Source of the DNA: Labrys okinawensis
GTDB taxonomy: Bacteria > Pseudomonadota > Alphaproteobacteria > Rhizobiales > Labraceae
Reading direction: 5' to 3'
Assembly (NCBI RefSeq): GCF_002982075.1
Contig: NZ_PUEJ01000004.1
Coordinates: forward strand, 186,001-250,000
DNA: 64,000 bases
Below the pieces are notes generated by a model. The model made no database searches. It was not told the DNA's origin and saw only the letters and a program-made list of their open reading frames with translations. The position numbers and the translations under genes are program-made. This document shows, piece by piece, positions 1 through 64,000 of this stretch (its first letter is position 1; each line of letters starts with the position of its first letter).

Positions 1-293
1 TGCCAGATGACCTGGATGCCCAGCGCACGGGCCCGCGCCGGGCTGAGGCCGTCGATGGTGCGTCCGTCGAACAGCATCTCGCCGCCCGGCTCGGGACGAT
101 AGACGCCGCTGATCAGCTTGATCAGCGTGCTCTTGCCGCAGCCATTCTCGCCGGCAAGGCACAATACCTCTCCGGGGAGCACCTCGAAGGAGACGCTTTC
201 GAGCGCGCGCACACCCCCGAAGCGCTTGGAGATGTTGCGCAGGAAAAGCAGCGGCGTCGCGGACGTATCGCTGATTGCGGCTGTGGCGGCCAT
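1..293 (-). CDS. Sugar ABC transporter ATP-binding protein, N-terminal fragment cut by window edge
   Basis: Only the first 97 codons are present; the rest runs off the left edge. The fragment opens with the usual ABC nucleotide-binding fold: LLFLRNISKRFGGVRALESV, then a Walker A motif GENGCGKST near residues 47-55, then a beta-strand region (LFDGRTIDGLSPARARALGI) typical of the first half of a RbsA/XylG/MglA-type carbohydrate importer ATPase (CUT2 class). It lies downstream of, and in the same direction as, a CUT2 sugar-binding protein gene, separated by about 150 bases holding two hairpins. It should therefore energise uptake of the ligand captured by that protein, under control of the LacI regulator at 1645. 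Whether the full protein has one or two ATPase domains cannot be seen. Confidence 0.9.
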   Translation of the reverse strand, partial: MAATAAISDTSATPLLFLRNISKRFGGVRALESVSFEVLPGEVLCLAGENGCGKSTLIKLISGVYRPEPGGEMLFDGRTIDGLSPARARALGIQVIW

Positions 294-353
294 GACGGTC
301 TCCCGGCCAGGGGGAAGGAATGAAGCGAAGCAGGAGGCATGCCCAAGCGTGGA

Positions 354-428
354 GTGTCGACCTCCAGGTCGACACCCTCCTTGCCGGCAGATGTCTCGGT
401 TCCAAGAATGTCGACCTGAAGGTCGACA
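354..428. repeat. Two perfect short palindromes between binding-protein and ATPase genes
   Basis: The first palindrome has arms GTGTCGACCT (354-363) and AGGTCGACAC (366-375) around a 2-base centre. The second has arms TGTCGACCT (409-417) and AGGTCGACA (420-428), also around 2 bases. They are near-identical copies of one unit. In the transcript each would fold into a tight hairpin directly after the binding-protein stop. Such intercistronic hairpins often protect the 3' end of the abundant binding-protein message; that role is inferred here. A variant of the same unit sits at the equivalent junction near 21563. Confidence 0.8.
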
Positions 429-445
429 CGCCGAGCTTTCGATCC

Positions 446-1480
446 CTACAGGCCCATTTTGGCGAGGTCGTCGACGGTATCCTTGTTGAGGGACACGAGC
501 TGGTCGACGATGAGGTTGTGCCCGTCGGGATGAACGACGCCCAGCCCTTCGATCGTGGTGCCGTCCTTGATCTCCTGCCCCTTGGCCACCATGGTGCCCA
601 GGGTGACGAAGACCTCTCCCGCCAGCATCGGATTCCACATGAAGCCGCCGGTCAACGTGCCGTCCTTGACGAGCTTGCGGCCCTGGCCGGGAGAGAACGG
701 GCCGAGCACCTTGATCTGCCCCTTCTTGCCTTTCTCGGCCACGGCGCGCGCGGCACCGATCGGGCCCTGGCTGCCGAAGGCCAGGAAGCCCTTAAGGCCG
801 GGATGGGCACGGATGAGGTCGAGAGCCGTCGAACGGGACGCATCGACATCCTCGGCGACGCCGTAGCGATCGCCGACCAGTTTCATCTCCGGCGTGTTCT
901 GCTTGATATAGGCGATGGCCGCATCAGCCCAGGCATTGTGCAGCGGCACCGTAAGCGAGCCGACGAACACGGCATATTCGCCCTTTCCGCCCAGCGCTTC
1001 GACCAGCTGCTTGCCATAGGCATCGCCGAAGCCCTTCACCGAGGCGAGCTCGAAATCCCAATCCGCCTGCTTCTGCTTGGGCGATTCATGCGTGATCACC
1101 TTGATGCCGGCCTTGCGGGCCCGCTCCAGCACCGGCTCGAGCACTTCGGCGTCGTTCGGCACGACGCCGATCACGTCGACGCCCTTGGCAATCAGATCCT
1201 CGATGGCGCGCACCTGCAGGGCCGGATCGGCGCTGGTGGGCCCCACCATGAAAGCCTCGACGCCGAGTTCGGCCGATTTCTTCTTGATCCCGGCTTCCAT
1301 GGCGTTGAACCAGGGAATGCCGCCGATCTTCACCACCACGCCGATGACGGGCTTGTGCTTGGAAGCGTAAGCCGAGCCGAGCACGCCCGGCAGCAGCAGC
1401 GAGCCGGCCCCCAGGGCAGACGCAAGAAATCTGCGGCGATCGAGCCTAGCCGCGCGAATGGAATCAGAATTCGACGCCAT
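446..1480 (-). CDS. Sugar ABC transporter substrate-binding protein (RhaS/LsrB-like, Tat-exported)
   Basis: A 344-residue periplasmic binding protein of the Peripla_BP_4 fold. The N-terminus carries a twin-arginine signal: RRRFLA at residues 15-20, a hydrophobic stretch, and a probable cleavage site after SAYA near residue 39. The mature part (VIGVVVKIGGIPWFNAMEAG, then GPTSADPALQVRAIEDLIAKG) resembles the rhamnose/autoinducer-2 (RhaS, LsrB) group of CUT2 binding proteins; the ligand cannot be read from sequence. A strong Shine-Dalgarno (GGGAGGA) lies 8 bases before the ATG. It is the first gene of an operon that continues into the truncated ATPase gene. Its promoter region carries two matched operators for the divergent LacI regulator. 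Confidence 0.92.
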   Translation of the reverse strand: MASNSDSIRAARLDRRRFLASALGAGSLLLPGVLGSAYASKHKPVIGVVVKIGGIPWFNAMEAGIKKKSAELGVEAFMVGPTSADPALQVRAIEDLIAKGVDVIGVVPNDAEVLEPVLERARKAGIKVITHESPKQKQADWDFELASVKGFGDAYGKQLVEALGGKGEYAVFVGSLTVPLHNAWADAAIAYIKQNTPEMKLVGDRYGVAEDVDASRSTALDLIRAHPGLKGFLAFGSQGPIGAARAVAEKGKKGQIKVLGPFSPGQGRKLVKDGTLTGGFMWNPMLAGEVFVTLGTMVAKGQEIKDGTTIEGLGVVHPDGHNLIVDQLVSLNKDTVDDLAKMGL

Positions 1481-1543
1481 GGAACAGTTCCTCCCTCATT
1501 GTTCTGGCTGCCGCGGCTCCGAATTCCGCCAGCAGTACATCCG

Positions 1544-1592
1544 AGCTAAATCCATTCAGCATTTGTTGTCAAGGTAGCTAAAAGGATTTAGC
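1544..1592 (-). promoter_or_regulatory. Promoter of the sugar-binding-protein operon with paired LacI-type operators
   Basis: Reading leftward, a perfect -35 TTGACA (complement of 1567-1572) is followed by a 17-base spacer and a weak -10 TTAGCT (complement of 1544-1549). Two copies of a 16-bp dyad, GCTAAA-N4-TTTAGC, frame it. One is at 1577-1592 (perfect arms, centre AGGA). The other is at 1545-1560 (one mismatch, TTCAGC), overlapping the -10 and spacer. Placed in opposite orientation the two copies agree at 14 of 16 positions, and they start 32 bp apart, close to three helical turns. This geometry fits cooperative repression by the LacI-family protein encoded next door. Confidence 0.75.
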
Positions 1593-1644
1593 ATGGAGGC
1601 GATGATCGAGTCTGCAATTCGATCCGCAAGACAAAAGAGGGACG

Positions 1645-2685
1645 ATGGCGCGCTTACCCAGCGGACGCAGGTCCACCATCTATGATATCGCCGCCGCGAC
1701 CAAGGCCTCCCCTTCCACGGTCAGCCTGGTGCTCAATGGCAGCTGGACTCGCTACCGTATCAAGGAGGACACCGCCAAGCGCGTGCTGAAGGCGGCCCAG
1801 GAGCTGGGTTACGCCGTCAACATGAAGGCCCGGGGCCTGCGGCTGTCGCGCTCCGGCCTTGCCGGAATGATCATCCCACATTACCGCAACCGCTTCTTCG
1901 CGGGCCTGGCGGAGGCCTTCGAAACCGATACGCGCCAGCGCGGCCTGTGCCCCATCGTGGTGAGCACGCAGCGAGACGAAGCGATCGAGGCAAGCGTTAC
2001 GGCCACCCTGCTCTCCCAACAGGTCGAGTTCCTCTTCATCGCGGGCGTGCGCAATACGCAGCCTCTCAATGCGCTCTGCCGCGCCGCCGGCATTCCCTGC
2101 GTCAATCTCGATCTGCCCGGCAGCGACGCGCCTTCGGTGGTGACCGACAATTACGGCGGCGCACGCACCCTCACCGAGAAGCTGATCGCCAAGCTGCAGA
2201 AACGCCGGACGGCGCCGCGCGACCTGCTGTTCCTCGGCGGCATCGCCGGCGAGCATGCCACCGACCGCCGCATTGAAGGCTTTCGCGACGCTGTGGCGGC
2301 CAACGGCCAGGAGATGACGCCGGAGGTTTCCTGCTGCGGCTACCGTCCCTCATCGGCACGCGAGGCGCTCGCCGCCCGCTTCCAGGCTCTCGGCCGCATG
2401 CCGGACGGCCTGTTCATCAATTCCATCACGGCCTTCGAAGGGCTGGTGCAATTCTCCCTGCAGGTGCCGCGCCAGGCCATGCGCGAGGTCAGTACGGTAT
2501 GTTCCGACTGGGATCCCTTTGCGGCCCATCTGCCTTTCGACGTGACGATGACACGCCAGAACGTCGAAGCCATCATCGCCGAGGGCTATGCTCTGGTCGA
2601 CAATTACGTTCCGGGCGAGAATCCGATGGTGGTGGTGCCGCCCGAATTCGCGCCGAGTTCGGAACGGGAGAGCAATTGGCGCTGA
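1645..2685 (+). CDS. LacI-family transcriptional regulator
   Basis: A 346-residue regulator. Residues about 10-58 form a LacI helix-turn-helix with hinge (STIYDIAAATKASPSTVSLV, then ITLNG-like LNGS and RVLKAAQELGY). The rest is a Peripla_BP_3/1-type sensor domain that would bind the inducing sugar. It is transcribed divergently from the sugar-binding-protein operon, and the shared intergenic region holds two matching GCTAAA-N4-TTTAGC sites, so local repression and possible autoregulation are likely. An AGAGGGACG ribosome binding site precedes the ATG. The stretch between the recognition helix and hinge (WTRYRIKEDT) is a little longer than in classical LacI. Which sugar relieves repression is unknown. 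Confidence 0.93.
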   Translation: MARLPSGRRSTIYDIAAATKASPSTVSLVLNGSWTRYRIKEDTAKRVLKAAQELGYAVNMKARGLRLSRSGLAGMIIPHYRNRFFAGLAEAFETDTRQRGLCPIVVSTQRDEAIEASVTATLLSQQVEFLFIAGVRNTQPLNALCRAAGIPCVNLDLPGSDAPSVVTDNYGGARTLTEKLIAKLQKRRTAPRDLLFLGGIAGEHATDRRIEGFRDAVAANGQEMTPEVSCCGYRPSSAREALAARFQALGRMPDGLFINSITAFEGLVQFSLQVPRQAMREVSTVCSDWDPFAAHLPFDVTMTRQNVEAIIAEGYALVDNYVPGENPMVVVPPEFAPSSERESNWR

Positions 2686-2818
2686 GGATCGCGCCGATCG
2701 CGCGCAACCGACCTCGCGGCAATCCACCGTCTTGAACATCCTGTCTGCCCGGGCACAAGGTCCTGACCGGGCCATGGGCGCGCTCGAAAGCCCCGCAAGC
2801 GCCAAGGGAGGGAGCATC

Positions 2819-3226
2819 ATGAGAAAGCTGAAAATGTCATCGGCCGAGATGGTCGCGGCCGCTCGCGCCCGAATCGAGGAAATCGAGACCAGGGACGCGA
2901 TCGCCATGGTCGGCGATCCCAATGTGGTCATCGTCGACATCCGCGATCCCCGGGAGAGGCAGCGTTCGGGCTACATTCCCGGCAGCTTCCATGCCCCCCG
3001 CGGCATGGTGGAATTCTGGGTCGACCCCGAAAGCCCCTATTTCAAGGAAATCTTCGGAGAGGACAGGAAGTTCGTCTTTCATTGCGCCTCCGGATGGCGC
3101 TCGGCCCTGACCGTGGCAACGTTGCAGGACATGGGCTTTGCCGCGGCTCATCTCAAGGACGGTTTCTCGTCCTGGGAAAAGGCCGGCGGGCCCATCGAGT
3201 TTCCCGAGCCCCGTGACGGCAAATGA
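2819..3226 (+). CDS. Rhodanese-like domain protein
   Basis: A 135-residue single-domain rhodanese homologue. It has the DxRxxxE-type segment VDIRDPRERQRSGYIPGSFH (residues 39-58) and an active-site loop FHCASGWRSA with the persulfide-forming cysteine at position 89. Proteins of this family carry sulfane sulfur or act as small sulfurtransferases in the cytoplasm. I chose the ATG at 2819 because GGGAGG sits 8 bases upstream and the protein starts just before the conserved fold; the reading frame stays open further 5' but overlaps the end of the lacI-type gene. The residues before the domain (MRKLKMSSAEMVAAARARIE) form a predicted amphipathic helix seen in small alphaproteobacterial rhodaneses. 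The substrate is unknown. Confidence 0.9.
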   Translation: MRKLKMSSAEMVAAARARIEEIETRDAIAMVGDPNVVIVDIRDPRERQRSGYIPGSFHAPRGMVEFWVDPESPYFKEIFGEDRKFVFHCASGWRSALTVATLQDMGFAAAHLKDGFSSWEKAGGPIEFPEPRDGK

Positions 3227-3467
3227 GGACGGGCGTGGTCCATCTGCCTTTCCATCGCTGCTCGTTTCAGCCGGAGCGAACAGAATTGACCGGGGCCTGA
3301 CCCCATAAGGCAAGGCAGGGAAAGGCGAAAGAACGTTTGTCTCCAACATGATGGCGGTCATCCCTGAATCGGACGCGCAGCCGTTTCCTTATGCAATCCT
3401 GATTTGTTGGAGCAGCGCCGACGCCCTACCCTCGCGCTCATTGTCGATGTCAATCTGTCTGTCGCAC

Positions 3468-3950
3468 ATGACCGTACCCTATCTGCGCGAGGCGAGTCCG
3501 GCGGATCTTCCCGCCCTGGTCGACCTCGAAAACGAGGCCTTCGCCGGCGACCGCATCAGCCGCCGCGATTGGCGCCATCTGCTGACCAGCCCTTCCGCCC
3601 TCGTCATCGTGAGCGACGATGCTGAGGGCCTCACGGGCTGCAGCGTCATTCTCACCAATCGCCGCACGGCTGTCGCGCGGCTCTATTCCCTTGCCGTCGC
3701 ACCGCGCGCCCGTCGACAGGGCATCGCACAGGCGCTCCTCCGGCAAGCCATGGCCAGCAGCGCCGGGATCGGCGCCCATCTGCTGCGCCTGGAAACCCGC
3801 AGCGACAACCTGCCCGCCCAGGCCCTGTTCAGCCGTCTCGGCTTTCGTCCCTTCCGGCGTGTGGCGGACTATTACGAGGACGGGGCCGAGGCCATCCGCT
3901 TCCAGCGCCTGATCGACCGCGACTGCCTGAGGCAAAATGCGCTGCAGTAG
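3468..3950 (+). CDS. GNAT-family N-acetyltransferase
   Basis: A 160-residue acetyltransferase. The acetyl-CoA pyrophosphate loop is RRQGIA (82-87), preceded by the strand LYSLAVAPRA and followed by the C-terminal NLPAQALFSRLGFRPFRR segment, all standard for RimI-like GNATs. I chose the ATG at 3468 (MTVPYLREASPADLPAL) because homologues begin just before YLREA; an upstream start would add about 40 residues of unrelated composition. The gene is followed 119 bases later by a RimK-type ATP-grasp ligase. GNAT plus RimK-like ligase is a known conserved pairing in proteobacteria, usually with a C39-like peptidase domain, and is thought to modify or build a peptide. No C39 domain is visible here. Confidence 0.88.
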   Translation: MTVPYLREASPADLPALVDLENEAFAGDRISRRDWRHLLTSPSALVIVSDDAEGLTGCSVILTNRRTAVARLYSLAVAPRARRQGIAQALLRQAMASSAGIGAHLLRLETRSDNLPAQALFSRLGFRPFRRVADYYEDGAEAIRFQRLIDRDCLRQNALQ

Positions 3951-4069
3951 ATGCGCCTGCAGCCATAAGCCCTTGCTTGAACGCATCTTTCGGCTTTTCA
4001 AAATCACTTGCGGAAAGACGCATCAGGCGATCGCAACGCCGCGCGCGCCTTCCTTCTTGAAAGCAGCCA

Positions 4070-5614
4070 ATGCCCGCTCAACTGATCATCGTCGAAAAAT
4101 CCAGTGATTTTCGCTGGTCCGTCCCCGGTGTCCGAGTGGTCACCGCACAGGACTTCATCGCAGAAGGGCCGAGCCTGCTGCAGCGGCCACGCCGCATCGT
4201 CAATCTGTGCCGCAGCTATGCCTATCTCAGTATCGGCTACTACGCCTCCCTGCTCGCCGAGGCGCGCGGCGAACGGGTGACGCCGAGCATGGAGGCGATT
4301 ACCGACCTCCAGGTGAAGGCGGTGCAGAGCCAGAAGCTCGCCGGCCTCGAGCGCTGCCTCGGCCCGCTTGCTGCCGTACCCCGGGCGGTCGATGCGATGC
4401 GGATCCAGGTGTTTTTCGGCCAGGTCGAAGACAAGGATCTCGCCGAGTTCGCAAGCCGCAGCTTCGAGCTGTTTCGATGCCCCCTGCTGGCCATCGACCT
4501 CGAGCGCCTGGAAGGCGGTGGCGGCTGGAAGGTCGCAGCCCTGCATCCGCTCGATCCGCGCGATGTCGATCCGGCCCGCGACGGCCTGTTCCTCGACGGG
4601 CTTGCCCGCTTCTGCCGGCGCCCCTGGCGCCATGCCCCCTCGACCAGCGGCCCACGCATGGACCTGGCAATCCTGCACGATCCTAAGGAAGCCCTGCCGC
4701 CTTCCAAGCTGAAGACACTCCAGGCCATGATGCGCATCGGGCAGGACATGGATATTGCCGTGGAGTTGATCGAGAAGAAGGATTATCCGCGCCTCACCCA
4801 GTTCGACGCCCTGTTCATTCGCGAGACCACGGCGATCGCGCACCACACCTTCCGGTTTGCCCGCAAGGCTGCCAGCGAAGGCATGCCGGTGATCGACGAT
4901 CCCGGCTCGATCCTGCGCTGCACCAACAAGGCCTTCCTGTCCGAGCTCCTGGGCGGCAACGGCATCGCCACGCCTCGCACGCTTTTCCTCACCCGCCGCA
5001 CGCTGGCGGGCTTCGAGACGCAGCTGACCTATCCCGCAGTGCTGAAAGTGCCTGATGGCGCCTTCAGCCTCAGCGTGAAGAAAGCCGAGAATTGGCAGCA
5101 ATTTCAGGATATTGCCGCGGCCATGTTCAAGCAATCCGGCCTCATCCTGGTGCAGGACTATGTCTATACGCCCTTCGATTGGCGGATCGGCATCCTCGCC
5201 GGCGAGGTGATCTTCGCCGCCAAATACTTCATGTCCTCCGGCCATTGGCAGATCATCCAGCATGGCGAGGCCGGAGCCTACACCGAAGGCCGCACCCAGG
5301 CCGTGCCAGTCCAGGAGGTGCCCCGCGAGGTGATCGAACCGGCAGTGCGGGCGGCAGGCCTGATCGGCACCGGCCTCTACGGGGTCGATCTCAAGCAGAC
5401 CAAATCAGGGGTCGTGGTCATCGAGGTCAACGACAATCCCAATATCGATCTCGGCCTGGAGGATGCCGCCGCCGGCGAGGGGCTCTACCGCAAACTGCTC
5501 TCCCACTTCCAGGCCCTGGTCGATGCCCGCCATCGTCCGCCCACACCTGCGCTTCCCTCCGGGGCTATTCACCGCCCTCGTCTGGTGCATGATCTGCGCG
5601 ACACGGGCTCGTAG
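4070..5614 (+). CDS. RimK-family ATP-grasp peptide/amino-acid ligase
   Basis: A 514-residue protein with two parts. The N-terminal ~200 residues (PAQLIIVEKSSDFRW, then VNLCRSYAYLSIGYYASLLAEARG) match the RimK-like ATP-grasp N-terminal domain. The C-terminal half is an ATP-grasp ligase, with VLKVPDGAFSLSVKKA for nucleotide binding, LILVQDYVYTPFDWRIGILAG in the middle, and the metal-binding EVNDNPN motif near residues 451-457. Such enzymes ligate an amino acid to a carboxylate using ATP. The natural substrate of this branch is not established. The preceding GNAT is its conserved partner. The ATG at 4070 fits the domain start. About 30 Pro/Arg-rich residues at the C-terminus lie beyond the fold. 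Confidence 0.88.
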   Translation: MPAQLIIVEKSSDFRWSVPGVRVVTAQDFIAEGPSLLQRPRRIVNLCRSYAYLSIGYYASLLAEARGERVTPSMEAITDLQVKAVQSQKLAGLERCLGPLAAVPRAVDAMRIQVFFGQVEDKDLAEFASRSFELFRCPLLAIDLERLEGGGGWKVAALHPLDPRDVDPARDGLFLDGLARFCRRPWRHAPSTSGPRMDLAILHDPKEALPPSKLKTLQAMMRIGQDMDIAVELIEKKDYPRLTQFDALFIRETTAIAHHTFRFARKAASEGMPVIDDPGSILRCTNKAFLSELLGGNGIATPRTLFLTRRTLAGFETQLTYPAVLKVPDGAFSLSVKKAENWQQFQDIAAAMFKQSGLILVQDYVYTPFDWRIGILAGEVIFAAKYFMSSGHWQIIQHGEAGAYTEGRTQAVPVQEVPREVIEPAVRAAGLIGTGLYGVDLKQTKSGVVVIEVNDNPNIDLGLEDAAAGEGLYRKLLSHFQALVDARHRPPTPALPSGAIHRPRLVHDLRDTGS

Positions 5615-5637
5615 GATCAGCTCGCAGAACTTCGGGG

Positions 5638-5742
5638 CTAGAGCGTTTTGCGATTAGACGGAGTTACCTAGAATCGCAAAGACGCGTCAGAACAATGAGC
5701 TAGAGCAAATAAGCGTTCACGCTTGAACGCGCTTTGCTCTAG
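5638..5742. repeat. Composite rhizobial-type palindromic intergenic repeat
   Basis: Two adjacent hairpin units. The left pairs GCGTTTTGCGATT (from 5643) with AATCGCAAAGACGC (from 5672), allowing one bulge. The right (5700-5742) has arms starting CTAGAGCAAA and ending TTTGCTCTAG, with inner arms GCGTTCA and TGAACGC. The right unit recurs in inverted orientation at 30570-30606. Elements with AGAGCG/AGAGCA ends like this are dispersed through many Hyphomicrobiales genomes. This one follows the RimK-like gene and could also end its transcript. Confidence 0.75.
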
Positions 5743-5751
5743 TCCTCACCG

Positions 5752-5886
5752 CTACAGCAGACGCACCAGCCCTTCGTGAAGAGCGATGATGAGCACGGCG
5801 AGCATCGCGCTCACCGCCAGGAGGGCGGCAACGCTCGTCAACGCTCCCTGCAGAAAGACCGAAACGGCATTGGCTCGAAACGACAT
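5752..5886 (-). CDS. Small single-span membrane protein (44 aa)
   Basis: An open frame of 44 codons with a consensus ribosome binding site: GGGAGG lies 6-7 bases before the ATG. The product begins MSFRANAVSVFLQGALTSVA and continues with a hydrophobic run (ALLAVSAMLAVLIIAL) long enough for one membrane-spanning helix, ending in a short polar tail HEGLVRLL. The positive charge (SFRAN) lies before the helix, so a cytoplasmic N-terminus is expected. I do not recognise the family. It lies between a repeat element and a second tiny hydrophobic frame on the same strand. The call rests on the ribosome binding site and the coherent hydrophobic profile. Confidence 0.55.
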   Translation of the reverse strand: MSFRANAVSVFLQGALTSVAALLAVSAMLAVLIIALHEGLVRLL

Positions 5887-6002
5887 GGCAATCCTCCCGA
5901 TGGAGAATGCAGTATCGGGCCCGGATGCTTCCGGCCTCGGTCTGCCATGTAAAGTTTCGTTGCGACTGCGGGGAAGACGCCAGGGTGACGCGTCGAGCGC
6001 CT

Positions 6003-6071
6003 TCAGATGTCGTAGCTGACGTAATAGAGGCAGCAGGCCGAGGCCAAGGCGAACAGCAACGCATAGAACAT
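6003..6071 (-). CDS. Possible 22-residue hydrophobic microprotein
   Basis: A 22-codon frame, MFYALLFALASACCLYYVSY plus DI, preceded by GAAGGG about 8 bases before the ATG. Most of its length could cross a membrane. It lies upstream of the 44-residue membrane protein on the same strand, which slightly raises its plausibility. At this length chance is a serious alternative. Confidence 0.25.
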   Translation of the reverse strand: MFYALLFALASACCLYYVSYDI

Positions 6072-6338
6072 GACACGACCCTTCGTAACCAAGGCCGCAT
6101 CATGCCCGGCAAACCTTTCCAGGACGTGTCTGGCCGATGGCCGGATCGTGTTAAAGTGTGCTCTGATGGACTTAGTTTGAAAGTTCGCACATCACATTGA
6201 AAATATGGAAAAAAATGGATTAACGAGACACTCTCTTCGCCATGGCTAGCCATCGGTTTGCGGGCACTCGGCTCCCTTCCGTTTCAGCCTTGGAAAAGCC
6301 CTTTCCGGCCCCGTCCCCGCCTGTCGAAAGAGGCCTGC

Positions 6339-9300
6339 TCAACCACCGATGATCAAATCGTTCTGCAACTTGAGCTGCCCCTTGAACAGCATCACCGTCA
6401 GCACGTCGTCGAGCCGCTCCTTGAGCACGGAGCTGGTGGCCGCAAAACCGAACAGGCGGGCGGCCGCCACGATCAAGGCGTCGCGGGGCGCCCCGTAATT
6501 GGCGGCAATTACGGCCAGGAAGGCGGCTTCTATCTCTTCATTGGGCAGCATATCGGGGCGCCGGAGGCCGGCGCTTTCCACCGCGGAGCGATCACGCAAG
6601 ACCACCTGCGTTTCCGGCAGCTTGTAGAACGGGCCGCCGACGATCCTGCCGGTGACGCGGGCGACGTCGATGCCGTCCTGCACCGCTTCGCGCACCCGGT
6701 TGCCGGCCCGTGCCAAGCCGAAGGAATCGCGGATGCGCGCCACGATCTCCTGCTCATGTACCGGCCCCTCGATTTCGACCACATCGAGGACATAAGCCGC
6801 CATGCGGGCCGTCGGCACCTCGTGCAGTTCAGCCGTGCCCGCCACGCGGAGGCGCGCCTCGACATAGGGACGTGCCAGCGCGGATAGTGCGGGCCCTTCC
6901 GCAGGCCTGGGCCCGGCCAGCGGCTCATCAAACGGCGGCGGCCGCGGCTCTTCTTGCATCCCGTCTTCCGGCTCGGTCGGCACGGCGAGTTCCTCGTCCC
7001 GTTTGCGCCAGACAGCCCTGGCGCGTTCGATGGCGGCCTCCACCTTGCCGAGTTCCTCACGGGGACGCAGATACCAGTCCGTCGACCAGATGCGATGGAT
7101 CACCCAGCCCTGCCCTTCCAGCACATGCTGGCGCAGCCTGTCGCGGTCGCGGGCCGAACGCGAGGCATGATACTGCGCACCATCGCATTCGATGCCGAGC
7201 AGGAAGCGTTGAGGGCGGTCGGGGTCCACCACAGCAAGGTCGACGAAGAAGCCGGCACTGCCGATCTGGTGTGCGATCTCATGCCCGCGCGCCCGCAGCT
7301 GGCCGGCGACCTGCTCTTCGAACAGGGAATCGGGCGCCTTGCCGGTTTGGACGGGCGTGCCGAGCCGGCCGGTCTCGGCATAGTCGAGAAACAATTTGAG
7401 CGCCGCAACGCCGCGCGCATTGGCGCGGGAAAGATCGATGTCCTCCCCCCGGATGGAGGAGAACACCTCACAGCGATATTTGGCGCGCGAGATCAGCACG
7501 TTGAGCCGTCTCTCGCCGCCGTCCAGATTGAGCGGGCCGAAGCTCATGGCCAGATAGCCCTCGGCGCTGCGGCCATAGCCCACCGAAATGAAGATGACGT
7601 CGCGCTCGTCGCCCTGGATGTTCTCCAGGTTCTTGACGAAAAAGGGCTCGTTTCCTTCGCGGTTGAAGAACACCTCGGTGGCGGGGCTTTCCCGCCGCAA
7701 CAATTCGAGTTCCTTAAGGATGGCCTGGCGCTGCGCCACCGAGAAGGTGGCCACCCCGAGCGAAAGCGAGGCGCGATGGCGGGCATGCGCCATGATCGCC
7801 TGCGCCACGGCCCGGGCTTCCTCGGCATTGGTACGGCTGTTGCCGCGATCGTAGACGGCCTTGGGGAGATAGCGGAAGATCAGGCCCATCGCCTCGCCAC
7901 CGTCCGCCGTGCCATTGGGAAGGCGGCCGCCGGCATGCGGGCTCGGCACCACCAGCAATCGATTGTCGTAAAACTCACGATTGGACACGGTGATCAGCGA
8001 TTGGTGACGGGAGCGATAGTGCCAGTTGAGCTGGCGATAGGGCATGCCCTTGGCGAGGCAGAGATCGAGGACGCTTTCGGCATCGCTCGCCTTGAAGGTC
8101 TCCTCGTCGGCTTCCTCCTCCGGCACCTCGCCGGTCAGCTTGGCGAAGAAGCGCGTCGGCGGCAATTGGCGCTCGTCGCCCACCACGACGAATTGAGACG
8201 CGCGCGCCACCGCACCGAGAGCATCGACCGGTTCGATCTGTGAGGCCTCGTCGATGACGAGCAGGTCGAAGCTGAGCGCTCCGGGCTTGAGAAACTGGCT
8301 GATGGAGAGCGGGCTCATCATCATCACCGGCTTCAATTGCTGGATGGCCGGGCCGGCCCTGTCGAGCAATTGCCGGATCGGCAGATGGTTGCGTTTCTTG
8401 GCAAACTCGCCATTGAGCACGCCGAGCGGTCCGATGCCGCCGGCCGCGGCCGGACGTTCGCGCAGATGTTTGAGCGCCACGCTCTCGCGCGCCAGGGCGA
8501 TGCGCCCCTTGTCCAGGGAGCGGAATTGCTCGACCGCACGGTTCTGCAATTCACCATCGAAACGCTTGAGATCGGGGTGCCGGGCAAAGAGATCCTCGCG
8601 CAAGGCCTCGTAATAGGCCCGCTCGAAGGTCGCCACCAGGCTGGCGCCCGGGATGCGGCCATCGAGCAAGCCGCCGACGAGTGCACCGAGCCCCGCCTCT
8701 CCAGCCACACGGCAGCGATGGGTGAACGCTATCCAACGGGTGATGCTTTCGAGATTGGCCAGCCAGAGGCGCAGTTGCCGCGCAAGAACCGCTACCTCGA
8801 GGTCGGCGCAATCGGCGATGCCATGACCTCCCTCCAGGTCGTAATCGAGGAAATCACTGAGCGCCTTCAGATCCTCGAACAGGCGCGGAACACTTTGTAC
8901 GATCACCGCGCCCATGGCGCCGAACTCGCGGCCGCCTGGCCGGGCAGCCAGCCGATCCAGAAAATCAGGAGCGAGCGCGGGATGGCGATGATCGCGCCAC
9001 CAGTCGGTGATCGCCTGCAGGCGCGCCCAGTCGGATTTCTCGCCGTCCCAGAGCGCGCCGAAGGCACGTGCACCCAGATCCTTCTGGCTCTCGAAACGCC
9101 GGCGAATCTCCTGCGCGGAAATCATGCCGTCGAGAAGCTGCAGCCGCTTCACGAGATCGCCGGGCATCTCGGTGGCAAGCAGGGCCTTGAACTGGGCCTT
9201 GGCGCTGCAGTAGCGCCCGGAGAAGAAGCGCAGGAAGGATGCGCCATGCGCAGCGAAAGCCTCGCGGACCGGCCGCAGATCCGCCATCCAGGCCTCGGCG

Positions 9301-11105
9301 CGATAGACCTGCGCCATCGTGTCGACGACCTTGCGATAGGCCTTGCCGAGAGCGACAAGCTCGCCGAGAGCGCCGGCATCCTCGCGCCACGCCGGCTGGG
9401 CCAGCAGACGCCGATCGGCATGGGCGGGCAGCGACACCGCCGCACAGGTGGTGCGCCAGACCGCATCGAGATCGCGGATCGTCACCACTTCCAGGGTAAA
9501 ATCGCTGATGACACCGGCTGCCGCCTCCTCCACCGCCTCCAGATCCGCCTCGACGCTGCGCATCAGGCCGGCGAGCCGTTCGAGTTCGGCGGGATCGATG
9601 GCATCGCGCCTGACCCCGCGCCAGATGCTGGCGGCGGGATCGCCGACCGTGGCGAGGCGTTCGGCGAGTTCGGCCATCAGCTCCTTGTTGGCGCGCGCCT
9701 GCTCGGCGTCCCATCGGCTGGCGCCATCGACGGCAAAGCCGGGCAGGCCGCCAGCCTCGCGCAAGGCGACGAGCTGGCCGAGCAACCGGTAAGGCGTGAG
9801 GCCGCTCGGCCTCATCGGCTCATGCAACAGGGTGGCGTGGCGGTTGAGCCCGTCCTGGACGTCGGCCAGGCGTTGGGTGACGCCCGCATCCTGCACCGGC
9901 ACCTTCTGGGTTAGTTCACGCGTTCGGCGCAGTTCCTCCAGGAGCAGGCGCTTATTGGCCTTGGTCGAGTGCAGTTCGAGCGTCATCGGCCCGAGCCCGA
10001 TCTGGCGCAACCGCCGATGCACCACGTCGAGGGCCGCCATCTTCTCGGCTGCGAACAGCACCTTCCTGCCCTGCAGGGCGGCGCCAGCAATGATGTTGGC
10101 AATGGTCTGGCTCTTGCCGGTGCCCGGCGGGCCCTTGATCACTAGGTGGCGACCGCGCAAGACCTCTTCGATGGCGATCGCCTGTGATGAATCGGCGTCC
10201 AGCACATGGTTGAGCGCCGGCGGCGGAATGACCGGATCGATCGGCTGGCCATCGGGAACGATCGGCTCATGGGCCTCGAAACCTTCTCCCAGCAAAGCCG
10301 CCACCGGCCCATGTTCATGGATGGCGCTGCCTTGGGGCCAGTTGTCGGGATCGAGATCGCGATACATCAGGAATTTGGCGAAGGAGAAGAAGCCGAGCAC
10401 CATCGCATCCGGCAACACCTCCCAGCGCGCCTTGCCCGAGACGGTCCTGGCGATCCCGGCGACATAGGCGGGAATGTCGACCTCGTCCTCGTCGGGCAAA
10501 TCGTCGATCACCATGCCGAAATCGCCGCGCAGCTTGGCCTGGATCGACAGATTGGGCGAGGCCGGTTCACCCCGTGTGCGCAGGCTGAAGCGCTCGGCGG
10601 CGCTGGAGCGCTCGAGACGCACCGGCAGCAGCACCAGCGGAGCGTGGCGGGCAATGTCGGATTTGTCGTCCTCGTACCAGCGCAGCAGGCCGAAGGCGAG
10701 ATAGAGGATGTTGACGCCCTGCTCTTCCTCGATGGTACGGGCATCGTACCAGATGTCGAACAGGCGCTTCTGCAGGGCCTCGGCGGCCAGGCGGGTCTGC
10801 AGCCGGTTGGGGGCCGGCGCTTCGCGGCTCGGTGCGGCTTCCAGCGGTGCCGGTGCCGAAGGGGCCGCGCCTTCGATGGCCAGCTCTTCCTGTACGGTCT
10901 CCTGCGGCTCCTGTCCGGGCAGGAAGGTCAGTGCCTTGCCAGCCGCCAGCAGATCATAGGTTTCGGCCGCCTTGGCCTCGATGATCTCGATGGTGCGCAC
11001 ACCCTTGGTGCGCATCGGCAGGTCGATCAGCCGATTGCGCAGGCCGAGATCGAGCAAAGCCTGCCGCTGTTCCAGCAGACGCTTGCGCACCGGATTGTCA
11101 GGCAT
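6339..11105 (-). CDS. DUF4011 / SF1 helicase / REase_MTES_1575 / DUF3320 protein
   Basis: A very large protein, 1588 residues from the ATG at 11105 (GGAGGGG precedes it by 9-10 bases). The N-terminus (KRLLEQRQALLDLGLRNRLI) is the DUF4011 domain. A superfamily 1 helicase core follows: Walker A GPPGTGKSQT near residue 325, Walker B LLVIDEASQIEP near 950, the late motifs NIQGDERDVIFISVGYG and LNVLISRAK. Next comes a PD-(D/E)XK nuclease-like domain with IECDGAQYH near 1305 and the family hallmark VIHRIWSTDWYLRPREEL. A DUF3320 region lies near 1430-1480. About 600 residues separate helicase motifs I and II, as in Upf1-like members. Architectures like this have been linked to anti-invader or DNA-processing roles, but no function is proven for this protein. 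It stands alone with no methylase or obvious partner beside it. Confidence 0.88.
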   Translation of the reverse strand: MPDNPVRKRLLEQRQALLDLGLRNRLIDLPMRTKGVRTIEIIEAKAAETYDLLAAGKALTFLPGQEPQETVQEELAIEGAAPSAPAPLEAAPSREAPAPNRLQTRLAAEALQKRLFDIWYDARTIEEEQGVNILYLAFGLLRWYEDDKSDIARHAPLVLLPVRLERSSAAERFSLRTRGEPASPNLSIQAKLRGDFGMVIDDLPDEDEVDIPAYVAGIARTVSGKARWEVLPDAMVLGFFSFAKFLMYRDLDPDNWPQGSAIHEHGPVAALLGEGFEAHEPIVPDGQPIDPVIPPPALNHVLDADSSQAIAIEEVLRGRHLVIKGPPGTGKSQTIANIIAGAALQGRKVLFAAEKMAALDVVHRRLRQIGLGPMTLELHSTKANKRLLLEELRRTRELTQKVPVQDAGVTQRLADVQDGLNRHATLLHEPMRPSGLTPYRLLGQLVALREAGGLPGFAVDGASRWDAEQARANKELMAELAERLATVGDPAASIWRGVRRDAIDPAELERLAGLMRSVEADLEAVEEAAAGVISDFTLEVVTIRDLDAVWRTTCAAVSLPAHADRRLLAQPAWREDAGALGELVALGKAYRKVVDTMAQVYRAEAWMADLRPVREAFAAHGASFLRFFSGRYCSAKAQFKALLATEMPGDLVKRLQLLDGMISAQEIRRRFESQKDLGARAFGALWDGEKSDWARLQAITDWWRDHRHPALAPDFLDRLAARPGGREFGAMGAVIVQSVPRLFEDLKALSDFLDYDLEGGHGIADCADLEVAVLARQLRLWLANLESITRWIAFTHRCRVAGEAGLGALVGGLLDGRIPGASLVATFERAYYEALREDLFARHPDLKRFDGELQNRAVEQFRSLDKGRIALARESVALKHLRERPAAAGGIGPLGVLNGEFAKKRNHLPIRQLLDRAGPAIQQLKPVMMMSPLSISQFLKPGALSFDLLVIDEASQIEPVDALGAVARASQFVVVGDERQLPPTRFFAKLTGEVPEEEADEETFKASDAESVLDLCLAKGMPYRQLNWHYRSRHQSLITVSNREFYDNRLLVVPSPHAGGRLPNGTADGGEAMGLIFRYLPKAVYDRGNSRTNAEEARAVAQAIMAHARHRASLSLGVATFSVAQRQAILKELELLRRESPATEVFFNREGNEPFFVKNLENIQGDERDVIFISVGYGRSAEGYLAMSFGPLNLDGGERRLNVLISRAKYRCEVFSSIRGEDIDLSRANARGVAALKLFLDYAETGRLGTPVQTGKAPDSLFEEQVAGQLRARGHEIAHQIGSAGFFVDLAVVDPDRPQRFLLGIECDGAQYHASRSARDRDRLRQHVLEGQGWVIHRIWSTDWYLRPREELGKVEAAIERARAVWRKRDEELAVPTEPEDGMQEEPRPPPFDEPLAGPRPAEGPALSALARPYVEARLRVAGTAELHEVPTARMAAYVLDVVEIEGPVHEQEIVARIRDSFGLARAGNRVREAVQDGIDVARVTGRIVGGPFYKLPETQVVLRDRSAVESAGLRRPDMLPNEEIEAAFLAVIAANYGAPRDALIVAAARLFGFAATSSVLKERLDDVLTVMLFKGQLKLQNDLIIGG

Positions 11106-11252
11106 CGATTCGAACCCCTCCGCGGAAACTCTATACTGGCGGGGGTCGCGTTTTCCAGCGTGACACCGCTGGCCGGCGCAAAATACCTCACCATATGGAA
11201 AACGGCGCAGCACCGGGGTGCCGCGCCGATTCCGAGCCTGTGTGCCGGAGGA

Positions 11253-13037
11253 TCAGGACGGAATATTGTCGAGATCGCGATCCTTGGTTTCCGGCACGAA
11301 CAGCATGCCGATCACGAAGGTCACCGCCGCAACCACGATCGGATACCACAGGCCGTAATAGAGATCGCCGCTGGCCGCTACCATGGCGAAGATCACGAAG
11401 GGCACCAGGCCGCCGAACCAGCCATTGCCGATGTGATAGGGCAAGGACATGCCGGTATAGCGGATACGGGTGGGATAGAGCTCCACCAGGGCAGCCGCCA
11501 TCGGGCCATAGACCAATGTGACGAGGACGATCAGCACGATCAGCATCACCACCAGCATGGGCTTGTTGATCGCGGACGGATCGGCCGGCGCCATCGCATA
11601 GGTGGTGGCGGTCTTGTCGGTACCGTCAGGGTTCTTGACGACGGCGCCGCTGGCATCCTTCACGGGCGCCTGCTTTTCGGCCACCGGATATTCGTGATCC
11701 TTCAAGGCCTTGTAGAGCGCCGTGGTGAACTCCGCCTTCTTGGCCTTGGCGGTTGCGGCGTCGAGACCCGTCGCGACATAGGACGGGATCACGGTATTGC
11801 CGATCTTCACCGATGCCGGCGTTCCCGGCGCGGCGACTTCATTGGTGTAGGACACCGAACTCGAGGCCAGGAAATTCTTGGCCACATCGCAGGACGAGGT
11901 GAATTTGGCCGTCCCGATCGGGTCGAACTGGACCGAGCAGTCGGCCGGATCGGCGATGACGGAAACCGCCGATTTGGAGAGCGCCGCTTCGAGGGCCGGA
12001 TTGGCATAGTGTGTGATGGCCTTGAAGATCGGCTGGTAGAACACCGCCGCTAGGAGGAAGCCCAAGAGCATGATCCATTTGCGGCCGATCTTGTCGGAGA
12101 GCCATCCGAAGAACACGTAGAGCGGCAGGCTGATCGCCAAGGCGACGCCCAGCAGAAGCGAAGCGGTGGTGAGATCCACGCGCAGGGTCTTGGTCAAATA
12201 GAGCAGGGCGTAGAACTGCCCGGAATACCAGACGACGGCCTCGCCGGCGACCATGCCGAACAGAGCGATCAGGCCGATCTTGAGATTGGACCATTTCAGG
12301 AAGGCCTCGCTCAAGGGCGCCTTGGAGGTCGCTCCCTCCTCCTTCATCTTCACGAAGGACGGGCTTTCGGCGAGCTGCATGCGGATCCAGACCGAGATCA
12401 GCAGGAGGATGATCGAGATCCAGAACGGAATGCGCCAGCCCCAGTCGCTGAAGGCGGCATCGCTCATATATTGCCGGATCAAGAGAATGATGATCAGCGA
12501 GAGCAAGAGACCACCGGTCGCCGTCGCCTGGATCCAGCCGGTATAAAGGCCGCGCTTGCCGGTCGGCGCATGCTCGGCCACATAGGTCGCGGCGCCGCCA
12601 TATTCGCCGCCGAGAGCCAGGCCCTGCACGATGCGCAGCCCGATCAGGATGGTGGGCGCGATGGCGCCGACGCCGAGATTTTGCTCACACCAGGCATAGC
12701 TGGGCAACAGGCCGACCAGGAAGGTCGAGGCGCCCATCAGCGTGATGGTGACCAGGAAGGTGTATTTGCGCCCGACAAGATCGCCCACGCGGCCGAAGAC
12801 GAGAGCCCCGAAAGGCCGGACGATGAAGCCCGCCGCCCAGGCCAGCAGGGTGGCGAGGAAACTTGCGGTCTCGCTGAGCGAAGAAAAGAAATGGGCGGCG
12901 ATATAGGTCGCCAATGAACCATAAATAAAGAAATCATACCATTCGAAAGCCGTGCCCAGAGAAGAGGCGAAGATAACCTTCTTGTCTTCCCTGCTCATCG
13001 GAGCCGAAGGGCCCGCACTTACCGTACTGACTGACAT
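11253..13037 (-). CDS. MFS transporter, metabolite:H+ symporter (MHS) family, with large periplasmic insertion
   Basis: A 594-residue carrier. The start (ATG 13037, with GGGGGAGA 7 bases upstream) is followed by the MHS signature ASSLGTAFEWYDFFIYGSLA, the TM2-3 loop GRVGDLVGRKYTF, and GLRIVQGLALGGEYGGAATY, all characteristic of proton-coupled carboxylate or betaine symporters of the ShiA/ProP/KgtP type. Twelve spans are predicted. Residues about 340-488, between TM9 (KWIMLLGFLLAAVFYQPIF) and TM10 (MLVVMLIVLIVLVTLVYG), form a ~150-residue soluble insertion on the periplasmic side, rich in Ala/Lys/Thr with two cysteines. Most MHS carriers are 420-560 residues and lack so large a loop. Substrate unknown. 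Confidence 0.88.
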   Translation of the reverse strand: MSVSTVSAGPSAPMSREDKKVIFASSLGTAFEWYDFFIYGSLATYIAAHFFSSLSETASFLATLLAWAAGFIVRPFGALVFGRVGDLVGRKYTFLVTITLMGASTFLVGLLPSYAWCEQNLGVGAIAPTILIGLRIVQGLALGGEYGGAATYVAEHAPTGKRGLYTGWIQATATGGLLLSLIIILLIRQYMSDAAFSDWGWRIPFWISIILLLISVWIRMQLAESPSFVKMKEEGATSKAPLSEAFLKWSNLKIGLIALFGMVAGEAVVWYSGQFYALLYLTKTLRVDLTTASLLLGVALAISLPLYVFFGWLSDKIGRKWIMLLGFLLAAVFYQPIFKAITHYANPALEAALSKSAVSVIADPADCSVQFDPIGTAKFTSSCDVAKNFLASSSVSYTNEVAAPGTPASVKIGNTVIPSYVATGLDAATAKAKKAEFTTALYKALKDHEYPVAEKQAPVKDASGAVVKNPDGTDKTATTYAMAPADPSAINKPMLVVMLIVLIVLVTLVYGPMAAALVELYPTRIRYTGMSLPYHIGNGWFGGLVPFVIFAMVAASGDLYYGLWYPIVVAAVTFVIGMLFVPETKDRDLDNIPS

Positions 13038-13487
13038 CGATGCTCTCCCCCGCCGGCCGGGCACAGCCCAGCGCACCCCGTGCCGGATGTCGTGTTTCCT
13101 CATCGGCCGTTGACCGGTCCGTTGTCGGCTGTCATGCCGGTGGACGATGCCTGAGATGCAGGATTCCCCAGACGATCGTCGCTCTGTTCAATCAAGTTTC
13201 AGCACGTGCCGGCGACTCTGTCCGGAAAAACCACGGGCCCGAATTCGAACGGTTTCATAGATACTTGGCAGCGTCAAATCGTGATTGGAGTTATACTTAG
13301 CGACGTTGAGGTGTTCAGCTTCATGGGGCAGGCATCGGGTTCGCCTTTCGCCTGCCATATGGAGGAGAGGCAGAGGCCCCGGTGCCATCGCGTGTTACCG
13401 GCATGACTGTCGCAGGCGCTCGGAGTGCCGTATGATAGACCGCAACCCCCGGTTGAGACTTTTTCCGATATCGTAAGGAAGCCCGTT
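13038..13487. other. Divergent intergenic region between MFS and LivJ-caspase genes
   Basis: 450 bases with no convincing gene. It must hold promoters for both neighbours. A -10-like TATGAT lies at 13431-13436, 51 bases before the fusion gene, without a clear -35. A purine-rich TATGGAGGAGAGGCAG at about 13358-13373 looks like a ribosome binding site but leads into no good frame. Confidence 0.4.
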
Positions 13488-15464
13488 ATGCGGATGGCCT
13501 GGTTGACCTGCCTGCTCCTCGCAGCCGGCCTTTCGATCGGAACGCCGGCCGCGGCCCAGATCAAGCTCGGCGTTGCCGGCCCCATGACCGGGCCGAATGC
13601 CGTCTTCGGCGAGCAGATGCGAAAGGGCGCCGAGGCGGCCGTGGCGGCCATCAATGCCAGGGGCGGCATTGCAGGCCAGCAGGTCGAGATCGTCATCGCC
13701 GATGACGTTTCAGACCCGAAGCAAGGCGTGGCGGCCGCCAACAAGCTTGCATCCCAGGGCGTCAAGCTGGTGGTGGGTCATTTCAATTCGGGCGTCACCA
13801 TTCCGGCCTCCGAGATCTACGCCGAGCGCGGCATGATCATGATCTCTCCTTCCGCCACCAACCCCAAGGTGACCGAGCGCGGCTTGTGGAACGTCTTCCG
13901 CGTCACCGGCCGTGACGACCGTCAGGGCGGGGTCTGGGCCGACTATGCCGCCAAGAACTTCAAAGGCAAGCGAGTAGCCATCCTCAACGACAAGACCATC
14001 TATGGCCAAGCGCTGGCAAATAGTGCCCGCGATGCCTTCGCGCGGGCGGGGTTCAAGCCGGTGCTGGAGGCTGGCGTCGACGTCGGCGAGAAGGACTATT
14101 CCGCCATCGTCGATCGGCTGGGCAAGGCGCGGGCCGACCTTCTGCTCTGGGGTGGCCTCTATACCGAGGCGGCGCTCATTCTCAGGCAGCTGCGCGAACG
14201 GGGCCTCAACACCGTGCTGTTTTCCGGCGACGGCCTGATCGGCAGCGAGTTTCCCGCCATCGGCGGCGATGCCGTGATCGGCACACTGATGACCTTTCCC
14301 CCGCCGCCCAGCCGGAACCCCGCGGCCGCCGACGTCCTCCGTACCGCGCCGGGCCTCGTGGACGGCTACACCCTCTACGCCTATGCCGCGGTACAGGTTT
14401 TCCAGCAGGCTGCTGCCCAGGCCGGGACGCCCGAACCACGGCGCATGGCGGCGGTGATGCACGCCAGCGCCCCCTTCCACACGGTGCTCGGCGACATCGC
14501 CTTCGACGCCAAGGGTGACCGTACCACGCCCGATCTGATCGTCTATCGCTGGCAGAAGGGCAGCGACGGCACCATCACCTACGAGCCGGTCGAACCGCAG
14601 ACCCCGATCGCTGCGGCCGGCACCCCGCCGGACAATGCCGCTGACGAGATCGAAACGGCCCAGGATACGCCAAAGCCCGCGCCCGCCGTCGAGACGGCTC
14701 CCCTTGCCGAGACCGTCCCCGTCGCCAAGGCAGCCCCCGTCGTCGACACGCCCGCAGATGCGCCTCGCCGCGTCGCACTGGTCATCGGCAATTCGGCCTA
14801 TCGTTCGGTGTCCCGGCTCCCGAATACCCTGCGCGATGCCGATCTCATCGGGCAGGCTTTGCGCCAGACGGGTGTGGACGACGTCACGGTTGCGCATGAT
14901 CTCGATCGCGCCGACATGATCGCCGCTCTCAAAGCCTTTGCGCGCAAGGCCGACCAGTCGGACTGGGCCGTCATCTATTATGCCGGGCACGGCATCGAGG
15001 TGGACAACAGGAACTACCTGATCCCGCTGGACGCCGTGCTCGAATCCGATCGCGACGTTCCCGACGAGACCATTGCGCTCGATCGGGTGATGAGCACGCT
15101 CGACGGCGCACGCAAGCTCAAGCTCGTGGTGCTCGATGCCTGCCGCAACAATCCCTTCGTCGCGCAGATGAAGCTGAGCGTCGCGAGCCGTTCGATCGAT
15201 CGCGGCCTTTCGCGTGTGGAGCCGGCCGGCGCCACCCTGGTCGTCTATTCGGCCAAGGAAGGCACCACGGCCGCCGATGGAGATCAGGCCAACAGCCCCT
15301 TCGCCCTCTCCCTCGCCAGGCGCCTGGTCGAGCCGGGCGTCGAGATCAACAAGATCTTCCGCTTCGTGCGCCAGGACGTGCTCGACGTCACCGGCAACCG
15401 GCAGGAACCCTATGTCTACGGCTCGCTGCCGCCCACGGATTTCTTTTTCGTCTCACCGCAATGA
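13488..15464 (+). CDS. Exported LivJ-type ligand-binding domain fused to caspase-like (C14) peptidase
   Basis: 658 residues. A Sec signal peptide (MRMAWLTCLLLAAGLSIGTP, cleavage after AAA near 22-23) is followed by a full-length Peripla_BP_6 domain of the branched-chain amino acid (LivJ/LivK) class, residues ~24-365: IKLGVAGPMTGPNAVFGEQM, then IVIADDVSDPKQGVAAANKL and VVGHFNSGVTIPASEIYAER. A Pro/Ala/Glu-rich linker (~366-425) leads to a caspase-fold domain beginning RVALVIGNSAY (from about 427). The catalytic dyad is visible: H501 in YYAGHGIE and C552 in LDACRNNPF, with Asp two residues before the Cys as in metacaspases. AAGGAAG lies 6 bases before the ATG. No liv permease or ATPase genes are adjacent, so a sensor-protease role in the periplasm is more likely than transport; that is inference. 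Confidence 0.92.
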   Translation: MRMAWLTCLLLAAGLSIGTPAAAQIKLGVAGPMTGPNAVFGEQMRKGAEAAVAAINARGGIAGQQVEIVIADDVSDPKQGVAAANKLASQGVKLVVGHFNSGVTIPASEIYAERGMIMISPSATNPKVTERGLWNVFRVTGRDDRQGGVWADYAAKNFKGKRVAILNDKTIYGQALANSARDAFARAGFKPVLEAGVDVGEKDYSAIVDRLGKARADLLLWGGLYTEAALILRQLRERGLNTVLFSGDGLIGSEFPAIGGDAVIGTLMTFPPPPSRNPAAADVLRTAPGLVDGYTLYAYAAVQVFQQAAAQAGTPEPRRMAAVMHASAPFHTVLGDIAFDAKGDRTTPDLIVYRWQKGSDGTITYEPVEPQTPIAAAGTPPDNAADEIETAQDTPKPAPAVETAPLAETVPVAKAAPVVDTPADAPRRVALVIGNSAYRSVSRLPNTLRDADLIGQALRQTGVDDVTVAHDLDRADMIAALKAFARKADQSDWAVIYYAGHGIEVDNRNYLIPLDAVLESDRDVPDETIALDRVMSTLDGARKLKLVVLDACRNNPFVAQMKLSVASRSIDRGLSRVEPAGATLVVYSAKEGTTAADGDQANSPFALSLARRLVEPGVEINKIFRFVRQDVLDVTGNRQEPYVYGSLPPTDFFFVSPQ

Positions 15465-15513
15465 CGAGGCTCGTTCGCCGGCTTAGCCGGGGTCGCCATT
15501 CCGGCGCAACCTA

Positions 15514-17028
15514 TCATGGATGCGTTGGTCCCGGCTGGCCGAGGCCCACCTCATCGAAATAGCGTTGCAGCAATGCCATCTCAGCGGAAGCAAGGATGGC
15601 GCCGACATAGCCATCGGGCCGCACGAGCACCCAATCGCCCGGCGTGAGACCATAGATCTCGCCGACATGGCCAGCATGGTCGAGAATGTCACCGCGTTCG
15701 CCGATGGAGTGGATATGCAGCCCACGGCGGGGCGGCAATGGCGCCTGATTTGCCTCGTAAGCCAACAGAGTCCAGTGCGCACCTTTGAACAGGTCGAACA
15801 GGCGCAGGGGCCGGCCGGCCGCCCCGCGGACCGGCGCGTCCGGCGCACGGTCTCCCGCACGCACGCCACCTTGTCGCGGCGGCCGCTCGATCGCCAGCGA
15901 CGACTTGGGATAACCGAGATCCAGCTGCTGCGTCTCGCGTCCGCGCCGTATCTCACCGCGCTTGAGATCATCCAATAATTTGGTGGAAAGCCCCAGCATG
16001 GACGCCGCGACGGGTCGGCGCTCCTCTTCATAGGTGTCGAGCAGTTGGTCGCCGGCACCAGCCAGAACAGCCGCCAGCTTCCAGCCCAGATTATAGGCAT
16101 CCTGCACGCTGGTATTGAGCCCTTGCCCGCCGGTCGGCGGATGCGTATGCCCCGCATCTCCAACCAGGAATGTGCGTCTGACGCGATATCGATCGGCGAG
16201 GCGGGCGTTCATGGCGTAGGCCGAAGCCCAGGAGACTGAAATCACCTGGATGTCGTCCCGGCCGGTGCGCTGCGCAACCATGGCATTCAGCCCCTCTGCG
16301 GAAAGGTCGACGTCGCCTTCCAGCGGAACCGGCCCCTGTATCTGGAACAGATCGGTTCCCGCGAGCGGACAAAGCGAGATCTGCCGCTGCATGTCCTTTT
16401 CGGCAAAACGATGCCAGACATCGCGGCTCAGACCGGTCAGGGAAACGTCGGCGACGATGGCGCGAACGCCGAGCGTCCTGCCCGGGAAGCCCACCTCGAG
16501 CGCCTGGCGCACGAAACTGCGGCCGCCATCGGCGCCGACAAGCCAGCGCACGCGAACATTCTCCTCGCCCTCTTTGCCGGCGATCCGCAGGGATACACCG
16601 GCCTCGTCCTGGTCGAAGCCAACCAGTTCAGAGCCAAACTCGGGGCAGTGTCCCAATTCTGCAAGACGATCGCGCAGAATGCTCTCGGTCAAGAACTGCG
16701 GCAGCATCAACGGGATGCGATAAGGTTCGGCCGGTAATGAAGCCTGCTGCTCCATGATCCCGGAATCGCTGTAACTGCCATCATCATGATGGCTGCGCTG
16801 CGGCGGATAGGGGCCGCCCGCCGCAGCGAGGCGGTCGAGAACGCCGAGATCCTCGAAGATCTCCAGCGTTCTTGGCTGGATCCCCTTGCCGCGTGAGCCG
16901 TGAAACGGCTTGTCCATTTTCTCGATCAGCCGGAAGGACACTCCGCGCCGCGCGAGATCGATAGCCAGCGTCAGCCCGGCCGCCCCCGCCCCGCAAATGA
17001 GAACATCGACTGCGAATTGCTCTGTCAT
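15514..17028 (-). CDS. FAD-dependent aromatic monooxygenase (PheA/TfdB-type)
   Basis: A 504-residue class A flavoprotein hydroxylase. It has the N-terminal FAD-binding motif CGAGAAGLTLAIDLARRG (residues ~11-28), the substrate/NADPH-region motif GADGGRSFVR, the second FAD motif FLVGDAGHTHPPTGGQGLNT, and a C-terminal thioredoxin-like domain ending in PDGYVGAILAS. These enzymes hydroxylate phenolic or polyketide-like aromatics with NAD(P)H and O2. The ATG at 17028 follows GGAGGCGACC, itself inside the shared regulatory region. The gene is divergent from a MarR regulator and flanked by its probable operators, so induction by an aromatic ligand is expected. The exact substrate is unknown. Confidence 0.9.
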   Translation of the reverse strand: MTEQFAVDVLICGAGAAGLTLAIDLARRGVSFRLIEKMDKPFHGSRGKGIQPRTLEIFEDLGVLDRLAAAGGPYPPQRSHHDDGSYSDSGIMEQQASLPAEPYRIPLMLPQFLTESILRDRLAELGHCPEFGSELVGFDQDEAGVSLRIAGKEGEENVRVRWLVGADGGRSFVRQALEVGFPGRTLGVRAIVADVSLTGLSRDVWHRFAEKDMQRQISLCPLAGTDLFQIQGPVPLEGDVDLSAEGLNAMVAQRTGRDDIQVISVSWASAYAMNARLADRYRVRRTFLVGDAGHTHPPTGGQGLNTSVQDAYNLGWKLAAVLAGAGDQLLDTYEEERRPVAASMLGLSTKLLDDLKRGEIRRGRETQQLDLGYPKSSLAIERPPRQGGVRAGDRAPDAPVRGAAGRPLRLFDLFKGAHWTLLAYEANQAPLPPRRGLHIHSIGERGDILDHAGHVGEIYGLTPGDWVLVRPDGYVGAILASAEMALLQRYFDEVGLGQPGPTHP

Positions 17029-17040
17029 GGTCGCCTCCAT

Positions 17041-17105
17041 ATGTGTAATATGCACATAATAGGAGAGCAAAGATGCCGTCAACAGATAATGTGCAAAATA
17101 CACAT
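17041..17105. promoter_or_regulatory. Two MarR-type operators flanking the monooxygenase promoter
   Basis: Two 17-bp dyads share the consensus ATGTGYA-N3-TRCACAT: 17041-17057 and, in the opposite orientation, 17089-17105. Between them, on the minus strand, a -35 TTGACG (17077-17082) and a -10 TATTAT (17056-17061), spaced 15 bases apart, would drive the monooxygenase gene. The left site overlaps the downstream edge of the -10 and the right site abuts the -35. The right site lies inside the first codons of marR if its start is 17073. Confidence 0.7.
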
Positions 17106-17555
17106 ATGAGTGCCTTGCTGCGCGAGCTTCACGGCGCTCTGATCGATATCGCCAGCGTGATGAACCGCCCCCAGCGCGACGAGGCGATGGTGCGCGCAGC
17201 CGGCATCTCCCTCGATCGTGCTCTTTTTCCACTGCTGGTCATGGTGGAACGCCTCGGCCCCATCGGCGTGGTGGAACTGGCCGACCGCGTGGGGCGGGAT
17301 TACACGACGGTCAGCCGGCAGGTGGCAAAACTCGAAAGCCTCGGCCTGGTGGACCGTCAAGGCAGCCCCGCCGATCGTCGCGTGCGCGAGGCGACCATCA
17401 CGGCCAAGGGGAAGGCCATGACCGATCTGGTCGATGCCGCCCGCGAGAAGATGGGCCGTGCGATCTTTGCCGGATGGGAGCAGGATGATGTTCGCGAACT
17501 GGTGCGGCTCATGCGCAAGTTTGCGGATGACATCAATGCGACCTCTCCGGAATGA
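17073..17555 (+). CDS. MarR-family transcriptional regulator
   Basis: A 160-residue winged-helix regulator. The DNA-binding region is GVVELADRVGRDYTTVSRQV (about 67-86), followed by the MarR wing GLVDRQGSPADRRVREATIT. It should bind as a dimer to the two 17-bp dyads found here and respond to a small aromatic ligand, controlling the divergent monooxygenase. Start choice matters: the ATG at 17073 has a good GGAGAG site 6 bases upstream, whereas the in-frame ATG at 17106 (MSALLRELHG) has none. With the first, one operator lies within codons 6-11 and could act as an autoregulatory roadblock; with the second, it lies just upstream. Confidence 0.92.
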   Translation: MPSTDNVQNTHMSALLRELHGALIDIASVMNRPQRDEAMVRAAGISLDRALFPLLVMVERLGPIGVVELADRVGRDYTTVSRQVAKLESLGLVDRQGSPADRRVREATITAKGKAMTDLVDAAREKMGRAIFAGWEQDDVRELVRLMRKFADDINATSPE

Positions 17556-17698
17556 CCGATAGCACCTGCCGCGTAACCCCCGAATTGGCTTGACCATGCA
17601 TGCCCGGCCGGTGCTGGAATCGCCGGCCTCACATCCACGGCGTCGAGGCTGGCTCACGGCCCCGGCATCATATGTTCGCTGATCGAGGAGCCCATCAT

Positions 17699-18226
17699 AT
17701 GCGGCACATCGCCCTGCTGCGCGCCATCAATGTCGGGGGAAACTCGACGATCAAAATGGCCGAGTTGCGTGCGCTCGGCGAAAGGCTCGGCTTTACCGGG
17801 GTTACAACCCTGTTGCAGAGCGGAAATCTGACGTTCGAAGCCGCCGGCACCGAACCACAAGCCCTCGAGCAGCGCTGGGAACAGGCGGTCGTCGAGACCT
17901 TCGGCGTTCCGGCTGCCTTCATGATCCGCACCCTGCCGGAATGGCGGGCCCTGATCGCAGCCAATCCCTTCCGGGACGAGGCGGAGGCGGACCCTGCCCA
18001 TGTGCTGGCTCTTCCAAGCAAGGGCGAGGTTACCGGCTCCGCCGTCGTTTCCCTGCGCGCGGCGATCCAGGGGCGCGAGCGCATCGCCGCCGGCGGGCGC
18101 TGCCTCTATGCCCATTACCCGGACGGCATCGGCCGCTCCAAGCTCACCACCAAGCTGATCGAGCGTCATCTCGGCACGCTGGTGACCGGCCGCAACTGGA
18201 ATACGGTCTTGAAACTGGCCGCCTGA
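17699..18226 (+). CDS. DUF1697 domain protein
   Basis: A 175-residue protein that starts with the family hallmark MRHIALLRAINVGGNSTIKM and continues with LRALGERLGFTGVTTLLQSG and NLTFEA. It ends with the conserved segment RSKLTTKLIERHLGTLVTGR and NWNT. DUF1697 proteins are common soluble proteins of unknown function, occasionally associated with stress or resistance genes. GAGGAG lies 8 bases before the chosen ATG. An earlier in-frame start would add 33 residues without homology. It is probably transcribed alone; the upstream marR gene ends about 140 bases before it. Confidence 0.88.
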   Translation: MRHIALLRAINVGGNSTIKMAELRALGERLGFTGVTTLLQSGNLTFEAAGTEPQALEQRWEQAVVETFGVPAAFMIRTLPEWRALIAANPFRDEAEADPAHVLALPSKGEVTGSAVVSLRAAIQGRERIAAGGRCLYAHYPDGIGRSKLTTKLIERHLGTLVTGRNWNTVLKLAA

Positions 18227-18287
18227 CGGTGCCGCGCTGGGTAGCCGGAATCATCATTGATTCCTGCCGCCGCCTGGTTGGAGCGTC

Positions 18288-19685
18288 CTACCAGCCGAGT
18301 TCGCGCAGATAGGCCGCGCGGGCGCCGACGCCCGTATGCGTGAAATCGGTGAAGACGCCGTCCACGCCCAGGCGGAAGAACTTCAGATATTCCAGGCTCG
18401 GATCGCCATGATAGTCGGCGGCCAGATATTTCTTCTCGTTGCGGAACGTGAAGACATGCACGAACAGCCCCGCCTTGTGCGCATCGGCGACAAGGCTGCT
18501 CGGATCCTGGGTCGAGGCTTCCGGCGTCGAGCCCTTATAGGGCGTGCCGTCGGCGTTGCTTTCCTTCCAGGGCGAGATCTTGAGCGAGACAATCTGCGGC
18601 TTCCAGGGCCCGATGCCGTCCGCGTAGGTCTTGATCTCCGCCAGGCCCTCCGGGCTCAGCATGGCGTCGAACCAGCGCGCATCGCCGGCGACCGTCCAGT
18701 CGAAGGGGCGTGAATTGGTGATGTCGTCATAGAGCACCTTACCGGTCTTCAGGTCGACACCATCCGCATCGATGAGTTGGACCTGCCGGGTCTCCAGACC
18801 GTGTTGACGCATATATTTCAGGCTGCTCGGCTCGAAGCTCTGCACCAGGATGGGAGCATCCTTGGCGTTCAGGCCATTGTCCTTGATGATCTTGATCAGG
18901 GCATCCTCGAGCGGACGGCTGCCCGGCGCGCCGCAGCCATTGGCAATGGCCTGCGCATTGTTCCAGGTCGGATTCTTGGTCTCGGGATAGACGGCGATCG
19001 GGCGGCCGGTCTCCTTGCTCTTGGCCCTGGCAATATCGATGATCTCTTGGAAGCTGAGGACCGGGAACTTGCCGTTGAACACTTTCGGCCGCTCATTGGC
19101 CGCGTCATAGGTGGTGCCGGCGATCCAATTCTTCAGCTCGGCCATAGTGAAATCGGTGATCGACCAGTCATTGGTATGATCTTCGCCGTCGACGACCAGG
19201 GATTTCAGCACCGATTTGGGATTGGCCGGATCGGTCAGGTCGGTGAGATATTCGGCAGGCCCGCTGGTCGGCGTCCGGGCCCACTTCACCGTGACCATGA
19301 CGCCCGGCACCGTGCGCTTGCGGGCGGCGACCTCGGCATTGGTCCTGGCCACTTCGGCGATGTTGGTATTGTCGCTCAGCCAGGGATTGTGACGTGCCAC
19401 CAGTACGCAATCCTTGGTCAGGTGCAGATCCTCTTCGAGTGCATCCGTTCCGAGGGCAGCGGCCAGGTCATAGGAGGCCTCGGTCTCTTCCGGCACCAAC
19501 CCGGGCACACCGCGATGGCCGATCACCAGCGGCGGCTTGCCGTCGAGGGTGAGGAAAGGCCTGGCGCCAGTCGGCGCTGCATCCGCCTGGGCAAGAGCCG
19601 CCGACGGGACGGCAAGCCCCAGGGCGGCAGCGCCAATCAACGCTACAGCGCCCCGTACATTCCATCGCGCGCAACCATATCTCAT
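18288..19685 (-). CDS. Exported glycerophosphodiester phosphodiesterase
   Basis: A 465-residue GDPD-family (GlpQ-like) enzyme. It has a signal peptide (VRGAVALIGAAALGLAVPSA, cleavage near ALA-QA at 33) and then the TIM-barrel catalytic motif VIGHRGVPGLVPEET, with H57-R58 and the acidic pair at 66-67. A second catalytic segment follows, LEEDLHLTKDCVLVARHNP, with its E-x-D and His. Periplasmic GlpQ enzymes hydrolyse glycerophosphodiesters from phospholipid turnover to glycerol-3-phosphate plus an alcohol. The protein is longer than E. coli GlpQ (~358 residues) because of insertions around residues 110-160, typical of a larger bacterial subgroup. No glp transport genes lie beside it. Confidence 0.9.
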   Translation of the reverse strand: MRYGCARWNVRGAVALIGAAALGLAVPSAALAQADAAPTGARPFLTLDGKPPLVIGHRGVPGLVPEETEASYDLAAALGTDALEEDLHLTKDCVLVARHNPWLSDNTNIAEVARTNAEVAARKRTVPGVMVTVKWARTPTSGPAEYLTDLTDPANPKSVLKSLVVDGEDHTNDWSITDFTMAELKNWIAGTTYDAANERPKVFNGKFPVLSFQEIIDIARAKSKETGRPIAVYPETKNPTWNNAQAIANGCGAPGSRPLEDALIKIIKDNGLNAKDAPILVQSFEPSSLKYMRQHGLETRQVQLIDADGVDLKTGKVLYDDITNSRPFDWTVAGDARWFDAMLSPEGLAEIKTYADGIGPWKPQIVSLKISPWKESNADGTPYKGSTPEASTQDPSSLVADAHKAGLFVHVFTFRNEKKYLAADYHGDPSLEYLKFFRLGVDGVFTDFTHTGVGARAAYLRELGW

Positions 19686-20329
19686 GACCGGATCTCCAAC
19701 CTTTTGCTCGCATCAACCGTGAAGCCCCCCGGCTTTCTTGTCGTAATTTCCTGACAAAGGGATGACCCGCGGAACGGACCGGCGAGCAGGGACAGAGACC
19801 CTCTCTTGGAGCATGCGTCATTGAGCCGGGGACAAGAACTCAGCCGAATCTGCGGCGACGGGATCAAAAAAGTATCAACACAACTCGTGAAACGTGGTGG
19901 CACGTAGTTTCCTCAATGGGTTAGCTTGCCGTTACTGGAGAGCCGCTGGCTCGACAGCAAGAGCGGCAGGCTCAAGCCGGCCGCATTTGGGGGAGACGGT
20001 CATGCCCAGGCATCCGATAGCGGTCCTGGAGAGGCGCTGCGAGCATCATCGCCGATCCATGTCATCCCGGTCCGAAACGGCGTCGCGCTCGGCGGATAAC
20101 GCGCCGGGGCTCCCCGCCACCCCGCTTGTTGCTTTCGGCCATGACCCTGCTGCAAGCCGGGCCTGACACGCCGATCAAAAAATAGCAGCGCCTTGGCACT
20201 CCGCGGCTCGCCAATGCGTTGTACCGCCAAACTCCACCCCGGAACGCGGCGGAAGCAAGACCGGTTCTCGGCCGCGCAACGTCACCATCGCTCAAGTCCA
20301 ACAATCATAAAGTCCCAGGGAGAAGCCCA
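19686..20329. other. Long divergent intergenic region upstream of XylF-like operon
   Basis: 644 bases without a convincing gene between the glycerophosphodiesterase gene and the sugar ABC operon. The only structure I see is a small dyad ACGTG-GTGG-CACGT at 19892-19905, extended on both sides by a loose GAAAC/GTTTC pair. It could be an operator but is over 400 bases from the next start. Confidence 0.4.
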
Positions 20330-21400
20330 ATGAAACTCACCACCTTGAAATCCGCCGGTATCGCCGCCCTGGCCCTGTCGCTGCTCGGCAGCGCATCGGC
20401 CCTGGCCCAGGATGCCGCCGTCAAGGACGCCACCGTGGCGTTCCTCATGCCCGACCAGGGCTCGACCCGCTATGAGGAGCATGATCATCCCGGTTTCGTC
20501 GCCCAGATGAAGAAGCTGTGCGAGAGCTGCAAGGTGCTCTACCAGAACGCCGACGCCTCGATCTCCAAGCAGCAGCAGCAGTTCAACTCGGTGATCACGC
20601 AGGGCGCCAAGGTCATCGTGCTCGATCCGGTCGACTCGGCCGCCGCCGCCTCCATGGTCAAGCAGGCGCAGAGCCAGGGCATCAAGGTCATCGCCTATGA
20701 TCGCCCCATTCCCGATGCCAAGGCCGATTTCTACGTGTCCTTCGACAACAAGGCGATCGGCAAGGCCATTGCCGAATCTCTCGTCGAGCATCTCAAGGCC
20801 ACCAAGGCGCCGACCGAGGACACCGGCGTGCTGCAGATCAACGGCTCGCCGACCGACGCGGCCGCCCGACTGATCCGCGACGGCATCCATGAAGGCCTCA
20901 AGGACAGCGGTTACAAGACCCTGGCCGAATTCGACACGCCGAACTGGCTGCCCTCCAACGCCCAGCAATGGGCCAGCGGCCAGATTTCCCGCTTCGGCAA
21001 GAAGATCGTCGGCGTGGTCGCCGCCAATGACGGCACCGGCGGTGGTGCGATCGCGGCCTTCAAGGCCGCCGGCGTGGACCCCGTGCCGCCCGTCACCGGC
21101 AATGACGCCACCCTGGCCGCCCTGCAGCTGATCATCGCCGGCGACCAGTACAACACCATCTCCAAGCCGAGCGAGATCGTCGCCGCCGCTGCCGCCGATG
21201 TCGCCGTCGAGCTGCTCGCCGGCAAGACGCCCAAGGCGGAGGCCACCTTGTTCGATACGCCCTCCAAGCTGTTCGTGCCGGCCATCGTGACCTCGAAGAA
21301 CCTGAAGGCGGAGATCATCGACAAGAAGATCGCCACGGCCGACCAGCTCTGCGGCGGCCGTTATGCCGAAGGCTGCAAGAAGCTCGGCATCACGCAGTAA
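20330..21400 (+). CDS. Sugar ABC transporter substrate-binding protein (XylF/ChvE-like)
   Basis: A 356-residue exported binding protein of the CUT2 class. The signal peptide MKLTTLKSAGIAALALSLLG ends at ALA-QD near residue 23. The mature domain has the group features LMPDQGSTRYEEHDHPGFVA, QQQQFNSVITQGAKVIVLDP, IKVIAYDRPI and VVAANDGTGGGAIAAFKAAG, closest to xylose- and multiple-sugar-binding proteins. GGGAGAAGCCCA precedes the ATG. The protein heads a four-gene operon with a single-domain ATPase, a permease and an SDR dehydrogenase. The SDR suggests the ligand is a pentose, hexose or polyol that is oxidised after uptake. The exact ligand cannot be inferred. Confidence 0.92.
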   Translation: MKLTTLKSAGIAALALSLLGSASALAQDAAVKDATVAFLMPDQGSTRYEEHDHPGFVAQMKKLCESCKVLYQNADASISKQQQQFNSVITQGAKVIVLDPVDSAAAASMVKQAQSQGIKVIAYDRPIPDAKADFYVSFDNKAIGKAIAESLVEHLKATKAPTEDTGVLQINGSPTDAAARLIRDGIHEGLKDSGYKTLAEFDTPNWLPSNAQQWASGQISRFGKKIVGVVAANDGTGGGAIAAFKAAGVDPVPPVTGNDATLAALQLIIAGDQYNTISKPSEIVAAAAADVAVELLAGKTPKAEATLFDTPSKLFVPAIVTSKNLKAEIIDKKIATADQLCGGRYAEGCKKLGITQ

Positions 21401-21518
21401 GCCTGCCGTCGCCCCCGGCCGCCTGCGCGGCCGGGAGATCATAACACAGGCGCGAACTTAACGGGATGACACGGGATTGAAGGGCCGATCCCCTCAGCTC
21501 CATCAGGGGATGGAGCGG

Positions 21519-21582
21519 GATCGACCATCTTCGCCCTCCATCTCGCCCGATGTCGCCAAGATGGTCGATCTGGAGATCGACC
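21519..21582 (+). repeat. Overlapping alternative hairpins between binding-protein and ATPase genes
   Basis: Hairpin A pairs GATCGACCATCTT (21519-21531) with AAGATGGTCGATC (21558-21570), a perfect 13-bp stem. Hairpin B pairs GGTCGATCT (21563-21571) with AGATCGACC (21574-21582), a perfect 9-bp stem. Both use bases 21563-21570, so only one can form at a time. Hairpin B belongs to the same sequence family as the palindromes at 354-428, which occupy the same operon position in another sugar transporter. A transcript-stability or attenuation role is inferred. Confidence 0.65.
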
Positions 21583-21683
21583 CTCCGGACTTCCGTACCG
21601 CGACGCAGCGCGAGGCCGGGCCCTATTGCCCTGCCCCGCCCGACAGCCAGGCATTCCCGATCCCTCTATGAAAGGACCCCGGC

Positions 21684-22517
21684 ATGACTGACCTTTCTGC
21701 CAGTTCCGCACCGGCCACCGCGCCAACGGGCGAGCTCATTTTAAGCCTGCGCAACGTCTCCAAGCATTTCGGCGCCGTATCGGCCCTGACCGATATCGAG
21801 CTCGACGTGCATGCCGGCGAGGTGGTGGCGCTGGTCGGCGACAACGGCGCCGGCAAGTCGACACTGGTCAAGGTCCTGGCCGGCGTCCACCAGCCGAGCT
21901 CCGGCACCATCACCTTCCACGGCAAGCCGGTGACGCTCTCGACGCCGAGCGACGCCCTCAATCTCGGCATCGCCACCGTCTTCCAGGACCTCGCTCTGTG
22001 CGAAAACCTCGACTCGGTCGCCAATATCTTTCTGGGACGCGAACTCGAGCCCTACCGGCTCGACGAGGTCTCGATGGAGATCAAGGCCTGGAAGCTGTTG
22101 AACGAATTGTCGGCCCGCATTCCCAGCGTGCGCGAGCCGATCGCCTCGCTTTCGGGCGGACAGCGCCAGACCGTTGCCATCGCCCGCTCGCTGCTGCTCG
22201 AGCCCAAGATCATCCTGCTCGACGAGCCGACGGCGGCGCTGGGGGTCGCGCAGACCGCCGAGGTGCTAGACCTCATCGAACGCGTGCGGGACCGCGGCCT
22301 GGGCGTGGTGATGATCAGCCACAACATGGACGACGTACGCGCCGTGGCCGACCGTATCGTGGTGCTCCGGCTCGGGCGCAACAACGGGGTGTTCTATCCC
22401 CATGATTCCCATCAGGACCTGATCAGCGCCATCACCGGCGCCGCCGAGAATTCGGTGTCCCGACGCGCGACGCGGCGTCAGGCACAGACCGAACAGAGCC
22501 AGGAGAGCCAGCCATGA
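21684..22517 (+). CDS. Sugar ABC transporter ATP-binding protein (single NBD)
   Basis: A 277-residue ATPase with one nucleotide-binding domain: Walker A GDNGAGKST (52-60), Q-loop near VFQDLALCEN, signature LSGGQ (156-160), Walker B IILLDEPT (~177-184), and H-loop VVMISHNMDDV. CUT2 importers usually have two fused domains (~500 residues); single-domain forms such as FrcA homodimerise and are common in rhizobia. It energises uptake of the sugar bound by the upstream protein through the downstream permease. The stop codon overlaps the permease start by 4 bases (ATGA), implying translational coupling. Confidence 0.93.
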   Translation: MTDLSASSAPATAPTGELILSLRNVSKHFGAVSALTDIELDVHAGEVVALVGDNGAGKSTLVKVLAGVHQPSSGTITFHGKPVTLSTPSDALNLGIATVFQDLALCENLDSVANIFLGRELEPYRLDEVSMEIKAWKLLNELSARIPSVREPIASLSGGQRQTVAIARSLLLEPKIILLDEPTAALGVAQTAEVLDLIERVRDRGLGVVMISHNMDDVRAVADRIVVLRLGRNNGVFYPHDSHQDLISAITGAAENSVSRRATRRQAQTEQSQESQP

Positions 22518-23785
22518 CCAGCAATATCGAGCAGGGTCGCGCAGAATCGGGCCCTTCCAAAACACCGCTCGACCGCGCCGATGTGCGGGTGAAGCATGAC
22601 GACAGCATCGGCGGCGCCATCAGCGCCTTCCTGGAACGGATACGCTCCGGCGATCTCGGCTTCCTGCCGGTGATCGTGGGCCTGATCCTGATCTGCATCG
22701 TCTTCCAGAGCCTGAGCCCGGTCTTTCTCTCGGCCAACAATCTGGTCAACCTGCTGTTCGACTGCTCGACGGTCGGCGTGATTGCGCTCGGCATCGTCTG
22801 CATCCTGATGCTGGGCGAGATCGACCTGTCCGTCGGCTCGGTGAGCGGCCTGTCGTCGGCCCTGCTCGGCGTGCTCTGGGTCAATCTGAACTGGCCGGTC
22901 GTGCTGGCCATCCCCGCCGCCATCCTGGCCGGCATGGCGATCGGCGCCGTCTATGCCTTCCTGTTCAACCGCTTCGGCATGCCGAGCTTCGTCGCCACTT
23001 TGGCGGGCCTGCTTGCGGTCCTCGGCCTGCAGCTCTATCTGCTCGGCTCGACCGGTTCCATCAACCTGCCTTACGGCTCGGAGGTGGTGAATTTCGGCCA
23101 GACCATGACGATGCCCGACGCGGTGGCCTATGTGCTGGCCGCCATTGCCGGCGCGGTGATCTTCTATGCCGATTTCCGCACCGCATCCCGCCGCCGCGAG
23201 GCTGGGCTCTCCGCCCGCCCCTTCGCCTTCATCGTGCTGCGCGCCGCCGCGATCACAATCGCGCTCGAACTCGTGGTCTTCTATCTCAACCAGGATCGCG
23301 GCGTGCCGTGGATGTTCACCTTGTTCGTCGTGCTGGTCGTGGTGATGAACTATGCCCTGACGCGCACCAAGTGGGGCCGCTCGATGAGCGCGGTCGGCGG
23401 TAATCGCGAGGCGGCGCGGCGTGCCGGCATCAATGTCCGCTTCATCTATGCCTCGGCCTTCGTGACCTGCGCCGGCCTGGCGGCGACGGGCGGCATCCTG
23501 GCCGCGGCACGCCTGGCTTCCGCCAGCCAGCAGGCCGGCACCGGCGAGGTGAACCTCAACGCCATCGCCTCGGCGGTCATCGGCGGCACCAGCCTGTTCG
23601 GCGGTCGCGGCAGCGCCTATTCGGCCCTGCTCGGCATCATCGTCATCCAGGCGATTTCGAGCGGGCTGACGCTGCTCGATCTGTCCTCGTCGCTGCGCTA
23701 CATGATCACCGGCGCCGTGCTCGCCATCGCCGTGATCGTCGACTCCCTCGCCCGCAGGTCTCGCGTCTCCCACGGCCGCGCCTGA
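22514..23785 (+). CDS. Sugar ABC transporter permease (XylH-like)
   Basis: A 423-residue integral membrane protein of the BPD_transp_2 family. About ten hydrophobic segments are visible, including FLPVIVGLILICIVFQSLSP, VGVIALGIVCILMLGEIDLS and VGSVSGLSSALLGVLWV. The CUT2 signature region GEIDLSVGSVSGLSSA and the C-terminal AVIGGTSLFGGRGSAYSALL are present. A ~50-residue charged N-terminal extension precedes the first membrane span, as in other XylH-type permeases. The start overlaps the ATPase stop. It forms the transmembrane channel for the XylF-like binding protein. Confidence 0.92.
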   Translation: MTSNIEQGRAESGPSKTPLDRADVRVKHDDSIGGAISAFLERIRSGDLGFLPVIVGLILICIVFQSLSPVFLSANNLVNLLFDCSTVGVIALGIVCILMLGEIDLSVGSVSGLSSALLGVLWVNLNWPVVLAIPAAILAGMAIGAVYAFLFNRFGMPSFVATLAGLLAVLGLQLYLLGSTGSINLPYGSEVVNFGQTMTMPDAVAYVLAAIAGAVIFYADFRTASRRREAGLSARPFAFIVLRAAAITIALELVVFYLNQDRGVPWMFTLFVVLVVVMNYALTRTKWGRSMSAVGGNREAARRAGINVRFIYASAFVTCAGLAATGGILAAARLASASQQAGTGEVNLNAIASAVIGGTSLFGGRGSAYSALLGIIVIQAISSGLTLLDLSSSLRYMITGAVLAIAVIVDSLARRSRVSHGRA

Positions 23786-23908
23786 CCTTTTCCCGAGCCG
23801 ACGAGCCCTTATCGATCAAGGGTTTGCCGGCTGTTCTTTTCCTATTTTCCTTGTTCGTCGGCAAAGGCGGAGACGCCTTTCCGAAGATCTCTCCAGGAGA
23901 CGACCATC

Positions 23909-24667
23909 ATGCAACAGGATCCCAACAGCCAGAATTTGTCGGGGCAGGATTTTTCCGGCAAGGTCGCAGCCATCACCGGCGCAGCTTCGGGCATCGGCCT
24001 CGAATGCGCCAAGGCCCTGCTGGCGGCCGGCGCCCGGGTCGTCTTCGTCGACCGGGCCGAGGACGCCCTCAAGACGATCTGCGAGGAACTCGGCCCCAAC
24101 GCCATTCCGGTGGTCACCAACCTGCTCGACCCGGCCAGCGTGTCGCGCATGATGCCTCAGATTCTCGACAAGGCCGGCCAGCTCGACATCTTCCATGCCA
24201 ATGCCGGCTCCTATATCGGCGGCGAGGTGGTCGAGGGTGACCCCGACGCCTGGGACCGCATGCTCAATCTCAACATCAATGCCGCCTTCCGCACGGTGCG
24301 CGAAGTGCTGCCGCATATGGTGGAGCGCAAGACCGGGGACATCATCGTCACCTCGTCGGTCGCCGGCATGGTCCCGGTGGTGTGGGAGCCGATCTACACC
24401 GCCTCCAAGCATGCGGTGCAGGCCTTCGTCCACACGGTCAGGCGGCAGGTCGCCAAGCACGGCATCCGCGTCGGCGCCGTGCAGCCCGGCCCTGTGGTCA
24501 CCGCGCTGATCAGCGATTGGCCCAAGGCCAAGCTCGACGCGGCCCTGGCGGCCGGCGACCTCATGCAGCCGACGGAAGTGGCGGCGGCGGTGATGTTCAT
24601 GCTCAGCCGCCCCCGCAACGTCACCATCCGCGATCTGGTGATCCTGCCCCAGGCCAATGATCTGTGA
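23909..24667 (+). CDS. SDR-family sugar/polyol dehydrogenase
   Basis: A 252-residue classical short-chain dehydrogenase. The cofactor loop is TGAASGIG (23-30), the structural motif is NAG (HANAGS), and the catalytic residues sit in ITSSVAG-like VTSSVAG and Y163-T-A-S-K167. Asp in FVDRAEDAL after the second beta strand favours NAD(H) over NADP(H). CAGGAGACGACCATC precedes the ATG. It lies about 120 bases after the permease and is likely the first catabolic step for the imported sugar or sugar alcohol; relatives include sorbitol and galactitol dehydrogenases. Substrate assignment is inference from the operon. Confidence 0.88.
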
Positions 24668-24701
24668 AAGATCGCCGGGAATGGGCGCTGCTTCCTGAAC
24701 C

Positions 24702-24897
24702 GTAGTGTAGCCCCTCACCCTTACCCTCTCCCCGTAAGAACGGGGCGAGGGGGCGCAAGCGTTGCGATTGGTTTTTGGAGTTTTCATCTCGCCCGACCGT
24801 TGGGCGAGACAACGGGCTTTCGGAATGGAACTCGATGTCGAAGTCCCCTCGCCTCGCCACCTGCGAGGAGAGGGTAAGGGTGAAGGGCAGCACTACT
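24702..24897. repeat. Imperfect long inverted repeat with CCCTCACCCTTACCCTCTCC arms
   Basis: Left arm (24702-24731) reads GTAGTGTAGCCCCTCACCCT and continues TACCCTCTCC. Its reverse complement with a few mismatches lies at 24868-24897. Inner short palindromes (CCCCG...CGGGG after the left arm, and CTCGCC...GGCGAG-like bases by the right arm) add structure. Elements with this CCCTCACCC(T)TACCCTCTCCCC core are widespread extragenic repeats in Hyphomicrobiales. No coding frame inside is convincing. Confidence 0.7.
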
Positions 24898-24949
24898 CTC
24901 GAGCAGAGCATGTGTTCTCGCCGAGGCCCGATGCTCCCCTGCGAGACGA

Positions 24950-25852
24950 TCAGGCCTGCCGGCGCACCATGTCCAGGAACCTCGACAGGCTGGGGCTGGG
25001 TTCGTCCGCGCGCCGCGCGAGATAGAGCTGTGCGGTCAGCCGCGTCGTGCCGTCGAGGCGCCGATAGACGATGCCGTTCGTCTCCAGCTTCGCCATGGAC
25101 GCCGGCACGATCGAAATGCCGAGGCCGGCCGAGACCAGGCTCAGTGTCGAGACCATCCTCGGCGTTTCCTGTCCCACCATCGGACTGAATCCAGCCGCGC
25201 GGCAGGCCGCGATGATGTCGTCATAAAGGCCGGGGCCGGAGGGGCGGCGATTGAGTACGAAGGTCTCGTTGGAAAGAGCGGCGAGCGGCAGGCGTTGCCG
25301 GCGCAGGGAAGCAGCGGCAAGCGGATGATGGTCCGGCAAGGCAACCAGCATCTCCTCGACATGGAGGGGTTCGACAAGGAGCCCGTCAGGCCTTGCAGCC
25401 GGCGCACGGACGAAGGCCGCATCCAGCCGGTCGGCGCGCAGCAATCCGATGAGATCTCCGGTGCTGCCCTCCTCCAGTGAGAGGGCGATGCCGGGCGCCG
25501 CCTCGCGCAGCCCGCGGACCACGGCGGAGACCAGCGGATGGAAGGCCGCCGAGGTCGTATAGCCCACCGCAAGCCTGCCCTGTTCGCCGCGGGCTGCCCG
25601 TCTGGCTGCTTCCAGGGCCGCATCGACATCCTGCAGGACGAGCCGGGCCCGCTCCACCAGCACCCGCCCCGGCTCGGTCAATCGGACACCGCGGGGCAGG
25701 CGCTGGAACAGGGGCGCGCCGACTGCGCGCTCCAGCACGCGGATCTGCTGGCTGAGCGGCGGCTGCTGGATGCCGAGCCGCTCGGCCGCACGTGTCACAT
25801 GCCCTTCGTCGGCGACCGCGACGGCATAGCGAAGATGGCGCAGTTCGATCAT
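24950..25852 (-). CDS. LysR-family regulator adjacent to chromate transporter genes
   Basis: A 300-residue LysR-type regulator: N-terminal helix-turn-helix (IELRHLRYAVAVADEGHVTR, AAERLGIQQPPLSQQIRVLE) and a C-terminal LysR_substrate domain (GRLAVGYTTSAAFHPLVSAV). I chose the ATG at 25852 because MIELRHLRY is the standard LysR beginning; a start 12 bases upstream is possible. It is divergent from a split chromate transporter pair, and a perfect 7-3-7 palindrome lies 3 bases upstream of its start. It may control the transporter, although the co-inducer type is unknown. Confidence 0.9.
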   Translation of the reverse strand: MIELRHLRYAVAVADEGHVTRAAERLGIQQPPLSQQIRVLERAVGAPLFQRLPRGVRLTEPGRVLVERARLVLQDVDAALEAARRAARGEQGRLAVGYTTSAAFHPLVSAVVRGLREAAPGIALSLEEGSTGDLIGLLRADRLDAAFVRAPAARPDGLLVEPLHVEEMLVALPDHHPLAAASLRRQRLPLAALSNETFVLNRRPSGPGLYDDIIAACRAAGFSPMVGQETPRMVSTLSLVSAGLGISIVPASMAKLETNGIVYRRLDGTTRLTAQLYLARRADEPSPSLSRFLDMVRRQA

Positions 25853-25854
25853 GT

Positions 25855-25871
25855 CATATCCCATGGATATG
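25855..25871. promoter_or_regulatory. Palindrome upstream of LysR gene
   Basis: CATATCC-CAT-GGATATG is a perfect inverted repeat of 7-bp arms around 3 bases, placed right against the LysR start in the 101-base region shared with the divergent transporter gene. AT-rich dyads in this position are typical autoregulatory LysR binding sites. More ATAT-rich sequence follows at 25872-25905. Confidence 0.5.
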
Positions 25872-25953
25872 GATATTGCAGCTATCATATATTGGACATG
25901 ATGGATCGGGAAGCCTAGCGTCCGCGCAAGTTCTCCAAGCAAGGCCCAACTCC

Positions 25954-26517
25954 ATGGACGCTGCAAGCTCTTCCCTCTCGGTGGAGAGAAAATCCCCCGA
26001 CATTGCCGACCTCTTCTGTGGGTTCCTCACTCTGGGCCTCATCGGCTTCGGCGGTGTGCTGCCGCTGGCGCGCCGCATGGTCGTGGAAGAGCGCGGCTGG
26101 CTGAATGGGCAGGAATTTGCCGACTTGCTGGGCCTGTGCCAATTCCTGCCGGGCGGCAACATCATCAACATGTCTGTCGCCATCGGCCTGCGCTTCCGCG
26201 GTGTCGCCGGCGCCTGCGCGGCTCTTCTCGGCCTGATCGCCGCCCCGACGGCCATCGTCATCGGGCTTGGGATGCTCTATGATCGCTTCCAGGCCGATCC
26301 ACATATCCACCATCTCTTCGGAGGGCTTGCCGCGGCCGCGGCGGGGCTGCTCATCTCGATGGCGATCAAGGTCGCCCGGCCGCTGCGCCGCGACCCCGCC
26401 GGCATCCTGATCGCCTGCGCCTGTTTCCTGGCTATCGCCGTACTGCGTCTGCCGCTGCCGGCCACCATGCTCGTCCTGGCGCCTCTCGGCATTCTGCTGG
26501 CCTGGAGGAAGGCATGA
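25954..26517 (+). CDS. Chromate transporter, N-terminal-type CHR domain
   Basis: A 187-residue membrane protein with one CHR domain. It shows the family hallmark LFCGFLTLGLIGFGGVLPLA near the N-terminus and GLCQFLPGGNIINMSVAIG, corresponding to the conserved PGP/PxxN region. Several membrane spans follow. It is one half of a bipartite short-chain CHR transporter; the second half begins in the last codon of this gene. The family exports chromate or takes part in anion transport. The ATG at 25954 begins shortly before the CHR domain; the reading frame extends upstream but the extra residues are not CHR-like. Confidence 0.87.
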   Translation: MDAASSSLSVERKSPDIADLFCGFLTLGLIGFGGVLPLARRMVVEERGWLNGQEFADLLGLCQFLPGGNIINMSVAIGLRFRGVAGACAALLGLIAAPTAIVIGLGMLYDRFQADPHIHHLFGGLAAAAAGLLISMAIKVARPLRRDPAGILIACACFLAIAVLRLPLPATMLVLAPLGILLAWRKA

Positions 26518-27047
26518 TGGCATCGACCCTGCTCTCCCTCGCTTTGATCTTCACGCAGCTGTCCCTGCTCGCCTTCGGCGGCGGCAATACCATTCTGCCC
26601 GAAATGCACCGGCAGGTGGTCGACATTCATCACTGGATGTCGGCCCAGCAATTCGGTGCGATGTTTGCCCTGGCGCAGGCCGCTCCCGGCCCGAACATGA
26701 TGATCGTGCCGCTGGTCGGCTGGCATGTCGCTGGACTGCCGGGCGTATTGGTGACCTCGCTCGCCAAGTTCGGCCCCTCCTCGCTCATCACCGGTATTGC
26801 CCTCAGGCTCTGGGATCGCTTCCGTGACCGACCCTGGCGGAAGAAGGTGCAGGCAGGCCTGCTGCCGATGACGGTGGGGCTGGTCACGGCGAGCGCCGCG
26901 GTGATCGCCGAAGCCTCAGCCGGAACCTGGCTGCTGGCCGGCATCATCGCCGTCTCCGCCTTTCTCACCACGACGACACGCATCCATCCCTTGCTGGTGC
27001 TGGCGGGAGGCGCCGCGGTCGGACTGAGCGGGCTTACCCAAATCTGA
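26514..27047 (+). CDS. Chromate transporter, C-terminal-type CHR domain
   Basis: A 177-residue second CHR half: LIFTQLSLLAFGGGNTILPE, the QQFGAMFALAQAAPGPNMM core with the conserved APGPN, then four or so membrane spans. Its start codon overlaps the upstream stop (ATGA), so the two halves are translated together and probably form one heteromeric transporter, the equivalent of a full-length two-domain ChrA. A second ATG three bases later could also serve as start. Confidence 0.88.
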   Translation: MMASTLLSLALIFTQLSLLAFGGGNTILPEMHRQVVDIHHWMSAQQFGAMFALAQAAPGPNMMIVPLVGWHVAGLPGVLVTSLAKFGPSSLITGIALRLWDRFRDRPWRKKVQAGLLPMTVGLVTASAAVIAEASAGTWLLAGIIAVSAFLTTTTRIHPLLVLAGGAAVGLSGLTQI

Positions 27048-27076
27048 GGCGAGGACGACGAAGAAGGCTTTCGATC

Positions 27077-27343
27077 ATGGCGACACCGGCATCCGATACG
27101 CTCGATCCCCTGCTGCGCGACCTCCTGGCCTGGCTGTCGTGCTGCGACCGCCCCTATGCCGAGGTGATGGACGCCTGGCGGACCTCCTGTCCGCGCCTGC
27201 CGGTGTGGGAGGAGGCCAATGATCGAGGCCTGGTCTCCCGCAACCGGATCGACGGCGCCGCCATGATCGGCCTGACCGAAGCCGGAAGGCTCTTTTTGCG
27301 GCAGGAAGACGGTGTCCGATCCGCCGCCGGCTTCGGGTTCTAG
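27077..27343 (+). CDS. Conserved small hypothetical protein (88 aa), possible winged helix
   Basis: An 88-residue protein: DPLLRDLLAWLSCCDRPYAE, then VMDAWRTSCPRLPVWEEAND, and RGLVSRNRIDGAAMIGLTEA. The order helix, helix, RGLV, hydrophobic strand, LTEAGRLFL resembles a compact winged-helix domain, but I recognise no characterised family. It follows the chromate transporter genes by 29 bases on the same strand and could belong to that transcript. Its stop codon overlaps the stop of the convergent HAD gene in the four bases CTAG. Confidence 0.7.
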   Translation: MATPASDTLDPLLRDLLAWLSCCDRPYAEVMDAWRTSCPRLPVWEEANDRGLVSRNRIDGAAMIGLTEAGRLFLRQEDGVRSAAGFGF

Positions 27344-27948
27344 CCCAGGGCTACGCCGCGGGCCTCCAGGAATGACAGCAGCCACGGCTCGCCCAGAAAT
27401 ACTTCCGCCTGGAAACCGGCCTGCCTTGCAGCGTCCACATTGGCGGGCAGGTCGTCGAAGAAGATGCAGCCGGCAGGATCGATGCCGGCCTTCTCGGCCA
27501 CCACCTGAAAGGAACGCAGCGAAGGTTTCTCATGCCCGATCTCATGACTGAGGAAGGGCTCGAAACCCGCCAGCACGCCGCCCGATGCCTCGCGCACGAA
27601 GTCCCAATGTTCCTGATTGGTGTTGGAGAAGATGATGACCCTGTTACGCTTCGCCAGGCGCTCCATGACGGCGAGCATCGAGGGATTGATGGCGAGATGG
27701 CAACTCCAATCCTCGACGAAAACCTCCCACGGCGCCTCATATCCACCGGTCTCCGCCAATTGCTGGTGAAACAGGCGGATCGGCGTTCCCGTTCCCCAAC
27801 GCGATTGCCGGAACAGGTTCAACACGTCCCCGGCCGAGCAGGAAGGGCGGCATCGCGAAGCCAGGCGCTCGAACAGGACGGCATTGTCATGCTCGACCAC
27901 GACACCGCCGAGATCGAAGACGAGCGCTTGGAAAGGCGACGACGACAT
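27340..27948 (-). CDS. HAD-family phosphatase (YihX-like subclass)
   Basis: A 202-residue haloacid-dehalogenase-like hydrolase. Motif I is LVFDLGGVVVE with the nucleophile D12; Gly replaces the usual second Asp of DxD, as in the DLGG/DLGN variants of the YihX (sugar-phosphatase) group. Motif II is IIFSNTN, motif III is the Lys in GHEKPSLRSF, and motif IV is IFFDDLPANVDAA. A helical cap lies between motifs I and II. GGAGGC precedes the ATG at 27948. Members dephosphorylate small phosphoesters such as glucose-1-phosphate; the substrate here is unknown. Confidence 0.88.
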   Translation of the reverse strand: MSSSPFQALVFDLGGVVVEHDNAVLFERLASRCRPSCSAGDVLNLFRQSRWGTGTPIRLFHQQLAETGGYEAPWEVFVEDWSCHLAINPSMLAVMERLAKRNRVIIFSNTNQEHWDFVREASGGVLAGFEPFLSHEIGHEKPSLRSFQVVAEKAGIDPAGCIFFDDLPANVDAARQAGFQAEVFLGEPWLLSFLEARGVALG

Positions 27949-28346
27949 GATGCCTCCTGCTTTCGACCGAATCCGACGCAAGGACTAGAAAAGTATTGTG
28001 GTGCCGATAGGTTCATCGGCGCCGCGCGATCACTTTTCCCATGTATCCGGTCGAAGACGTTATGGAATTGGCAGAGGTACTCAGCGGCGTTGGCCTTGCT
28101 ACACTGCTTCCGTAGAGCAGCCATCGGTGGTTCGGTGATCCCTCCCGCGCGATAGCTTCCAACGCGCCTGGAAATTAGCGTTCGCCGGAGCAACACTGCA
28201 TGGCTCCAACCTTAGTCCGCCCATGTCACGGTAGAGTTACGCTTGTGGACGTTAGTTCACCATGCCGTGCAATGACAGGGCAGAAGACCGAAATCGGAAT
28301 GAAAGCAAAAACGCTATTGATCGAAGCCATGAATAGGGAGGAAACC
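27949..28346. other. Intergenic region before Cys-rich miniprotein
   Basis: 398 bases of lower GC content. I see no credible gene. Possible promoter-like strings (TTGGCC with TACACT around 28090-28105) are weak. It presumably carries the promoters of the flanking divergent genes. Confidence 0.35.
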
Positions 28347-28595
28347 GTGCACGCCACCAAATCTTGGAGCTGGCGGATATCCGTTGCCGCCATATGCGTC
28401 ATCGCCTCTGGTCTTGCCGCATATGCAGGTGGTGGAAGGCTCGTTAGGGAGAACGACCTTCAAGCCTGCAAGGAAAACCGAAAGCAATTTTGTCCTCAAA
28501 GCGCACCTGGAAAGGCCGGCGCTTGTTTGCGCGAGCACATGGCCAAACTAACCCTCGCATGCCAAGCCAAGATCCGAGCGAATTCGTCGAAATAA
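28347..28595 (+). CDS. Small exported Cys-rich protein, GLG1-repeat-like
   Basis: 82 residues from a GTG start chosen because GGGAGG lies 5 bases upstream; two in-frame ATGs further 5' lack a site. The product has an N-terminal signal or anchor (SWSWRISVAAICVIASGLAA, cleavage after AYA) and a short mature part with four cysteines: ACKENRKQFCPQSAPGKAGA, then CLREHMAKLTLACQAKI. The spacing C-x7-C-x10-C-x11-C with a central GxxxxCLxxH resembles the Cys-rich GLG1 repeat found in many small periplasmic proteobacterial proteins. Function unknown; two disulfides are likely in the periplasm. Confidence 0.72.
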   Translation: MHATKSWSWRISVAAICVIASGLAAYAGGGRLVRENDLQACKENRKQFCPQSAPGKAGACLREHMAKLTLACQAKIRANSSK

Positions 28596-28715
28596 TGAAC
28601 CGAGTCAGGGGGGCGCCACCCCCCTGTACTGAAGGGGCAGCGTCACACATGAAATGCCTTGTCCACCAGCTGTCCGGATCCAAAGATCGGATAGCTGAGA
28701 ATGGCCAGAGCAGGC

Positions 28716-29195
28716 TCACTCCTCATGCACGCTCGAGAGCGGCAGACCCTCGAAGCGCTTCAGCGTGTCCAGCACGATCGAGGTCTTCACATGCTGCACG
28801 GAATCATGGGGCAGCAGTACGTCGTTGACGAAGCGCGACAGGCCGGCGAGGCCGCGCGTGGCGACCTTGAGGTGATAGTCCATCTCGCCGGTCAGAGCGT
28901 AGGCCTCCAGCACTTCGGGCAGGTCGTTGACCAGTTGGGCGAATTTACGCGCATTGTCACGGTTGTGGGTGGCGAGCGTCACGGAGATTACCACCAAGAG
29001 GTCGAGCCCGACCTTATGCGCATCGAGGCTGGCCTGATAGCCGCAGATCACCCCTGAAGCCTCCAGGCGGGAGCGCCGGCGCGAGCATTGCGAAGCCGAT
29101 AGCGCGATCTTTTCCGACAGCTCGATATTGGTCAGCCGGCCGTCACGCTGCAGCTCCCGCAAGATTCTGAGATCATAAGCATCGAGATCGATCAT
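28716..29195 (-). CDS. Lrp/AsnC-family regulator
   Basis: A 159-residue Lrp-type regulator: helix-turn-helix DLRILRELQRDGRLTNIELS followed by EKIALSASQCSRRRSRLEAS, then the RAM effector domain (EVLEAYALTGEMDYHLKVAT). It is divergent from the 4-hydroxyphenylpyruvate dioxygenase gene, and Lrp proteins in this position commonly activate that gene in response to aromatic amino acids. The ATG at 29195 (MIDLDAYDL) matches family starts; an in-frame ATG 21 bases upstream is possible. Neither has a strong ribosome binding site. Confidence 0.9.
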   Translation of the reverse strand: MIDLDAYDLRILRELQRDGRLTNIELSEKIALSASQCSRRRSRLEASGVICGYQASLDAHKVGLDLLVVISVTLATHNRDNARKFAQLVNDLPEVLEAYALTGEMDYHLKVATRGLAGLSRFVNDVLLPHDSVQHVKTSIVLDTLKRFEGLPLSSVHEE

Positions 29196-29341
29196 TGCAT
29201 AAATCCAGGGTGTCATGCGTGTTTCGTGCATAGATTTGCGGTGAGCCATCAAGAATGCAAGCACATTGCGCGATGATCCTGGCAGAATCCCTCTCAATGC
29301 GGAGGGCGCCCGGCCGCCCTCCTGACAACCAGGAGGAAATT

Positions 29342-30445
29342 ATGGGCCCCTTCCCGCACGATGCACCGCCCGCGGCGATCACACCCGAAAATCCCGCCGG
29401 GACCGACGGCTTCGAATTCGTCGAATTCGCCCATCCCGAACCCGCCAAGCTCCAGGCGCTGTTCACCAGCATGGGCTATGTGCCGGTTGCCACCCACAAG
29501 ACCAAGGACATCACGGTCTGGCGGCAAGGCGACATCAACTACATCGTCAATGCCGAGCCCGGCAGCCACGCCATGCGCTTCGTCGAGACCCACGGGCCCT
29601 GCGCGCCCGCCATGGCCTGGCGCGTGGTCAACGCCAAACATGCCTTCGAGCATGCGGTGGCGCGGGGCGCCACCCCCTATGAAGGCAACGACAAGACGCT
29701 GGACGTGCCGGCCATCGTCGGCATCGGCGGTTCCCTGCTCTATTTCATCGACGCCTATGGCGATAAAGGCTCGGCCTATGACCGCGAATTCGACTGGCTG
29801 GGCGAGCGCGATCCCAAACCGGCGGGCGTCGGCTTCTATTACCTCGACCACCTGACCCACAATGTCTATCGCGGCAACATGGACACGTGGTGGGCCTTCT
29901 ACCGAGACTTGTTCGGCTTCAAGCAGATCCACTTCTTCAACATTGACGGCCGTATCACCGGCCTCGTCAGCCGCGCCATCACCTCGCCCTGCGGCAAGAT
30001 CCGCATCCCGCTCAACGAATCCAAGGACGACACCAGCCAGATCGAGGAGTTCCTAAAGAAATATCACGGCGAAGGCATCCAGCACATCGCCGTCGGGACG
30101 GAAGGAATCTATGACTCGGTCGACAAGCTGGCCGCCAACGGCCTGAAATTCATGCCGGGCCCGCCCGACACCTATTACGAGCGTTCCCATGCCCGCGTGA
30201 ATGGCCACGACGAACCGATCGGGCGCATGAAGAAGCACGGCATCCTCATCGACGGCGAAGGCGTACGCGATGGCGGCATGACCAAGATCCTGCTGCAGAT
30301 CTTCTCGAAGACGGTGATCGGCCCGATTTTCTTCGAATTCATCCAGCGCAAGGGCGATGAGGGCTTCGGCGAGGGCAATTTCCGCGCTCTGTTCGAGTCG
30401 ATCGAAGAGGACCAGATCCGGCGCGGCGCCCTGGCGGCGGAATAG
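29342..30445 (+). CDS. hppD: 4-Hydroxyphenylpyruvate dioxygenase
   Basis: A 367-residue Fe(II)-dependent dioxygenase that converts 4-hydroxyphenylpyruvate to homogentisate in tyrosine degradation. It contains two vicinal-oxygen-chelate domains. The iron ligands are readable: H170 in LDHLTHNV, H248 in IQHIAVGT and E332 in FFEFIQRKG. The C-terminal GFGEGNFRALFESIEEDQIR closes the active site as in other HPPDs. Length is typical. CAGGAGGAAATT precedes the ATG. No homogentisate dioxygenase gene is adjacent, so the remainder of the pathway lies elsewhere. The divergent Lrp-family gene is the probable regulator. Confidence 0.96.
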   Translation: MGPFPHDAPPAAITPENPAGTDGFEFVEFAHPEPAKLQALFTSMGYVPVATHKTKDITVWRQGDINYIVNAEPGSHAMRFVETHGPCAPAMAWRVVNAKHAFEHAVARGATPYEGNDKTLDVPAIVGIGGSLLYFIDAYGDKGSAYDREFDWLGERDPKPAGVGFYYLDHLTHNVYRGNMDTWWAFYRDLFGFKQIHFFNIDGRITGLVSRAITSPCGKIRIPLNESKDDTSQIEEFLKKYHGEGIQHIAVGTEGIYDSVDKLAANGLKFMPGPPDTYYERSHARVNGHDEPIGRMKKHGILIDGEGVRDGGMTKILLQIFSKTVIGPIFFEFIQRKGDEGFGEGNFRALFESIEEDQIRRGALAAE

Positions 30446-30569
30446 GATCCTTCGGCGCTCGCCTCGTTCGCCCACGCCAGCCTGGCACGGGCCCGCCGTC
30501 GCGTCTCGGTCGGCGCGGCTCGTGTCATCCTGCACAGTGTCTTGGCCGCCCTCCCCCTAGAAGAGCCCC

Positions 30570-30606
30570 AGAGCAAAGCGCGTTCATGACTGAACGCTTG
30601 TTTGCT
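30570..30606. repeat. Second copy of the AGAGCAAA palindromic repeat
   Basis: AGAGCAAAGCGCGTTCA and TGAACGCTTGTTTGCT pair around a TGAC centre. This matches the reverse complement of the element ending at 5742. It lies just upstream of the exported hypothetical protein gene, so it would be in that gene's 5' leader or promoter. Confidence 0.65.
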
Positions 30607-30626
30607 GCGCAAGGACAGGGAACGCC

Positions 30627-31268
30627 ATGACACGCAACGACATCGCCGAGACACTTTTTGCCAGCTTCCTGCTCGGGTTGGCGGTCCTCTTGCTGCTGTC
30701 CTCCGGCGTTCTGGCGGCCGAACCTTTCACCAGTGCCTATACCCATTTCGACACCGCCAAGTGCCCCCACCAGCCGGGGAACGACGAAGAGGATTACGGC
30801 AGCTGGCGCTGCCCCGGTTATCGCGGCCTGCCCATGCGGCTCTCCGCCGGCGACCAGCGCATGTTCGTCAGCTTTGGTAAGCCTGGCGCCCATGATCTGG
30901 CTGCCAGCGAAACCTTCACCGGATTCAACAGCGCCGATCATGGCACGGTGGAATGGCGCCTTGCCGCCGGCCAACCGCAGCCCTTCGCCACCATCCTGCA
31001 ATGGCAGGTGATGACGGAAGCGGACCACCAGGCAGAGGCCAAGGGTCCCTCGCCGGCCTCGGGCCGCGTCCTCGTCGTCACCAGGCTGGGGAAGGACGGC
31101 ACCTGTCACGTCGGTTATGTCGACGCCCGCGCCAATGCCGGCACAGCCAACGCCCTGGCACGCAAAATCGCCGACGAGCAAGCCCGTTCCTTCCGCTGCG
31201 GCAAGGACAAGCCGGTCGTGCTTGGAGCCGTCTCATCCGGCTTGAGCCTGCCTGGCAAAGCCCGCTGA
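30627..31268 (+). CDS. Exported hypothetical protein (213 aa)
   Basis: 213 residues with a signal peptide (ETLFASFLLGLAVLLLLSSG, cleavage after VLAA). The mature protein has conserved-looking spans HFDTAKCPHQPGNDEEDYGS followed by WRCPGYRGLPMRLSAGDQRM, and later VLVVTRLGKDGTCHVGYVDA and EQARSFRCGKD. Four cysteines could form two disulfides in the periplasm. Similar exported proteins of unknown role occur in rhizobia and relatives. AAGGACAGGG precedes the ATG. Nothing nearby suggests a specific function. Confidence 0.72.
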   Translation: MTRNDIAETLFASFLLGLAVLLLLSSGVLAAEPFTSAYTHFDTAKCPHQPGNDEEDYGSWRCPGYRGLPMRLSAGDQRMFVSFGKPGAHDLAASETFTGFNSADHGTVEWRLAAGQPQPFATILQWQVMTEADHQAEAKGPSPASGRVLVVTRLGKDGTCHVGYVDARANAGTANALARKIADEQARSFRCGKDKPVVLGAVSSGLSLPGKAR

Positions 31269-31445
31269 CGACCGCTCTTCAGGCCATTCCAATTCCCTTG
31301 GATATCTTCCCGGCTGGTGCTTCACCCTGCCGGCTATCCGTGCCAAGCTGCGTCCTTCGATCGAAGCCCACGAAGATCGGGCGCTTAACGGGAACGTCAA
31401 AGGGAGACGCCGCGTGGGCCGTTCCTTCCGCGCCGATGCCGGGCT

Positions 31446-31463
31446 GCCGCAAGAGCTTGCGGC
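31446..31463 (+). promoter_or_regulatory. Perfect palindrome abutting the permease start codon
   Basis: GCCGCAAG-AG-CTTGCGGC, an 8-2-8 perfect inverted repeat, ends one base before the ATG at 31464 and replaces any recognisable Shine-Dalgarno. As RNA it would occlude the translation start; as DNA it could be an operator. Confidence 0.5.
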
Positions 31464-32135
31464 ATGAATTACGAGTTCGAGTTCGCTGACGTCTTCGCCT
31501 ATTGGCCGGAGCTCGCGGCCGGCGCCCTGCATACGCTGGTACTGTCGGGACTGGCCATGGCGATCGGCATGGTCGTGGCGGTGGTCGGCGCGCTTGCCAA
31601 GACCTCAGGGCCGCCCCCGCTGCGCTACGCCGTCGACGCCTATATCGAGCTGATCCGCAACACTCCCTTCCTCATCCAGGTCTTCATGATCTTTTTCGGC
31701 ATGCCCTCGGTCGGCCTGCGCCTGTCCTCGAACAGTGCGGCACTGCTGGCACTGGTGGTCAATGTCGGCGCCTATGGCATCGAGATCATCCGGGCCGGCA
31801 TCGAGAGCATTTCCAAGGGCCAGATCGAGGCCGGCAAATCGCTCGGCCTCAAGCCGCTGCAGATCTTCCGCCTCGTCATCCTCAAGCCGGCCATCCAGGC
31901 GATCTATCCCTCGCTGACCAGCCAGTTCATCCTGCTCATGCTCAACTCCAGCGTCTGCTCAGCCATCGCCGCCGGCGAGCTGACGGCCGCGGCAGGCGAC
32001 ATCCAGTCGCGCACCTTCCGCAGCTTCGAGGTCTATTTCGTGGCGACCAGTATCTATCTGGCGCTTTCGATCGTGTTCTGGTGCCTGTTCGCCGGCATCG
32101 AGCGCGCCTTCCTGCGCCAGCCGAGCCGGCGATAG
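31464..32135 (+). CDS. Polar amino acid ABC transporter permease (HisM/GlnP-like)
   Basis: A 223-residue inner-membrane permease of the His/Glu/Gln family. It has a natural N-terminus (MNYEFEFADVFAYWPELAAG), five or six spans, the conserved ELIRNTPFLIQVFMIFFGMP segment, and the EAA-loop EAGKSLGLKPLQIFRLVILK that contacts the ATPase. It pairs with the next permease gene, only 8 bases downstream, to form the heterodimeric channel. A binding-protein gene follows, but no ATPase gene is present in the cluster. Confidence 0.92.
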   Translation: MNYEFEFADVFAYWPELAAGALHTLVLSGLAMAIGMVVAVVGALAKTSGPPPLRYAVDAYIELIRNTPFLIQVFMIFFGMPSVGLRLSSNSAALLALVVNVGAYGIEIIRAGIESISKGQIEAGKSLGLKPLQIFRLVILKPAIQAIYPSLTSQFILLMLNSSVCSAIAAGELTAAAGDIQSRTFRSFEVYFVATSIYLALSIVFWCLFAGIERAFLRQPSRR

Positions 32136-32143
32136 GAGGCAGC

Positions 32144-32794
32144 ATGCGGACCCTCGGCGAAGCCGACATCCTCTATATCCTGCTGGCCTTGCGCTGGACG
32201 CTGCTGCTTTCGCTGGTCGCCTTCATCGGCGGCGGCATCGGCGGCCTTCTGGTCGCCCTGGCGCGCACGGCCGAAATCCGGCCCCTACGCTGGCTGGCGC
32301 TGGGCTATATCAAGCTGTTCCAGGGCACGCCGCTGCTGATGCAGCTTTTCCTCGCCTTTTTCGTGCCGGGCATTTTCGGCATCGACGTCAATCCCTGGAC
32401 GGCAGCGGCGATCGGCCTCTCCCTGAACGCCAGCGCCTTTCTCGGCGAGATCTGGCGCGGCGCCATCGAAGTGGTCCCCCCAGGCCAGAGCGAGGCGGCC
32501 CGGGCACTCGCCCTCACCTATCTGCCGCGCATGTTCAAGGTGGTCATCCCCCAGGCCGTGCGCATCGCCATTCCGCCGACCATCGGCTTCCTGGTGCAGC
32601 TCATCAAGGGCACCTCGCTTGCCTCGATCATCGGCTTCGTCGAGATCACCCGCGCCGCCCAGATCATCAACAACGCGGCCTTTCGGCCCTTCACCATCTT
32701 CGGCCTGGTGGCGCTCGCCTATTTCCTGGTGTGCTGGCCCCTGTCGATCTGGAGCCGCGCTCTGGAGCGGCGGCTGACGGTCGCCAGACGCTGA
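32144..32794 (+). CDS. Polar amino acid ABC transporter permease (HisQ-like)
   Basis: A 216-residue second permease with RWTLLLSLVAFIGGGIGGLL, the YIKLFQGTPLLMQLFLAFF segment typical of the family, and the EAA loop EAARALALTYLPRMFKVVIP. TAGGAGGCAGC precedes the ATG, which I chose over any upstream in-frame start because that sequence lies within the preceding permease gene. It works with the first permease and with the binding protein 26 bases downstream. Confidence 0.92.
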   Translation: MRTLGEADILYILLALRWTLLLSLVAFIGGGIGGLLVALARTAEIRPLRWLALGYIKLFQGTPLLMQLFLAFFVPGIFGIDVNPWTAAAIGLSLNASAFLGEIWRGAIEVVPPGQSEAARALALTYLPRMFKVVIPQAVRIAIPPTIGFLVQLIKGTSLASIIGFVEITRAAQIINNAAFRPFTIFGLVALAYFLVCWPLSIWSRALERRLTVARR

Positions 32795-32820
32795 GATTTT
32801 CGATCAAGGAGAAAACGATT

Positions 32821-33648
32821 ATGGCTTCGACAGATCCGATTTCGCGCCGACGGCTGGGGCTGTATCTGGCCGCGGGCATGGCCACCCTGGCCCTGCCTCT
32901 TGCAGCCGGGCCGGCGGCCGCCGCAACGCCCGATGAAATCAAGGCGCGCGGCAAGCTGATCGTCGGTGTCCTCACCGACTATCCGCCCTTCGGCGGCACC
33001 GATGCCGAGCAGAAACCGGCCGGGTATGATGCCGATGTCGCGGCCCTGATGGCCAAGAAGCTCGGCGTCTCGCTGGAACTGGTGCCGGTGACCGGCCCCA
33101 ACCGCATCCCCTATCTGCTCACCAATAAGGTCGATCTTTTGATCGCCACCTTCGGCATCACGCCCGAGCGCATGAAGCAGGTTCTGTTCTCCAACCCCTA
33201 CAGCACGCTGACCACCTACATCATGGGTCCGAAGGACCTGAAGGTGACCAAGCCCGAGAACCTCGTCGGCGTCACCGTGGGAGTCGCCCGCGCCTCGACG
33301 CAGGACATCACCGTCTCGCAGATCGCCCCTCCCGGCACCCAGATCATGCGCTTCGACGACGACGCCACCACCACCCAAGCCCTGATCTCGGGGCAGGTGC
33401 AGTCGATCGGCGCTTCCAACACCGTGCTTGCCCAGCTCACCAAGGACTATGCCAGCCTCGGTATCGAGGCCAAGTTCAAGATGAAGGAGCAGGCCAACGG
33501 CATGGCCTTCCGCAAGGCCGACACCGCGTTGCAGGAATGGTGCAACGGCTTCATCGGCGAGATCGTGGCGGACGGGCAGCTCAGCCAGATCAACCAGAAA
33601 TGGTTCGGCGCACCCCTGGCTCCGCTGCCGCCCATGCCGAAATTCTGA
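32821..33648 (+). CDS. Amino acid ABC transporter substrate-binding protein
   Basis: A 275-residue SBP_bac_3 protein with a Tat-like signal (SRRRLGLYLAAGMATLALPL, cleavage near AAA-AT). The mature domain has KARGKLIVGVLTDYPPFGGT, KPAGYDADVAALMAKKLGV and LIATFGITPERMKQVLFSNP, the classical cystine/glutamine/arginine-type binding fold. AAGGAGAAAACGATT precedes the ATG. It is the last gene of the transporter cluster; the order permease-permease-binding protein is less common than binding protein first. The ATPase must be supplied from elsewhere. Confidence 0.92.
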   Translation: MASTDPISRRRLGLYLAAGMATLALPLAAGPAAAATPDEIKARGKLIVGVLTDYPPFGGTDAEQKPAGYDADVAALMAKKLGVSLELVPVTGPNRIPYLLTNKVDLLIATFGITPERMKQVLFSNPYSTLTTYIMGPKDLKVTKPENLVGVTVGVARASTQDITVSQIAPPGTQIMRFDDDATTTQALISGQVQSIGASNTVLAQLTKDYASLGIEAKFKMKEQANGMAFRKADTALQEWCNGFIGEIVADGQLSQINQKWFGAPLAPLPPMPKF

Positions 33649-33868
33649 TGATCCCACTTTCGTAGACCGATCGACCCATCGACCTCGACGCCATCTGCGG
33701 CGGGCGGGTCTCCGGACCCGCCTGCAAGCGATGCGTTCCCCATAAGAAGCCGTTGAGGAAACCGACAGAGTTGGTATAGGCAACGAAAGTCCCGGCGCTC
33801 CCGGCGCGATCACTGCATAAGGGGCCTGACCTGGCCGAGAGAAGACAGCGAAGCAACGAAAGTCTGCC

Positions 33869-34558
33869 GTGGCAATTTCCTCCAAAGCGACGACCCTGAC
33901 CTACGCCCCCGACGACATCGTCATTCGTTCCGCCCTGCATCGGGGATTGCTGCAGATCGGCCTGCCGCGCTTTGCCTTGCGCAAGGCTGCCAAATGGTCG
34001 CGTCACCGATATGGGCCGCGCGACGATTTCATGCGGGCCCTGGTCAAGCAGCGCTTCGGCATCAGCGTGGGCAAGTACAGCTATGGATACCGCCCTCTCT
34101 GCACCAAGCAATCCAAGATCGCCGAGATCGGCGCTTTTTGTTCGATCGCGACCGAAATCAAGGTTTCCGGCGGCAATCATCCCCTCGATCTCGTCTCGAC
34201 CAGCCCCGCCACCTATCTCAAGGGCTGGGGCATCGTCGACGAAGCGATCGATCGCCATTATCCCAAAAACCAGCCGATCGTGATCGGACACGATGTCTGG
34301 ATCGGCATGGGGGTGACCCTGATGACCGGCATCACCATCGGTCATGGCGCCGTGATCGCCGGCGGCGCGGTGGTTACCAAGGACGTGCCTCCCTACGCCA
34401 TCATGGGCGGAGTGCCTGCCAAGCTGATCCGCTACCGTTTCGATGACGCCACCATCGAAAAACTGCTCGCCAGTGCCTGGTGGACTTGGCCGGACGAAGC
34501 CCTTCAAGCCAAGGCATCCCTCTTGCGAGACCCGGCCGCCTTCCTCGCCGCGCTTTAG
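33869..34558 (+). CDS. CatB-like hexapeptide acetyltransferase
   Basis: A 229-residue left-handed beta-helix acyltransferase. Hexapeptide repeats run through [40 protein letters not shown] and [20 protein letters not shown], then [20 protein letters not shown]. The catalytic His is in GGNHPLD, as in chloramphenicol/streptogramin (Xat, CatB) and O-antigen acetyltransferases. It uses acetyl-CoA; the acceptor here is probably a sugar, given that the following genes include WbqC, a glycosyltransferase and a DegT aminotransferase. It starts with GTG and lacks a clear ribosome binding site, so the start is uncertain. Confidence 0.88.
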
Positions 34559-34694
34559 ACGCCCGGATTGGGCAATGTGAATGCCTTGGACCGATGGTGG
34601 GATATTCTCGCCCCACACATCGCTATGATAACCAGGGTATTATCTTAACGCCTTGGCGGAATAAATCACCGGACTCACAACTCCGAAATCGAGC

Positions 34695-35414
34695 ATGACG
34701 ACTGTTGTAATCACCCAACCTATGCTGTTCCCCTGGCCGGGCTTTTTCGAGCAACTCGCCTTGGCGGATGTCTATGTTTATTTGGATGATGCTCAGTTCT
34801 CGAAAGGAAGCTTTACCAACCGCGTCCAGGTCAAGGTGGGCGATCAGGTCAAATGGATGACCATTCCCCTTGCCGGCGGCGGCACCTACAAACCCATCAT
34901 GGATCTGGATGCAACCGCGGTCGATTGGCGGACAACCCACCAGTCGCTCCTCAAGCAATCGCTCGCCGGCGCCTCCCACGCGCAGGATGCGATCGACATT
35001 CTCAGCAAGTCGTATGAGCGAGAGAAACTGTGCGACGCCCTGATCCAGAGCATTGAGCTGTCCGCGGCCTATATCGGCATCGGGAAATCGCGCAAGATCA
35101 CGCATAGCAGTGAGCTGGATATACCGGGCTCCTCATGGAAACGCGTGCTGGACATCGTCCTCAGTCTGGGCGGGACGCGCTATCTCACCGGGCATGGCGC
35201 CGCGCGATATATGGACCATGAGGCGTTCGAGGCGAGCGGCGTGAGCGTCGAGTATATGGACTACAGCCTGACGCCCTGGCCGCAAGGCGATACCGCCTTT
35301 ACACCCTATGTCTCCATTCTCAATCTGATCGGCCATGCCGGGCGGGATGCCCATCAATATCTCAAACCCCGAACCACGCCTTGGCGTGAATTCCTCGCAA
35401 AGCAAGCGCCATGA
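34695..35414 (+). CDS. WbqC-family protein
   Basis: A 239-residue WbqC-like protein: TVVITQPMLFPWPGFFEQLA at the N-terminus, then VYVYLDDAQFSKGSFTNRVQ, typical of the family, and a C-terminal GHAGRDAHQYLK region. WbqC proteins occur in O-antigen and polysaccharide gene clusters and in nucleotide-sugar or peptide modification loci, but their biochemical activity is not well established. It follows the hexapeptide acetyltransferase and precedes a GNAT protein, consistent with a sugar-modification group. Confidence 0.85.
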   Translation: MTTVVITQPMLFPWPGFFEQLALADVYVYLDDAQFSKGSFTNRVQVKVGDQVKWMTIPLAGGGTYKPIMDLDATAVDWRTTHQSLLKQSLAGASHAQDAIDILSKSYEREKLCDALIQSIELSAAYIGIGKSRKITHSSELDIPGSSWKRVLDIVLSLGGTRYLTGHGAARYMDHEAFEASGVSVEYMDYSLTPWPQGDTAFTPYVSILNLIGHAGRDAHQYLKPRTTPWREFLAKQAP

Positions 35415-35540
35415 CGAATCGGCAGTCCCCTCCATCGTCTCATGTGCTCATGGCAGTGCCATAGGACAGCCGCATACTCGTCAGGGACTTTCGATCACCT
35501 TCTTCCTGGAAAACACAGTCGAGCGGACAGGAATGCGACA

Positions 35541-36041
35541 TTGAAGCATGTAAGCTTGAGATCTCCGGAAGAGAGTGATTTCGAATTTCTCGCTTCGCTT
35601 CGCAGAGATTCTGCGCTGCAGGCTCTGCTTCTCAATGTGGTGGCGTCGACGGATGACGGCGCGGTCGCCGAATGGCTGGAACGCCGGAAAACCGACCCCA
35701 ATGGCTGTTTCATGGTGATTGCGGACAGCGAGACGGACGAGCCGATCGGCTTTGCGCAGATCACCAACATCCACCATCGCAACCGGCATGGCTTTGCCGG
35801 CATCGTCATTGCGCAAAACGCCCAAGGCAAAGGCCTGGGACGCATTGCAATGGAGAGCCTCGTTGCCATGGCGAAAGAAAAGCACCACCTGGAAAAAATA
35901 CTTCTGGAAGTCAGAGCGGATAACCTCGTCGCGCGCTCCCTCTATCAATCCATAGGGTTTAGGACTGTAGGAACATTACGAAGCCATTTTCGTACGGAAG
36001 ACAATATGTATGATGTCGTATTGATGGAGAAACAATTATAA
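35541..36041 (+). CDS. GNAT-family acetyltransferase (RimJ/RimL-like)
   Basis: 166 residues from a TTG start (LKHVSLRSPEESDFEFLASL), chosen because AGGA lies about 9 bases upstream and homology begins there; an ATG 99 bases earlier would overlap little else but adds unrelated residues. The acetyl-CoA loop is NAQGKGLGRIAMESL, followed by LEVRADNLVARSLYQSIGFR, both classical for RimJ-type enzymes. Base composition drops noticeably here and through the next gene. Likely acceptor is an amino group on a sugar or protein. Confidence 0.82.
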   Translation: MKHVSLRSPEESDFEFLASLRRDSALQALLLNVVASTDDGAVAEWLERRKTDPNGCFMVIADSETDEPIGFAQITNIHHRNRHGFAGIVIAQNAQGKGLGRIAMESLVAMAKEKHHLEKILLEVRADNLVARSLYQSIGFRTVGTLRSHFRTEDNMYDVVLMEKQL

Positions 36042-36065
36042 AACTATATTTAAACTTGAGCAATT

Positions 36066-36941
36066 TTATACTCGATCTCCTTTAAACAGGGCTGCAACCT
36101 GCCTGATGGCAACACGAGTGATCTTCCCCACCCGGGCAACTCTTTTTCCGACATAGAAAAAAGTAATTCCCCTCAGGGCGAGCCTCCTTATTCCACGAAA
36201 TCCGGCTTCATCAATATTGTGGAGGCAAGCCTTCCAATAGGCTCGTCGCAGCCGGATAAGATGCATGGCCGGCACGATCCTCATCGAGCGATTGGCCTCC
36301 TTCCAGATGACCCTCTGAGAAAATTGAGCCTCAGGTGCCATCGCAACGGCTCTGCGTATGAAAACCGGATACATCACCAGATGATCGGATCCCCAGGGGT
36401 CCGGATAGGCCCGATTTACATAATCCAATATTTCCCGCAGGGCTTCCGTCCGCCACATGCCGTAGAACCAGCTTGCATGGGACTTATAAAGAAGGTCGGA
36501 GATCTGTCGCAGTTGCGACCCCCGCAGCTCTCGGGGACGTGCGACGGCATCAGGCCTGTCGCTTCGATAGGTCATCACGGTCGGAACGGCCAGCAAGGCA
36601 TCCGGCTTGCGATTAAACGCCTCGACCAGTCGCTCGACATAATCGGCCGAGGACAGATCATCATGCGCACGCCATAGAAATAATGGTGTCTGCGCCGCGT
36701 CTACCAGGCCGCGGAAATTCTTGACAGGCCCGACATTCTCCGGTCGGCGCAAATATGTAATTCTATCGTCGGTTGCTGCATATCGCTCGACGATGGCCTG
36801 CGTGCCATCCGTTGAAGCATTGTCTGATATAATAACGCGAATATTCCTGTATGTCTGATTCAGTAAACAATCCAGACATTCCGCAATCATGTCTTCTGCA
36901 TTATAGATAGGGATCCCTATAGTTACGCAGGGCTCTGACAT
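36066..36941 (-). CDS. Family 2 glycosyltransferase
   Basis: A 291-residue GT-A glycosyltransferase: CVTIGIPIYNAEDMIAECLD, then VIISDNASTDGTQAIVERYA with the DNASTDGT nucleotide-sugar motif, and WRAHDDLSSADYVERLVEAF with the DxD-like AHDD. It would transfer a sugar to a lipid or growing glycan at the inner membrane face. The ATG at 36941 follows GGTGGAG; a GTG 15 bases earlier is possible. The C-terminus (FYVGKRVARVGKITRVAIRQ) is basic and could associate with membranes. The gene is richer in A+T than its neighbours, hinting at transfer within a polysaccharide locus. Confidence 0.9.
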   Translation of the reverse strand: MSEPCVTIGIPIYNAEDMIAECLDCLLNQTYRNIRVIISDNASTDGTQAIVERYAATDDRITYLRRPENVGPVKNFRGLVDAAQTPLFLWRAHDDLSSADYVERLVEAFNRKPDALLAVPTVMTYRSDRPDAVARPRELRGSQLRQISDLLYKSHASWFYGMWRTEALREILDYVNRAYPDPWGSDHLVMYPVFIRRAVAMAPEAQFSQRVIWKEANRSMRIVPAMHLIRLRRAYWKACLHNIDEAGFRGIRRLALRGITFFYVGKRVARVGKITRVAIRQVAALFKGDRV

Positions 36942-37103
36942 GTTCACGGGCTCCACCGGACATCAATCGCTGCATCTCCTATTCCTTTGCCGCAATGCCC
37001 GCAACTGGCAATTCAGGCACCGGCCCCGCCTTTCTGATCGCGCTGGCGTCGCTTAGTCGGCCGCGGTATGTATCGCCCGCCACTCATATAGAGCCGAGTC
37101 CCC

Positions 37104-38249
37104 GTGATCATTGCTCCCGAACGCATCCCCGTCGCAGGCCCCTCCATCACAGACAGAGAAGCGGAGCTCGCCGCCGAGGCGGCCCGTACGGCATGGTACG
37201 CCAACCACTATGCCTACAATGCGCGTTTCGAGCGCATGATGGCCGACTATGTTGGCGTGAAACATGCCGTCAGCGTACCACATGCAACGGCAGCCCTGCA
37301 TCTCATCCTGGCCGCGCTCGGCATCGGCCCGGGCGACGAGGTGATCGTACCCGACGTGACCTGGATCGCCTCGGTTGCGCCGATCACCTATGTCGGCGCC
37401 GAACCCGTGCTCGTCGACATTCTGCCGGACACGTGGTGCATCGATCCCCGTGCCGCGGAGGCTGCCATCGGTCCCAGGACCAAAGCAATCCTGGGCGTGG
37501 ATCTCTATGGTTCCATGTGCGACTGGCGGGCTCTGCAGGACATTGCCGACAGGCACGGCATCCATCTCATCGAAGATTCGGCCGAGGCCCTCGGCTCCCG
37601 CTATCACGGCCGCCGGGCGGGCAGCTTCGGGCGGGCGGCAGCCTTCAGCTTCCACGGCTCGAAGACCGTGGCCACCGGCGAAGGCGGCATGCTGGTGACC
37701 GATGACGACGATCTCCACCAGCGCGTGCTCTGCCTGCGCGATCACGGCCGCGCGCCCGGCGATCATCGCCTGTTCATCAACCAGGAGATCGCCTTCAAAT
37801 ATCGCATGAACGGCGTCACGGCGGCGCTCGGCGTTGCGCAGATGGAACGCATCGACACGCTGATCGCCCATAAGCGCGCCATTTTCGGCTGGTACCGGCA
37901 GCGGCTCGGCGGGCTGAACGGCGTCACCCTCAACGCCGAGCCCGAGGGGAGCGAGAACTCCTTCTGGATGGTGACGGTGGTGCTCGATCCTGCGCTCGGT
38001 CTCGACAAGTTCAGCCTGATGGCCGAATTCGACAAGCGCAACATTGATACGCGCCCCTTCTTCTCGCCGCTGTCGAGCATGCAGGCCTTCGCCGATCGCC
38101 CGTCGGCCAAACGCCTGGTGACGCCGCATGACAAGGGGCAGGCAATCGCCAAACACGGCATCAATCTGCCGTCGGGCTACAATATGACCGAAGACAAGGC
38201 TGATATCGTCGCTGGCGCCTTGCGCGAAATTCTCGCAGGCAGGGCCTGA
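37104..38249 (+). CDS. DegT/DnrJ/EryC1/StrS aminotransferase
   Basis: A 381-residue PLP-dependent sugar aminotransferase. It shows GVKHAVSVPHATAALHLILA, the GDEVIVPDVTWIASVAPITY active-site region, EDSAEALGSRY, and FSFHGSKTVATGEGGMLVTD with the PLP lysine at residue 187. Such enzymes transaminate NDP-keto sugars to build amino-deoxy sugars such as perosamine or viosamine for surface glycans. It begins with GTG and a weak ribosome binding site. Together with WbqC, GNAT, hexapeptide acetyltransferase and GT2 it forms a small glycan-modification group, although on two strands. Confidence 0.92.
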   Translation: MIIAPERIPVAGPSITDREAELAAEAARTAWYANHYAYNARFERMMADYVGVKHAVSVPHATAALHLILAALGIGPGDEVIVPDVTWIASVAPITYVGAEPVLVDILPDTWCIDPRAAEAAIGPRTKAILGVDLYGSMCDWRALQDIADRHGIHLIEDSAEALGSRYHGRRAGSFGRAAAFSFHGSKTVATGEGGMLVTDDDDLHQRVLCLRDHGRAPGDHRLFINQEIAFKYRMNGVTAALGVAQMERIDTLIAHKRAIFGWYRQRLGGLNGVTLNAEPEGSENSFWMVTVVLDPALGLDKFSLMAEFDKRNIDTRPFFSPLSSMQAFADRPSAKRLVTPHDKGQAIAKHGINLPSGYNMTEDKADIVAGALREILAGRA

Positions 38250-38596
38250 CGCTCATGGCGGCGGCGCAGCCCTCACGCCGCTGATCGATGCCGCGAGAGC
38301 GCCTTGCCGCTCCTCTCCCGAATGGCCCTCCCTGGGATTGAACGACAACAACATAAGCCACCCAGCCTGTCCGTTTCGGCCCTTTTATCGCCTCTGAAAA
38401 GTAAATCGATATAACTTCCGCAACGGATGCTCCGATTCAATTTCGTACTGGACAGCGGCGAAATTGTTTGTAGCATCCTACCTCGTTAACAAAGACGCTA
38501 CTGAGGTTGTGGGCGCCATTTCTGCCAGGCGTTGCTTCACATAGTAACCAAGTGCAGATTTCGCTTGCGAAAGCTTGGCGTTTCGAGAAATCGGTG

Positions 38597-38631
38597 AACG
38601 GGGGAAGAAGCATTGCTTCTTCCCCCGTTTT
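38597..38631 (+). terminator. Strong intrinsic terminator with no upstream gene
   Basis: AACGGGGGAAGAAG (38597-38610), loop of 5, then CTTCTTCCCCCGTT (38616-38629) and further T residues. A perfect 14-bp stem on the plus strand; no T-run follows on the minus strand. The nearest upstream plus-strand gene ends about 350 bases away, leaving room for a small RNA. Confidence 0.8.
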
Positions 38632-39066
38632 CGTAGTCGGCCTTTCAGGTTCGAGGAATCGCTTTACCAAAATACCGCTTGTCATTCGGCGACAACCGAG
38701 AAACACGGCATTGCGGCATGAAGGAGCGCGTATTTCCACTTTTGCTGCCTTTCCGTGATCGCCAGCGCCTTCTTCAATAGTACGGCCTTGCCGATGGTCA
38801 CGATCGCGTCCGCAACGCGCTCGAAGCCTTGAGTCGGGCTCTCGCCGAAAGGAAGATCGCGGTGCCGGCCGAATGAGCCCAGCCGAATCCGCGCGAACGT
38901 TGCCTCTGTCGACGATGGATAACGCCCTCTCCTAAAGAGGTATCCGGATCGACTTCCTGTCGGCGGCCAAACCTGCTAGATCTATTCCAATCTATGCATT
39001 TACCTAAAAATGCCTTGTCCTCGCCCGCTGCGGGGCTCGCGCGCTATTCGCGCCCTTCTAGCCAAT

Positions 39067-39096
39067 CCGTCAAATTCGACATGTCATATTTGACGG
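39067..39096. promoter_or_regulatory. 30-bp near-perfect dyad
   Basis: Outer arms CCGTCAAAT (39067-39075) and ATTTGACGG (39088-39096) are perfect, and the centre contains the palindrome GACATGTC. Only two positions per half break the symmetry. It could be an operator or recombination site; no regulator lies beside it. Confidence 0.5.
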
Positions 39097-39214
39097 AGTG
39101 TGCTCCTAGTGCCGCCCGTCTAGATTGACCTTGCGAACGGCGCAGCGATCTCCAAACAGATCCCCTCCATGCTGTGCTGTTCGCACCTTCGCTCGGTTCT
39201 CTCGATACCCTCCC

Positions 39215-39239
39215 AAGCCCGCGCAGCGGGCTTCTTTTT
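39215..39239 (+). terminator. Intrinsic terminator upstream of ArsR region
   Basis: AAGCCCGC (39215-39222), a 3-base loop, GCGGGCTT (39226-39233), then CTTTTT. Perfect 8-bp stem with U-tract on the plus strand. There is no protein gene ending upstream, so it may close a short non-coding transcript. Confidence 0.75.
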
Positions 39240-39590
39240 GTGATCGGCAAGTCGGACAGAAGTTTGAAATTTCGAATGATATCAACTCGGTAGGCTGTTT
39301 TAGCCCAGAACGGTTTGGAAGATCATTGGCATTTTGAGGCCTGACAATGGCGCTCTCTCCCTTATCGTCCCCCCTGAACGACCGGCAAAATCGCGAGCCG
39401 GACCAGCCCCGTGAAATCCTGCCGCTCGCCGAGTCCGGCCATCCGGCGAAGTTTATAGCCGACGTCTTTCCCTTCCAGGCCAGGGACCCGCCAGACCCCT
39501 CTTTCCATCCCTGTTTTCCCTGGCTTGACGCCCCCTCCGGCCGGCGCATTGCTGGCCGGTTTCCTCCTCCGACCAAGAAAGTAGCCTGAC

Positions 39591-39974
39591 GTGGAAGCTC
39601 GCCTCGATCCTCTCGCACTCGACAGAATGTTCCATGCGCTCGCCGATACCAGCCGTCGCACCATGGTCGATCGTCTTGCCCGCGGACCAGCCTCTGTCAG
39701 CGAACTCGCCCTCCCCCTCTCGATGGGCATGCCCGCGGTGCTCAAGCATCTCGGCGTGCTCGAAGCCGGGGGTATCGTCGTCTCCGAGAAGGCCGGCCGT
39801 GTGCGCACCTACCGCATGACGCCGCATGCCTTGGCCCTGGCCGAAAGCTGGGTCGCCGAACGGATGGCCCTGCACGACCACGCCGTCGATCACGCCGTCG
39901 ATGATGCTCCCCTGCCGGTGAAGCTGCCGGAACGCTCCCTGGTGGCGCAGATTCGGTCGGTCGAAGCCAGATAG
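39591..39974 (+). CDS. ArsR-family transcriptional regulator
   Basis: A 127-residue winged-helix protein starting with GTG. The segment LDRMFHALADTSRRTMVDRL matches the start of ArsR proteins of the SRPBCC-associated type, and SVSELALPLSMGMPAVLKHL is the DNA-binding helix pair followed by the wing VVSEKAGRVRTYRMT. No metal-binding CxC motif is present, so it is not an arsenic or zinc sensor of the classical kind. Relatives are often followed by an SRPBCC (AHSA1) gene, which is missing here; the next gene is an unrelated TetR on the opposite strand. Target unknown. Confidence 0.88.
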   Translation: MEARLDPLALDRMFHALADTSRRTMVDRLARGPASVSELALPLSMGMPAVLKHLGVLEAGGIVVSEKAGRVRTYRMTPHALALAESWVAERMALHDHAVDHAVDDAPLPVKLPERSLVAQIRSVEAR

Positions 39975-40010
39975 GCCTCCCCTGCCAAGGGGAGCCGGCG
40001 CGGGCGCCGT

Positions 40011-40586
40011 TCAGGTGCCCGCCCGTTTCGACGTGATGAACGCCACGAATTGCCTGAGTTCGCGGCCGACATGCTCCGCAACCGGGCAATTGGGCTCAAA
40101 GCCCCACCAGGCGAGCGAGCCCTGCCATTGCGAAGCCATCAATTGGCCAAGCCCCTGGCGCCTGCCGCCCTGCTCAGCCAGACAGGTATCGAGCACGCCG
40201 ACGAGCGTATCCCGCCAGCGCGCGCCCCGCGCCCGCAACAGGGGATCGCGCAGATCCTCCCTCAGGATCAGCAATCCTTCGGCGTAGGATTCGATGGCGC
40301 CGTAGTCGCTGGAAAGAGCTACCAGCAGATCGACCGCGCCCGCCGGCGTGCGGTCAATACCGGCCGCCAGCTGCGAGGTTTTTTCGTCCAGACGATCCCA
40401 GGCATGGAGCAAGGCCGCCTGCTTGAGCTGCGCCTTGCTGCCGAAGCGCTGCACCAAGGTTGCGGCCGCCAAACCACAAGCCTGCGCCAATCCCGCAAAT
40501 GTCAGAGCCTCAGGCCCTTTGGTGTGCAGAAGCTGCAGGGCAGCCTCCAGCACGGTCTGATCAGGCAACGTCTTGGGGCGAGTCAT
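40011..40586 (-). CDS. TetR-family transcriptional regulator
   Basis: A 191-residue regulator with an N-terminal TetR helix-turn-helix (TVLEAALQLLHTKGPEALTF, then AGLAQACGLAAATLVQRFGS) and a helical ligand-binding domain. It is divergent from an SDR gene, with only 88 bases between starts, and this interval holds an AT-rich palindrome fitting a TetR operator. It probably represses the SDR and itself. The ATG at 40586 (MTRPKTLPD) is chosen over a TTG 12 bases upstream. Inducer unknown. Confidence 0.9.
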   Translation of the reverse strand: MTRPKTLPDQTVLEAALQLLHTKGPEALTFAGLAQACGLAAATLVQRFGSKAQLKQAALLHAWDRLDEKTSQLAAGIDRTPAGAVDLLVALSSDYGAIESYAEGLLILREDLRDPLLRARGARWRDTLVGVLDTCLAEQGGRRQGLGQLMASQWQGSLAWWGFEPNCPVAEHVGRELRQFVAFITSKRAGT

Positions 40587-40600
40587 CTTGACATCCAATT

Positions 40601-40620
40601 ATAAACGAATGATCATTTAT
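40601..40620. promoter_or_regulatory. Candidate TetR operator
   Basis: ATAAACGAATGATCATTTAT contains the perfect palindrome AATGATCATT (40608-40617) with loosely symmetric AT-rich flanks. It lies 15 bases upstream of tetR and about 55 bases before the SDR start, so repressor binding could block both promoters. Confidence 0.6.
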
Positions 40621-40674
40621 ATATAGGTTTGAGCTCCGGGAAAAGATGCTTGCCTGCGAAACCAGGAGTACTCC

Positions 40675-41580
40675 ATGCTTGACGGAAAGATTGCACTGGT
40701 TGCCGGCGGCACGCGTGGCGCCGGCCGGGGCATTGCCATCGAACTGGGGGCTGCAGGCGCGACGGTCTACGTCACCGGCCGCAGCACACGGAGGCAACGC
40801 TCGGAGTATGACAGGCCGGAAACCATCGAGGAGACGGCTGAATTGGTCAACGCGGCCGGCGGCCGGGGCATCGCCATCCGTGTCGACCATCTCCTACCTG
40901 ACGAGGTGCGCGGCCTGGTGAACCGGATTCAAACTGAACAAGGCCGCCTGGATATTCTCGTCAACGACATCTGGGGCGGCGAGAAATTGTTCGAATGGAA
41001 CAAGGCTGTCTGGGAACACGATCTCGACAAGGGATTGCGCCTGCTGCGCCTGGGCATCGACACCCATCTGATCACCGCGCATCATGCCCTGCCCCTGCTG
41101 ATCGAACGCCCCGGCGGGCTGCTTGTGGAGATGACGGATGGAACGGCCGGCTACAATGCCGACCATTATCGTCTCTCGCCCTTCTACGATCTGGTCAAGT
41201 CAGCCGTGATCCGTCTTGCCTGGGCGCATGCCAAGGACCTTGCCAAACACGGTGCCACCTCGGTAGCGCTCACCCCGGGCTGGCTGCGCTCGGAAATGAT
41301 GCTGGAGGCTTTCGGTGTCACGGAAGAGAATTGGCGGGATGCCACGGCAGCGGTACCGCATTTCGTCATTTCGGAAACGCCCCGCTTCGTCGGCCGCGCC
41401 GTAGCAGCCCTCGCGGCCGATACCGAAAAGAATCGCTGGAACGGTCAGTCTCTTTCGAGCGGACAGCTGGCGCGAATCTATGGTTTCACCGATCTTGACG
41501 GCTCCCAGCCCGACGCTTGGCGCTACATTCCGGAGGTCGAAGAAGCCGGAAAGCCGGCCGATGCGACCGGTTATCGATAG
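40675..41580 (+). CDS. SDR-family oxidoreductase (atypical NDIWGG motif)
   Basis: A 301-residue short-chain dehydrogenase. The cofactor loop is GGTRGAGRG (11-19) and the catalytic pair is YDLVK within LSPFYDLVKSAVIRLAWAHA. The usual NNAG structural motif is replaced by VNDIWGGEKLFEW, a feature of a DHRS1-like subgroup. A ~40-residue C-terminal extension (GFTDLDGSQPDAWRYIPEVE) follows the fold. Its regulator is probably the divergent TetR gene. The stop codon TAG coincides with the left edge of a MITE-like insertion: TA is the presumed target duplication and G is the first base of the element. Confidence 0.9.
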   Translation: MLDGKIALVAGGTRGAGRGIAIELGAAGATVYVTGRSTRRQRSEYDRPETIEETAELVNAAGGRGIAIRVDHLLPDEVRGLVNRIQTEQGRLDILVNDIWGGEKLFEWNKAVWEHDLDKGLRLLRLGIDTHLITAHHALPLLIERPGGLLVEMTDGTAGYNADHYRLSPFYDLVKSAVIRLAWAHAKDLAKHGATSVALTPGWLRSEMMLEAFGVTEENWRDATAAVPHFVISETPRFVGRAVAALAADTEKNRWNGQSLSSGQLARIYGFTDLDGSQPDAWRYIPEVEEAGKPADATGYR

Positions 41581-41792
41581 GACGTGTCGTCAGTTATGGT
41601 TTTGACCTTACCGCCTACGGCGCGGCGCTTTTGGCCGATTGGCGCGGCGCTTTTGGCCGATTGGCGCGTCGCGTATCGTAGCAAGCAGAGAGGCTTGCGT
41701 CCTCGCTCTTCCGCACACTTGCTTGGCAAGTGCGAACACACTCGGCCAAAATCGCTCCCGTCCAACCCGACACCATAACTGACGACACGTCT
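41580..41792. mobile_element. MITE-like non-autonomous element, 213 bp, 19-bp terminal inverted repeats, TA target duplication
   Basis: The ends are exact inverted repeats: GACGTGTCGTCAGTTATGG (41581-41599) and CCATAACTGACGACACGTC (41773-41791). One further unmatched base sits at each end, and TA lies outside both ends (41578-41579 and 41793-41794). There is no transposase frame. TA duplication is used by IS630/Tc1-mariner and by IS427-group elements. Removing the element with one TA would give the SDR stop codon followed 9 bases after by the DMT start, so it appears to have inserted between two formerly adjacent genes. Confidence 0.8.
41619..41662. repeat. 22-bp tandem duplication inside the MITE-like element
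   Basis: Two perfect consecutive copies of a 22-bp unit that begins GGCGCGGCGCTTTTGGCC and ends GATT, followed by the first six bases of a third. It makes the left half of the element unlike the right half. Confidence 0.85.
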
Positions 41793-41802
41793 TAGGTTCC
41801 TC

Positions 41803-42675
41803 ATGGCCATGCCTGCCTCTGCCGAAACCACAGGATCTGCCCGCGGCATCCTGGCCATGATCATCGCGATGGTGAGCGTGCCGACCGTCGACGGCATCGC
41901 CAAATATCTGAGCGCGGACTATTCGCCCTTCTTTATCGGCTGGGCGCGCTACGCGGTCGCCGGCCTGGCGGTCCTGCCTCTCTCGGCCCTCCTCCATGGC
42001 CGGAAGATGTTCCCATCGGAGCATCTCGCCTCCCATGCCGCGCGCACCGTCTTCCTGGTCGCCGCGATGACGCTATATTTCCTGGCCATCGCCCGCATCC
42101 CCTTGGCGACGGCCCTCTGCGCCTATTTCGTCGGCCCCATCCTGGCGGTCGCGCTTTCGGTCGTCGTGCTCAAGGAACGCCTGACCCTGACCAAGGGCAC
42201 CAGCCTTGCCTTGGGCTTCGTCGGCTCGGTCATCATCCTCCAGCCTGGCGGCGCCATCGAACCCGGCATCCTGCTCGCCCTTGCCTCGGGCATCTGCTTC
42301 GCCTTCTACCTGATCGCCACCCGGCGGGCGGCACAACGGAGCGACCCCGTCAAGACGCTGGCTTTCCAATGCCTCGTCGGTGCGGCGCTGCTCACGCCGC
42401 AGGCCGTGCTTTCCTGGTCCGCGCCCGCCGCCGATCATCTCCTGCTCTTCGCCGGCCTCGGGCTGATCTCCGCGGTCTGTCACCTGCTCTCCATCATCGC
42501 CTTCCGGCTCGCCGATGCCTCGACCCTGGCACCCCTCGTCTATGCCGAACTCGTCGGTGCCGCGATCGTCGGCTATCTTGCCTTCGGCGATATACCGGAT
42601 GTGGTGACGCTGCTCGGCGCGGCCTTCGTCATTGCGGCCGGGCTCGTCTTGCTGTTGCGCCCGTCTGCTGTCTGA
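41803..42675 (+). CDS. EamA/DMT-superfamily transporter
   Basis: A 290-residue membrane protein of ten predicted spans arranged as two EamA repeats; the first ends with VGPILAVALSVVVLKERLTL and LGFVGSVIILQPGG, the second with LVYAELVGAAIVGYLAFGDI. The conserved Glu-Arg of the ILKERLT-type loop is present. DMT carriers export amino acids, drugs or nucleotide metabolites; no substrate can be given. The start lies 11 bases after the MITE-like element and has only a weak TAGGTT site, part of which came from the original junction with the SDR gene. Confidence 0.9.
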   Translation: MAMPASAETTGSARGILAMIIAMVSVPTVDGIAKYLSADYSPFFIGWARYAVAGLAVLPLSALLHGRKMFPSEHLASHAARTVFLVAAMTLYFLAIARIPLATALCAYFVGPILAVALSVVVLKERLTLTKGTSLALGFVGSVIILQPGGAIEPGILLALASGICFAFYLIATRRAAQRSDPVKTLAFQCLVGAALLTPQAVLSWSAPAADHLLLFAGLGLISAVCHLLSIIAFRLADASTLAPLVYAELVGAAIVGYLAFGDIPDVVTLLGAAFVIAAGLVLLLRPSAV

Positions 42676-42809
42676 CACGCGGCGAGGCAGCAGCAAGACC
42701 CGGGCTATTCCCCAGCGAATATCCAGGGTTGTCGCGGGCCAGACGAGCCAGTTTACTCGCATCATCACGAATCTCGGCACCAGCCGGGACGCCCATAGGG
42801 GAAGTCCAC

Positions 42810-44405
42810 ATGAAGCCCGCACTGAGACTGATCGCCCTCGTCCTCCCGCTCACGGCCGGCCTTCTGAGTGGTGCTGCCCGCCCTGCCCTGGCCGAGACCG
42901 TGCTTCACAAGGGCAATGGTGCCGAAGCCCAGACTCTCGATCCGACCCACAGCTCGATCATCGCCGAGCAGTTCATCCTGAAGGACCTGTTCGAGGGTCT
43001 CACCATTTTCGATGCTGCCGGCAAGATCGCGCCGGGGGCGGCCGAGAGTTGGACGATCTCTCCCGACGGCCTCGTCTATACCTTCAAGCTGCGCCCCAAC
43101 GCCAAATGGTCCAATGGCGATCCGGTCACGGCCGCCGATTTCGTCTTCAGCTTCCGACGGCTCGAGGATCCCAAGGAAGCCGCCAGCCTCGCCAACCTGT
43201 TCTTTCCGATCAAGAATGCCGAAGCCGTGAATGGCGGCAAGGCCGGCGTCGACACGCTGGGCGTCAAGGCCCTCGACGACAGGACGCTGGAGATCACGCT
43301 GGAACGGCCAACGCCTTATCTCCTGCAGCTTCTCGCCAATCAGGCCGCCCTGCCGGTGCATCAGGCCTCGGTCGAGAAGCTCAAGGCGGATTTTACCAAG
43401 CCGGGCAATCTGATCTCCAACGGCGCTTACGTCCTGACCGAGAACCTCGCCAATGATCACGTCACGCTGGTGAAGAACCCGCATTACTGGGATGCCGCCA
43501 ATGTCCGCATCGACAAGGTGATCTCCTATCCGATCGACGACCAGGCCTCCGCCCAGCGGCGCTTCCTGGCCGGGGAACTCGACATGACCTTCGAGTTCGC
43601 GGCGGACCAGCTGAAATTCCTCAAGGAGAAGGTGGGCGATCAGGTCCATGTCTCCCCGAACCTGACCAATGAATATTACGCCTTCGACACCCGCACCCCG
43701 CCTTTCGACGATGTGCGGGTTCGGCGCGCTCTGTCGATGGCGGTCGATCGCGATTTCCTGGCCGAGAAGATTTTCTCGGGAACCCGCGTCGGCAGCTACA
43801 GCTTCGTTCCCGCCGGCCTGCCCGGCTATACCCCCGCCAAGCCGGATTTTGCGGACAGGTCTCAGCTCGATCGCGAGGACGCCGCCAAGGACCTGCTCAA
43901 GCAGGCGGGATTCGGCGAGGGCGGCAAGCCGCTGAAACTCACCATCCGTTTCGGCACCAACGACAATAATCGCCGGATCGCTACCGCCGTAGCCGACATG
44001 TGGAAAGCGCTCGGCGTCGAGGTCTCCCTGCTCAATTCGGACAGCAAGTCCCACTACGCCTTCCTGCGCGACGGCGGAACCTTCGAAGTGGCGCGCGCGG
44101 CATGGGTGGCCGACTATGCCGACGCGGAAAACTTCCTTGCGCTACCGACGACGGCCAACAAGGCGTTCAACTATTCCCATTTCGCCAGCCCGGACTATGA
44201 CGCGCTGGTCGCCAAATCCTATGCCGAAACCGATCCGGCCAAGCGCCTGAAGATCCTGGAGGATGCCGAAGCGCTGCTGGCGCGCGAGCAGCCCGTCGCC
44301 CCCCTGCTCTCCAACGCCGATCTCTGGCTGGTCTCGAACAAGGTGAAGGGATGGCAGGACAACGCCGCCAACGAGCACCTGACACGCTTCCTCAGCAAGG
44401 AATAA
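42810..44405 (+). CDS. Peptide ABC transporter substrate-binding protein (OppA-like)
   Basis: A 531-residue SBP_bac_5 protein with a Sec signal (LIALVLPLTAGLLSGAARPA, cleavage after ALA). The mature part begins LHKGNGAEAQTLDPTHSSII and contains GLTIFDAAGKIAPGAAESWT, FKLRPNAKWSNGDPVTAADF, RRALSMAVDRDFLAEKIFSG, all standard for oligopeptide-binding proteins. AGGGGAAGTCCAC precedes the ATG. It delivers oligopeptides to a permease; no oppBCDF genes lie nearby, so it is an orphan binding protein. A palindromic terminator-like sequence follows its stop by 5 bases. Confidence 0.93.
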   Translation: MKPALRLIALVLPLTAGLLSGAARPALAETVLHKGNGAEAQTLDPTHSSIIAEQFILKDLFEGLTIFDAAGKIAPGAAESWTISPDGLVYTFKLRPNAKWSNGDPVTAADFVFSFRRLEDPKEAASLANLFFPIKNAEAVNGGKAGVDTLGVKALDDRTLEITLERPTPYLLQLLANQAALPVHQASVEKLKADFTKPGNLISNGAYVLTENLANDHVTLVKNPHYWDAANVRIDKVISYPIDDQASAQRRFLAGELDMTFEFAADQLKFLKEKVGDQVHVSPNLTNEYYAFDTRTPPFDDVRVRRALSMAVDRDFLAEKIFSGTRVGSYSFVPAGLPGYTPAKPDFADRSQLDREDAAKDLLKQAGFGEGGKPLKLTIRFGTNDNNRRIATAVADMWKALGVEVSLLNSDSKSHYAFLRDGGTFEVARAAWVADYADAENFLALPTTANKAFNYSHFASPDYDALVAKSYAETDPAKRLKILEDAEALLAREQPVAPLLSNADLWLVSNKVKGWQDNAANEHLTRFLSKE

Positions 44406-44410
44406 TCGGA

Positions 44411-44430
44411 GGCCGGTCTTCAGACCGGCC
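44411..44430 (+). terminator. Hairpin after OppA-like gene
   Basis: GGCCGGTCT-TC-AGACCGGCC is a perfect 9-bp stem with a 2-base loop, five bases after the stop codon. The following sequence (ACTTTC) has only a short T-run, so termination may be partial. Confidence 0.45.
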
Positions 44431-44495
44431 ACTTTCAGAGTGTTGGGTCTGAAGTCCGGATGGGGCAGAGCAACTCCTCATCCGCCCCCTCGGGG

Positions 44496-44830
44496 CACCT
44501 TCTCCCGCAAGGGCTATCCGATTCACACATCGCAGTATCGCCATTATATGGCGCCGAAAATCCTTCCCCGACGTCGGGGAAGGTGGTGATGCGAAGCGTC
44601 GACGGAAGGGGGAGAGTGGCGCCAGCAGGCCTGACGATGGCGAGATCGCGCCACTCTCCCCCACCCGCCCCGGCTTTGCCGGGCCACCCTCCCCGAAGCC
44701 GGGGAGGGATTCACGCGCTTTACTTGTCTCAGTTGAGATGTGTGGTTTCGATAGCAAGGGGAGAAGGCCGATCGGCGAGCGTAGCGCCATCCCTCATGAT
44801 TGCCTTCTCCCCTTGCGGGAGAAGGTGCCG
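44496..44830. repeat. Cluster of REP-like palindromes
   Basis: A 0.3-kb cluster of strong palindromes: CCTTCCCCGAC/GTCGGGGAAGG (44562-44583); GGGGGAGAGTGGCGC with GCGCCACTCTCCCCC (44608-44622 and 44648-44662); a CCCGGC/GCCGGG hairpin near 44670; and a CCTCCCCG/CGGGGAGG hairpin near 44690. The unit GGCACCTTCTCCCGCAAGGG occurs near 44496 and inverted near 44829, enclosing the cluster. This is the common extragenic repeat type of rhizobial chromosomes. No gene is present. Confidence 0.75.
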
Positions 44831-44900
44831 GCAGGCGGATGAGGGGTCGCAATGCCTCATCCCGGCCTTTTTCGCTGCTTGTTCGAAACTCCTTGTTGAG

Positions 44901-44924
44901 GGCTGGTCCAAAGACCAGCCTTCT
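44901..44924. terminator. Hairpin at end of sox operon
   Basis: GGCTGGTC (44901-44908) and GACCAGCC (44913-44920) form an 8-bp stem directly after the soxG stop codon. A T-rich stretch follows only on the plus strand (TTCTTT), so it may serve plus-strand transcripts or merely protect the sox mRNA end. Confidence 0.4.
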
Positions 44925-45524
44925 TTATACAGCCAGGCCGAATTCGGCGGCGCTGTCGCTCAGCCAATGCCAAAAGCTGCCGGCCATGCTGCGGAACAGG
45001 GCGATCTCGTAGGTCGGCGTTTCATCGAGCTGCCAAAGTGTCACGCCGATGTGCGAGCAGGCAGTCACGGCGGCATCGCCTGGTGCGAACGCACGCGGAT
45101 GCAGGTCGATGTCCAGGCCCTTGGCGAACATATCGCGGACATGCGGGCCTGAGACCTTCAGCACAGCATAGCCGGAGGTCTGGTCGGTTACCGACGCGAG
45201 CGTGCCCACGGCCTCGATCAAATCCGAGACGAGCAGATTGGGTTCGCCCGCCTCGCGCGTGACCAGCCAGGCCGACGGCCCGGTGCCCAGGGCGGCGAGC
45301 GTACCGGACACGACCCGCTTGGGGCTATCGGGCAATCGCAAGCCATAGGCGGCCTGCATGCGCGCGGCCAAGGCCCCCTCCTGGCCCTTGCGGGCCGCCA
45401 GGGTGACGATTTCCAGGCCCGAGCGATCCTGCACGGTGACGCCTGCTCCCGTTCCGACCGGTTTGAGCAGGCCGGCAAAGGCGCTACGGGACTCCAAACG
45501 CCCTGCACTGATGGCGTCAAACAT
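44925..45524 (-). CDS. soxG: Sarcosine oxidase gamma subunit
   Basis: A 199-residue gamma subunit of the heterotetrameric sarcosine oxidase. Features are RLESRSAFAGLLKPVGTGAG at the start, GPSAWLVTREAGEPNLL, VTDQTSGYAVLKVSGPHVRD, and HIGVTLWQLDETPTYEIALF near the end. The gamma subunit is structural, helping to hold the alpha and beta subunits together. The ATG at 45524 overlaps the end of soxA by 8 bases, so translation is coupled. It is the last gene of the soxBDAG operon. Confidence 0.92.
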   Translation of the reverse strand: MFDAISAGRLESRSAFAGLLKPVGTGAGVTVQDRSGLEIVTLAARKGQEGALAARMQAAYGLRLPDSPKRVVSGTLAALGTGPSAWLVTREAGEPNLLVSDLIEAVGTLASVTDQTSGYAVLKVSGPHVRDMFAKGLDIDLHPRAFAPGDAAVTACSHIGVTLWQLDETPTYEIALFRSMAGSFWHWLSDSAAEFGLAV

Positions 45525-48498
45525 GGAGACGGCTCCCTTCAGGATCAAAGAAGATGGGTGAGACGACCTCGACCTCGATATCGCCGTTGCGCACCGGATC
45601 ATAGGCGCGGATCACCTCGCCGTGGCGGGACGGGCCGTTCGCTAGCAGGCCAAGGCCGATCCAGCTTTCGAGCATCGGCGAATAGATCACCGAGGTTGCA
45701 AAGCCCTCGTCATTGGCCGCAACGGAGGCGGCACCCTTCCTGAGGAAATGCGAGCCGGCCCGCAGCCGATCCGCCGGGTTGACCGGCTTGACGCCGACGA
45801 GGCCGGGCCGATCCGGGGCCACCAGGGCAGGACGCTGGGCCAGGACACGACCGATATAGTCCTTCTTGGTCGACATCATCTTGCCGAGGCCGAGATCGCG
45901 AGCCGTGGTCTGGCCGTTGAGCTCGTTGCCGGCGACATGGCCCTTCTCCACGCGCATGACGCCAAGGGCTTCGGTGCCATAGGCGCAGCCGCCCATCTCC
46001 TCGGCCAGCGTCATCAGCGCCTTGAGCAGAGCAAGGCCGTAATGGGCGGGCACCGCGATCTCGAAGGCGAGTTCGCCCGAGAAGGAGAGCCGGTAGAGGC
46101 GCGAGGCGACATTGCCGAGCTGCAGCGTGGCGCATCCCATATAGGGGAAGGCTTCGTTCGACAGATCGGCGCTCGAGCCATAGAGTTTCTGCAGCAATTC
46201 CCGGGCCTTCGGCCCGGCCACCGCATATTGCGACCATTGCTCGGTGATCGAGGACAGCGAGACGTCGAGTTCGGGCCAGAGCGTCTGGCGGCAGAATTCG
46301 AGGTGCTGCATCACCTTCACGGCATTGGCCGTGGTGGTCGAGATCACATAATGATCCGGCGCGAAGCGGGCCGCCGTGCCGTCGTCCATGACGAAACCGT
46401 CTTCGCGCAGCATCAGGCCGTAGCGGCATTTGCCGACCGCGACCGTCGAGAAGGTATTGATATAGACGCGATCGAGGAAGGCGCCGGCATCAGACCCCTT
46501 GATGTCGATCTTGCCGAGAGTCGAGACATCGCACACGCCGACGATCGAACGGGTGGTCTTGACCTCGCGGCAGACACTTTCCAGCCAGTCCTTCTCGCCG
46601 GGACGCGAGAACCATTGCGGGCGCAGCCACTGGCCGGCTTCCACCATGGTGGCGCCGTTCGCCATTGCCCATTCATGGCCCGCGGTGAGGCGCGTCGCCT
46701 TGAAATGCTTGTCGCGATGGGGGCCAGCCAGAGCACCGATTGCCACCGGGAAATGCGGCGGCCGCGAAACCGTGGTGCCGACCTCGGTCATCGAACGGCC
46801 GAGCAGGCCCGCCATCATGGCATGCCCGGCAATGTTCGACGTCTTGCCCTGATCGGTCGCCATGCCCAGCGTGGTGTAGCGCTTGAGGTGTTCGACCGAA
46901 CGGAAGCCTTCGCGATGGGCGATCTCGATGTCCTTGGCCGTGACGTCGTTCTGCTGGTCGACGAAGGCCTTGCTCTTGGTCTCGGCGACATGCCAGAGCG
47001 GCTTGAGGCCGACAGGCTCGTCGTCGCAGGCCGGGATCGGGGCCTGGCCGGCGGAGAAACCGCAATCGCCGGCCGCCGCGCGGCCCGCTTGTGCACCGGC
47101 CCGCAGGCAGGCGCCCAGCGAGAAAACGCCGTTGGCGGCGCCGACCACCGTCATGCCGTCGGGCAGATCGCCCGGCACGAAGGCGGCCAGTTCGTCCGAC
47201 CAGCGCGGCCGTGCGCCTTTATGGGTGGTGAGTGCGACCTGCGGGTTCCAGCCGCCGGAGACCGCCAGAAAATCGGCGGGAATGCTCTCGCGCTTGCGCC
47301 CGGCGATCACCTCGACGGACTTGATGCCCTGGGTTCCACCCTTGGCATCGGTCACGCTTGCTCCGAGCAAAGTGCGTGTTCCGGCCTTGCCGGCCCAGCC
47401 GGACACCGCCGCGTCGACCTGCGAGCGCGGATCGACGATAGCGGCTACGGTCACGCCGGCGGCCACGAGATCGGCCGCCGTGCGCCAGCCATCGTCACTG
47501 GTGGTGAACACCACGGCCTGGTGGCCCGGCGCAACGCCGTAGCGATTGAGATAGCTGCGCGTTGCCGAGGCGAGCATCACGCCCGGCCGGTCGTTGCCGC
47601 CGAAGACGATGGGACGCTCGATGGCCCCCATGGCATTGACGCAGCGCTTGGCCGTGATGTGCCAGAGGCGCTGGCGCGGCTGATGCGCGGGCGGGACCGG
47701 CAGATGATCCGACACCCGTTCCAGGGCGCCATAGGTGCCGGTGTCGTAGACGCCGAACACCTGGGTGCGCTTGAAGATGCGCACTTCCGGCATGGAAGCC
47801 AGTTCCGCTTCGATATCGGCGGCAAAGACCGCGGCGGACCTGCCGCCGACCTCGTGCCGTTCGCTCAAGAGGCGCCCGCCGAGGCGGAAATCGTCCTCGC
47901 ACAGAATGACACGGGCACCGGCACGGCCGGCTTCCAGGGCCGCCATCAGGCCGGCGGGACCGGCGCCGATCACCAGCACGTCACAGAAGGCGGCGGCTTT
48001 CTCGTAATGATCCGGGTCGGGCAATTGGCTGGCGCTGCCAAGGCCGGCAGCCCGGCGGATCATCGGCTCGTAGAGCTTTTCCCAAAGGGCCGCCGGCCAC
48101 ATGAAGGTCTTGTAGTAGAAGCCGCCGACAAAGATCGGGCCGGCCAACTGGTTCACCGACAGCAGGTCGAATTTCAGCGAGGGCCAACGGTTCTGGCTCG
48201 CAGCCTCCAGGCCGTCGAACAACTCGACCGTCGTCGCCTTGGTGTTGGGCTCGCGGCGGGCGCCGGTGCGCAGCTCGACCAGGGCGTTGGGCTCCTCCGG
48301 CCCGGCGGTGAAGATGCCGCGCGGGCGGTGATACTTGAACGAGCGCCCGACCAGGCGAATGCCGTTGGCGAGCAGAGCCGAGGCCAGCGTGTCGCCGCTG
48401 AGCCCCTCATAGCTGTTGCCGTCGAAGCGGAACCGCACGCTATGGCTGCGGTCGACCAGGCCTGCGGACGGCAGGCGGAAGGAAACGGCCTCGCTCAT
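45517..48498 (-). CDS. soxA: Sarcosine oxidase alpha subunit
   Basis: A 993-residue alpha subunit. The N-terminal Fer2_4-like region (VRFRFDGNSYEGLSGDTLAS, ALLANGIRLVGRSFKYHRPR) precedes an NAD+-binding Rossmann motif LVIGAGPAGLMAALEAGRAG near residues 171-190. The C-terminal ~390 residues form a GCV_T/aminomethyltransferase-like domain that binds tetrahydrofolate. The complex oxidises sarcosine to glycine with O2, giving H2O2 and, with folate, 5,10-methylene-THF. Length is normal for the family. Its start overlaps soxD by 4 bases (ATGA). Confidence 0.95.
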   Translation of the reverse strand: MSEAVSFRLPSAGLVDRSHSVRFRFDGNSYEGLSGDTLASALLANGIRLVGRSFKYHRPRGIFTAGPEEPNALVELRTGARREPNTKATTVELFDGLEAASQNRWPSLKFDLLSVNQLAGPIFVGGFYYKTFMWPAALWEKLYEPMIRRAAGLGSASQLPDPDHYEKAAAFCDVLVIGAGPAGLMAALEAGRAGARVILCEDDFRLGGRLLSERHEVGGRSAAVFAADIEAELASMPEVRIFKRTQVFGVYDTGTYGALERVSDHLPVPPAHQPRQRLWHITAKRCVNAMGAIERPIVFGGNDRPGVMLASATRSYLNRYGVAPGHQAVVFTTSDDGWRTAADLVAAGVTVAAIVDPRSQVDAAVSGWAGKAGTRTLLGASVTDAKGGTQGIKSVEVIAGRKRESIPADFLAVSGGWNPQVALTTHKGARPRWSDELAAFVPGDLPDGMTVVGAANGVFSLGACLRAGAQAGRAAAGDCGFSAGQAPIPACDDEPVGLKPLWHVAETKSKAFVDQQNDVTAKDIEIAHREGFRSVEHLKRYTTLGMATDQGKTSNIAGHAMMAGLLGRSMTEVGTTVSRPPHFPVAIGALAGPHRDKHFKATRLTAGHEWAMANGATMVEAGQWLRPQWFSRPGEKDWLESVCREVKTTRSIVGVCDVSTLGKIDIKGSDAGAFLDRVYINTFSTVAVGKCRYGLMLREDGFVMDDGTAARFAPDHYVISTTTANAVKVMQHLEFCRQTLWPELDVSLSSITEQWSQYAVAGPKARELLQKLYGSSADLSNEAFPYMGCATLQLGNVASRLYRLSFSGELAFEIAVPAHYGLALLKALMTLAEEMGGCAYGTEALGVMRVEKGHVAGNELNGQTTARDLGLGKMMSTKKDYIGRVLAQRPALVAPDRPGLVGVKPVNPADRLRAGSHFLRKGAASVAANDEGFATSVIYSPMLESWIGLGLLANGPSRHGEVIRAYDPVRNGDIEVEVVSPIFFDPEGSRLHV

Positions 48499-48773
48499 GA
48501 TGCGGCTCCCGACGTTTGAGGCATCACCAGTTCAGCCTTTTCGATTGCATGGGTCTTGGTGTTGCGGCGGACCTTGAGCCAGGAACGGCAGCCCGAGCCG
48601 TGATACCAGAACTCCTCATGCGCTCCCTCGGGATTGTCGCGCAGATAGGCATATTCGTAGAACTGCTTGCCGGCGTCCGGCGCCGAGGCATCCGGCCGGC
48701 TTGGCCCGGCATCGCCCAGATAGGTGAATTCGTGCACGCCGCGCGCACCACAATAGGGACAGGCAATCCGCAT
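48495..48773 (-). CDS. soxD: Sarcosine oxidase delta subunit
   Basis: A 92-residue zinc-binding delta subunit. The Cys-x2-Cys motif is in RIACPYCGARGVHEFTYLGD, and a conserved HGSGCRSWLKVRRNTKTHAI lies near the C-terminus, supplying the remaining ligands. The protein stabilises the heterotetramer near the alpha subunit. It lies between soxB (11 bases) and soxA (overlap of 4 bases) as in other bacteria. Confidence 0.95.
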   Translation of the reverse strand: MRIACPYCGARGVHEFTYLGDAGPSRPDASAPDAGKQFYEYAYLRDNPEGAHEEFWYHGSGCRSWLKVRRNTKTHAIEKAELVMPQTSGAAS

Positions 48774-48784
48774 CGAACCGTGCC

Positions 48785-50035
48785 TCAGTGAAGATTGGGT
48801 TGGGCGCCCTGGCCCTTTTCGTCGATCACCGCTCCGGTCTCGAAGCGATTGAGCCGATAGGCGGCAGCCACTTCATGGGGCTGATCCTTGGCGATGAGGT
48901 GGGCGAAGCACCAGCCCGAGGCTGGGGTCGCCTTGAAGCCGCCATAGCACCAGCCGCAATTGAGATAGAGGCCGTCGATGCCGCTCTTGTCGATGATGGG
49001 CGAACCATCCATCGACATGTCCATGATGCCGCCCCAGCTGCGCAGCAGCCTGAGACGACCGATCATCGGCATCACCGCCATGCCGCCTTCGCAGACATCC
49101 TCCACCACCGGCATGTTGCCGCGTTGGGCATAGGAATTGTAGCCGTCGATGTCGCCGCCGAAGACCAGGCCGCCCTTGTCGGACTGGCTGACATAGAAAT
49201 GACCGGCGCCGAAGGTGATCACGCCCGGAATCAGCGGCTTGAGCCCCTCTGTAACGAAAGCCTGCAGCACATGGCTCTCGATCGGCAGGCGCAATCCCGC
49301 CATGGTGCCGACCTTGGAGGTATTGCCGGCCACCGCCATGCCGATCTTCTTGGCCCGGATGGTGCCGCGGGTGGTTTCGACACCGACGATCGCGCCGCCT
49401 TCGCGGACGAACCCCTTCACTTCGCAATTCTGGATGATGTCGACGCCGCGATCGCTGGCGGCACGCGCATAGCCCCAGGCCACCGCGTCATGACGCGCCG
49501 TGCCGCCGCGCCGCTGCAGCAAGCCGCCCTGGATCGGGAAACGGGCATTGTCGAAATTGAGGAAGGGCGCCATCGCCTTGACGCCGTCGCGGTCGAGCAA
49601 TTCGGCATCGACGCCATGCAGGCGCATGGCGTTGCCGCGCCGGGCGAAGGCATCGCGCTGGGCGTCGGAATGATAGAGGTTCAGCACCCCGCGCTGGCTC
49701 ATCATCGCATTGTAGTTGAGGTCCTGCTCCAGGCCCTCCCACAGCTTCATGGCATGCTCATAGAAGGGAATATTGCCCGGCAGCATGTAGTTCGAACGCA
49801 CGATCGTGGTGTTGCGGCCGACATTGCCGCCGCCGATCCAGCCCTTCTCGATCACTGCGACATTGGTGATGCCGTGATTCTTGGCGAGGTAGTACGCCGT
49901 GGCCAGGCCATGGCCGCCGCCGCCAATGATGATCACCTCGTAATTGAGGCGCGGTTCGGCGTCACGCCAGGTCGGCGTCCAGCCGCGGTGGCCGTTCAGG
50001 GCATTCTTGAAAAGGGAGAACAGAGAGTAATGCAT
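48785..50035 (-). CDS. soxB: Sarcosine oxidase beta subunit
   Basis: A 416-residue flavoprotein subunit that carries the sarcosine dehydrogenation site, with FAD and a covalent FMN. The FAD-binding motif EVIIIGGGGHGLATAYYLAK lies near residues 33-52. Other conserved parts are NVGRNTTIVRSNYMLPGNIP, QGGLLQRRGGTARHDAVAWG (FMN-attachment region), and the C-terminal LYLNCGWCYGGFKATPASGW. The ATG at 50035 gives the family's standard N-terminus MHYSLFSLFKNALNGHRGW. It is the first gene of the operon soxBDAG, used for growth on sarcosine, betaine or creatine derivatives. Confidence 0.95.
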   Translation of the reverse strand: MHYSLFSLFKNALNGHRGWTPTWRDAEPRLNYEVIIIGGGGHGLATAYYLAKNHGITNVAVIEKGWIGGGNVGRNTTIVRSNYMLPGNIPFYEHAMKLWEGLEQDLNYNAMMSQRGVLNLYHSDAQRDAFARRGNAMRLHGVDAELLDRDGVKAMAPFLNFDNARFPIQGGLLQRRGGTARHDAVAWGYARAASDRGVDIIQNCEVKGFVREGGAIVGVETTRGTIRAKKIGMAVAGNTSKVGTMAGLRLPIESHVLQAFVTEGLKPLIPGVITFGAGHFYVSQSDKGGLVFGGDIDGYNSYAQRGNMPVVEDVCEGGMAVMPMIGRLRLLRSWGGIMDMSMDGSPIIDKSGIDGLYLNCGWCYGGFKATPASGWCFAHLIAKDQPHEVAAAYRLNRFETGAVIDEKGQGAQPNLH

Positions 50036-50400
50036 CGGGCTTCTTGCCGGAGAAGAGTACGGGAATCTTCGGTCATCCGGTCGCGTCCTCGCCCGGCGGG
50101 AAACGGATCCAAGGGCTTGCCGCAAGAAATTGCCGCCCAGCTATCCGCGTCCAAGACCAGGCCACGCCGGCACGATCAGCGCTTGTCGTCGAGAATCATA
50201 GATACCTCTGCCCCCAGCGAATTCGGGCTGCCTCGTTCATAGGCATAGCAGCCTGTTACCCACAGTGAAAGATTATTCCTGCGCGTGCAACATCTTTTGC
50301 GACTTTAATGCGAGGAAAAAACTTTCACCAGCAAGGCCGCTACTGGCGCCGATGGCGGACGGAAGCGTTCCCGCTCGCCCCAGCCCGGGAATTTCCAGGG
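50036..50400. other. Intergenic region upstream of soxB
   Basis: 365 bases containing the sox promoter and the 3' end of the PAS-GGDEF-EAL gene. The section 50255-50330 is A+T-rich and contains GTGAAAG (50265-50271) and CTTTCAC (50322-50328) as a distant 7-bp inverted pair. No gene is evident and no sox regulator is nearby. Confidence 0.4.
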
Positions 50401-53400
50401 TCAAAAGAGGGCATCCAACGGATGCGGCCTGGCAAGGGCGAAACCCTGGGCCCGGTCGACCCCAAGGGCACGCAGCAGAGCCAAGGTCTCCTCATTCTCC
50501 ACCTGCTCGGCCACTGTGAAGGCTCCCAGCCGGTGACCGACCGTGTTGATCGATTCGACGATGGCGCGGTCGACTTCGCTCTGGGCCATCTGCCGGACGA
50601 AGTCGCCGTCGATCTTCAGGCCATCGACCGAGAACTGCCTGAGATAGGTGAACGAGGACAGTCCCTTGCCGAAATCGTCGAGCATCACGCCGCAGCCGGC
50701 GGCACGCGCCTTGGAAAGGAATTGCTGGGCCGCGGCGAGATTGTTGATCACGGCGGTCTCGGTAATCTCGAAATGGATACGCCGGGGCGACAAGCCGGAC
50801 TGGGTGAACTCCTCCTGTAGCAGCGGCCAGAGGAAGGGATCGTTCAGCGAATTGGCCGAGAGATTGATGGAGAGGGAGATGTCGTGGGCGCCGAGCAGGC
50901 GGGCGCCATAGCGGCGGAACGTGGCATGGATAACCCAGCGATCGATACTGCCCATCAAGTCGTAATGTTCGGAGGCCGGGATGAAGGCGGCCGGCTCGAC
51001 GATATTGCCGGCGTCGTCGAGCATGCGCAGCAGGATCTCGAAATGCCGCTGCCCGCCCTCCTGCCCGGAAAGATCGAAGACCTGCTGGGCATAGAGGCGG
51101 AAACGATCGGTTTCGACCGCGTGGCGGATGCCCGCCGCCACCCGCATCTCTTTGTGGTTGCGATGAGCCGCGCTCTGGCCGTCGCCATAGACGGCAAGCT
51201 GATTGCGACCGGAGGTCTTGGCCGTATAGCAGGCGATGTCGGCCTGGCTCATCAACTCGTCTTGCCGCGGCGCCTCGGCATCGATCTTGGTCAGCCCCAT
51301 GCTGGCCCCAATCTGGTAGGATCGCCCATCCCAGCCGAATCGCAATTGAGCCAAATCGCGCAGAAACCGTTGTGCAACCGCCTCTCCGTCGACGATCGAA
51401 CAGTCGCGCAACAGGAGCGCGAATTCGTCGCCCCCCAGGCGCGCGGGCACATCCTCCGGACGGCAGATGCGGCGCATCAGATTGGCAACCTCCCGCAGCA
51501 GCGCATCGCCGGCGGCGTGCCCGGCACTGTCGTTGACGATCTTGAAGCGGTCGAGGTCGATGAAGCACAGCACGTGCCGATGGCCGTCCTTGCGCACCTG
51601 CTCGAGCGAAAGGCGGATCTCGCGCTCGAAGGCAGAACGATTAGGCAATCCGGTCAGGCTGTCGTGATTGGCCGAATATTCGAGGGCCTGCTGCAGGATG
51701 CGGGCTCTGGTCACGTCCTGAAACACCAGGACGGCCCCGATGATCTTCCCCGATGCCGTGCGCACAGGGGCTGCTGAGTCGCGCACGCTGCGCCGTTCGC
51801 CGTCGCGCCGCAACAACACCGCACCGTCGCTGAGATAATAGGGGCGCATTCGCGCCAGGCAGGTTTCCACCGGATCGGCCAGCGTCTCGCCGGTGGTTTC
51901 GTCGACGATGCGAAATACCTCGGGCAGGCGCTTGCCGGCGGCATCCCGGCCCGGCCATCCCGTCATCTCCTCTGCAACGGGGTTCATGAAGGTGATTCGC
52001 GCCTGGGCATCGGTCGAGATCACGGCATCGCCGATCGAATGCAGGGTGATGCGCAGTCGCTCCTTTTCCTCGAACAGCGCCTCCACCAGTTCCTTGTGCT
52101 CGGTGACGTCCCAATCCATGCCGACCGTGCGGATCGGAGCGCCCGTCTCGTCGCGGATCACCCGGGCAAGCGAATGAATATGGCGGATTTTGCCGGAACG
52201 CCGGTCACGCAAGCGGAATTCCATGTCGAACAGCGTGTCCTCGCGCAACGCCCGGTCATATTCGCGGGTTATCGCAGCCACGTCGTCCGGATGAATGCGA
52301 TCGAGCCAGGCCTGCCTGCTGCCGTCGTAGCGGTCCCGCGGCATGTCGTAGAGCCGGTACAGGCGATCGTCCCAAGTGTAGCGCTGGGAGGCGAAATCAT
52401 ATTCGAAGACACCGACGCCGGCCGCCTCGATCGCCAGTTGCAGGCGCTGATTGAGGGCCAGGATGGCGCTTTCGGCCTCCTTGCGGGCCGTGATGTCGGT
52501 ATGGGTGCCGATGACACGCAAGGCGCGCCCATCGGCCGCCCGCTCGATCACCTTGCCGCGATCATAGATCCAACGCCAAGTGCCGTCCTTGGCACGCAGG
52601 CGGTTCTCGAAGGCAAAATCCGCGGTCTCGCCACGCAGATGTGCCTCGATGATCGCCCGGCACCGCGGCAAATCCTCCGGATGCACCCGGTCCGACCATT
52701 CGCTGGCGCTGTTGCCGACATCGTCGTCGTCATAGCCCAGCATCGCCTTCCACTGATGCGAGTAGAACACTTCCCCGGTCGCGAGATTCTGGTCCCACAC
52801 CCCGTCACCCGAACCGTAAAGCGCGAATTGCCACCGCATTTCGCTATGCCGAAGAGCCGCCTCGGCCGCCTTGGCATCGGTGATATCGCGGGAGATGCCG
52901 ATCAGTCCGGTGATCTCGCCACGCTCGTCGCGCCGCGGCGCCTTGGTCGAGGAATAAGTGCGCAACACCCCGTCGAGCATCGCCGTTTCCTCCATGGTGG
53001 AGGGTTCCCCGCTCTGCATCACATGACGGTCGTTCTCGATCAGGCGGCGCGCCATCTCGGCCGGAAAGATCTCGGTGTCGGACCGACCCAGGATCTGGTC
53101 GCTCGACAGGCCCATCAGCCTCTCGACCGACGGGTTGACCAGGGCGTAGCGCCCGTCACGATCCTTGACGTAGATCAGATCGGGCGTGCCGTTCATCACG
53201 GCCTGCAGCAGGACCAGCGTATCGTGCAGCTTCTGATTGCGCTCGACGTCGTCCGTGACGTCCCAGCAGACACCGATACCATGCGTCACGCCGCCGTCTT
53301 CTCCACGGATCAGCCGGACCGTGGATCGGATGTAACGTGCTCCACCCGTCTTAGGGGCCTGGATGCGATAGTCGAGTTGATAATGCGAGCCCGACTGCAG

Positions 53401-54417
53401 CGCATTGCGGCGAATGCGGTCGACCCTGGCGGCGTCTTCGGCCGAGAGCAGGCCCAAGAACGCTTCCATCGTATTCTCAAACGTCTCTGGCGTGACGCCG
53501 TGAAGCTCGCAGGTTCGTGCGTCCCAATATCGGAGCCCCGAAGGATAATCGACGTGGAAGATGCCGATGCCGCCGGCCTGGACGGCGACTTCCAGCCGCT
53601 CCGACACGGCGGAAAGGCGCTGCTCCATCTCCTTTTGCCGCGTGATGTCGGTGATGGTCCCGATCATCCGCTTGACCGTGCCATCGGGCGCGTATTCGAC
53701 CGCCCTTCCCCGGCTGATCACCCAGATCCAGTGACCGTCACTGTGCCTCAGCCGATAGGTCGCGTCGAAGTCCCGCTCGCCATCGAGCCCGACGCGCCCC
53801 GCCGCCTCCGCCATGCGGACACGATCATCCGGATGCATCTTGCTCAGCCAGTTGCCGATCGAATGCACGCGCTCGTCATCCGGCAAGTCGAGCATGGTAC
53901 GCCAGCGCGGCGACACCCACACCATGCCATTGGGCACGTCGAAGTCCCACACGACCTGCTTGGAGCCTTCCAGGGCCTGGCGCCAGCGCCACTCCGTTTC
54001 GGCCAGACTGGTTTCGTCCCCCATTTCGGCGTTTACGGCCACGATCTGCGCAATGGCGGCAAAGGGCGAGGCTGCGTCCGCAGCGTCAAGCCGGGAGAGA
54101 GTGGTCAAGCCGGTGAAGACGGTGCCGTCATGGCGGCGATAGCGGCGCGCCACACCATCTTCGTTCCCACCATCCCAACTGAGACCGGCCCTATCCTCGG
54201 GATCAGCGAGATCGGCAAGAGTCATGCCGACATAATCGGCCGCTTGATAACCGGTGAGTCGACAAAAGGCCGGATTGGCATAGCAACACCGACCATCATG
54301 GCCGATCAGCGCCATGGCGATGCCGGCTTGCTCGACGATATGGCGAAGCAGTGCCACATCGCCCGGCAGAACCACCGCATCGAGGCGATCGGAGCCCGGC
54401 CCGGCGTCTATCTTCAT
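50401..54417 (-). CDS. Multi-PAS GGDEF-EAL protein
   Basis: A 1338-residue cyclic-di-GMP protein with no membrane span. Seven PAS/PAC units run from about residue 15 to 890, recognisable by repeated PAC endings such as GTITDITRQKEMEQRL, GVCWDVTDDVERNQKL, GISRDITDAKAAEAAL, GTHTDITARKEAESAI, GMDWDVTEHKELVEAL and VFQDVTRARILQQAL. A GGDEF domain follows (GLPNRSAFEREI and an intact RLGGDEFALLL near 995), then an EAL domain whose signature reads EIL (HFEILLRML, ~1126), with NLSAN, FEITETA, and DDFGKGLSSFTYLR retained. Both synthase and phosphodiesterase activity are possible. Start: ATG 54417 after GGTGAG. No partner gene adjacent. Confidence 0.92.
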   Translation of the reverse strand: MKIDAGPGSDRLDAVVLPGDVALLRHIVEQAGIAMALIGHDGRCCYANPAFCRLTGYQAADYVGMTLADLADPEDRAGLSWDGGNEDGVARRYRRHDGTVFTGLTTLSRLDAADAASPFAAIAQIVAVNAEMGDETSLAETEWRWRQALEGSKQVVWDFDVPNGMVWVSPRWRTMLDLPDDERVHSIGNWLSKMHPDDRVRMAEAAGRVGLDGERDFDATYRLRHSDGHWIWVISRGRAVEYAPDGTVKRMIGTITDITRQKEMEQRLSAVSERLEVAVQAGGIGIFHVDYPSGLRYWDARTCELHGVTPETFENTMEAFLGLLSAEDAARVDRIRRNALQSGSHYQLDYRIQAPKTGGARYIRSTVRLIRGEDGGVTHGIGVCWDVTDDVERNQKLHDTLVLLQAVMNGTPDLIYVKDRDGRYALVNPSVERLMGLSSDQILGRSDTEIFPAEMARRLIENDRHVMQSGEPSTMEETAMLDGVLRTYSSTKAPRRDERGEITGLIGISRDITDAKAAEAALRHSEMRWQFALYGSGDGVWDQNLATGEVFYSHQWKAMLGYDDDDVGNSASEWSDRVHPEDLPRCRAIIEAHLRGETADFAFENRLRAKDGTWRWIYDRGKVIERAADGRALRVIGTHTDITARKEAESAILALNQRLQLAIEAAGVGVFEYDFASQRYTWDDRLYRLYDMPRDRYDGSRQAWLDRIHPDDVAAITREYDRALREDTLFDMEFRLRDRRSGKIRHIHSLARVIRDETGAPIRTVGMDWDVTEHKELVEALFEEKERLRITLHSIGDAVISTDAQARITFMNPVAEEMTGWPGRDAAGKRLPEVFRIVDETTGETLADPVETCLARMRPYYLSDGAVLLRRDGERRSVRDSAAPVRTASGKIIGAVLVFQDVTRARILQQALEYSANHDSLTGLPNRSAFEREIRLSLEQVRKDGHRHVLCFIDLDRFKIVNDSAGHAAGDALLREVANLMRRICRPEDVPARLGGDEFALLLRDCSIVDGEAVAQRFLRDLAQLRFGWDGRSYQIGASMGLTKIDAEAPRQDELMSQADIACYTAKTSGRNQLAVYGDGQSAAHRNHKEMRVAAGIRHAVETDRFRLYAQQVFDLSGQEGGQRHFEILLRMLDDAGNIVEPAAFIPASEHYDLMGSIDRWVIHATFRRYGARLLGAHDISLSINLSANSLNDPFLWPLLQEEFTQSGLSPRRIHFEITETAVINNLAAAQQFLSKARAAGCGVMLDDFGKGLSSFTYLRQFSVDGLKIDGDFVRQMAQSEVDRAIVESINTVGHRLGAFTVAEQVENEETLALLRALGVDRAQGFALARPHPLDALF

Positions 54418-54627
54418 CTGGCGGATCTCACCTGCGCGAGCGAAACCATAAGCACTCAACTGGTGATAATGGTACGGAGAAGCTGCGCCATTGCCAAATG
54501 CCGTCGCGAGAATTCATGCCTCTTTCGACAGTGATTTGCGCTCGCCCCGGCAGTGCCGCCGCGAACATGCCGGAGCAACCGGCTACCGGCCGTCCTTCTC
54601 CTGGCAGTCGAGCGAGGCTGAACGTCA

Positions 54628-55536
54628 TCAGGGCAGGCGCTCTCCTCGCGAGGCCACCAGCACGGCATACCACTCCTCTCTGCTCCAGCGCGGCAGATAA
54701 GCCTGCGGGATCTCCCGGATACGGTCGAGATTCTGCGTGCCGACGATCGGGATGGTCCGCGCCGGATGGGCCATCAGCCAGCTCAGGGCGACGGCGGTAT
54801 GGGAGACGCCGGCCTGCGCCGCCTTCGCATCGAACAGGGCTACGACGGCCCGGGCCCGCTCGTCCTGGGGCTGCGCCAGCCTCCCGCCGGCCAGGGGCGA
54901 CCAGGCGAGCACCGCCATGTCGTTCATCATCGCCTGGTCCAGAATTCCGTCATGGAGCGGATCAAGCTTGAGGGCAGAGAATTCGGGCTGATGACTGACG
55001 ATGGGCAGACTGAGGCAGGCCGCCAGGCCCTGCGTCTGGGCAGCCGTATAGTTCGACACGCCGATGGCGGCGATCTTGCCGGCCCGGTGTGCATCCTCCA
55101 GGGCCCTGGCGATCTCGCTGGGGTGGGTGAGGATATCGGGCCGGTGGATCTGCCAAAGATCGATGCGATCGACCTGCATCCGCTTCAGCGACGCGTCTAT
55201 GGCCGAGGCGAGGTAGGCAGCCGAGGAATTATAGGGCGTACCAAAGACGATACCGCCCTTGGTCGCCAGCACCATGCGCTGGCGCAGGCCGGGACTGGCT
55301 TCGAGCACGCGGCCGAGCTGGCTCTCGGCAACACCGAAGCCGCCAAGATCGGACGGCCCGTAGATGTCGGCAGTATCGAACAGCGTGACGCCAACCTCGA
55401 GTGCCGTCTCCACCAACTTCTGGGCCGAGGCGAGATCCTCTCCCCCGAAGCGCCACATGCCCCAGGCGACCGAACTCACCGATATGCCGCTGCGGCCGAG
55501 GGGGCGGATCGGTTCGGGTGTAGGCAGGTCGCTCAT
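54628..55536 (-). CDS. Aldo/keto reductase
   Basis: A 302-residue NADPH-dependent TIM-barrel reductase. The catalytic tetrad is recognisable in TLFDTADIYGPSDLGGFGVA (Asp, Tyr), VLATKGGIVFGTP (Lys) and DLWQIHRPDILTHP (His). IGVSNYTAAQTQGLAACLSL and VGTQNLDRIREI are the NADP-binding regions. It resembles YdhF-type reductases. The physiological substrate is unknown. It ends 211 bases after the start of the multi-PAS gene and is likely monocistronic. Confidence 0.9.
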   Translation of the reverse strand: MSDLPTPEPIRPLGRSGISVSSVAWGMWRFGGEDLASAQKLVETALEVGVTLFDTADIYGPSDLGGFGVAESQLGRVLEASPGLRQRMVLATKGGIVFGTPYNSSAAYLASAIDASLKRMQVDRIDLWQIHRPDILTHPSEIARALEDAHRAGKIAAIGVSNYTAAQTQGLAACLSLPIVSHQPEFSALKLDPLHDGILDQAMMNDMAVLAWSPLAGGRLAQPQDERARAVVALFDAKAAQAGVSHTAVALSWLMAHPARTIPIVGTQNLDRIREIPQAYLPRWSREEWYAVLVASRGERLP

Positions 55537-55570
55537 CTCGGTATCTCACAGTGACGATACGTCACTTCTA

Positions 55571-56491
55571 TCAAGTGGAAGCAGCGATGGACATCCCCTC
55601 TTCCCAATAAGGCGGATCGCCAAAGCTGCGTTTCAAATGTTCGGCCAGCGCCCGGAGCTTGGCCGAAGGGCGGCGCCCTTCCGGATGAGCGAGGAAGACG
55701 AATTCCGGTTCGGACCGAATGCCGATATCGATGAGCTTCAGCCTGCCGGCGCGGATCTCCGGCCCGGCGATGAAGGTCGGCAGCAGGCCGATGCCAAGAC
55801 CTGCAATCGCAGCGTCGCGGATCATGTCGCCATTGTTGACGCGCAGGGCCACCTTCGCCCGCACGATCTCCACACCATCGGGCCCGAGGAAACGCCAATC
55901 GGCCGCGCCCCGGTTCGAATAGAACAGCCCTTTATGGCGATCGAGCTCGCCGATGGAACGGGGCGTCCCCTCACGGTCCAGATAATCCGCCGATGCCACC
56001 AGGAAGCGCCGGCTCGGAGCGAGACGCCATACCATCAGCCGCGTGTCCGCGATGACACCATGCCGGATAACACCATCATAGGCCCCGGAGGCGATATCGA
56101 CCCGGCGATCATCGAGGTCGAGAATCAGTTCGACCTGAGGATGAGCCGCCAGAAACGGAAACAGGGCCGGGCCGAGATGCAGGCGCCCGAAGGTGATCGG
56201 GGCGGCAATCCGCATCGGCCCCGCCAGGGTGCCGCGCCGCTCGGCCAGATCCGCCGCCGCCTCTTCCACCTCGCGCACGATCCGCTTGGCACGCTCCAGA
56301 AAAGCGGCGCCGTCCTCGGTCACCGACAATCGCCGTGTGGTACGATGTAGCAATATCGTACCGACGCTGCGTTCCAGTTCCCCCAGGCGTTCACTGACCA
56401 CCGATTTCGACAGGCGCAGGCTGCGGGCCGCCTCGCTGATCGATCCTGCTTCTGCCACGGCGACGAAACTCGCGATCCCGTCCAATTTCAT
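55571..56491 (-). CDS. LysR-family transcriptional regulator
   Basis: A 306-residue LysR regulator of the CrgA/DsdC-like branch: MKLDGIASFVAVAEAGSISE, then AARSLRLSKSVVSERLGELE, form the DNA-binding helix-turn-helix; GPMRIAAPITFGRLHLGPAL starts the effector domain. I chose the ATG at 56491 because homologues start MKLDxIxxFV; the frame continues upstream but overlaps the promoter region of the divergent SDR. It probably regulates that SDR gene, 110 bases away on the other strand. Confidence 0.9.
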   Translation of the reverse strand: MKLDGIASFVAVAEAGSISEAARSLRLSKSVVSERLGELERSVGTILLHRTTRRLSVTEDGAAFLERAKRIVREVEEAAADLAERRGTLAGPMRIAAPITFGRLHLGPALFPFLAAHPQVELILDLDDRRVDIASGAYDGVIRHGVIADTRLMVWRLAPSRRFLVASADYLDREGTPRSIGELDRHKGLFYSNRGAADWRFLGPDGVEIVRAKVALRVNNGDMIRDAAIAGLGIGLLPTFIAGPEIRAGRLKLIDIGIRSEPEFVFLAHPEGRRPSAKLRALAEHLKRSFGDPPYWEEGMSIAAST

Positions 56492-56601
56492 CGTTCGGAA
56501 ATCCCGGAAGATAGATCCAACATCGGAAGGATACTCCGGACAGGATGCTTGCGCCATATTCGCTTCACCAAAGCATCCCTCACGAACAAGGAACCGCAAT
56601 C

Positions 56602-57351
56602 ATGAACAGACTCTCGGGCAAGCGCGCACTCATTACCGGCGGCACCACGGGCATAGGCCTGGAAACCGCCCGCCAATTCCTGGCGGAAGGCGCCCTGATA
56701 GCCGTGACGGGCACCAATCCCCAGACGCTGGAGGCCGCCCGCAAGGAACTGGGTGAAAGTGCCCTGGTCATCCAGTCGGACGCCGCCGATGTCGCCGGGC
56801 AGAAACGCCTCGCCAAAGCGATCGCGGAGGCCTTCGGGGGGCTCGACATCCTCTTCGTCAATGCCGGCATTGCCCAGCTCAAGCCGCTGGCCGACTGGAA
56901 CGAGCCCGATTTCGACAAGATCTACGACATCAATGTAAAGGGCCCCTATTTCCTGATCCAGGCGCTGCTGCCGATCCTGGCCAATCCGGCCTCGATCGTG
57001 CTGAACACCTCGGTCAACGCCCATATCGGCATGCCGAATTCCAGCGTCTACGCCGCCTCGAAGGCCGCGCTGCAGTCGCTGATCCGTACCCTGTCGGGCG
57101 AGTTGATCGGACGGGGCATTCGCCTGAACGCCGTCAGCCCCGGCCCGATCGCCACGCCACTCTATGGCAAGCTCGGCTTTTCGGAGCATGACCTGAAAAA
57201 TGTCGCGGACAGCATCAAGGGGCTGGTGCCCGCCGGCCGCTTCGGCGAGGTGAGCGAAATCGCCAAGGCAGTCGTGTTCCTCGCCTCCGACGAAGCGGCC
57301 TACACGGTCGGCAGCGAACTCATGATCGATGGCGGCATGGGCACGCTCTGA
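56602..57351 (+). CDS. SDR-family oxidoreductase
   Basis: A 249-residue classical short-chain dehydrogenase: cofactor motif TGGTTGIG (11-18), NAG motif in FVNAGIAQ, catalytic Y150-A-A-S-K154 and the C-terminal GSELMIDGGMGTL. TGTNPQTLEAARKEL after the second strand lacks an acidic residue at the usual NAD position, favouring NADP(H). AAGGAACCGCAATC precedes the ATG. Divergent LysR/SDR pairs of this kind are widespread in proteobacteria; substrate unknown. Confidence 0.9.
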   Translation: MNRLSGKRALITGGTTGIGLETARQFLAEGALIAVTGTNPQTLEAARKELGESALVIQSDAADVAGQKRLAKAIAEAFGGLDILFVNAGIAQLKPLADWNEPDFDKIYDINVKGPYFLIQALLPILANPASIVLNTSVNAHIGMPNSSVYAASKAALQSLIRTLSGELIGRGIRLNAVSPGPIATPLYGKLGFSEHDLKNVADSIKGLVPAGRFGEVSEIAKAVVFLASDEAAYTVGSELMIDGGMGTL

Positions 57352-57369
57352 TCCCTTGCGACTCCGAGC

Positions 57370-58509
57370 TTATTCTGCCCCACTGAGGCTTGCCGCCTCT
57401 TCTTCCGACAGGGCCTGGGGCTGGACGCCCTCGGCTTCGATGGAGACCGGCCGCCCGGAACGCGCCGCTTCCAGGATGCCCTCCATGATCTCGAGCACAT
57501 GCAGGGCGAGCTCGCCGGAAGCCCGCGGCCGGCGGCCTTCCTCGAGGCTGCGGGCGAGATCCGCCACGCCGAGCATGCGGTAATTCGCACGATCGGGCGC
57601 GGCGTAGGGCCAGTTCAGACCGCCATAAGTCATGGCGGCCGTCTCGATGGACTGCCAGGGGTCGCCCTTGCGGCTGAGGCGGAGGAGGCCGCCGAACGTA
57701 TCTGGATCGGGCAGGCTGAGCGAACCTTCGCTGCCATGCAGTTCGATCGGCTGGTTGGAGTGGCGGAAGACATCCCAGCTCATGCCGACATTGACGATGA
57801 CGCCGCCGGCGAACTCGACCAGGGCCATCAGGGTGGTGGGTGTGCCGACGGCAAAGCTTGTGCCCTGGTTCGGGCCGGGGGCGGTGATCAGCCGCTCCGC
57901 CTGCCCGGTCGTAGCCATCGCCGCAACCTGGCGCGCCGGTCCCAGCAGGTTGACCAGCATGGTCAGGTAATAGGGCCCCATGTCGAGAACGGGACCGCCG
58001 CCGGGCTGGTAATAGAATTGCGGATTGGGATGCCAATGCTCCATGCCGCGGGTCATCATGAAGGCAGTCCCGGTGGTCGGGCGGCCGATCGCCCCTTCTG
58101 CCATCAGGCGGCGAGCCGTTCGTCCCGCGGCGCCGAGGAAGGTATCGGGTGCGGAACCGATCGCCAGCTTGCGCCGGCGGGCCTCTTCGACCAACTTCCG
58201 GCCCTCCGCCGCCGTGACGGCGAGAGGCTTTTCGGTAAAGACGTGCTTGCCGGCGGCAAGAGCCGCCATCGATACCTCAAAATGAACAGCCGGAATGGTC
58301 AGGTTGAGGACGAGGTCGACCTCGTCGTCGCCAAGCAATTCTTCCACGCTGAGGGCACGAATGCCGTATTCCCCAGCCCTGAGCTTGGCGGATTCCGCTG
58401 AGATATCGGCACAGGCCTTCAATTCGACGCCTGGAAACAGCGCGGCATTGCGCAGATAGGTCATCGAGATATTGCCGCATCCGATCACGCCGACGCCGAG
58501 TTTACCCAT
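57370..58509 (-). CDS. Gfo/Idh/MocA-family dehydrogenase
   Basis: A 379-residue NAD(P)-dependent sugar or inositol dehydrogenase: GVIGCGNISMTYLRNAALFP (Rossmann), the E93-K94-P95 motif in FTEKPLAVTAAEGRKL, and a C-terminal alpha/beta domain with GGGPVLDMGPYYLTMLVNLL typical of the family. It is divergent from a complete sugar ABC operon with a sugar isomerase, so it likely acts on the same carbohydrate. A consensus -35 TTGACA at 58627-58632 in the shared region faces the ABC operon, not this gene. Confidence 0.9.
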   Translation of the reverse strand: MGKLGVGVIGCGNISMTYLRNAALFPGVELKACADISAESAKLRAGEYGIRALSVEELLGDDEVDLVLNLTIPAVHFEVSMAALAAGKHVFTEKPLAVTAAEGRKLVEEARRRKLAIGSAPDTFLGAAGRTARRLMAEGAIGRPTTGTAFMMTRGMEHWHPNPQFYYQPGGGPVLDMGPYYLTMLVNLLGPARQVAAMATTGQAERLITAPGPNQGTSFAVGTPTTLMALVEFAGGVIVNVGMSWDVFRHSNQPIELHGSEGSLSLPDPDTFGGLLRLSRKGDPWQSIETAAMTYGGLNWPYAAPDRANYRMLGVADLARSLEEGRRPRASGELALHVLEIMEGILEAARSGRPVSIEAEGVQPQALSEEEAASLSGAE

Positions 58510-58792
58510 GCGCTTCCTCCGCCTTTCCGGTCAATCTGATTGCTCATTTTTGCATTAATTTAGAAAGTAAACACGAGACTCTTCGAGTTTGAATGAAATT
58601 TTTTGAACGAAGATGACAATTTATCCTTGACAGTGGGCAACCTCGGGCCAAGCATGGCCTAAAAATCAGGGTGGCCATTCACCCCTGGAGCAAAGCGCAA
58701 ACGCCCTTTTGCCCAGACGCATAGTTGCGACGCGTCTTTGCGATTCTTGGTGAGGCCACCAAGTCGCAGAACGCTCAGAGGGAGGACTTGTG

Positions 58793-60130
58793 ATGTCGGA
58801 CGTTCTGTCACGCTCGACCCCGGCTGTCGGGGCTTCGCAATCCGGATCGACAGCGCCGAGCCGGCGCACCTTCCTGCAGGGAGCGGGCCTGGCCGCAGGC
58901 GCACTGGCGCTCGGCCTGCCCAAGCGTGCCCGCGCCGCCGAGCGCACGGAGATCACCTTCGCCAGCGCCAAGTTCTTCGGCAAGCAGACCATGGCGCAGG
59001 TGGTGGACGCCTATAACCAGTCGCAGGGCAAGATCCACGTCACCTATGTCGAGCTGCCGCCGCCCAGTTCCTCCACCGAGGTGCACACGGCCCTCGTGCA
59101 ACAGCTCGCCCGCCGCACCGGCACGCCCGACGTCTTCACCCAGGACGTCGTCTGGATCGCCGAATTCGCCGGCGCCGGCTGGGCCCTGCCGCTCGACGAA
59201 TATTTCAACGCCTCGGTCCAGAGCCAGTTCTTCCCCGGCCTGGTGGCGGCCTGCACCTACAACAACAAGCTTACCGCTTTGCCCTGGTATGTCGATTCAG
59301 GCATGCTGTTTTATCGCAAGGACCTCCTCGAGGGCATCGGCGCCAAGCCGCCGCAGACCTGGGACGAACTCACCGCTGCCGCCCAGGAGATCCAGAAGTC
59401 CGGCAAAGCCGATTTCGGTTACCTCTGGCAGGGCAAGCAGGCCGAAGTGCTGGTCTGCGATCTCGTGGAAGCCATCGCCTCCAATGGGGGCTCGATCCTT
59501 ACGCCCGACGGCAAATCGTCGGCGCTCAGCGACGACAAGGCGGTGGCGGCGGTTCAATTCCTCTACGACACCATCAACAAGACGAAGATCAGCCCCTCCG
59601 ATGTGCTGAGCTGGGACGAAGAACCCTCGCGGCAACCCTTCACGGCCGGCCGTGCGCCCTTCCTGCGCAACTGGTCCTATGTCTATGCCATCGCGCAGGA
59701 CAAGGCGGCGTCTTCGGTGGTCGACAAGGTCGGCGTGGTGCCCCTGCCCCATTTCGCCGGCGGCAAGAGCGCGGCCTGCCTGGGCGGCTACCAGTACGGC
59801 GTCAACGCCAACACCAAGAACCGGGAGGCGGCCATCGAATTCCTGACCTGGATGTCCTCGCCGGCCACCCAGCTCCAGTTCGCCCTGCAGCTCGGCATTG
59901 CGCCGACCCGTCCCGAAGTGTTCGAGGATGCCCAGCTCGGCAAGGAGCAGCCCTTCATGAAGCAGCTCAAATCGGTATTCACCGGCGCGACGCCGCGTCC
60001 GGTCACTCCGAAATATGCGCAGGTCACCCTCGCCATCCAGTCCGGCGTCTCGAAGGCGCTGGTCAGCGGCAACATCAAGGCCGAGCTCGAGGCTGCCAGC
60101 GCCAAGATCAATGCGATCGTCGCGGGATGA
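58793..60130 (+). CDS. Sugar ABC transporter substrate-binding protein (MalE/UgpB-like)
   Basis: A 445-residue SBP_bac_1 protein. The Tat signal is SRRTFLQGAGLAAGALALGL (23-42), cleavage near ARA-AE. The mature part includes ALVQQLARRTGTPDVFTQDV, ALPWYVDSGMLFYRKDLLEG, PPQTWDELTAAAQEIQKSG and LGGYQYGVNANTKNREAAIE, the classical CUT1 (di/oligosaccharide or polyol) binding fold. GAGGGAGG lies 7-8 bases before the ATG, with a GTG 3 bases upstream as an alternative. Upstream a perfect TTGACA at 58627 is followed 17 bases later by a weak AAGCAT. First gene of a five-gene operon. Confidence 0.93.
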   Translation: MSDVLSRSTPAVGASQSGSTAPSRRTFLQGAGLAAGALALGLPKRARAAERTEITFASAKFFGKQTMAQVVDAYNQSQGKIHVTYVELPPPSSSTEVHTALVQQLARRTGTPDVFTQDVVWIAEFAGAGWALPLDEYFNASVQSQFFPGLVAACTYNNKLTALPWYVDSGMLFYRKDLLEGIGAKPPQTWDELTAAAQEIQKSGKADFGYLWQGKQAEVLVCDLVEAIASNGGSILTPDGKSSALSDDKAVAAVQFLYDTINKTKISPSDVLSWDEEPSRQPFTAGRAPFLRNWSYVYAIAQDKAASSVVDKVGVVPLPHFAGGKSAACLGGYQYGVNANTKNREAAIEFLTWMSSPATQLQFALQLGIAPTRPEVFEDAQLGKEQPFMKQLKSVFTGATPRPVTPKYAQVTLAIQSGVSKALVSGNIKAELEAASAKINAIVAG

Positions 60131-60134
60131 CGCG

Positions 60135-61058
60135 ATGAGCGTGCAAGTCTCCGCGGCCAACCCTCCCCTCGGGGCTGGCCTGCGGTCCCTGGATCTGGCG
60201 CCTTGGCTCTTGATCCTGCCGCTGCTGATCTCGCTCGGCTCGGTCTCGGTCTATCCCATCGTCAACGGCGTGTGGCTGTCGCTGACCAACACCTCCCTGG
60301 TCACCCAGGAAGATGCCTTCGTCGGCCTGGCCAATTATCGCACGCTGCTCGGCGATGACGCCTTCTGGAACGCCTGGGGCCACACGGTGCTGTTCACGGC
60401 GGTGTCGACGGCGCTCGAGACCGTGCTCGGGCTCGGCATGGCGCTATTGCTCTACGAGCCCTTCGCCGGCCGCTCACTGGTACGCGCCGCCATGCTGGTG
60501 CCCTGGGCCATGCCCACCGTGGTTACCTCCAAGATGTTCGGCTGGCTGTTCGACGGGCAGCACGGGCTGATCAACTACCTCCTGAAATCCGTCGGGCTGA
60601 TCGACGGCAACATCAACTGGTATGGGTCGGTCGACCATGCCCTGGACACCATCATCATCGCCGATGTCTGGAAGACCACGCCCTTCATGGCCCTGCTGCT
60701 GCTGGCCGGGCTGCAGACGGTGCCGCGCTCGCTGACAGAGGCGGCCAAGATGGACGGCGCCTCGGCCTGGCGTATCTTCTGGCATGTGCGCCTGCCTTTG
60801 CTGCTGCCGACCCTGCTGATTGCCGGCATGTTCCGGGCCCTCGATGCCTTCCGCATCTTCGACCTCGTCTATGTGCTCACCGGCGGCGGCCCGGCCGACT
60901 CCACGGAAACCTTGTCCACCCTGAGCTACAAGGTGCTCTTCTCCACCCTGCAGTTCGGCTATGGCTCGGCGCTCTCCACCGCGATGTTCATCACCGAAAC
61001 GCTGATCGCCATCGGCTTCGGCATCTTCATCGTGGCGCAGCTGAGGAGGCAGGGATGA
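60135..61058 (+). CDS. Sugar ABC transporter permease (MalF-like)
   Basis: A 307-residue permease with six predicted spans. WLLILPLLISLGSVSVYPIV opens the first span, and the EAA loop EAAKMDGASAWRIFWHVRLP precedes the last two. LVYVLTGGGPADSTETLSTL is typical of CUT1 MalF-like subunits. The ATG at 60135 lies 4 bases after the binding-protein stop. It forms the channel together with the next permease, whose start overlaps its stop by 4 bases. Confidence 0.94.
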   Translation: MSVQVSAANPPLGAGLRSLDLAPWLLILPLLISLGSVSVYPIVNGVWLSLTNTSLVTQEDAFVGLANYRTLLGDDAFWNAWGHTVLFTAVSTALETVLGLGMALLLYEPFAGRSLVRAAMLVPWAMPTVVTSKMFGWLFDGQHGLINYLLKSVGLIDGNINWYGSVDHALDTIIIADVWKTTPFMALLLLAGLQTVPRSLTEAAKMDGASAWRIFWHVRLPLLLPTLLIAGMFRALDAFRIFDLVYVLTGGGPADSTETLSTLSYKVLFSTLQFGYGSALSTAMFITETLIAIGFGIFIVAQLRRQG

Positions 61059-61888
61059 CAGCCCGCGAGATCCTGCGCCTCATCATGGTCTATACCGGCG
61101 CGGCCCTGCTGCTCGTCTGGTCGGCCGGACCGTTCCTGTGGCAGTTCTCCACCTCGCTGCAGCTCGACAAGGCGTTGACCGATCCGGTGCCGAGCTTCTG
61201 GCCCTCGCCCGTGACGCTCGAACACTACGCCAATGTCTTCTTCGTCAAGAAGTTCCAGCTCTATGTGCTGAACTCCGTCATCGTTGCCGGTCTCACTGCG
61301 TTGTTCTGCCTGGCCATCGGGGCGCTGGCCGCCTTCTCTCTGTCGCGGCTGGAGATCAAGGGGCGCTTCGGCATACTCGGCGTGGTGCTGTCGGTCTCGA
61401 TGTTTCCGCAGATCGCCATCGTCGGCCCGCTCTATCTGACCGCTTCCAATTACGGCTTCCTCGACACCTATAGCGGCCTCGTCATCGTCTATCTGGCGCT
61501 CGGCCTGCCGCTGGTGACCTGGGTGCTGTTCGGCTATTTCGACACGCTGCCGCGCGAGATCGACGAGGCCGCGCGCATGGACGGCGTCGGTGTCATCGGC
61601 CTGTTCCTGCGCATCATCCTGCCGATGTCCCTGCCCGGTCTCGTCACCACCGGCCTGCTCGCCTTCATTGCGGCCTGGAACGAATTCATGTTCGCCCTCG
61701 CCTTCACCTCGACCATCGAGCACCAGACGATCCCGGTCGGCATCGCCAACTTCACCAATCTCTATTACGTGCCCTGGGGCGACGTGGCCGCCGCTTCCGT
61801 GGTGGTGACCGTGCCGCTGATCGCCCTGGTGCTGTTCTTCCAGCGCCACATCATCGAAGGCCTGACACAAGGCGCCGTCAAGGAATGA
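61055..61888 (+). CDS. Sugar ABC transporter permease (MalG-like)
   Basis: A 277-residue second permease: ILRLIMVYTGAALLLVWSAG, PFLWQFSTSLQLDKALTDPV, and the EAA loop EIDEAARMDGVGVIGLFLRI followed by ILPMSLPGLVTTGLLAFIAA and WNEFMFALAF, hallmarks of MalG-type subunits. Overlap with the previous gene (ATGA) suggests translational coupling. It pairs with the MalF-like subunit. Confidence 0.94.
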   Translation: MTAREILRLIMVYTGAALLLVWSAGPFLWQFSTSLQLDKALTDPVPSFWPSPVTLEHYANVFFVKKFQLYVLNSVIVAGLTALFCLAIGALAAFSLSRLEIKGRFGILGVVLSVSMFPQIAIVGPLYLTASNYGFLDTYSGLVIVYLALGLPLVTWVLFGYFDTLPREIDEAARMDGVGVIGLFLRIILPMSLPGLVTTGLLAFIAAWNEFMFALAFTSTIEHQTIPVGIANFTNLYYVPWGDVAAASVVVTVPLIALVLFFQRHIIEGLTQGAVKE

Positions 61889-61892
61889 CATC

Positions 61893-62717
61893 ATGAACGA
61901 GACTGCCAAGCTGAAAGCCGGCTGCCAGACCTTCACCTGGGAAATGCTGGGCAAGGCCTGGACGGGCAACGCCGACGACCTGCTCGCCGCCATCGCGGCG
62001 GCAGGCTATGCCGGCATCGAGATCACCGACACCATGATCCCGCCCTATGCCGACCGCCCGCAGGACTTTGCAAGGGCCTTGGAGACCCATGGCCTGACAC
62101 TGGTGGCCTTCGCCTGCGGCAGCAGTTCCGGCTTCACCGAAGCGGACGCCCTCGAGGCCGACCTTGCCATGGTCGACCGCGCCCTGCGCTTCACCGCGCA
62201 TTTCCCCGGCGCCATCCTGTCGCTGGGCAGCGCCACCATCATGAGCCCCGGTCCCCTCGACGACAAATTCGCCGTGGCCGGGCGCTTCTACAATGGCGCC
62301 GGCGAACTCGGCCGCGTCGTCGGCGTCGATGTCGCGGTGCATCCGAGCTCGCATCACGACACGCTCTTGAGCTCACGGGCCGACTATGACCGCATCATGG
62401 CCCTTCTCGATCCGGCCCTGGTCGGCTGGGTTCCCGACACCGGCCATATCCTGCGCGGCGGCCAGGATATCCTCGATACGCTGCGCACCTATCAGGACCG
62501 CATCCGCTATCTGCATCTGAAGGATGTCGACGCCGGGGGCCATTGGCGCATGCTGGGCCAGGGCATCTGCAACCTCAAAGGCGTGATCGACATCGTGGCC
62601 GCCGGGCCGAACTTCAACGGCTGGCTGGTGCTGGAGGAGGAATCCGATATCGCCGCAGCCGACCCCGCCGCCGCCGTCAGGGCCAATCGCGAAACGCTGC
62701 GCCGCGCCGGCATCTGA
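61893..62717 (+). CDS. Sugar phosphate isomerase/epimerase (xylose-isomerase-like TIM barrel)
   Basis: A 274-residue AP_endonuc_2/xylose-isomerase-like TIM barrel protein: [20 protein letters not shown] at the start, [20 protein letters not shown] with a metal-binding Glu, [40 protein letters not shown] with Asp and His ligands, and [20 protein letters not shown] with the C-terminal Glu. Enzymes of this group isomerise or epimerise keto-sugars, inosose or similar compounds. Lying inside the transporter operon, 4 bases after the permease, it should act on the imported sugar, together with the divergent Gfo/Idh/MocA enzyme. Confidence 0.88.
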
Positions 62718-62760
62718 GCTGCACGCCGGCAGCACGAAACCCGCAAAGGAGAACGCCACG

Positions 62761-63873
62761 ATGGCCACCGTCAATCTCAAGGGATTGCGCAAGTCCTATG
62801 GCGCCGTCGAGGTCATCAAGGGCGTCGACCTCGAGGTCGAGGACCGCGAATTCGTGGTCTTCGTCGGCCCCTCCGGCTGCGGCAAGTCGACCTTGCTGCG
62901 CATGATCGCGGGACTGGAGAAGATCAGCGGCGGCGACCTCCTTATCGACGGGCGCCTTTCCAACGACGTGGCGCCGGCCAAGCGGGGCCTCGCCATGGTT
63001 TTTCAGAGCTATGCGCTCTATCCCCACATGACCATTGCCGACAATATGGGCTTCGCCCTGAGGATCGAGGGTGTGCCGAAGGCCGAGCGCGCCGCCAAGG
63101 TACAGGCAGCCGCCGAGATCCTCCAGCTCGGCCCGCTGCTGCAGCGCCGGCCCAAGGAGCTTTCCGGCGGTCAGCGCCAGCGCGTCGCCATCGGCCGCGC
63201 CATCGTGCGCAATCCCAAGGTCTTCCTGTTCGACGAACCGCTTTCCAATCTCGACGCCGCCTTGCGCGTACAGATGCGCATCGAGTTGATGCGCCTGCAC
63301 GAACAGCTTCAGGCGACAATGATCTACGTCACCCACGACCAGGTCGAAGCCATGACCATGGCGGACAAGATCGTGGTGCTCAATGGTGGTCGGATCGAGC
63401 AGATCGGTGCGCCGCTCGAGCTTTATAATCACCCCCGCAACCTGTTCGTGGCCGGCTTCATCGGCTCGCCGCGCATGAATACGCTGCCGGCCCGCATCGT
63501 CGAAATCGACCCGAGGGGCCTGAGCCTCTCCTTGCCGGGGGACAGGCGCATCGCCCTGCGCTTCGCGGCCACTGGCCTGAAAATCGGTTCCGAGGTCACC
63601 TTCGGCATCCGGCCCGAACACATCACGCTGCTGAATGGAGCCGACAGCGCCGGCGAAGCCATTGCCGGGACGACCAGCATCGTCGAGCATCTGGGCGGGC
63701 TGACCGTATTTCATACGGCCATCGCTGACGGGCAGACATTGGTGGTGCAGACCGACGGCAAGAACCCCGTGCGAGCCCACAGCGAAGTCCGATTGCGGAT
63801 CGATCGCGATTCAGCCCATGTGTTCGGGCCGGACGGCACGGCCTTGCCGCGCCTGGCCGCAAATGTCGCCTGA
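62761..63873 (+). CDS. Sugar ABC transporter ATP-binding protein (MalK/UgpC-like)
   Basis: A 370-residue CUT1 ATPase: Walker [10 protein letters not shown] (36-44), Q-loop [13 protein letters not shown], signature LSGGQ (134-138), Walker [15 protein letters not shown]-loop [17 protein letters not shown], and a C-terminal TOBE/MalK regulatory domain ([26 protein letters not shown]). AAAGGAGAACGCCACG precedes the ATG. It completes the MalEFGK-type operon. After its stop only about 130 bases remain, showing a small CGGACG/CGTCCG hairpin and no supported gene before the right edge. Confidence 0.95.
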
Positions 63874-64000
63874 ACGGCTGGGGCTGCAAGGCGAAAAAAC
63901 ACAAAAAGACGCTACGGACGGCGCAAAACGTCCGCAGCCTCTGCATAGTCCTACCCTATCGCTCAGCCATGAAGCGCGTGGCTGCCACGCAATTCGGTAA

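What the first reader, a model, noticed from the sequence alone, without database searches (positions are those of the whole stretch)
13488..15464. Exported fusion of a LivJ-type amino acid-binding domain to a caspase-like peptidase
One continuous reading frame joins a signal peptide, a complete branched-chain amino acid-type binding domain, a Pro/Ala/Glu linker and a caspase domain with intact H501 and C552. Both parts are recognisable families; the combination in the periplasm is not a standard transporter component, and there are no livHMGF genes nearby. A plausible reading is ligand-gated proteolysis outside the cytoplasm: nutrient or signal binding regulates a metacaspase-like protease. 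This would be a distinct sensing system rather than transport.
Basis: partly seen in the sequence, partly recalled or inferred. Interest (0 to 1): 0.85.

Follow-up and report, generated by a model that had tools for sequence, protein, structure and literature searches.

The report
Periplasmic amino-acid-binding domain fused to caspase
Three related Labrys bacteria carry an exported protein in which a GABA/proline-type amino-acid-binding domain has been joined to an intact caspase-like protease, probably so that a small molecule or a docking partner controls cutting outside the cytoplasm.

Summary
Window 13488-15464 (+) encodes one 658-aa protein: Sec-type signal peptide, complete Peripla_BP_6 domain, ~55-residue Pro/Ala/Glu linker, complete Peptidase_C14 domain with H501 and C552. 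It is not an artefact: two other Labrys genomes have the same fusion in the same gene order at 88-89% identity, and both domains are under purifying selection (dN/dS about 0.1). It is absent from two further Labrys genomes and was not found in 397 Hyphomicrobiales genomes or in class, phylum and plasmid samples. Trees put the binding domain inside Labrys LivJ and the protease inside a Labrys family of exported TPR-caspases, so the gene looks like a domain swap within the genus. The pocket is Atu2422-like (GABA/Pro/Ala/Val), not leucine-like. The protease models as a MALT1-like caspase fold with two acidic S1 candidates, which suggests cutting after Arg/Lys. The fusion lacks the single cysteine typical of its LivJ relatives, leaving the catalytic one alone. 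Ligand gating is plausible but untested; the predicted disordered linker argues against rigid coupling. Caspase plus Peripla_BP_6 is already reported in cyanobacteria, where C14 is generally N-terminal. New variant of a known kind.

The parts
13488..13556 (+). Sec signal peptide, residues 1-23 (cleavage predicted AAA|Q)
   Evidence: hydrophobic core followed by AxA, kept in Labrys KNU-23 and WJW; assigned from sequence, no signal-peptide program was available
13557..14582 (+). Periplasmic binding domain, residues 24-365, Atu2422-like pocket (F40, F99, N100, S101, T124, Y172, D248)
   Evidence: PF13458 E 8e-62; 3ip5 E 4e-112; these columns identical to Atu2422; VIA-align Z 42.8 to 3ip5
14583..14747 (+). 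Pro/Ala/Glu/Thr linker, residues 366-420, predicted disordered
   Evidence: pLDDT 31-36 in blocks of residues 371-420; in-frame length variation and dN/dS 0.35-0.49; Lys396 and Lys414 are its only basic residues
14748..15461 (+). Caspase-like peptidase domain, residues 421-658, dyad H501/C552, acidic S1 candidates D450 and D550
   Evidence: PF00656 E 5e-37; MALT1 E 2e-8 by sequence and Z 22.9 to MALT1 339-563; dyad invariant in homologues aligned

Best explanation
The protein is exported by Sec and works as a soluble periplasmic cysteine protease under the control of a small-ligand receptor domain. Shown by sequence: an Atu2422-type pocket is preserved, the caspase dyad and two acidic S1 candidates are preserved, and the two domains are joined by a long, probably flexible linker. 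Inferred: binding of a small amino acid (GABA, proline, alanine or valine) closes the receptor domain and changes what it associates with, either another copy of itself or a membrane partner such as a LivHM-type permease. That brings caspase domains together and activates them by induced proximity, as established for MALT1 and other caspases (general knowledge), after which they cut periplasmic targets behind Arg or Lys. Within Labrys this receptor domain stands where sister caspases carry TPR repeats, so the protease module appears to have been given a new input.
For: Same fusion in three species at the same locus; purifying selection on both domains with a relaxed linker. Pocket identical to Atu2422 at key positions, including F99 = F77; 3ipc is titled as the F77A mutant bound to leucine. 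Caspase domain models onto the MALT1 caspase fold, Z 22.9. The protease domain sits inside a Labrys TPR-caspase clade (100/99) and the receptor domain inside Labrys LivJ (99/92). The FR[TV]CGRDD cysteine, present in all 17 close LivJ-type SBPs examined and in 52 of 59 rows of the wider set, is Thr in all three fusions, leaving only the catalytic cysteine in the mature protein, as would suit a free thiol in an oxidising periplasm.
Against: No assay of binding, cleavage or coupling exists. The linker is predicted disordered, so direct allostery between cleft and active site is unlikely. The receptor clade has a long stem branch (0.6), so its ligand or role may have shifted. No partner gene was identified; the gene stands alone between oppositely transcribed neighbours. 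MALT1 homology does not prove proximity activation here.
Confidence: 0.42

Rival explanations
1. Targeting, not gating: the binding domain only anchors the protease to a LivHM-type permease or another envelope partner, and ligand state does not control cutting.
For: Flexible-looking linker suits a tether; the genome has a livHM operon with SBPs of the same clade elsewhere; sister caspases carry TPR repeats, usually protein-docking modules, in the same place.
Against: The ligand pocket is kept unchanged although a pure docking surface would not need it.
Confidence: 0.27
2. Ordinary uptake SBP with a passenger: the protein delivers its ligand to LivHM, and the caspase domain acts on itself, cutting the linker and releasing a free SBP.
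For: The linker's only basic residues are Lys396 and Lys414, and a PVAK motif occurs in all three orthologues; predicted Arg/Lys preference.
Against: The genome already has two livJ genes beside livHM; the caspase domain is under strong purifying selection; a short recurrent motif in a low-complexity linker is weak evidence.
Confidence: 0.1
3. Degraded sensor: the binding domain has drifted, binds nothing relevant, and persists only as a folded cap or inhibitor of the caspase.
For: Long stem branch of the fused SBP clade.
Against: dN/dS 0.12-0.14 in the SBP part and retention of the pocket columns.
Confidence: 0.12
4. Assembly or frame artefact that joins two genes.
For: None found.
Against: Found in three separate assemblies, one a complete chromosome, at the same locus with in-frame linker indels.
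Confidence: 0.01

Closest known systems
Cyanobacterial orthocaspases with Peripla_BP_6 (8 of 473, PMC8283722) or ANF_receptor (Cyanothece PCC 7424, PMC3501461)
   Same: A C14 domain and a type-1 periplasmic-binding domain in one polypeptide
   Different: There C14 generally lies N-terminal to the accessory domain; here an exported SBP is N-terminal and C14 C-terminal, and both halves derive from Labrys genes. The cyanobacterial sequences were not inspected here.
Labrys exported TPR-caspases (e.g. L046, L047, L049)
   Same: Sister protease domains, signal-peptide-like N-terminus, C-terminal C14
   Different: N-terminal part is TPR repeats instead of an SBP
Atu2422, GABA/Pro/Ala/Val-binding SBP of Agrobacterium (3ip5, 3ip9, 3ipc)
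   Same: Fold and pocket residues, about 50% identity
   Different: Atu2422 is a free SBP of the Bra ABC transporter, without a protease, and has the cysteine that the fusion lacks
MALT1 paracaspase
   Same: Caspase fold over most of the domain, DxC acidic S1 residue
   Different: Cytosolic human signalling protein with death and Ig domains
Secreted caspase with YARHG domains in Bradyrhizobium (A5ECX2, PMC3355149)
   Same: Exported alphaproteobacterial C14 with an extra envelope domain
   Different: YARHG instead of SBP, and C-terminal; Labrys has a YARHG-caspase as well (L094)

Membership tests
Peptidase C14 (caspase-like) | Pfam model match over its gathering score | tested here: met
   128 bits against a cut-off of 21.4
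Peptidase C14 (caspase-like) | His/Cys catalytic dyad | tested here: met
   H501 and C552, conserved in orthologues and invariant in the homologues aligned
Peptidase C14 (caspase-like) | caspase-hemoglobinase fold | tested here: met
   AF2 model pTM 0.85; Z 22.9, rmsd 2.5, 199 aligned, to MALT1
Peptidase C14 (caspase-like) | proteolytic activity | not testable with these tools
   needs an assay
Orthocaspase/paracaspase with basic P1 preference | acidic S1 residues | tested here: met
   D550 two before C552 and D450, both aligned with Asp of MALT1 and invariant in homologues; that they set Arg/Lys preference rests on literature (PMC8283722) and memory
Orthocaspase in the strict sense (p20 only) | lack of a p10 part | tested here: inconclusive
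   model aligns through MALT1 residue 563, i.e. into the p10 region, but the stretch between the two parts has low pLDDT
LivJ-type (HAAT) solute-binding protein | Peripla_BP_6 domain with type-1 PBP fold | tested here: met
LivJ-type (HAAT) solute-binding protein | gene in or near a livHMGF operon | tested here: not met
   LivH and LivM have no match in the window; the operon is on another contig
LivJ-type (HAAT) solute-binding protein | free-standing SBP | tested here: not met
   fused to C14 in all three orthologues; delivery of ligand to a permease was not tested
Atu2422-like GABA/Pro receptor | pocket residues including Phe77 | tested here: met
   ligand binding itself not testable here

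The most novel reading that the evidence does not exclude
A one-protein periplasmic signalling device: a GABA/proline-class receptor domain that switches on a paracaspase-like protease outside the cytoplasm, built by putting a solute-binding domain in the place of TPR repeats in an expanded family of exported caspases.
Probability: 0.35. Interest if true: 0.8.

Novelty: new variant of a known kind. Interest (0 to 1): 0.55.

Why it matters
Exported caspase homologues are numerous in some Alphaproteobacteria, yet what controls them is largely unknown. Here the likely input domain belongs to a class whose ligand can be predicted from its pocket, so 'what turns on an exported caspase?' becomes a direct experiment on one protein. 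It is also a clear case of domain swapping within one genus, in which a receptor stands where TPR repeats stood, with the loss of a cysteine that would otherwise compete with the catalytic one.

Tried and rejected
Artefact of two genes: rejected by three assemblies with in-frame linker indels. Wider occurrence: apparent 2-kb matches in Niveispirillum, Azospirillum and two MAGs are tandem SBP genes, not fusions; the long open frames around SBPs checked in other Hyphomicrobiales have no C14 match. Plasmids: no record covers 80% of the protein and there is no near DNA match. These searches could miss strongly diverged fusions: the class and phylum scans used strict E-values, and only three candidates per genome were scored in the large scans. 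Corresponding site in G004: the MFS-to-DUF1697 interval holds neither the fusion nor the FAD monooxygenase and MarR genes; in G003 only the MFS gene was recovered, near a contig end. Literature: no paper in the library pairs the exact names Peripla_BP_6 and Peptidase_C14, but a table spelled 'Peripla BP_6' does. The original Atu2422 structure paper was not held. Cysteine parity: 36 of 44 exported C14 proteins had an even number of non-catalytic cysteines, but the signal-peptide trimming was crude, so this is only suggestive.

Full report
The frame 13488-15464 (+) is a single 658-residue protein. Pfam finds Peripla_BP_6 at 24-358 (E 8e-62) and Peptidase_C14 at 427-647 (E 5e-37). H501 sits in AGHG and C552 in DACRN. 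The N-terminus has the form of a Sec signal peptide with an AxA site, and no later stretch is hydrophobic enough for a membrane helix.

It is not an artefact. Labrys sp. KNU-23 (complete chromosome) and Labrys sp. WJW carry the same fusion at 88-89% identity, in the same gene order: helicase-like gene, MFS transporter, fusion, FAD monooxygenase, MarR regulator, DUF1697, glycerophosphodiesterase. Nei-Gojobori dN/dS is 0.12-0.14 for the binding domain, 0.06-0.12 for the caspase domain and 0.35-0.49 for the linker, which differs in length by whole codons.

Distribution is narrow. Of five genomes of the genus held, three have it. No other fusion was seen in 397 Hyphomicrobiales genomes, in stricter scans of class and phylum samples, or in plasmids. 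Strongly diverged fusions could be missed by these scans.

Origin. A tree of C14 domains places the three fusions inside a Labrys clade of exported TPR-caspases (100/99); a tree of binding domains places them inside Labrys LivJ proteins (99/92) on a long stem. The own genome has 17 C14 matches; those listed begin with signal-peptide-like N-termini, and several carry TPR, Sel1, weak peptidoglycan-binding, YARHG or LprI domains. The simplest reading is that an SBP copy took the place of TPR repeats in front of a caspase domain within the genus. The same genome keeps a livHM operon with two tandem livJ genes elsewhere; LivH and LivM have no match in the window.

Binding domain. The nearest solved structure is Atu2422 of Agrobacterium (3ip5, E 4e-112; Z 42.8). 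Key pocket columns match Atu2422, including F99 at the position of F77. 3ipc is titled as the F77A mutant bound to leucine, so a Phe here suggests small ligands rather than leucine. Atu2422 takes GABA, proline, alanine and valine (PMC5924552). Which residues line the pocket rests on my knowledge of the LBP/LIVBP structures.

Protease domain. The domain alone models with pTM 0.85 and aligns with MALT1 339-563 at Z 22.9 (rmsd 2.5 over 199 residues). D550 and D450 align with Asp residues of MALT1. Preference of caspase homologues for basic P1 residues is reported in PMC8283722.

Linker and coupling. AF2 gives pLDDT below 50 for residues 370-423; the model rests on only 14 sequences. Together with the relaxed dN/dS and the indels this points to a flexible tether, which does not favour rigid cleft-to-active-site coupling but fits induced proximity or docking.

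A cysteine clue. The 17 close LivJ-type SBPs examined all have a cysteine in FR[TV]CGRDD or a near form of it; it is present in 52 of 59 rows of the wider set, and all three fusions have threonine there. The mature fusion has only the catalytic cysteine. I infer selection for a free thiol in an oxidising compartment, which would support both export and catalysis. It is a single change on one branch, so it is suggestive only.

Known precedents. Peripla_BP_6 is listed for 8 of 473 cyanobacterial orthocaspases, with C14 generally N-terminal to accessory domains (PMC8283722). ANF_receptor with metacaspase is reported in Cyanothece (PMC3501461). A secreted YARHG-caspase is known in Bradyrhizobium (PMC3355149). 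The combination is therefore a new variant, not a new kind.

Conclusion. The architecture of the protein and its evolutionary history are well supported. Ligand-controlled proteolysis is the best single explanation, at about 0.4, with docking without gating as the main rival.

Noticed in passing
L055 4565-11831 (own genome, contig C19): Three tandem exported TPR-caspases, two with a weak N-terminal peptidoglycan-binding match (PG_binding_1); a local expansion of the same protease family.
   Followed up: partly
L082 3182-5986 (own genome, contig C20): A 934-aa C14 protein in which the catalytic DxC motif was not found, a candidate pseudo-orthocaspase.
   Followed up: no
Labrys genomes G000-G004: 8 to 23 C14 matches per genome, many for a bacterium; those examined in the own genome look exported.
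   Followed up: partly
window 15514-17555: A FAD monooxygenase and a divergent MarR gene lie beside the fusion and are also missing at the corresponding site in G004, so they may have come or gone together with it.
   Followed up: partly
L059, L062, L066, L068, L071: Tandem pairs of LivJ-like SBP genes in Niveispirillum, Azospirillum and two MAGs.
   Followed up: no
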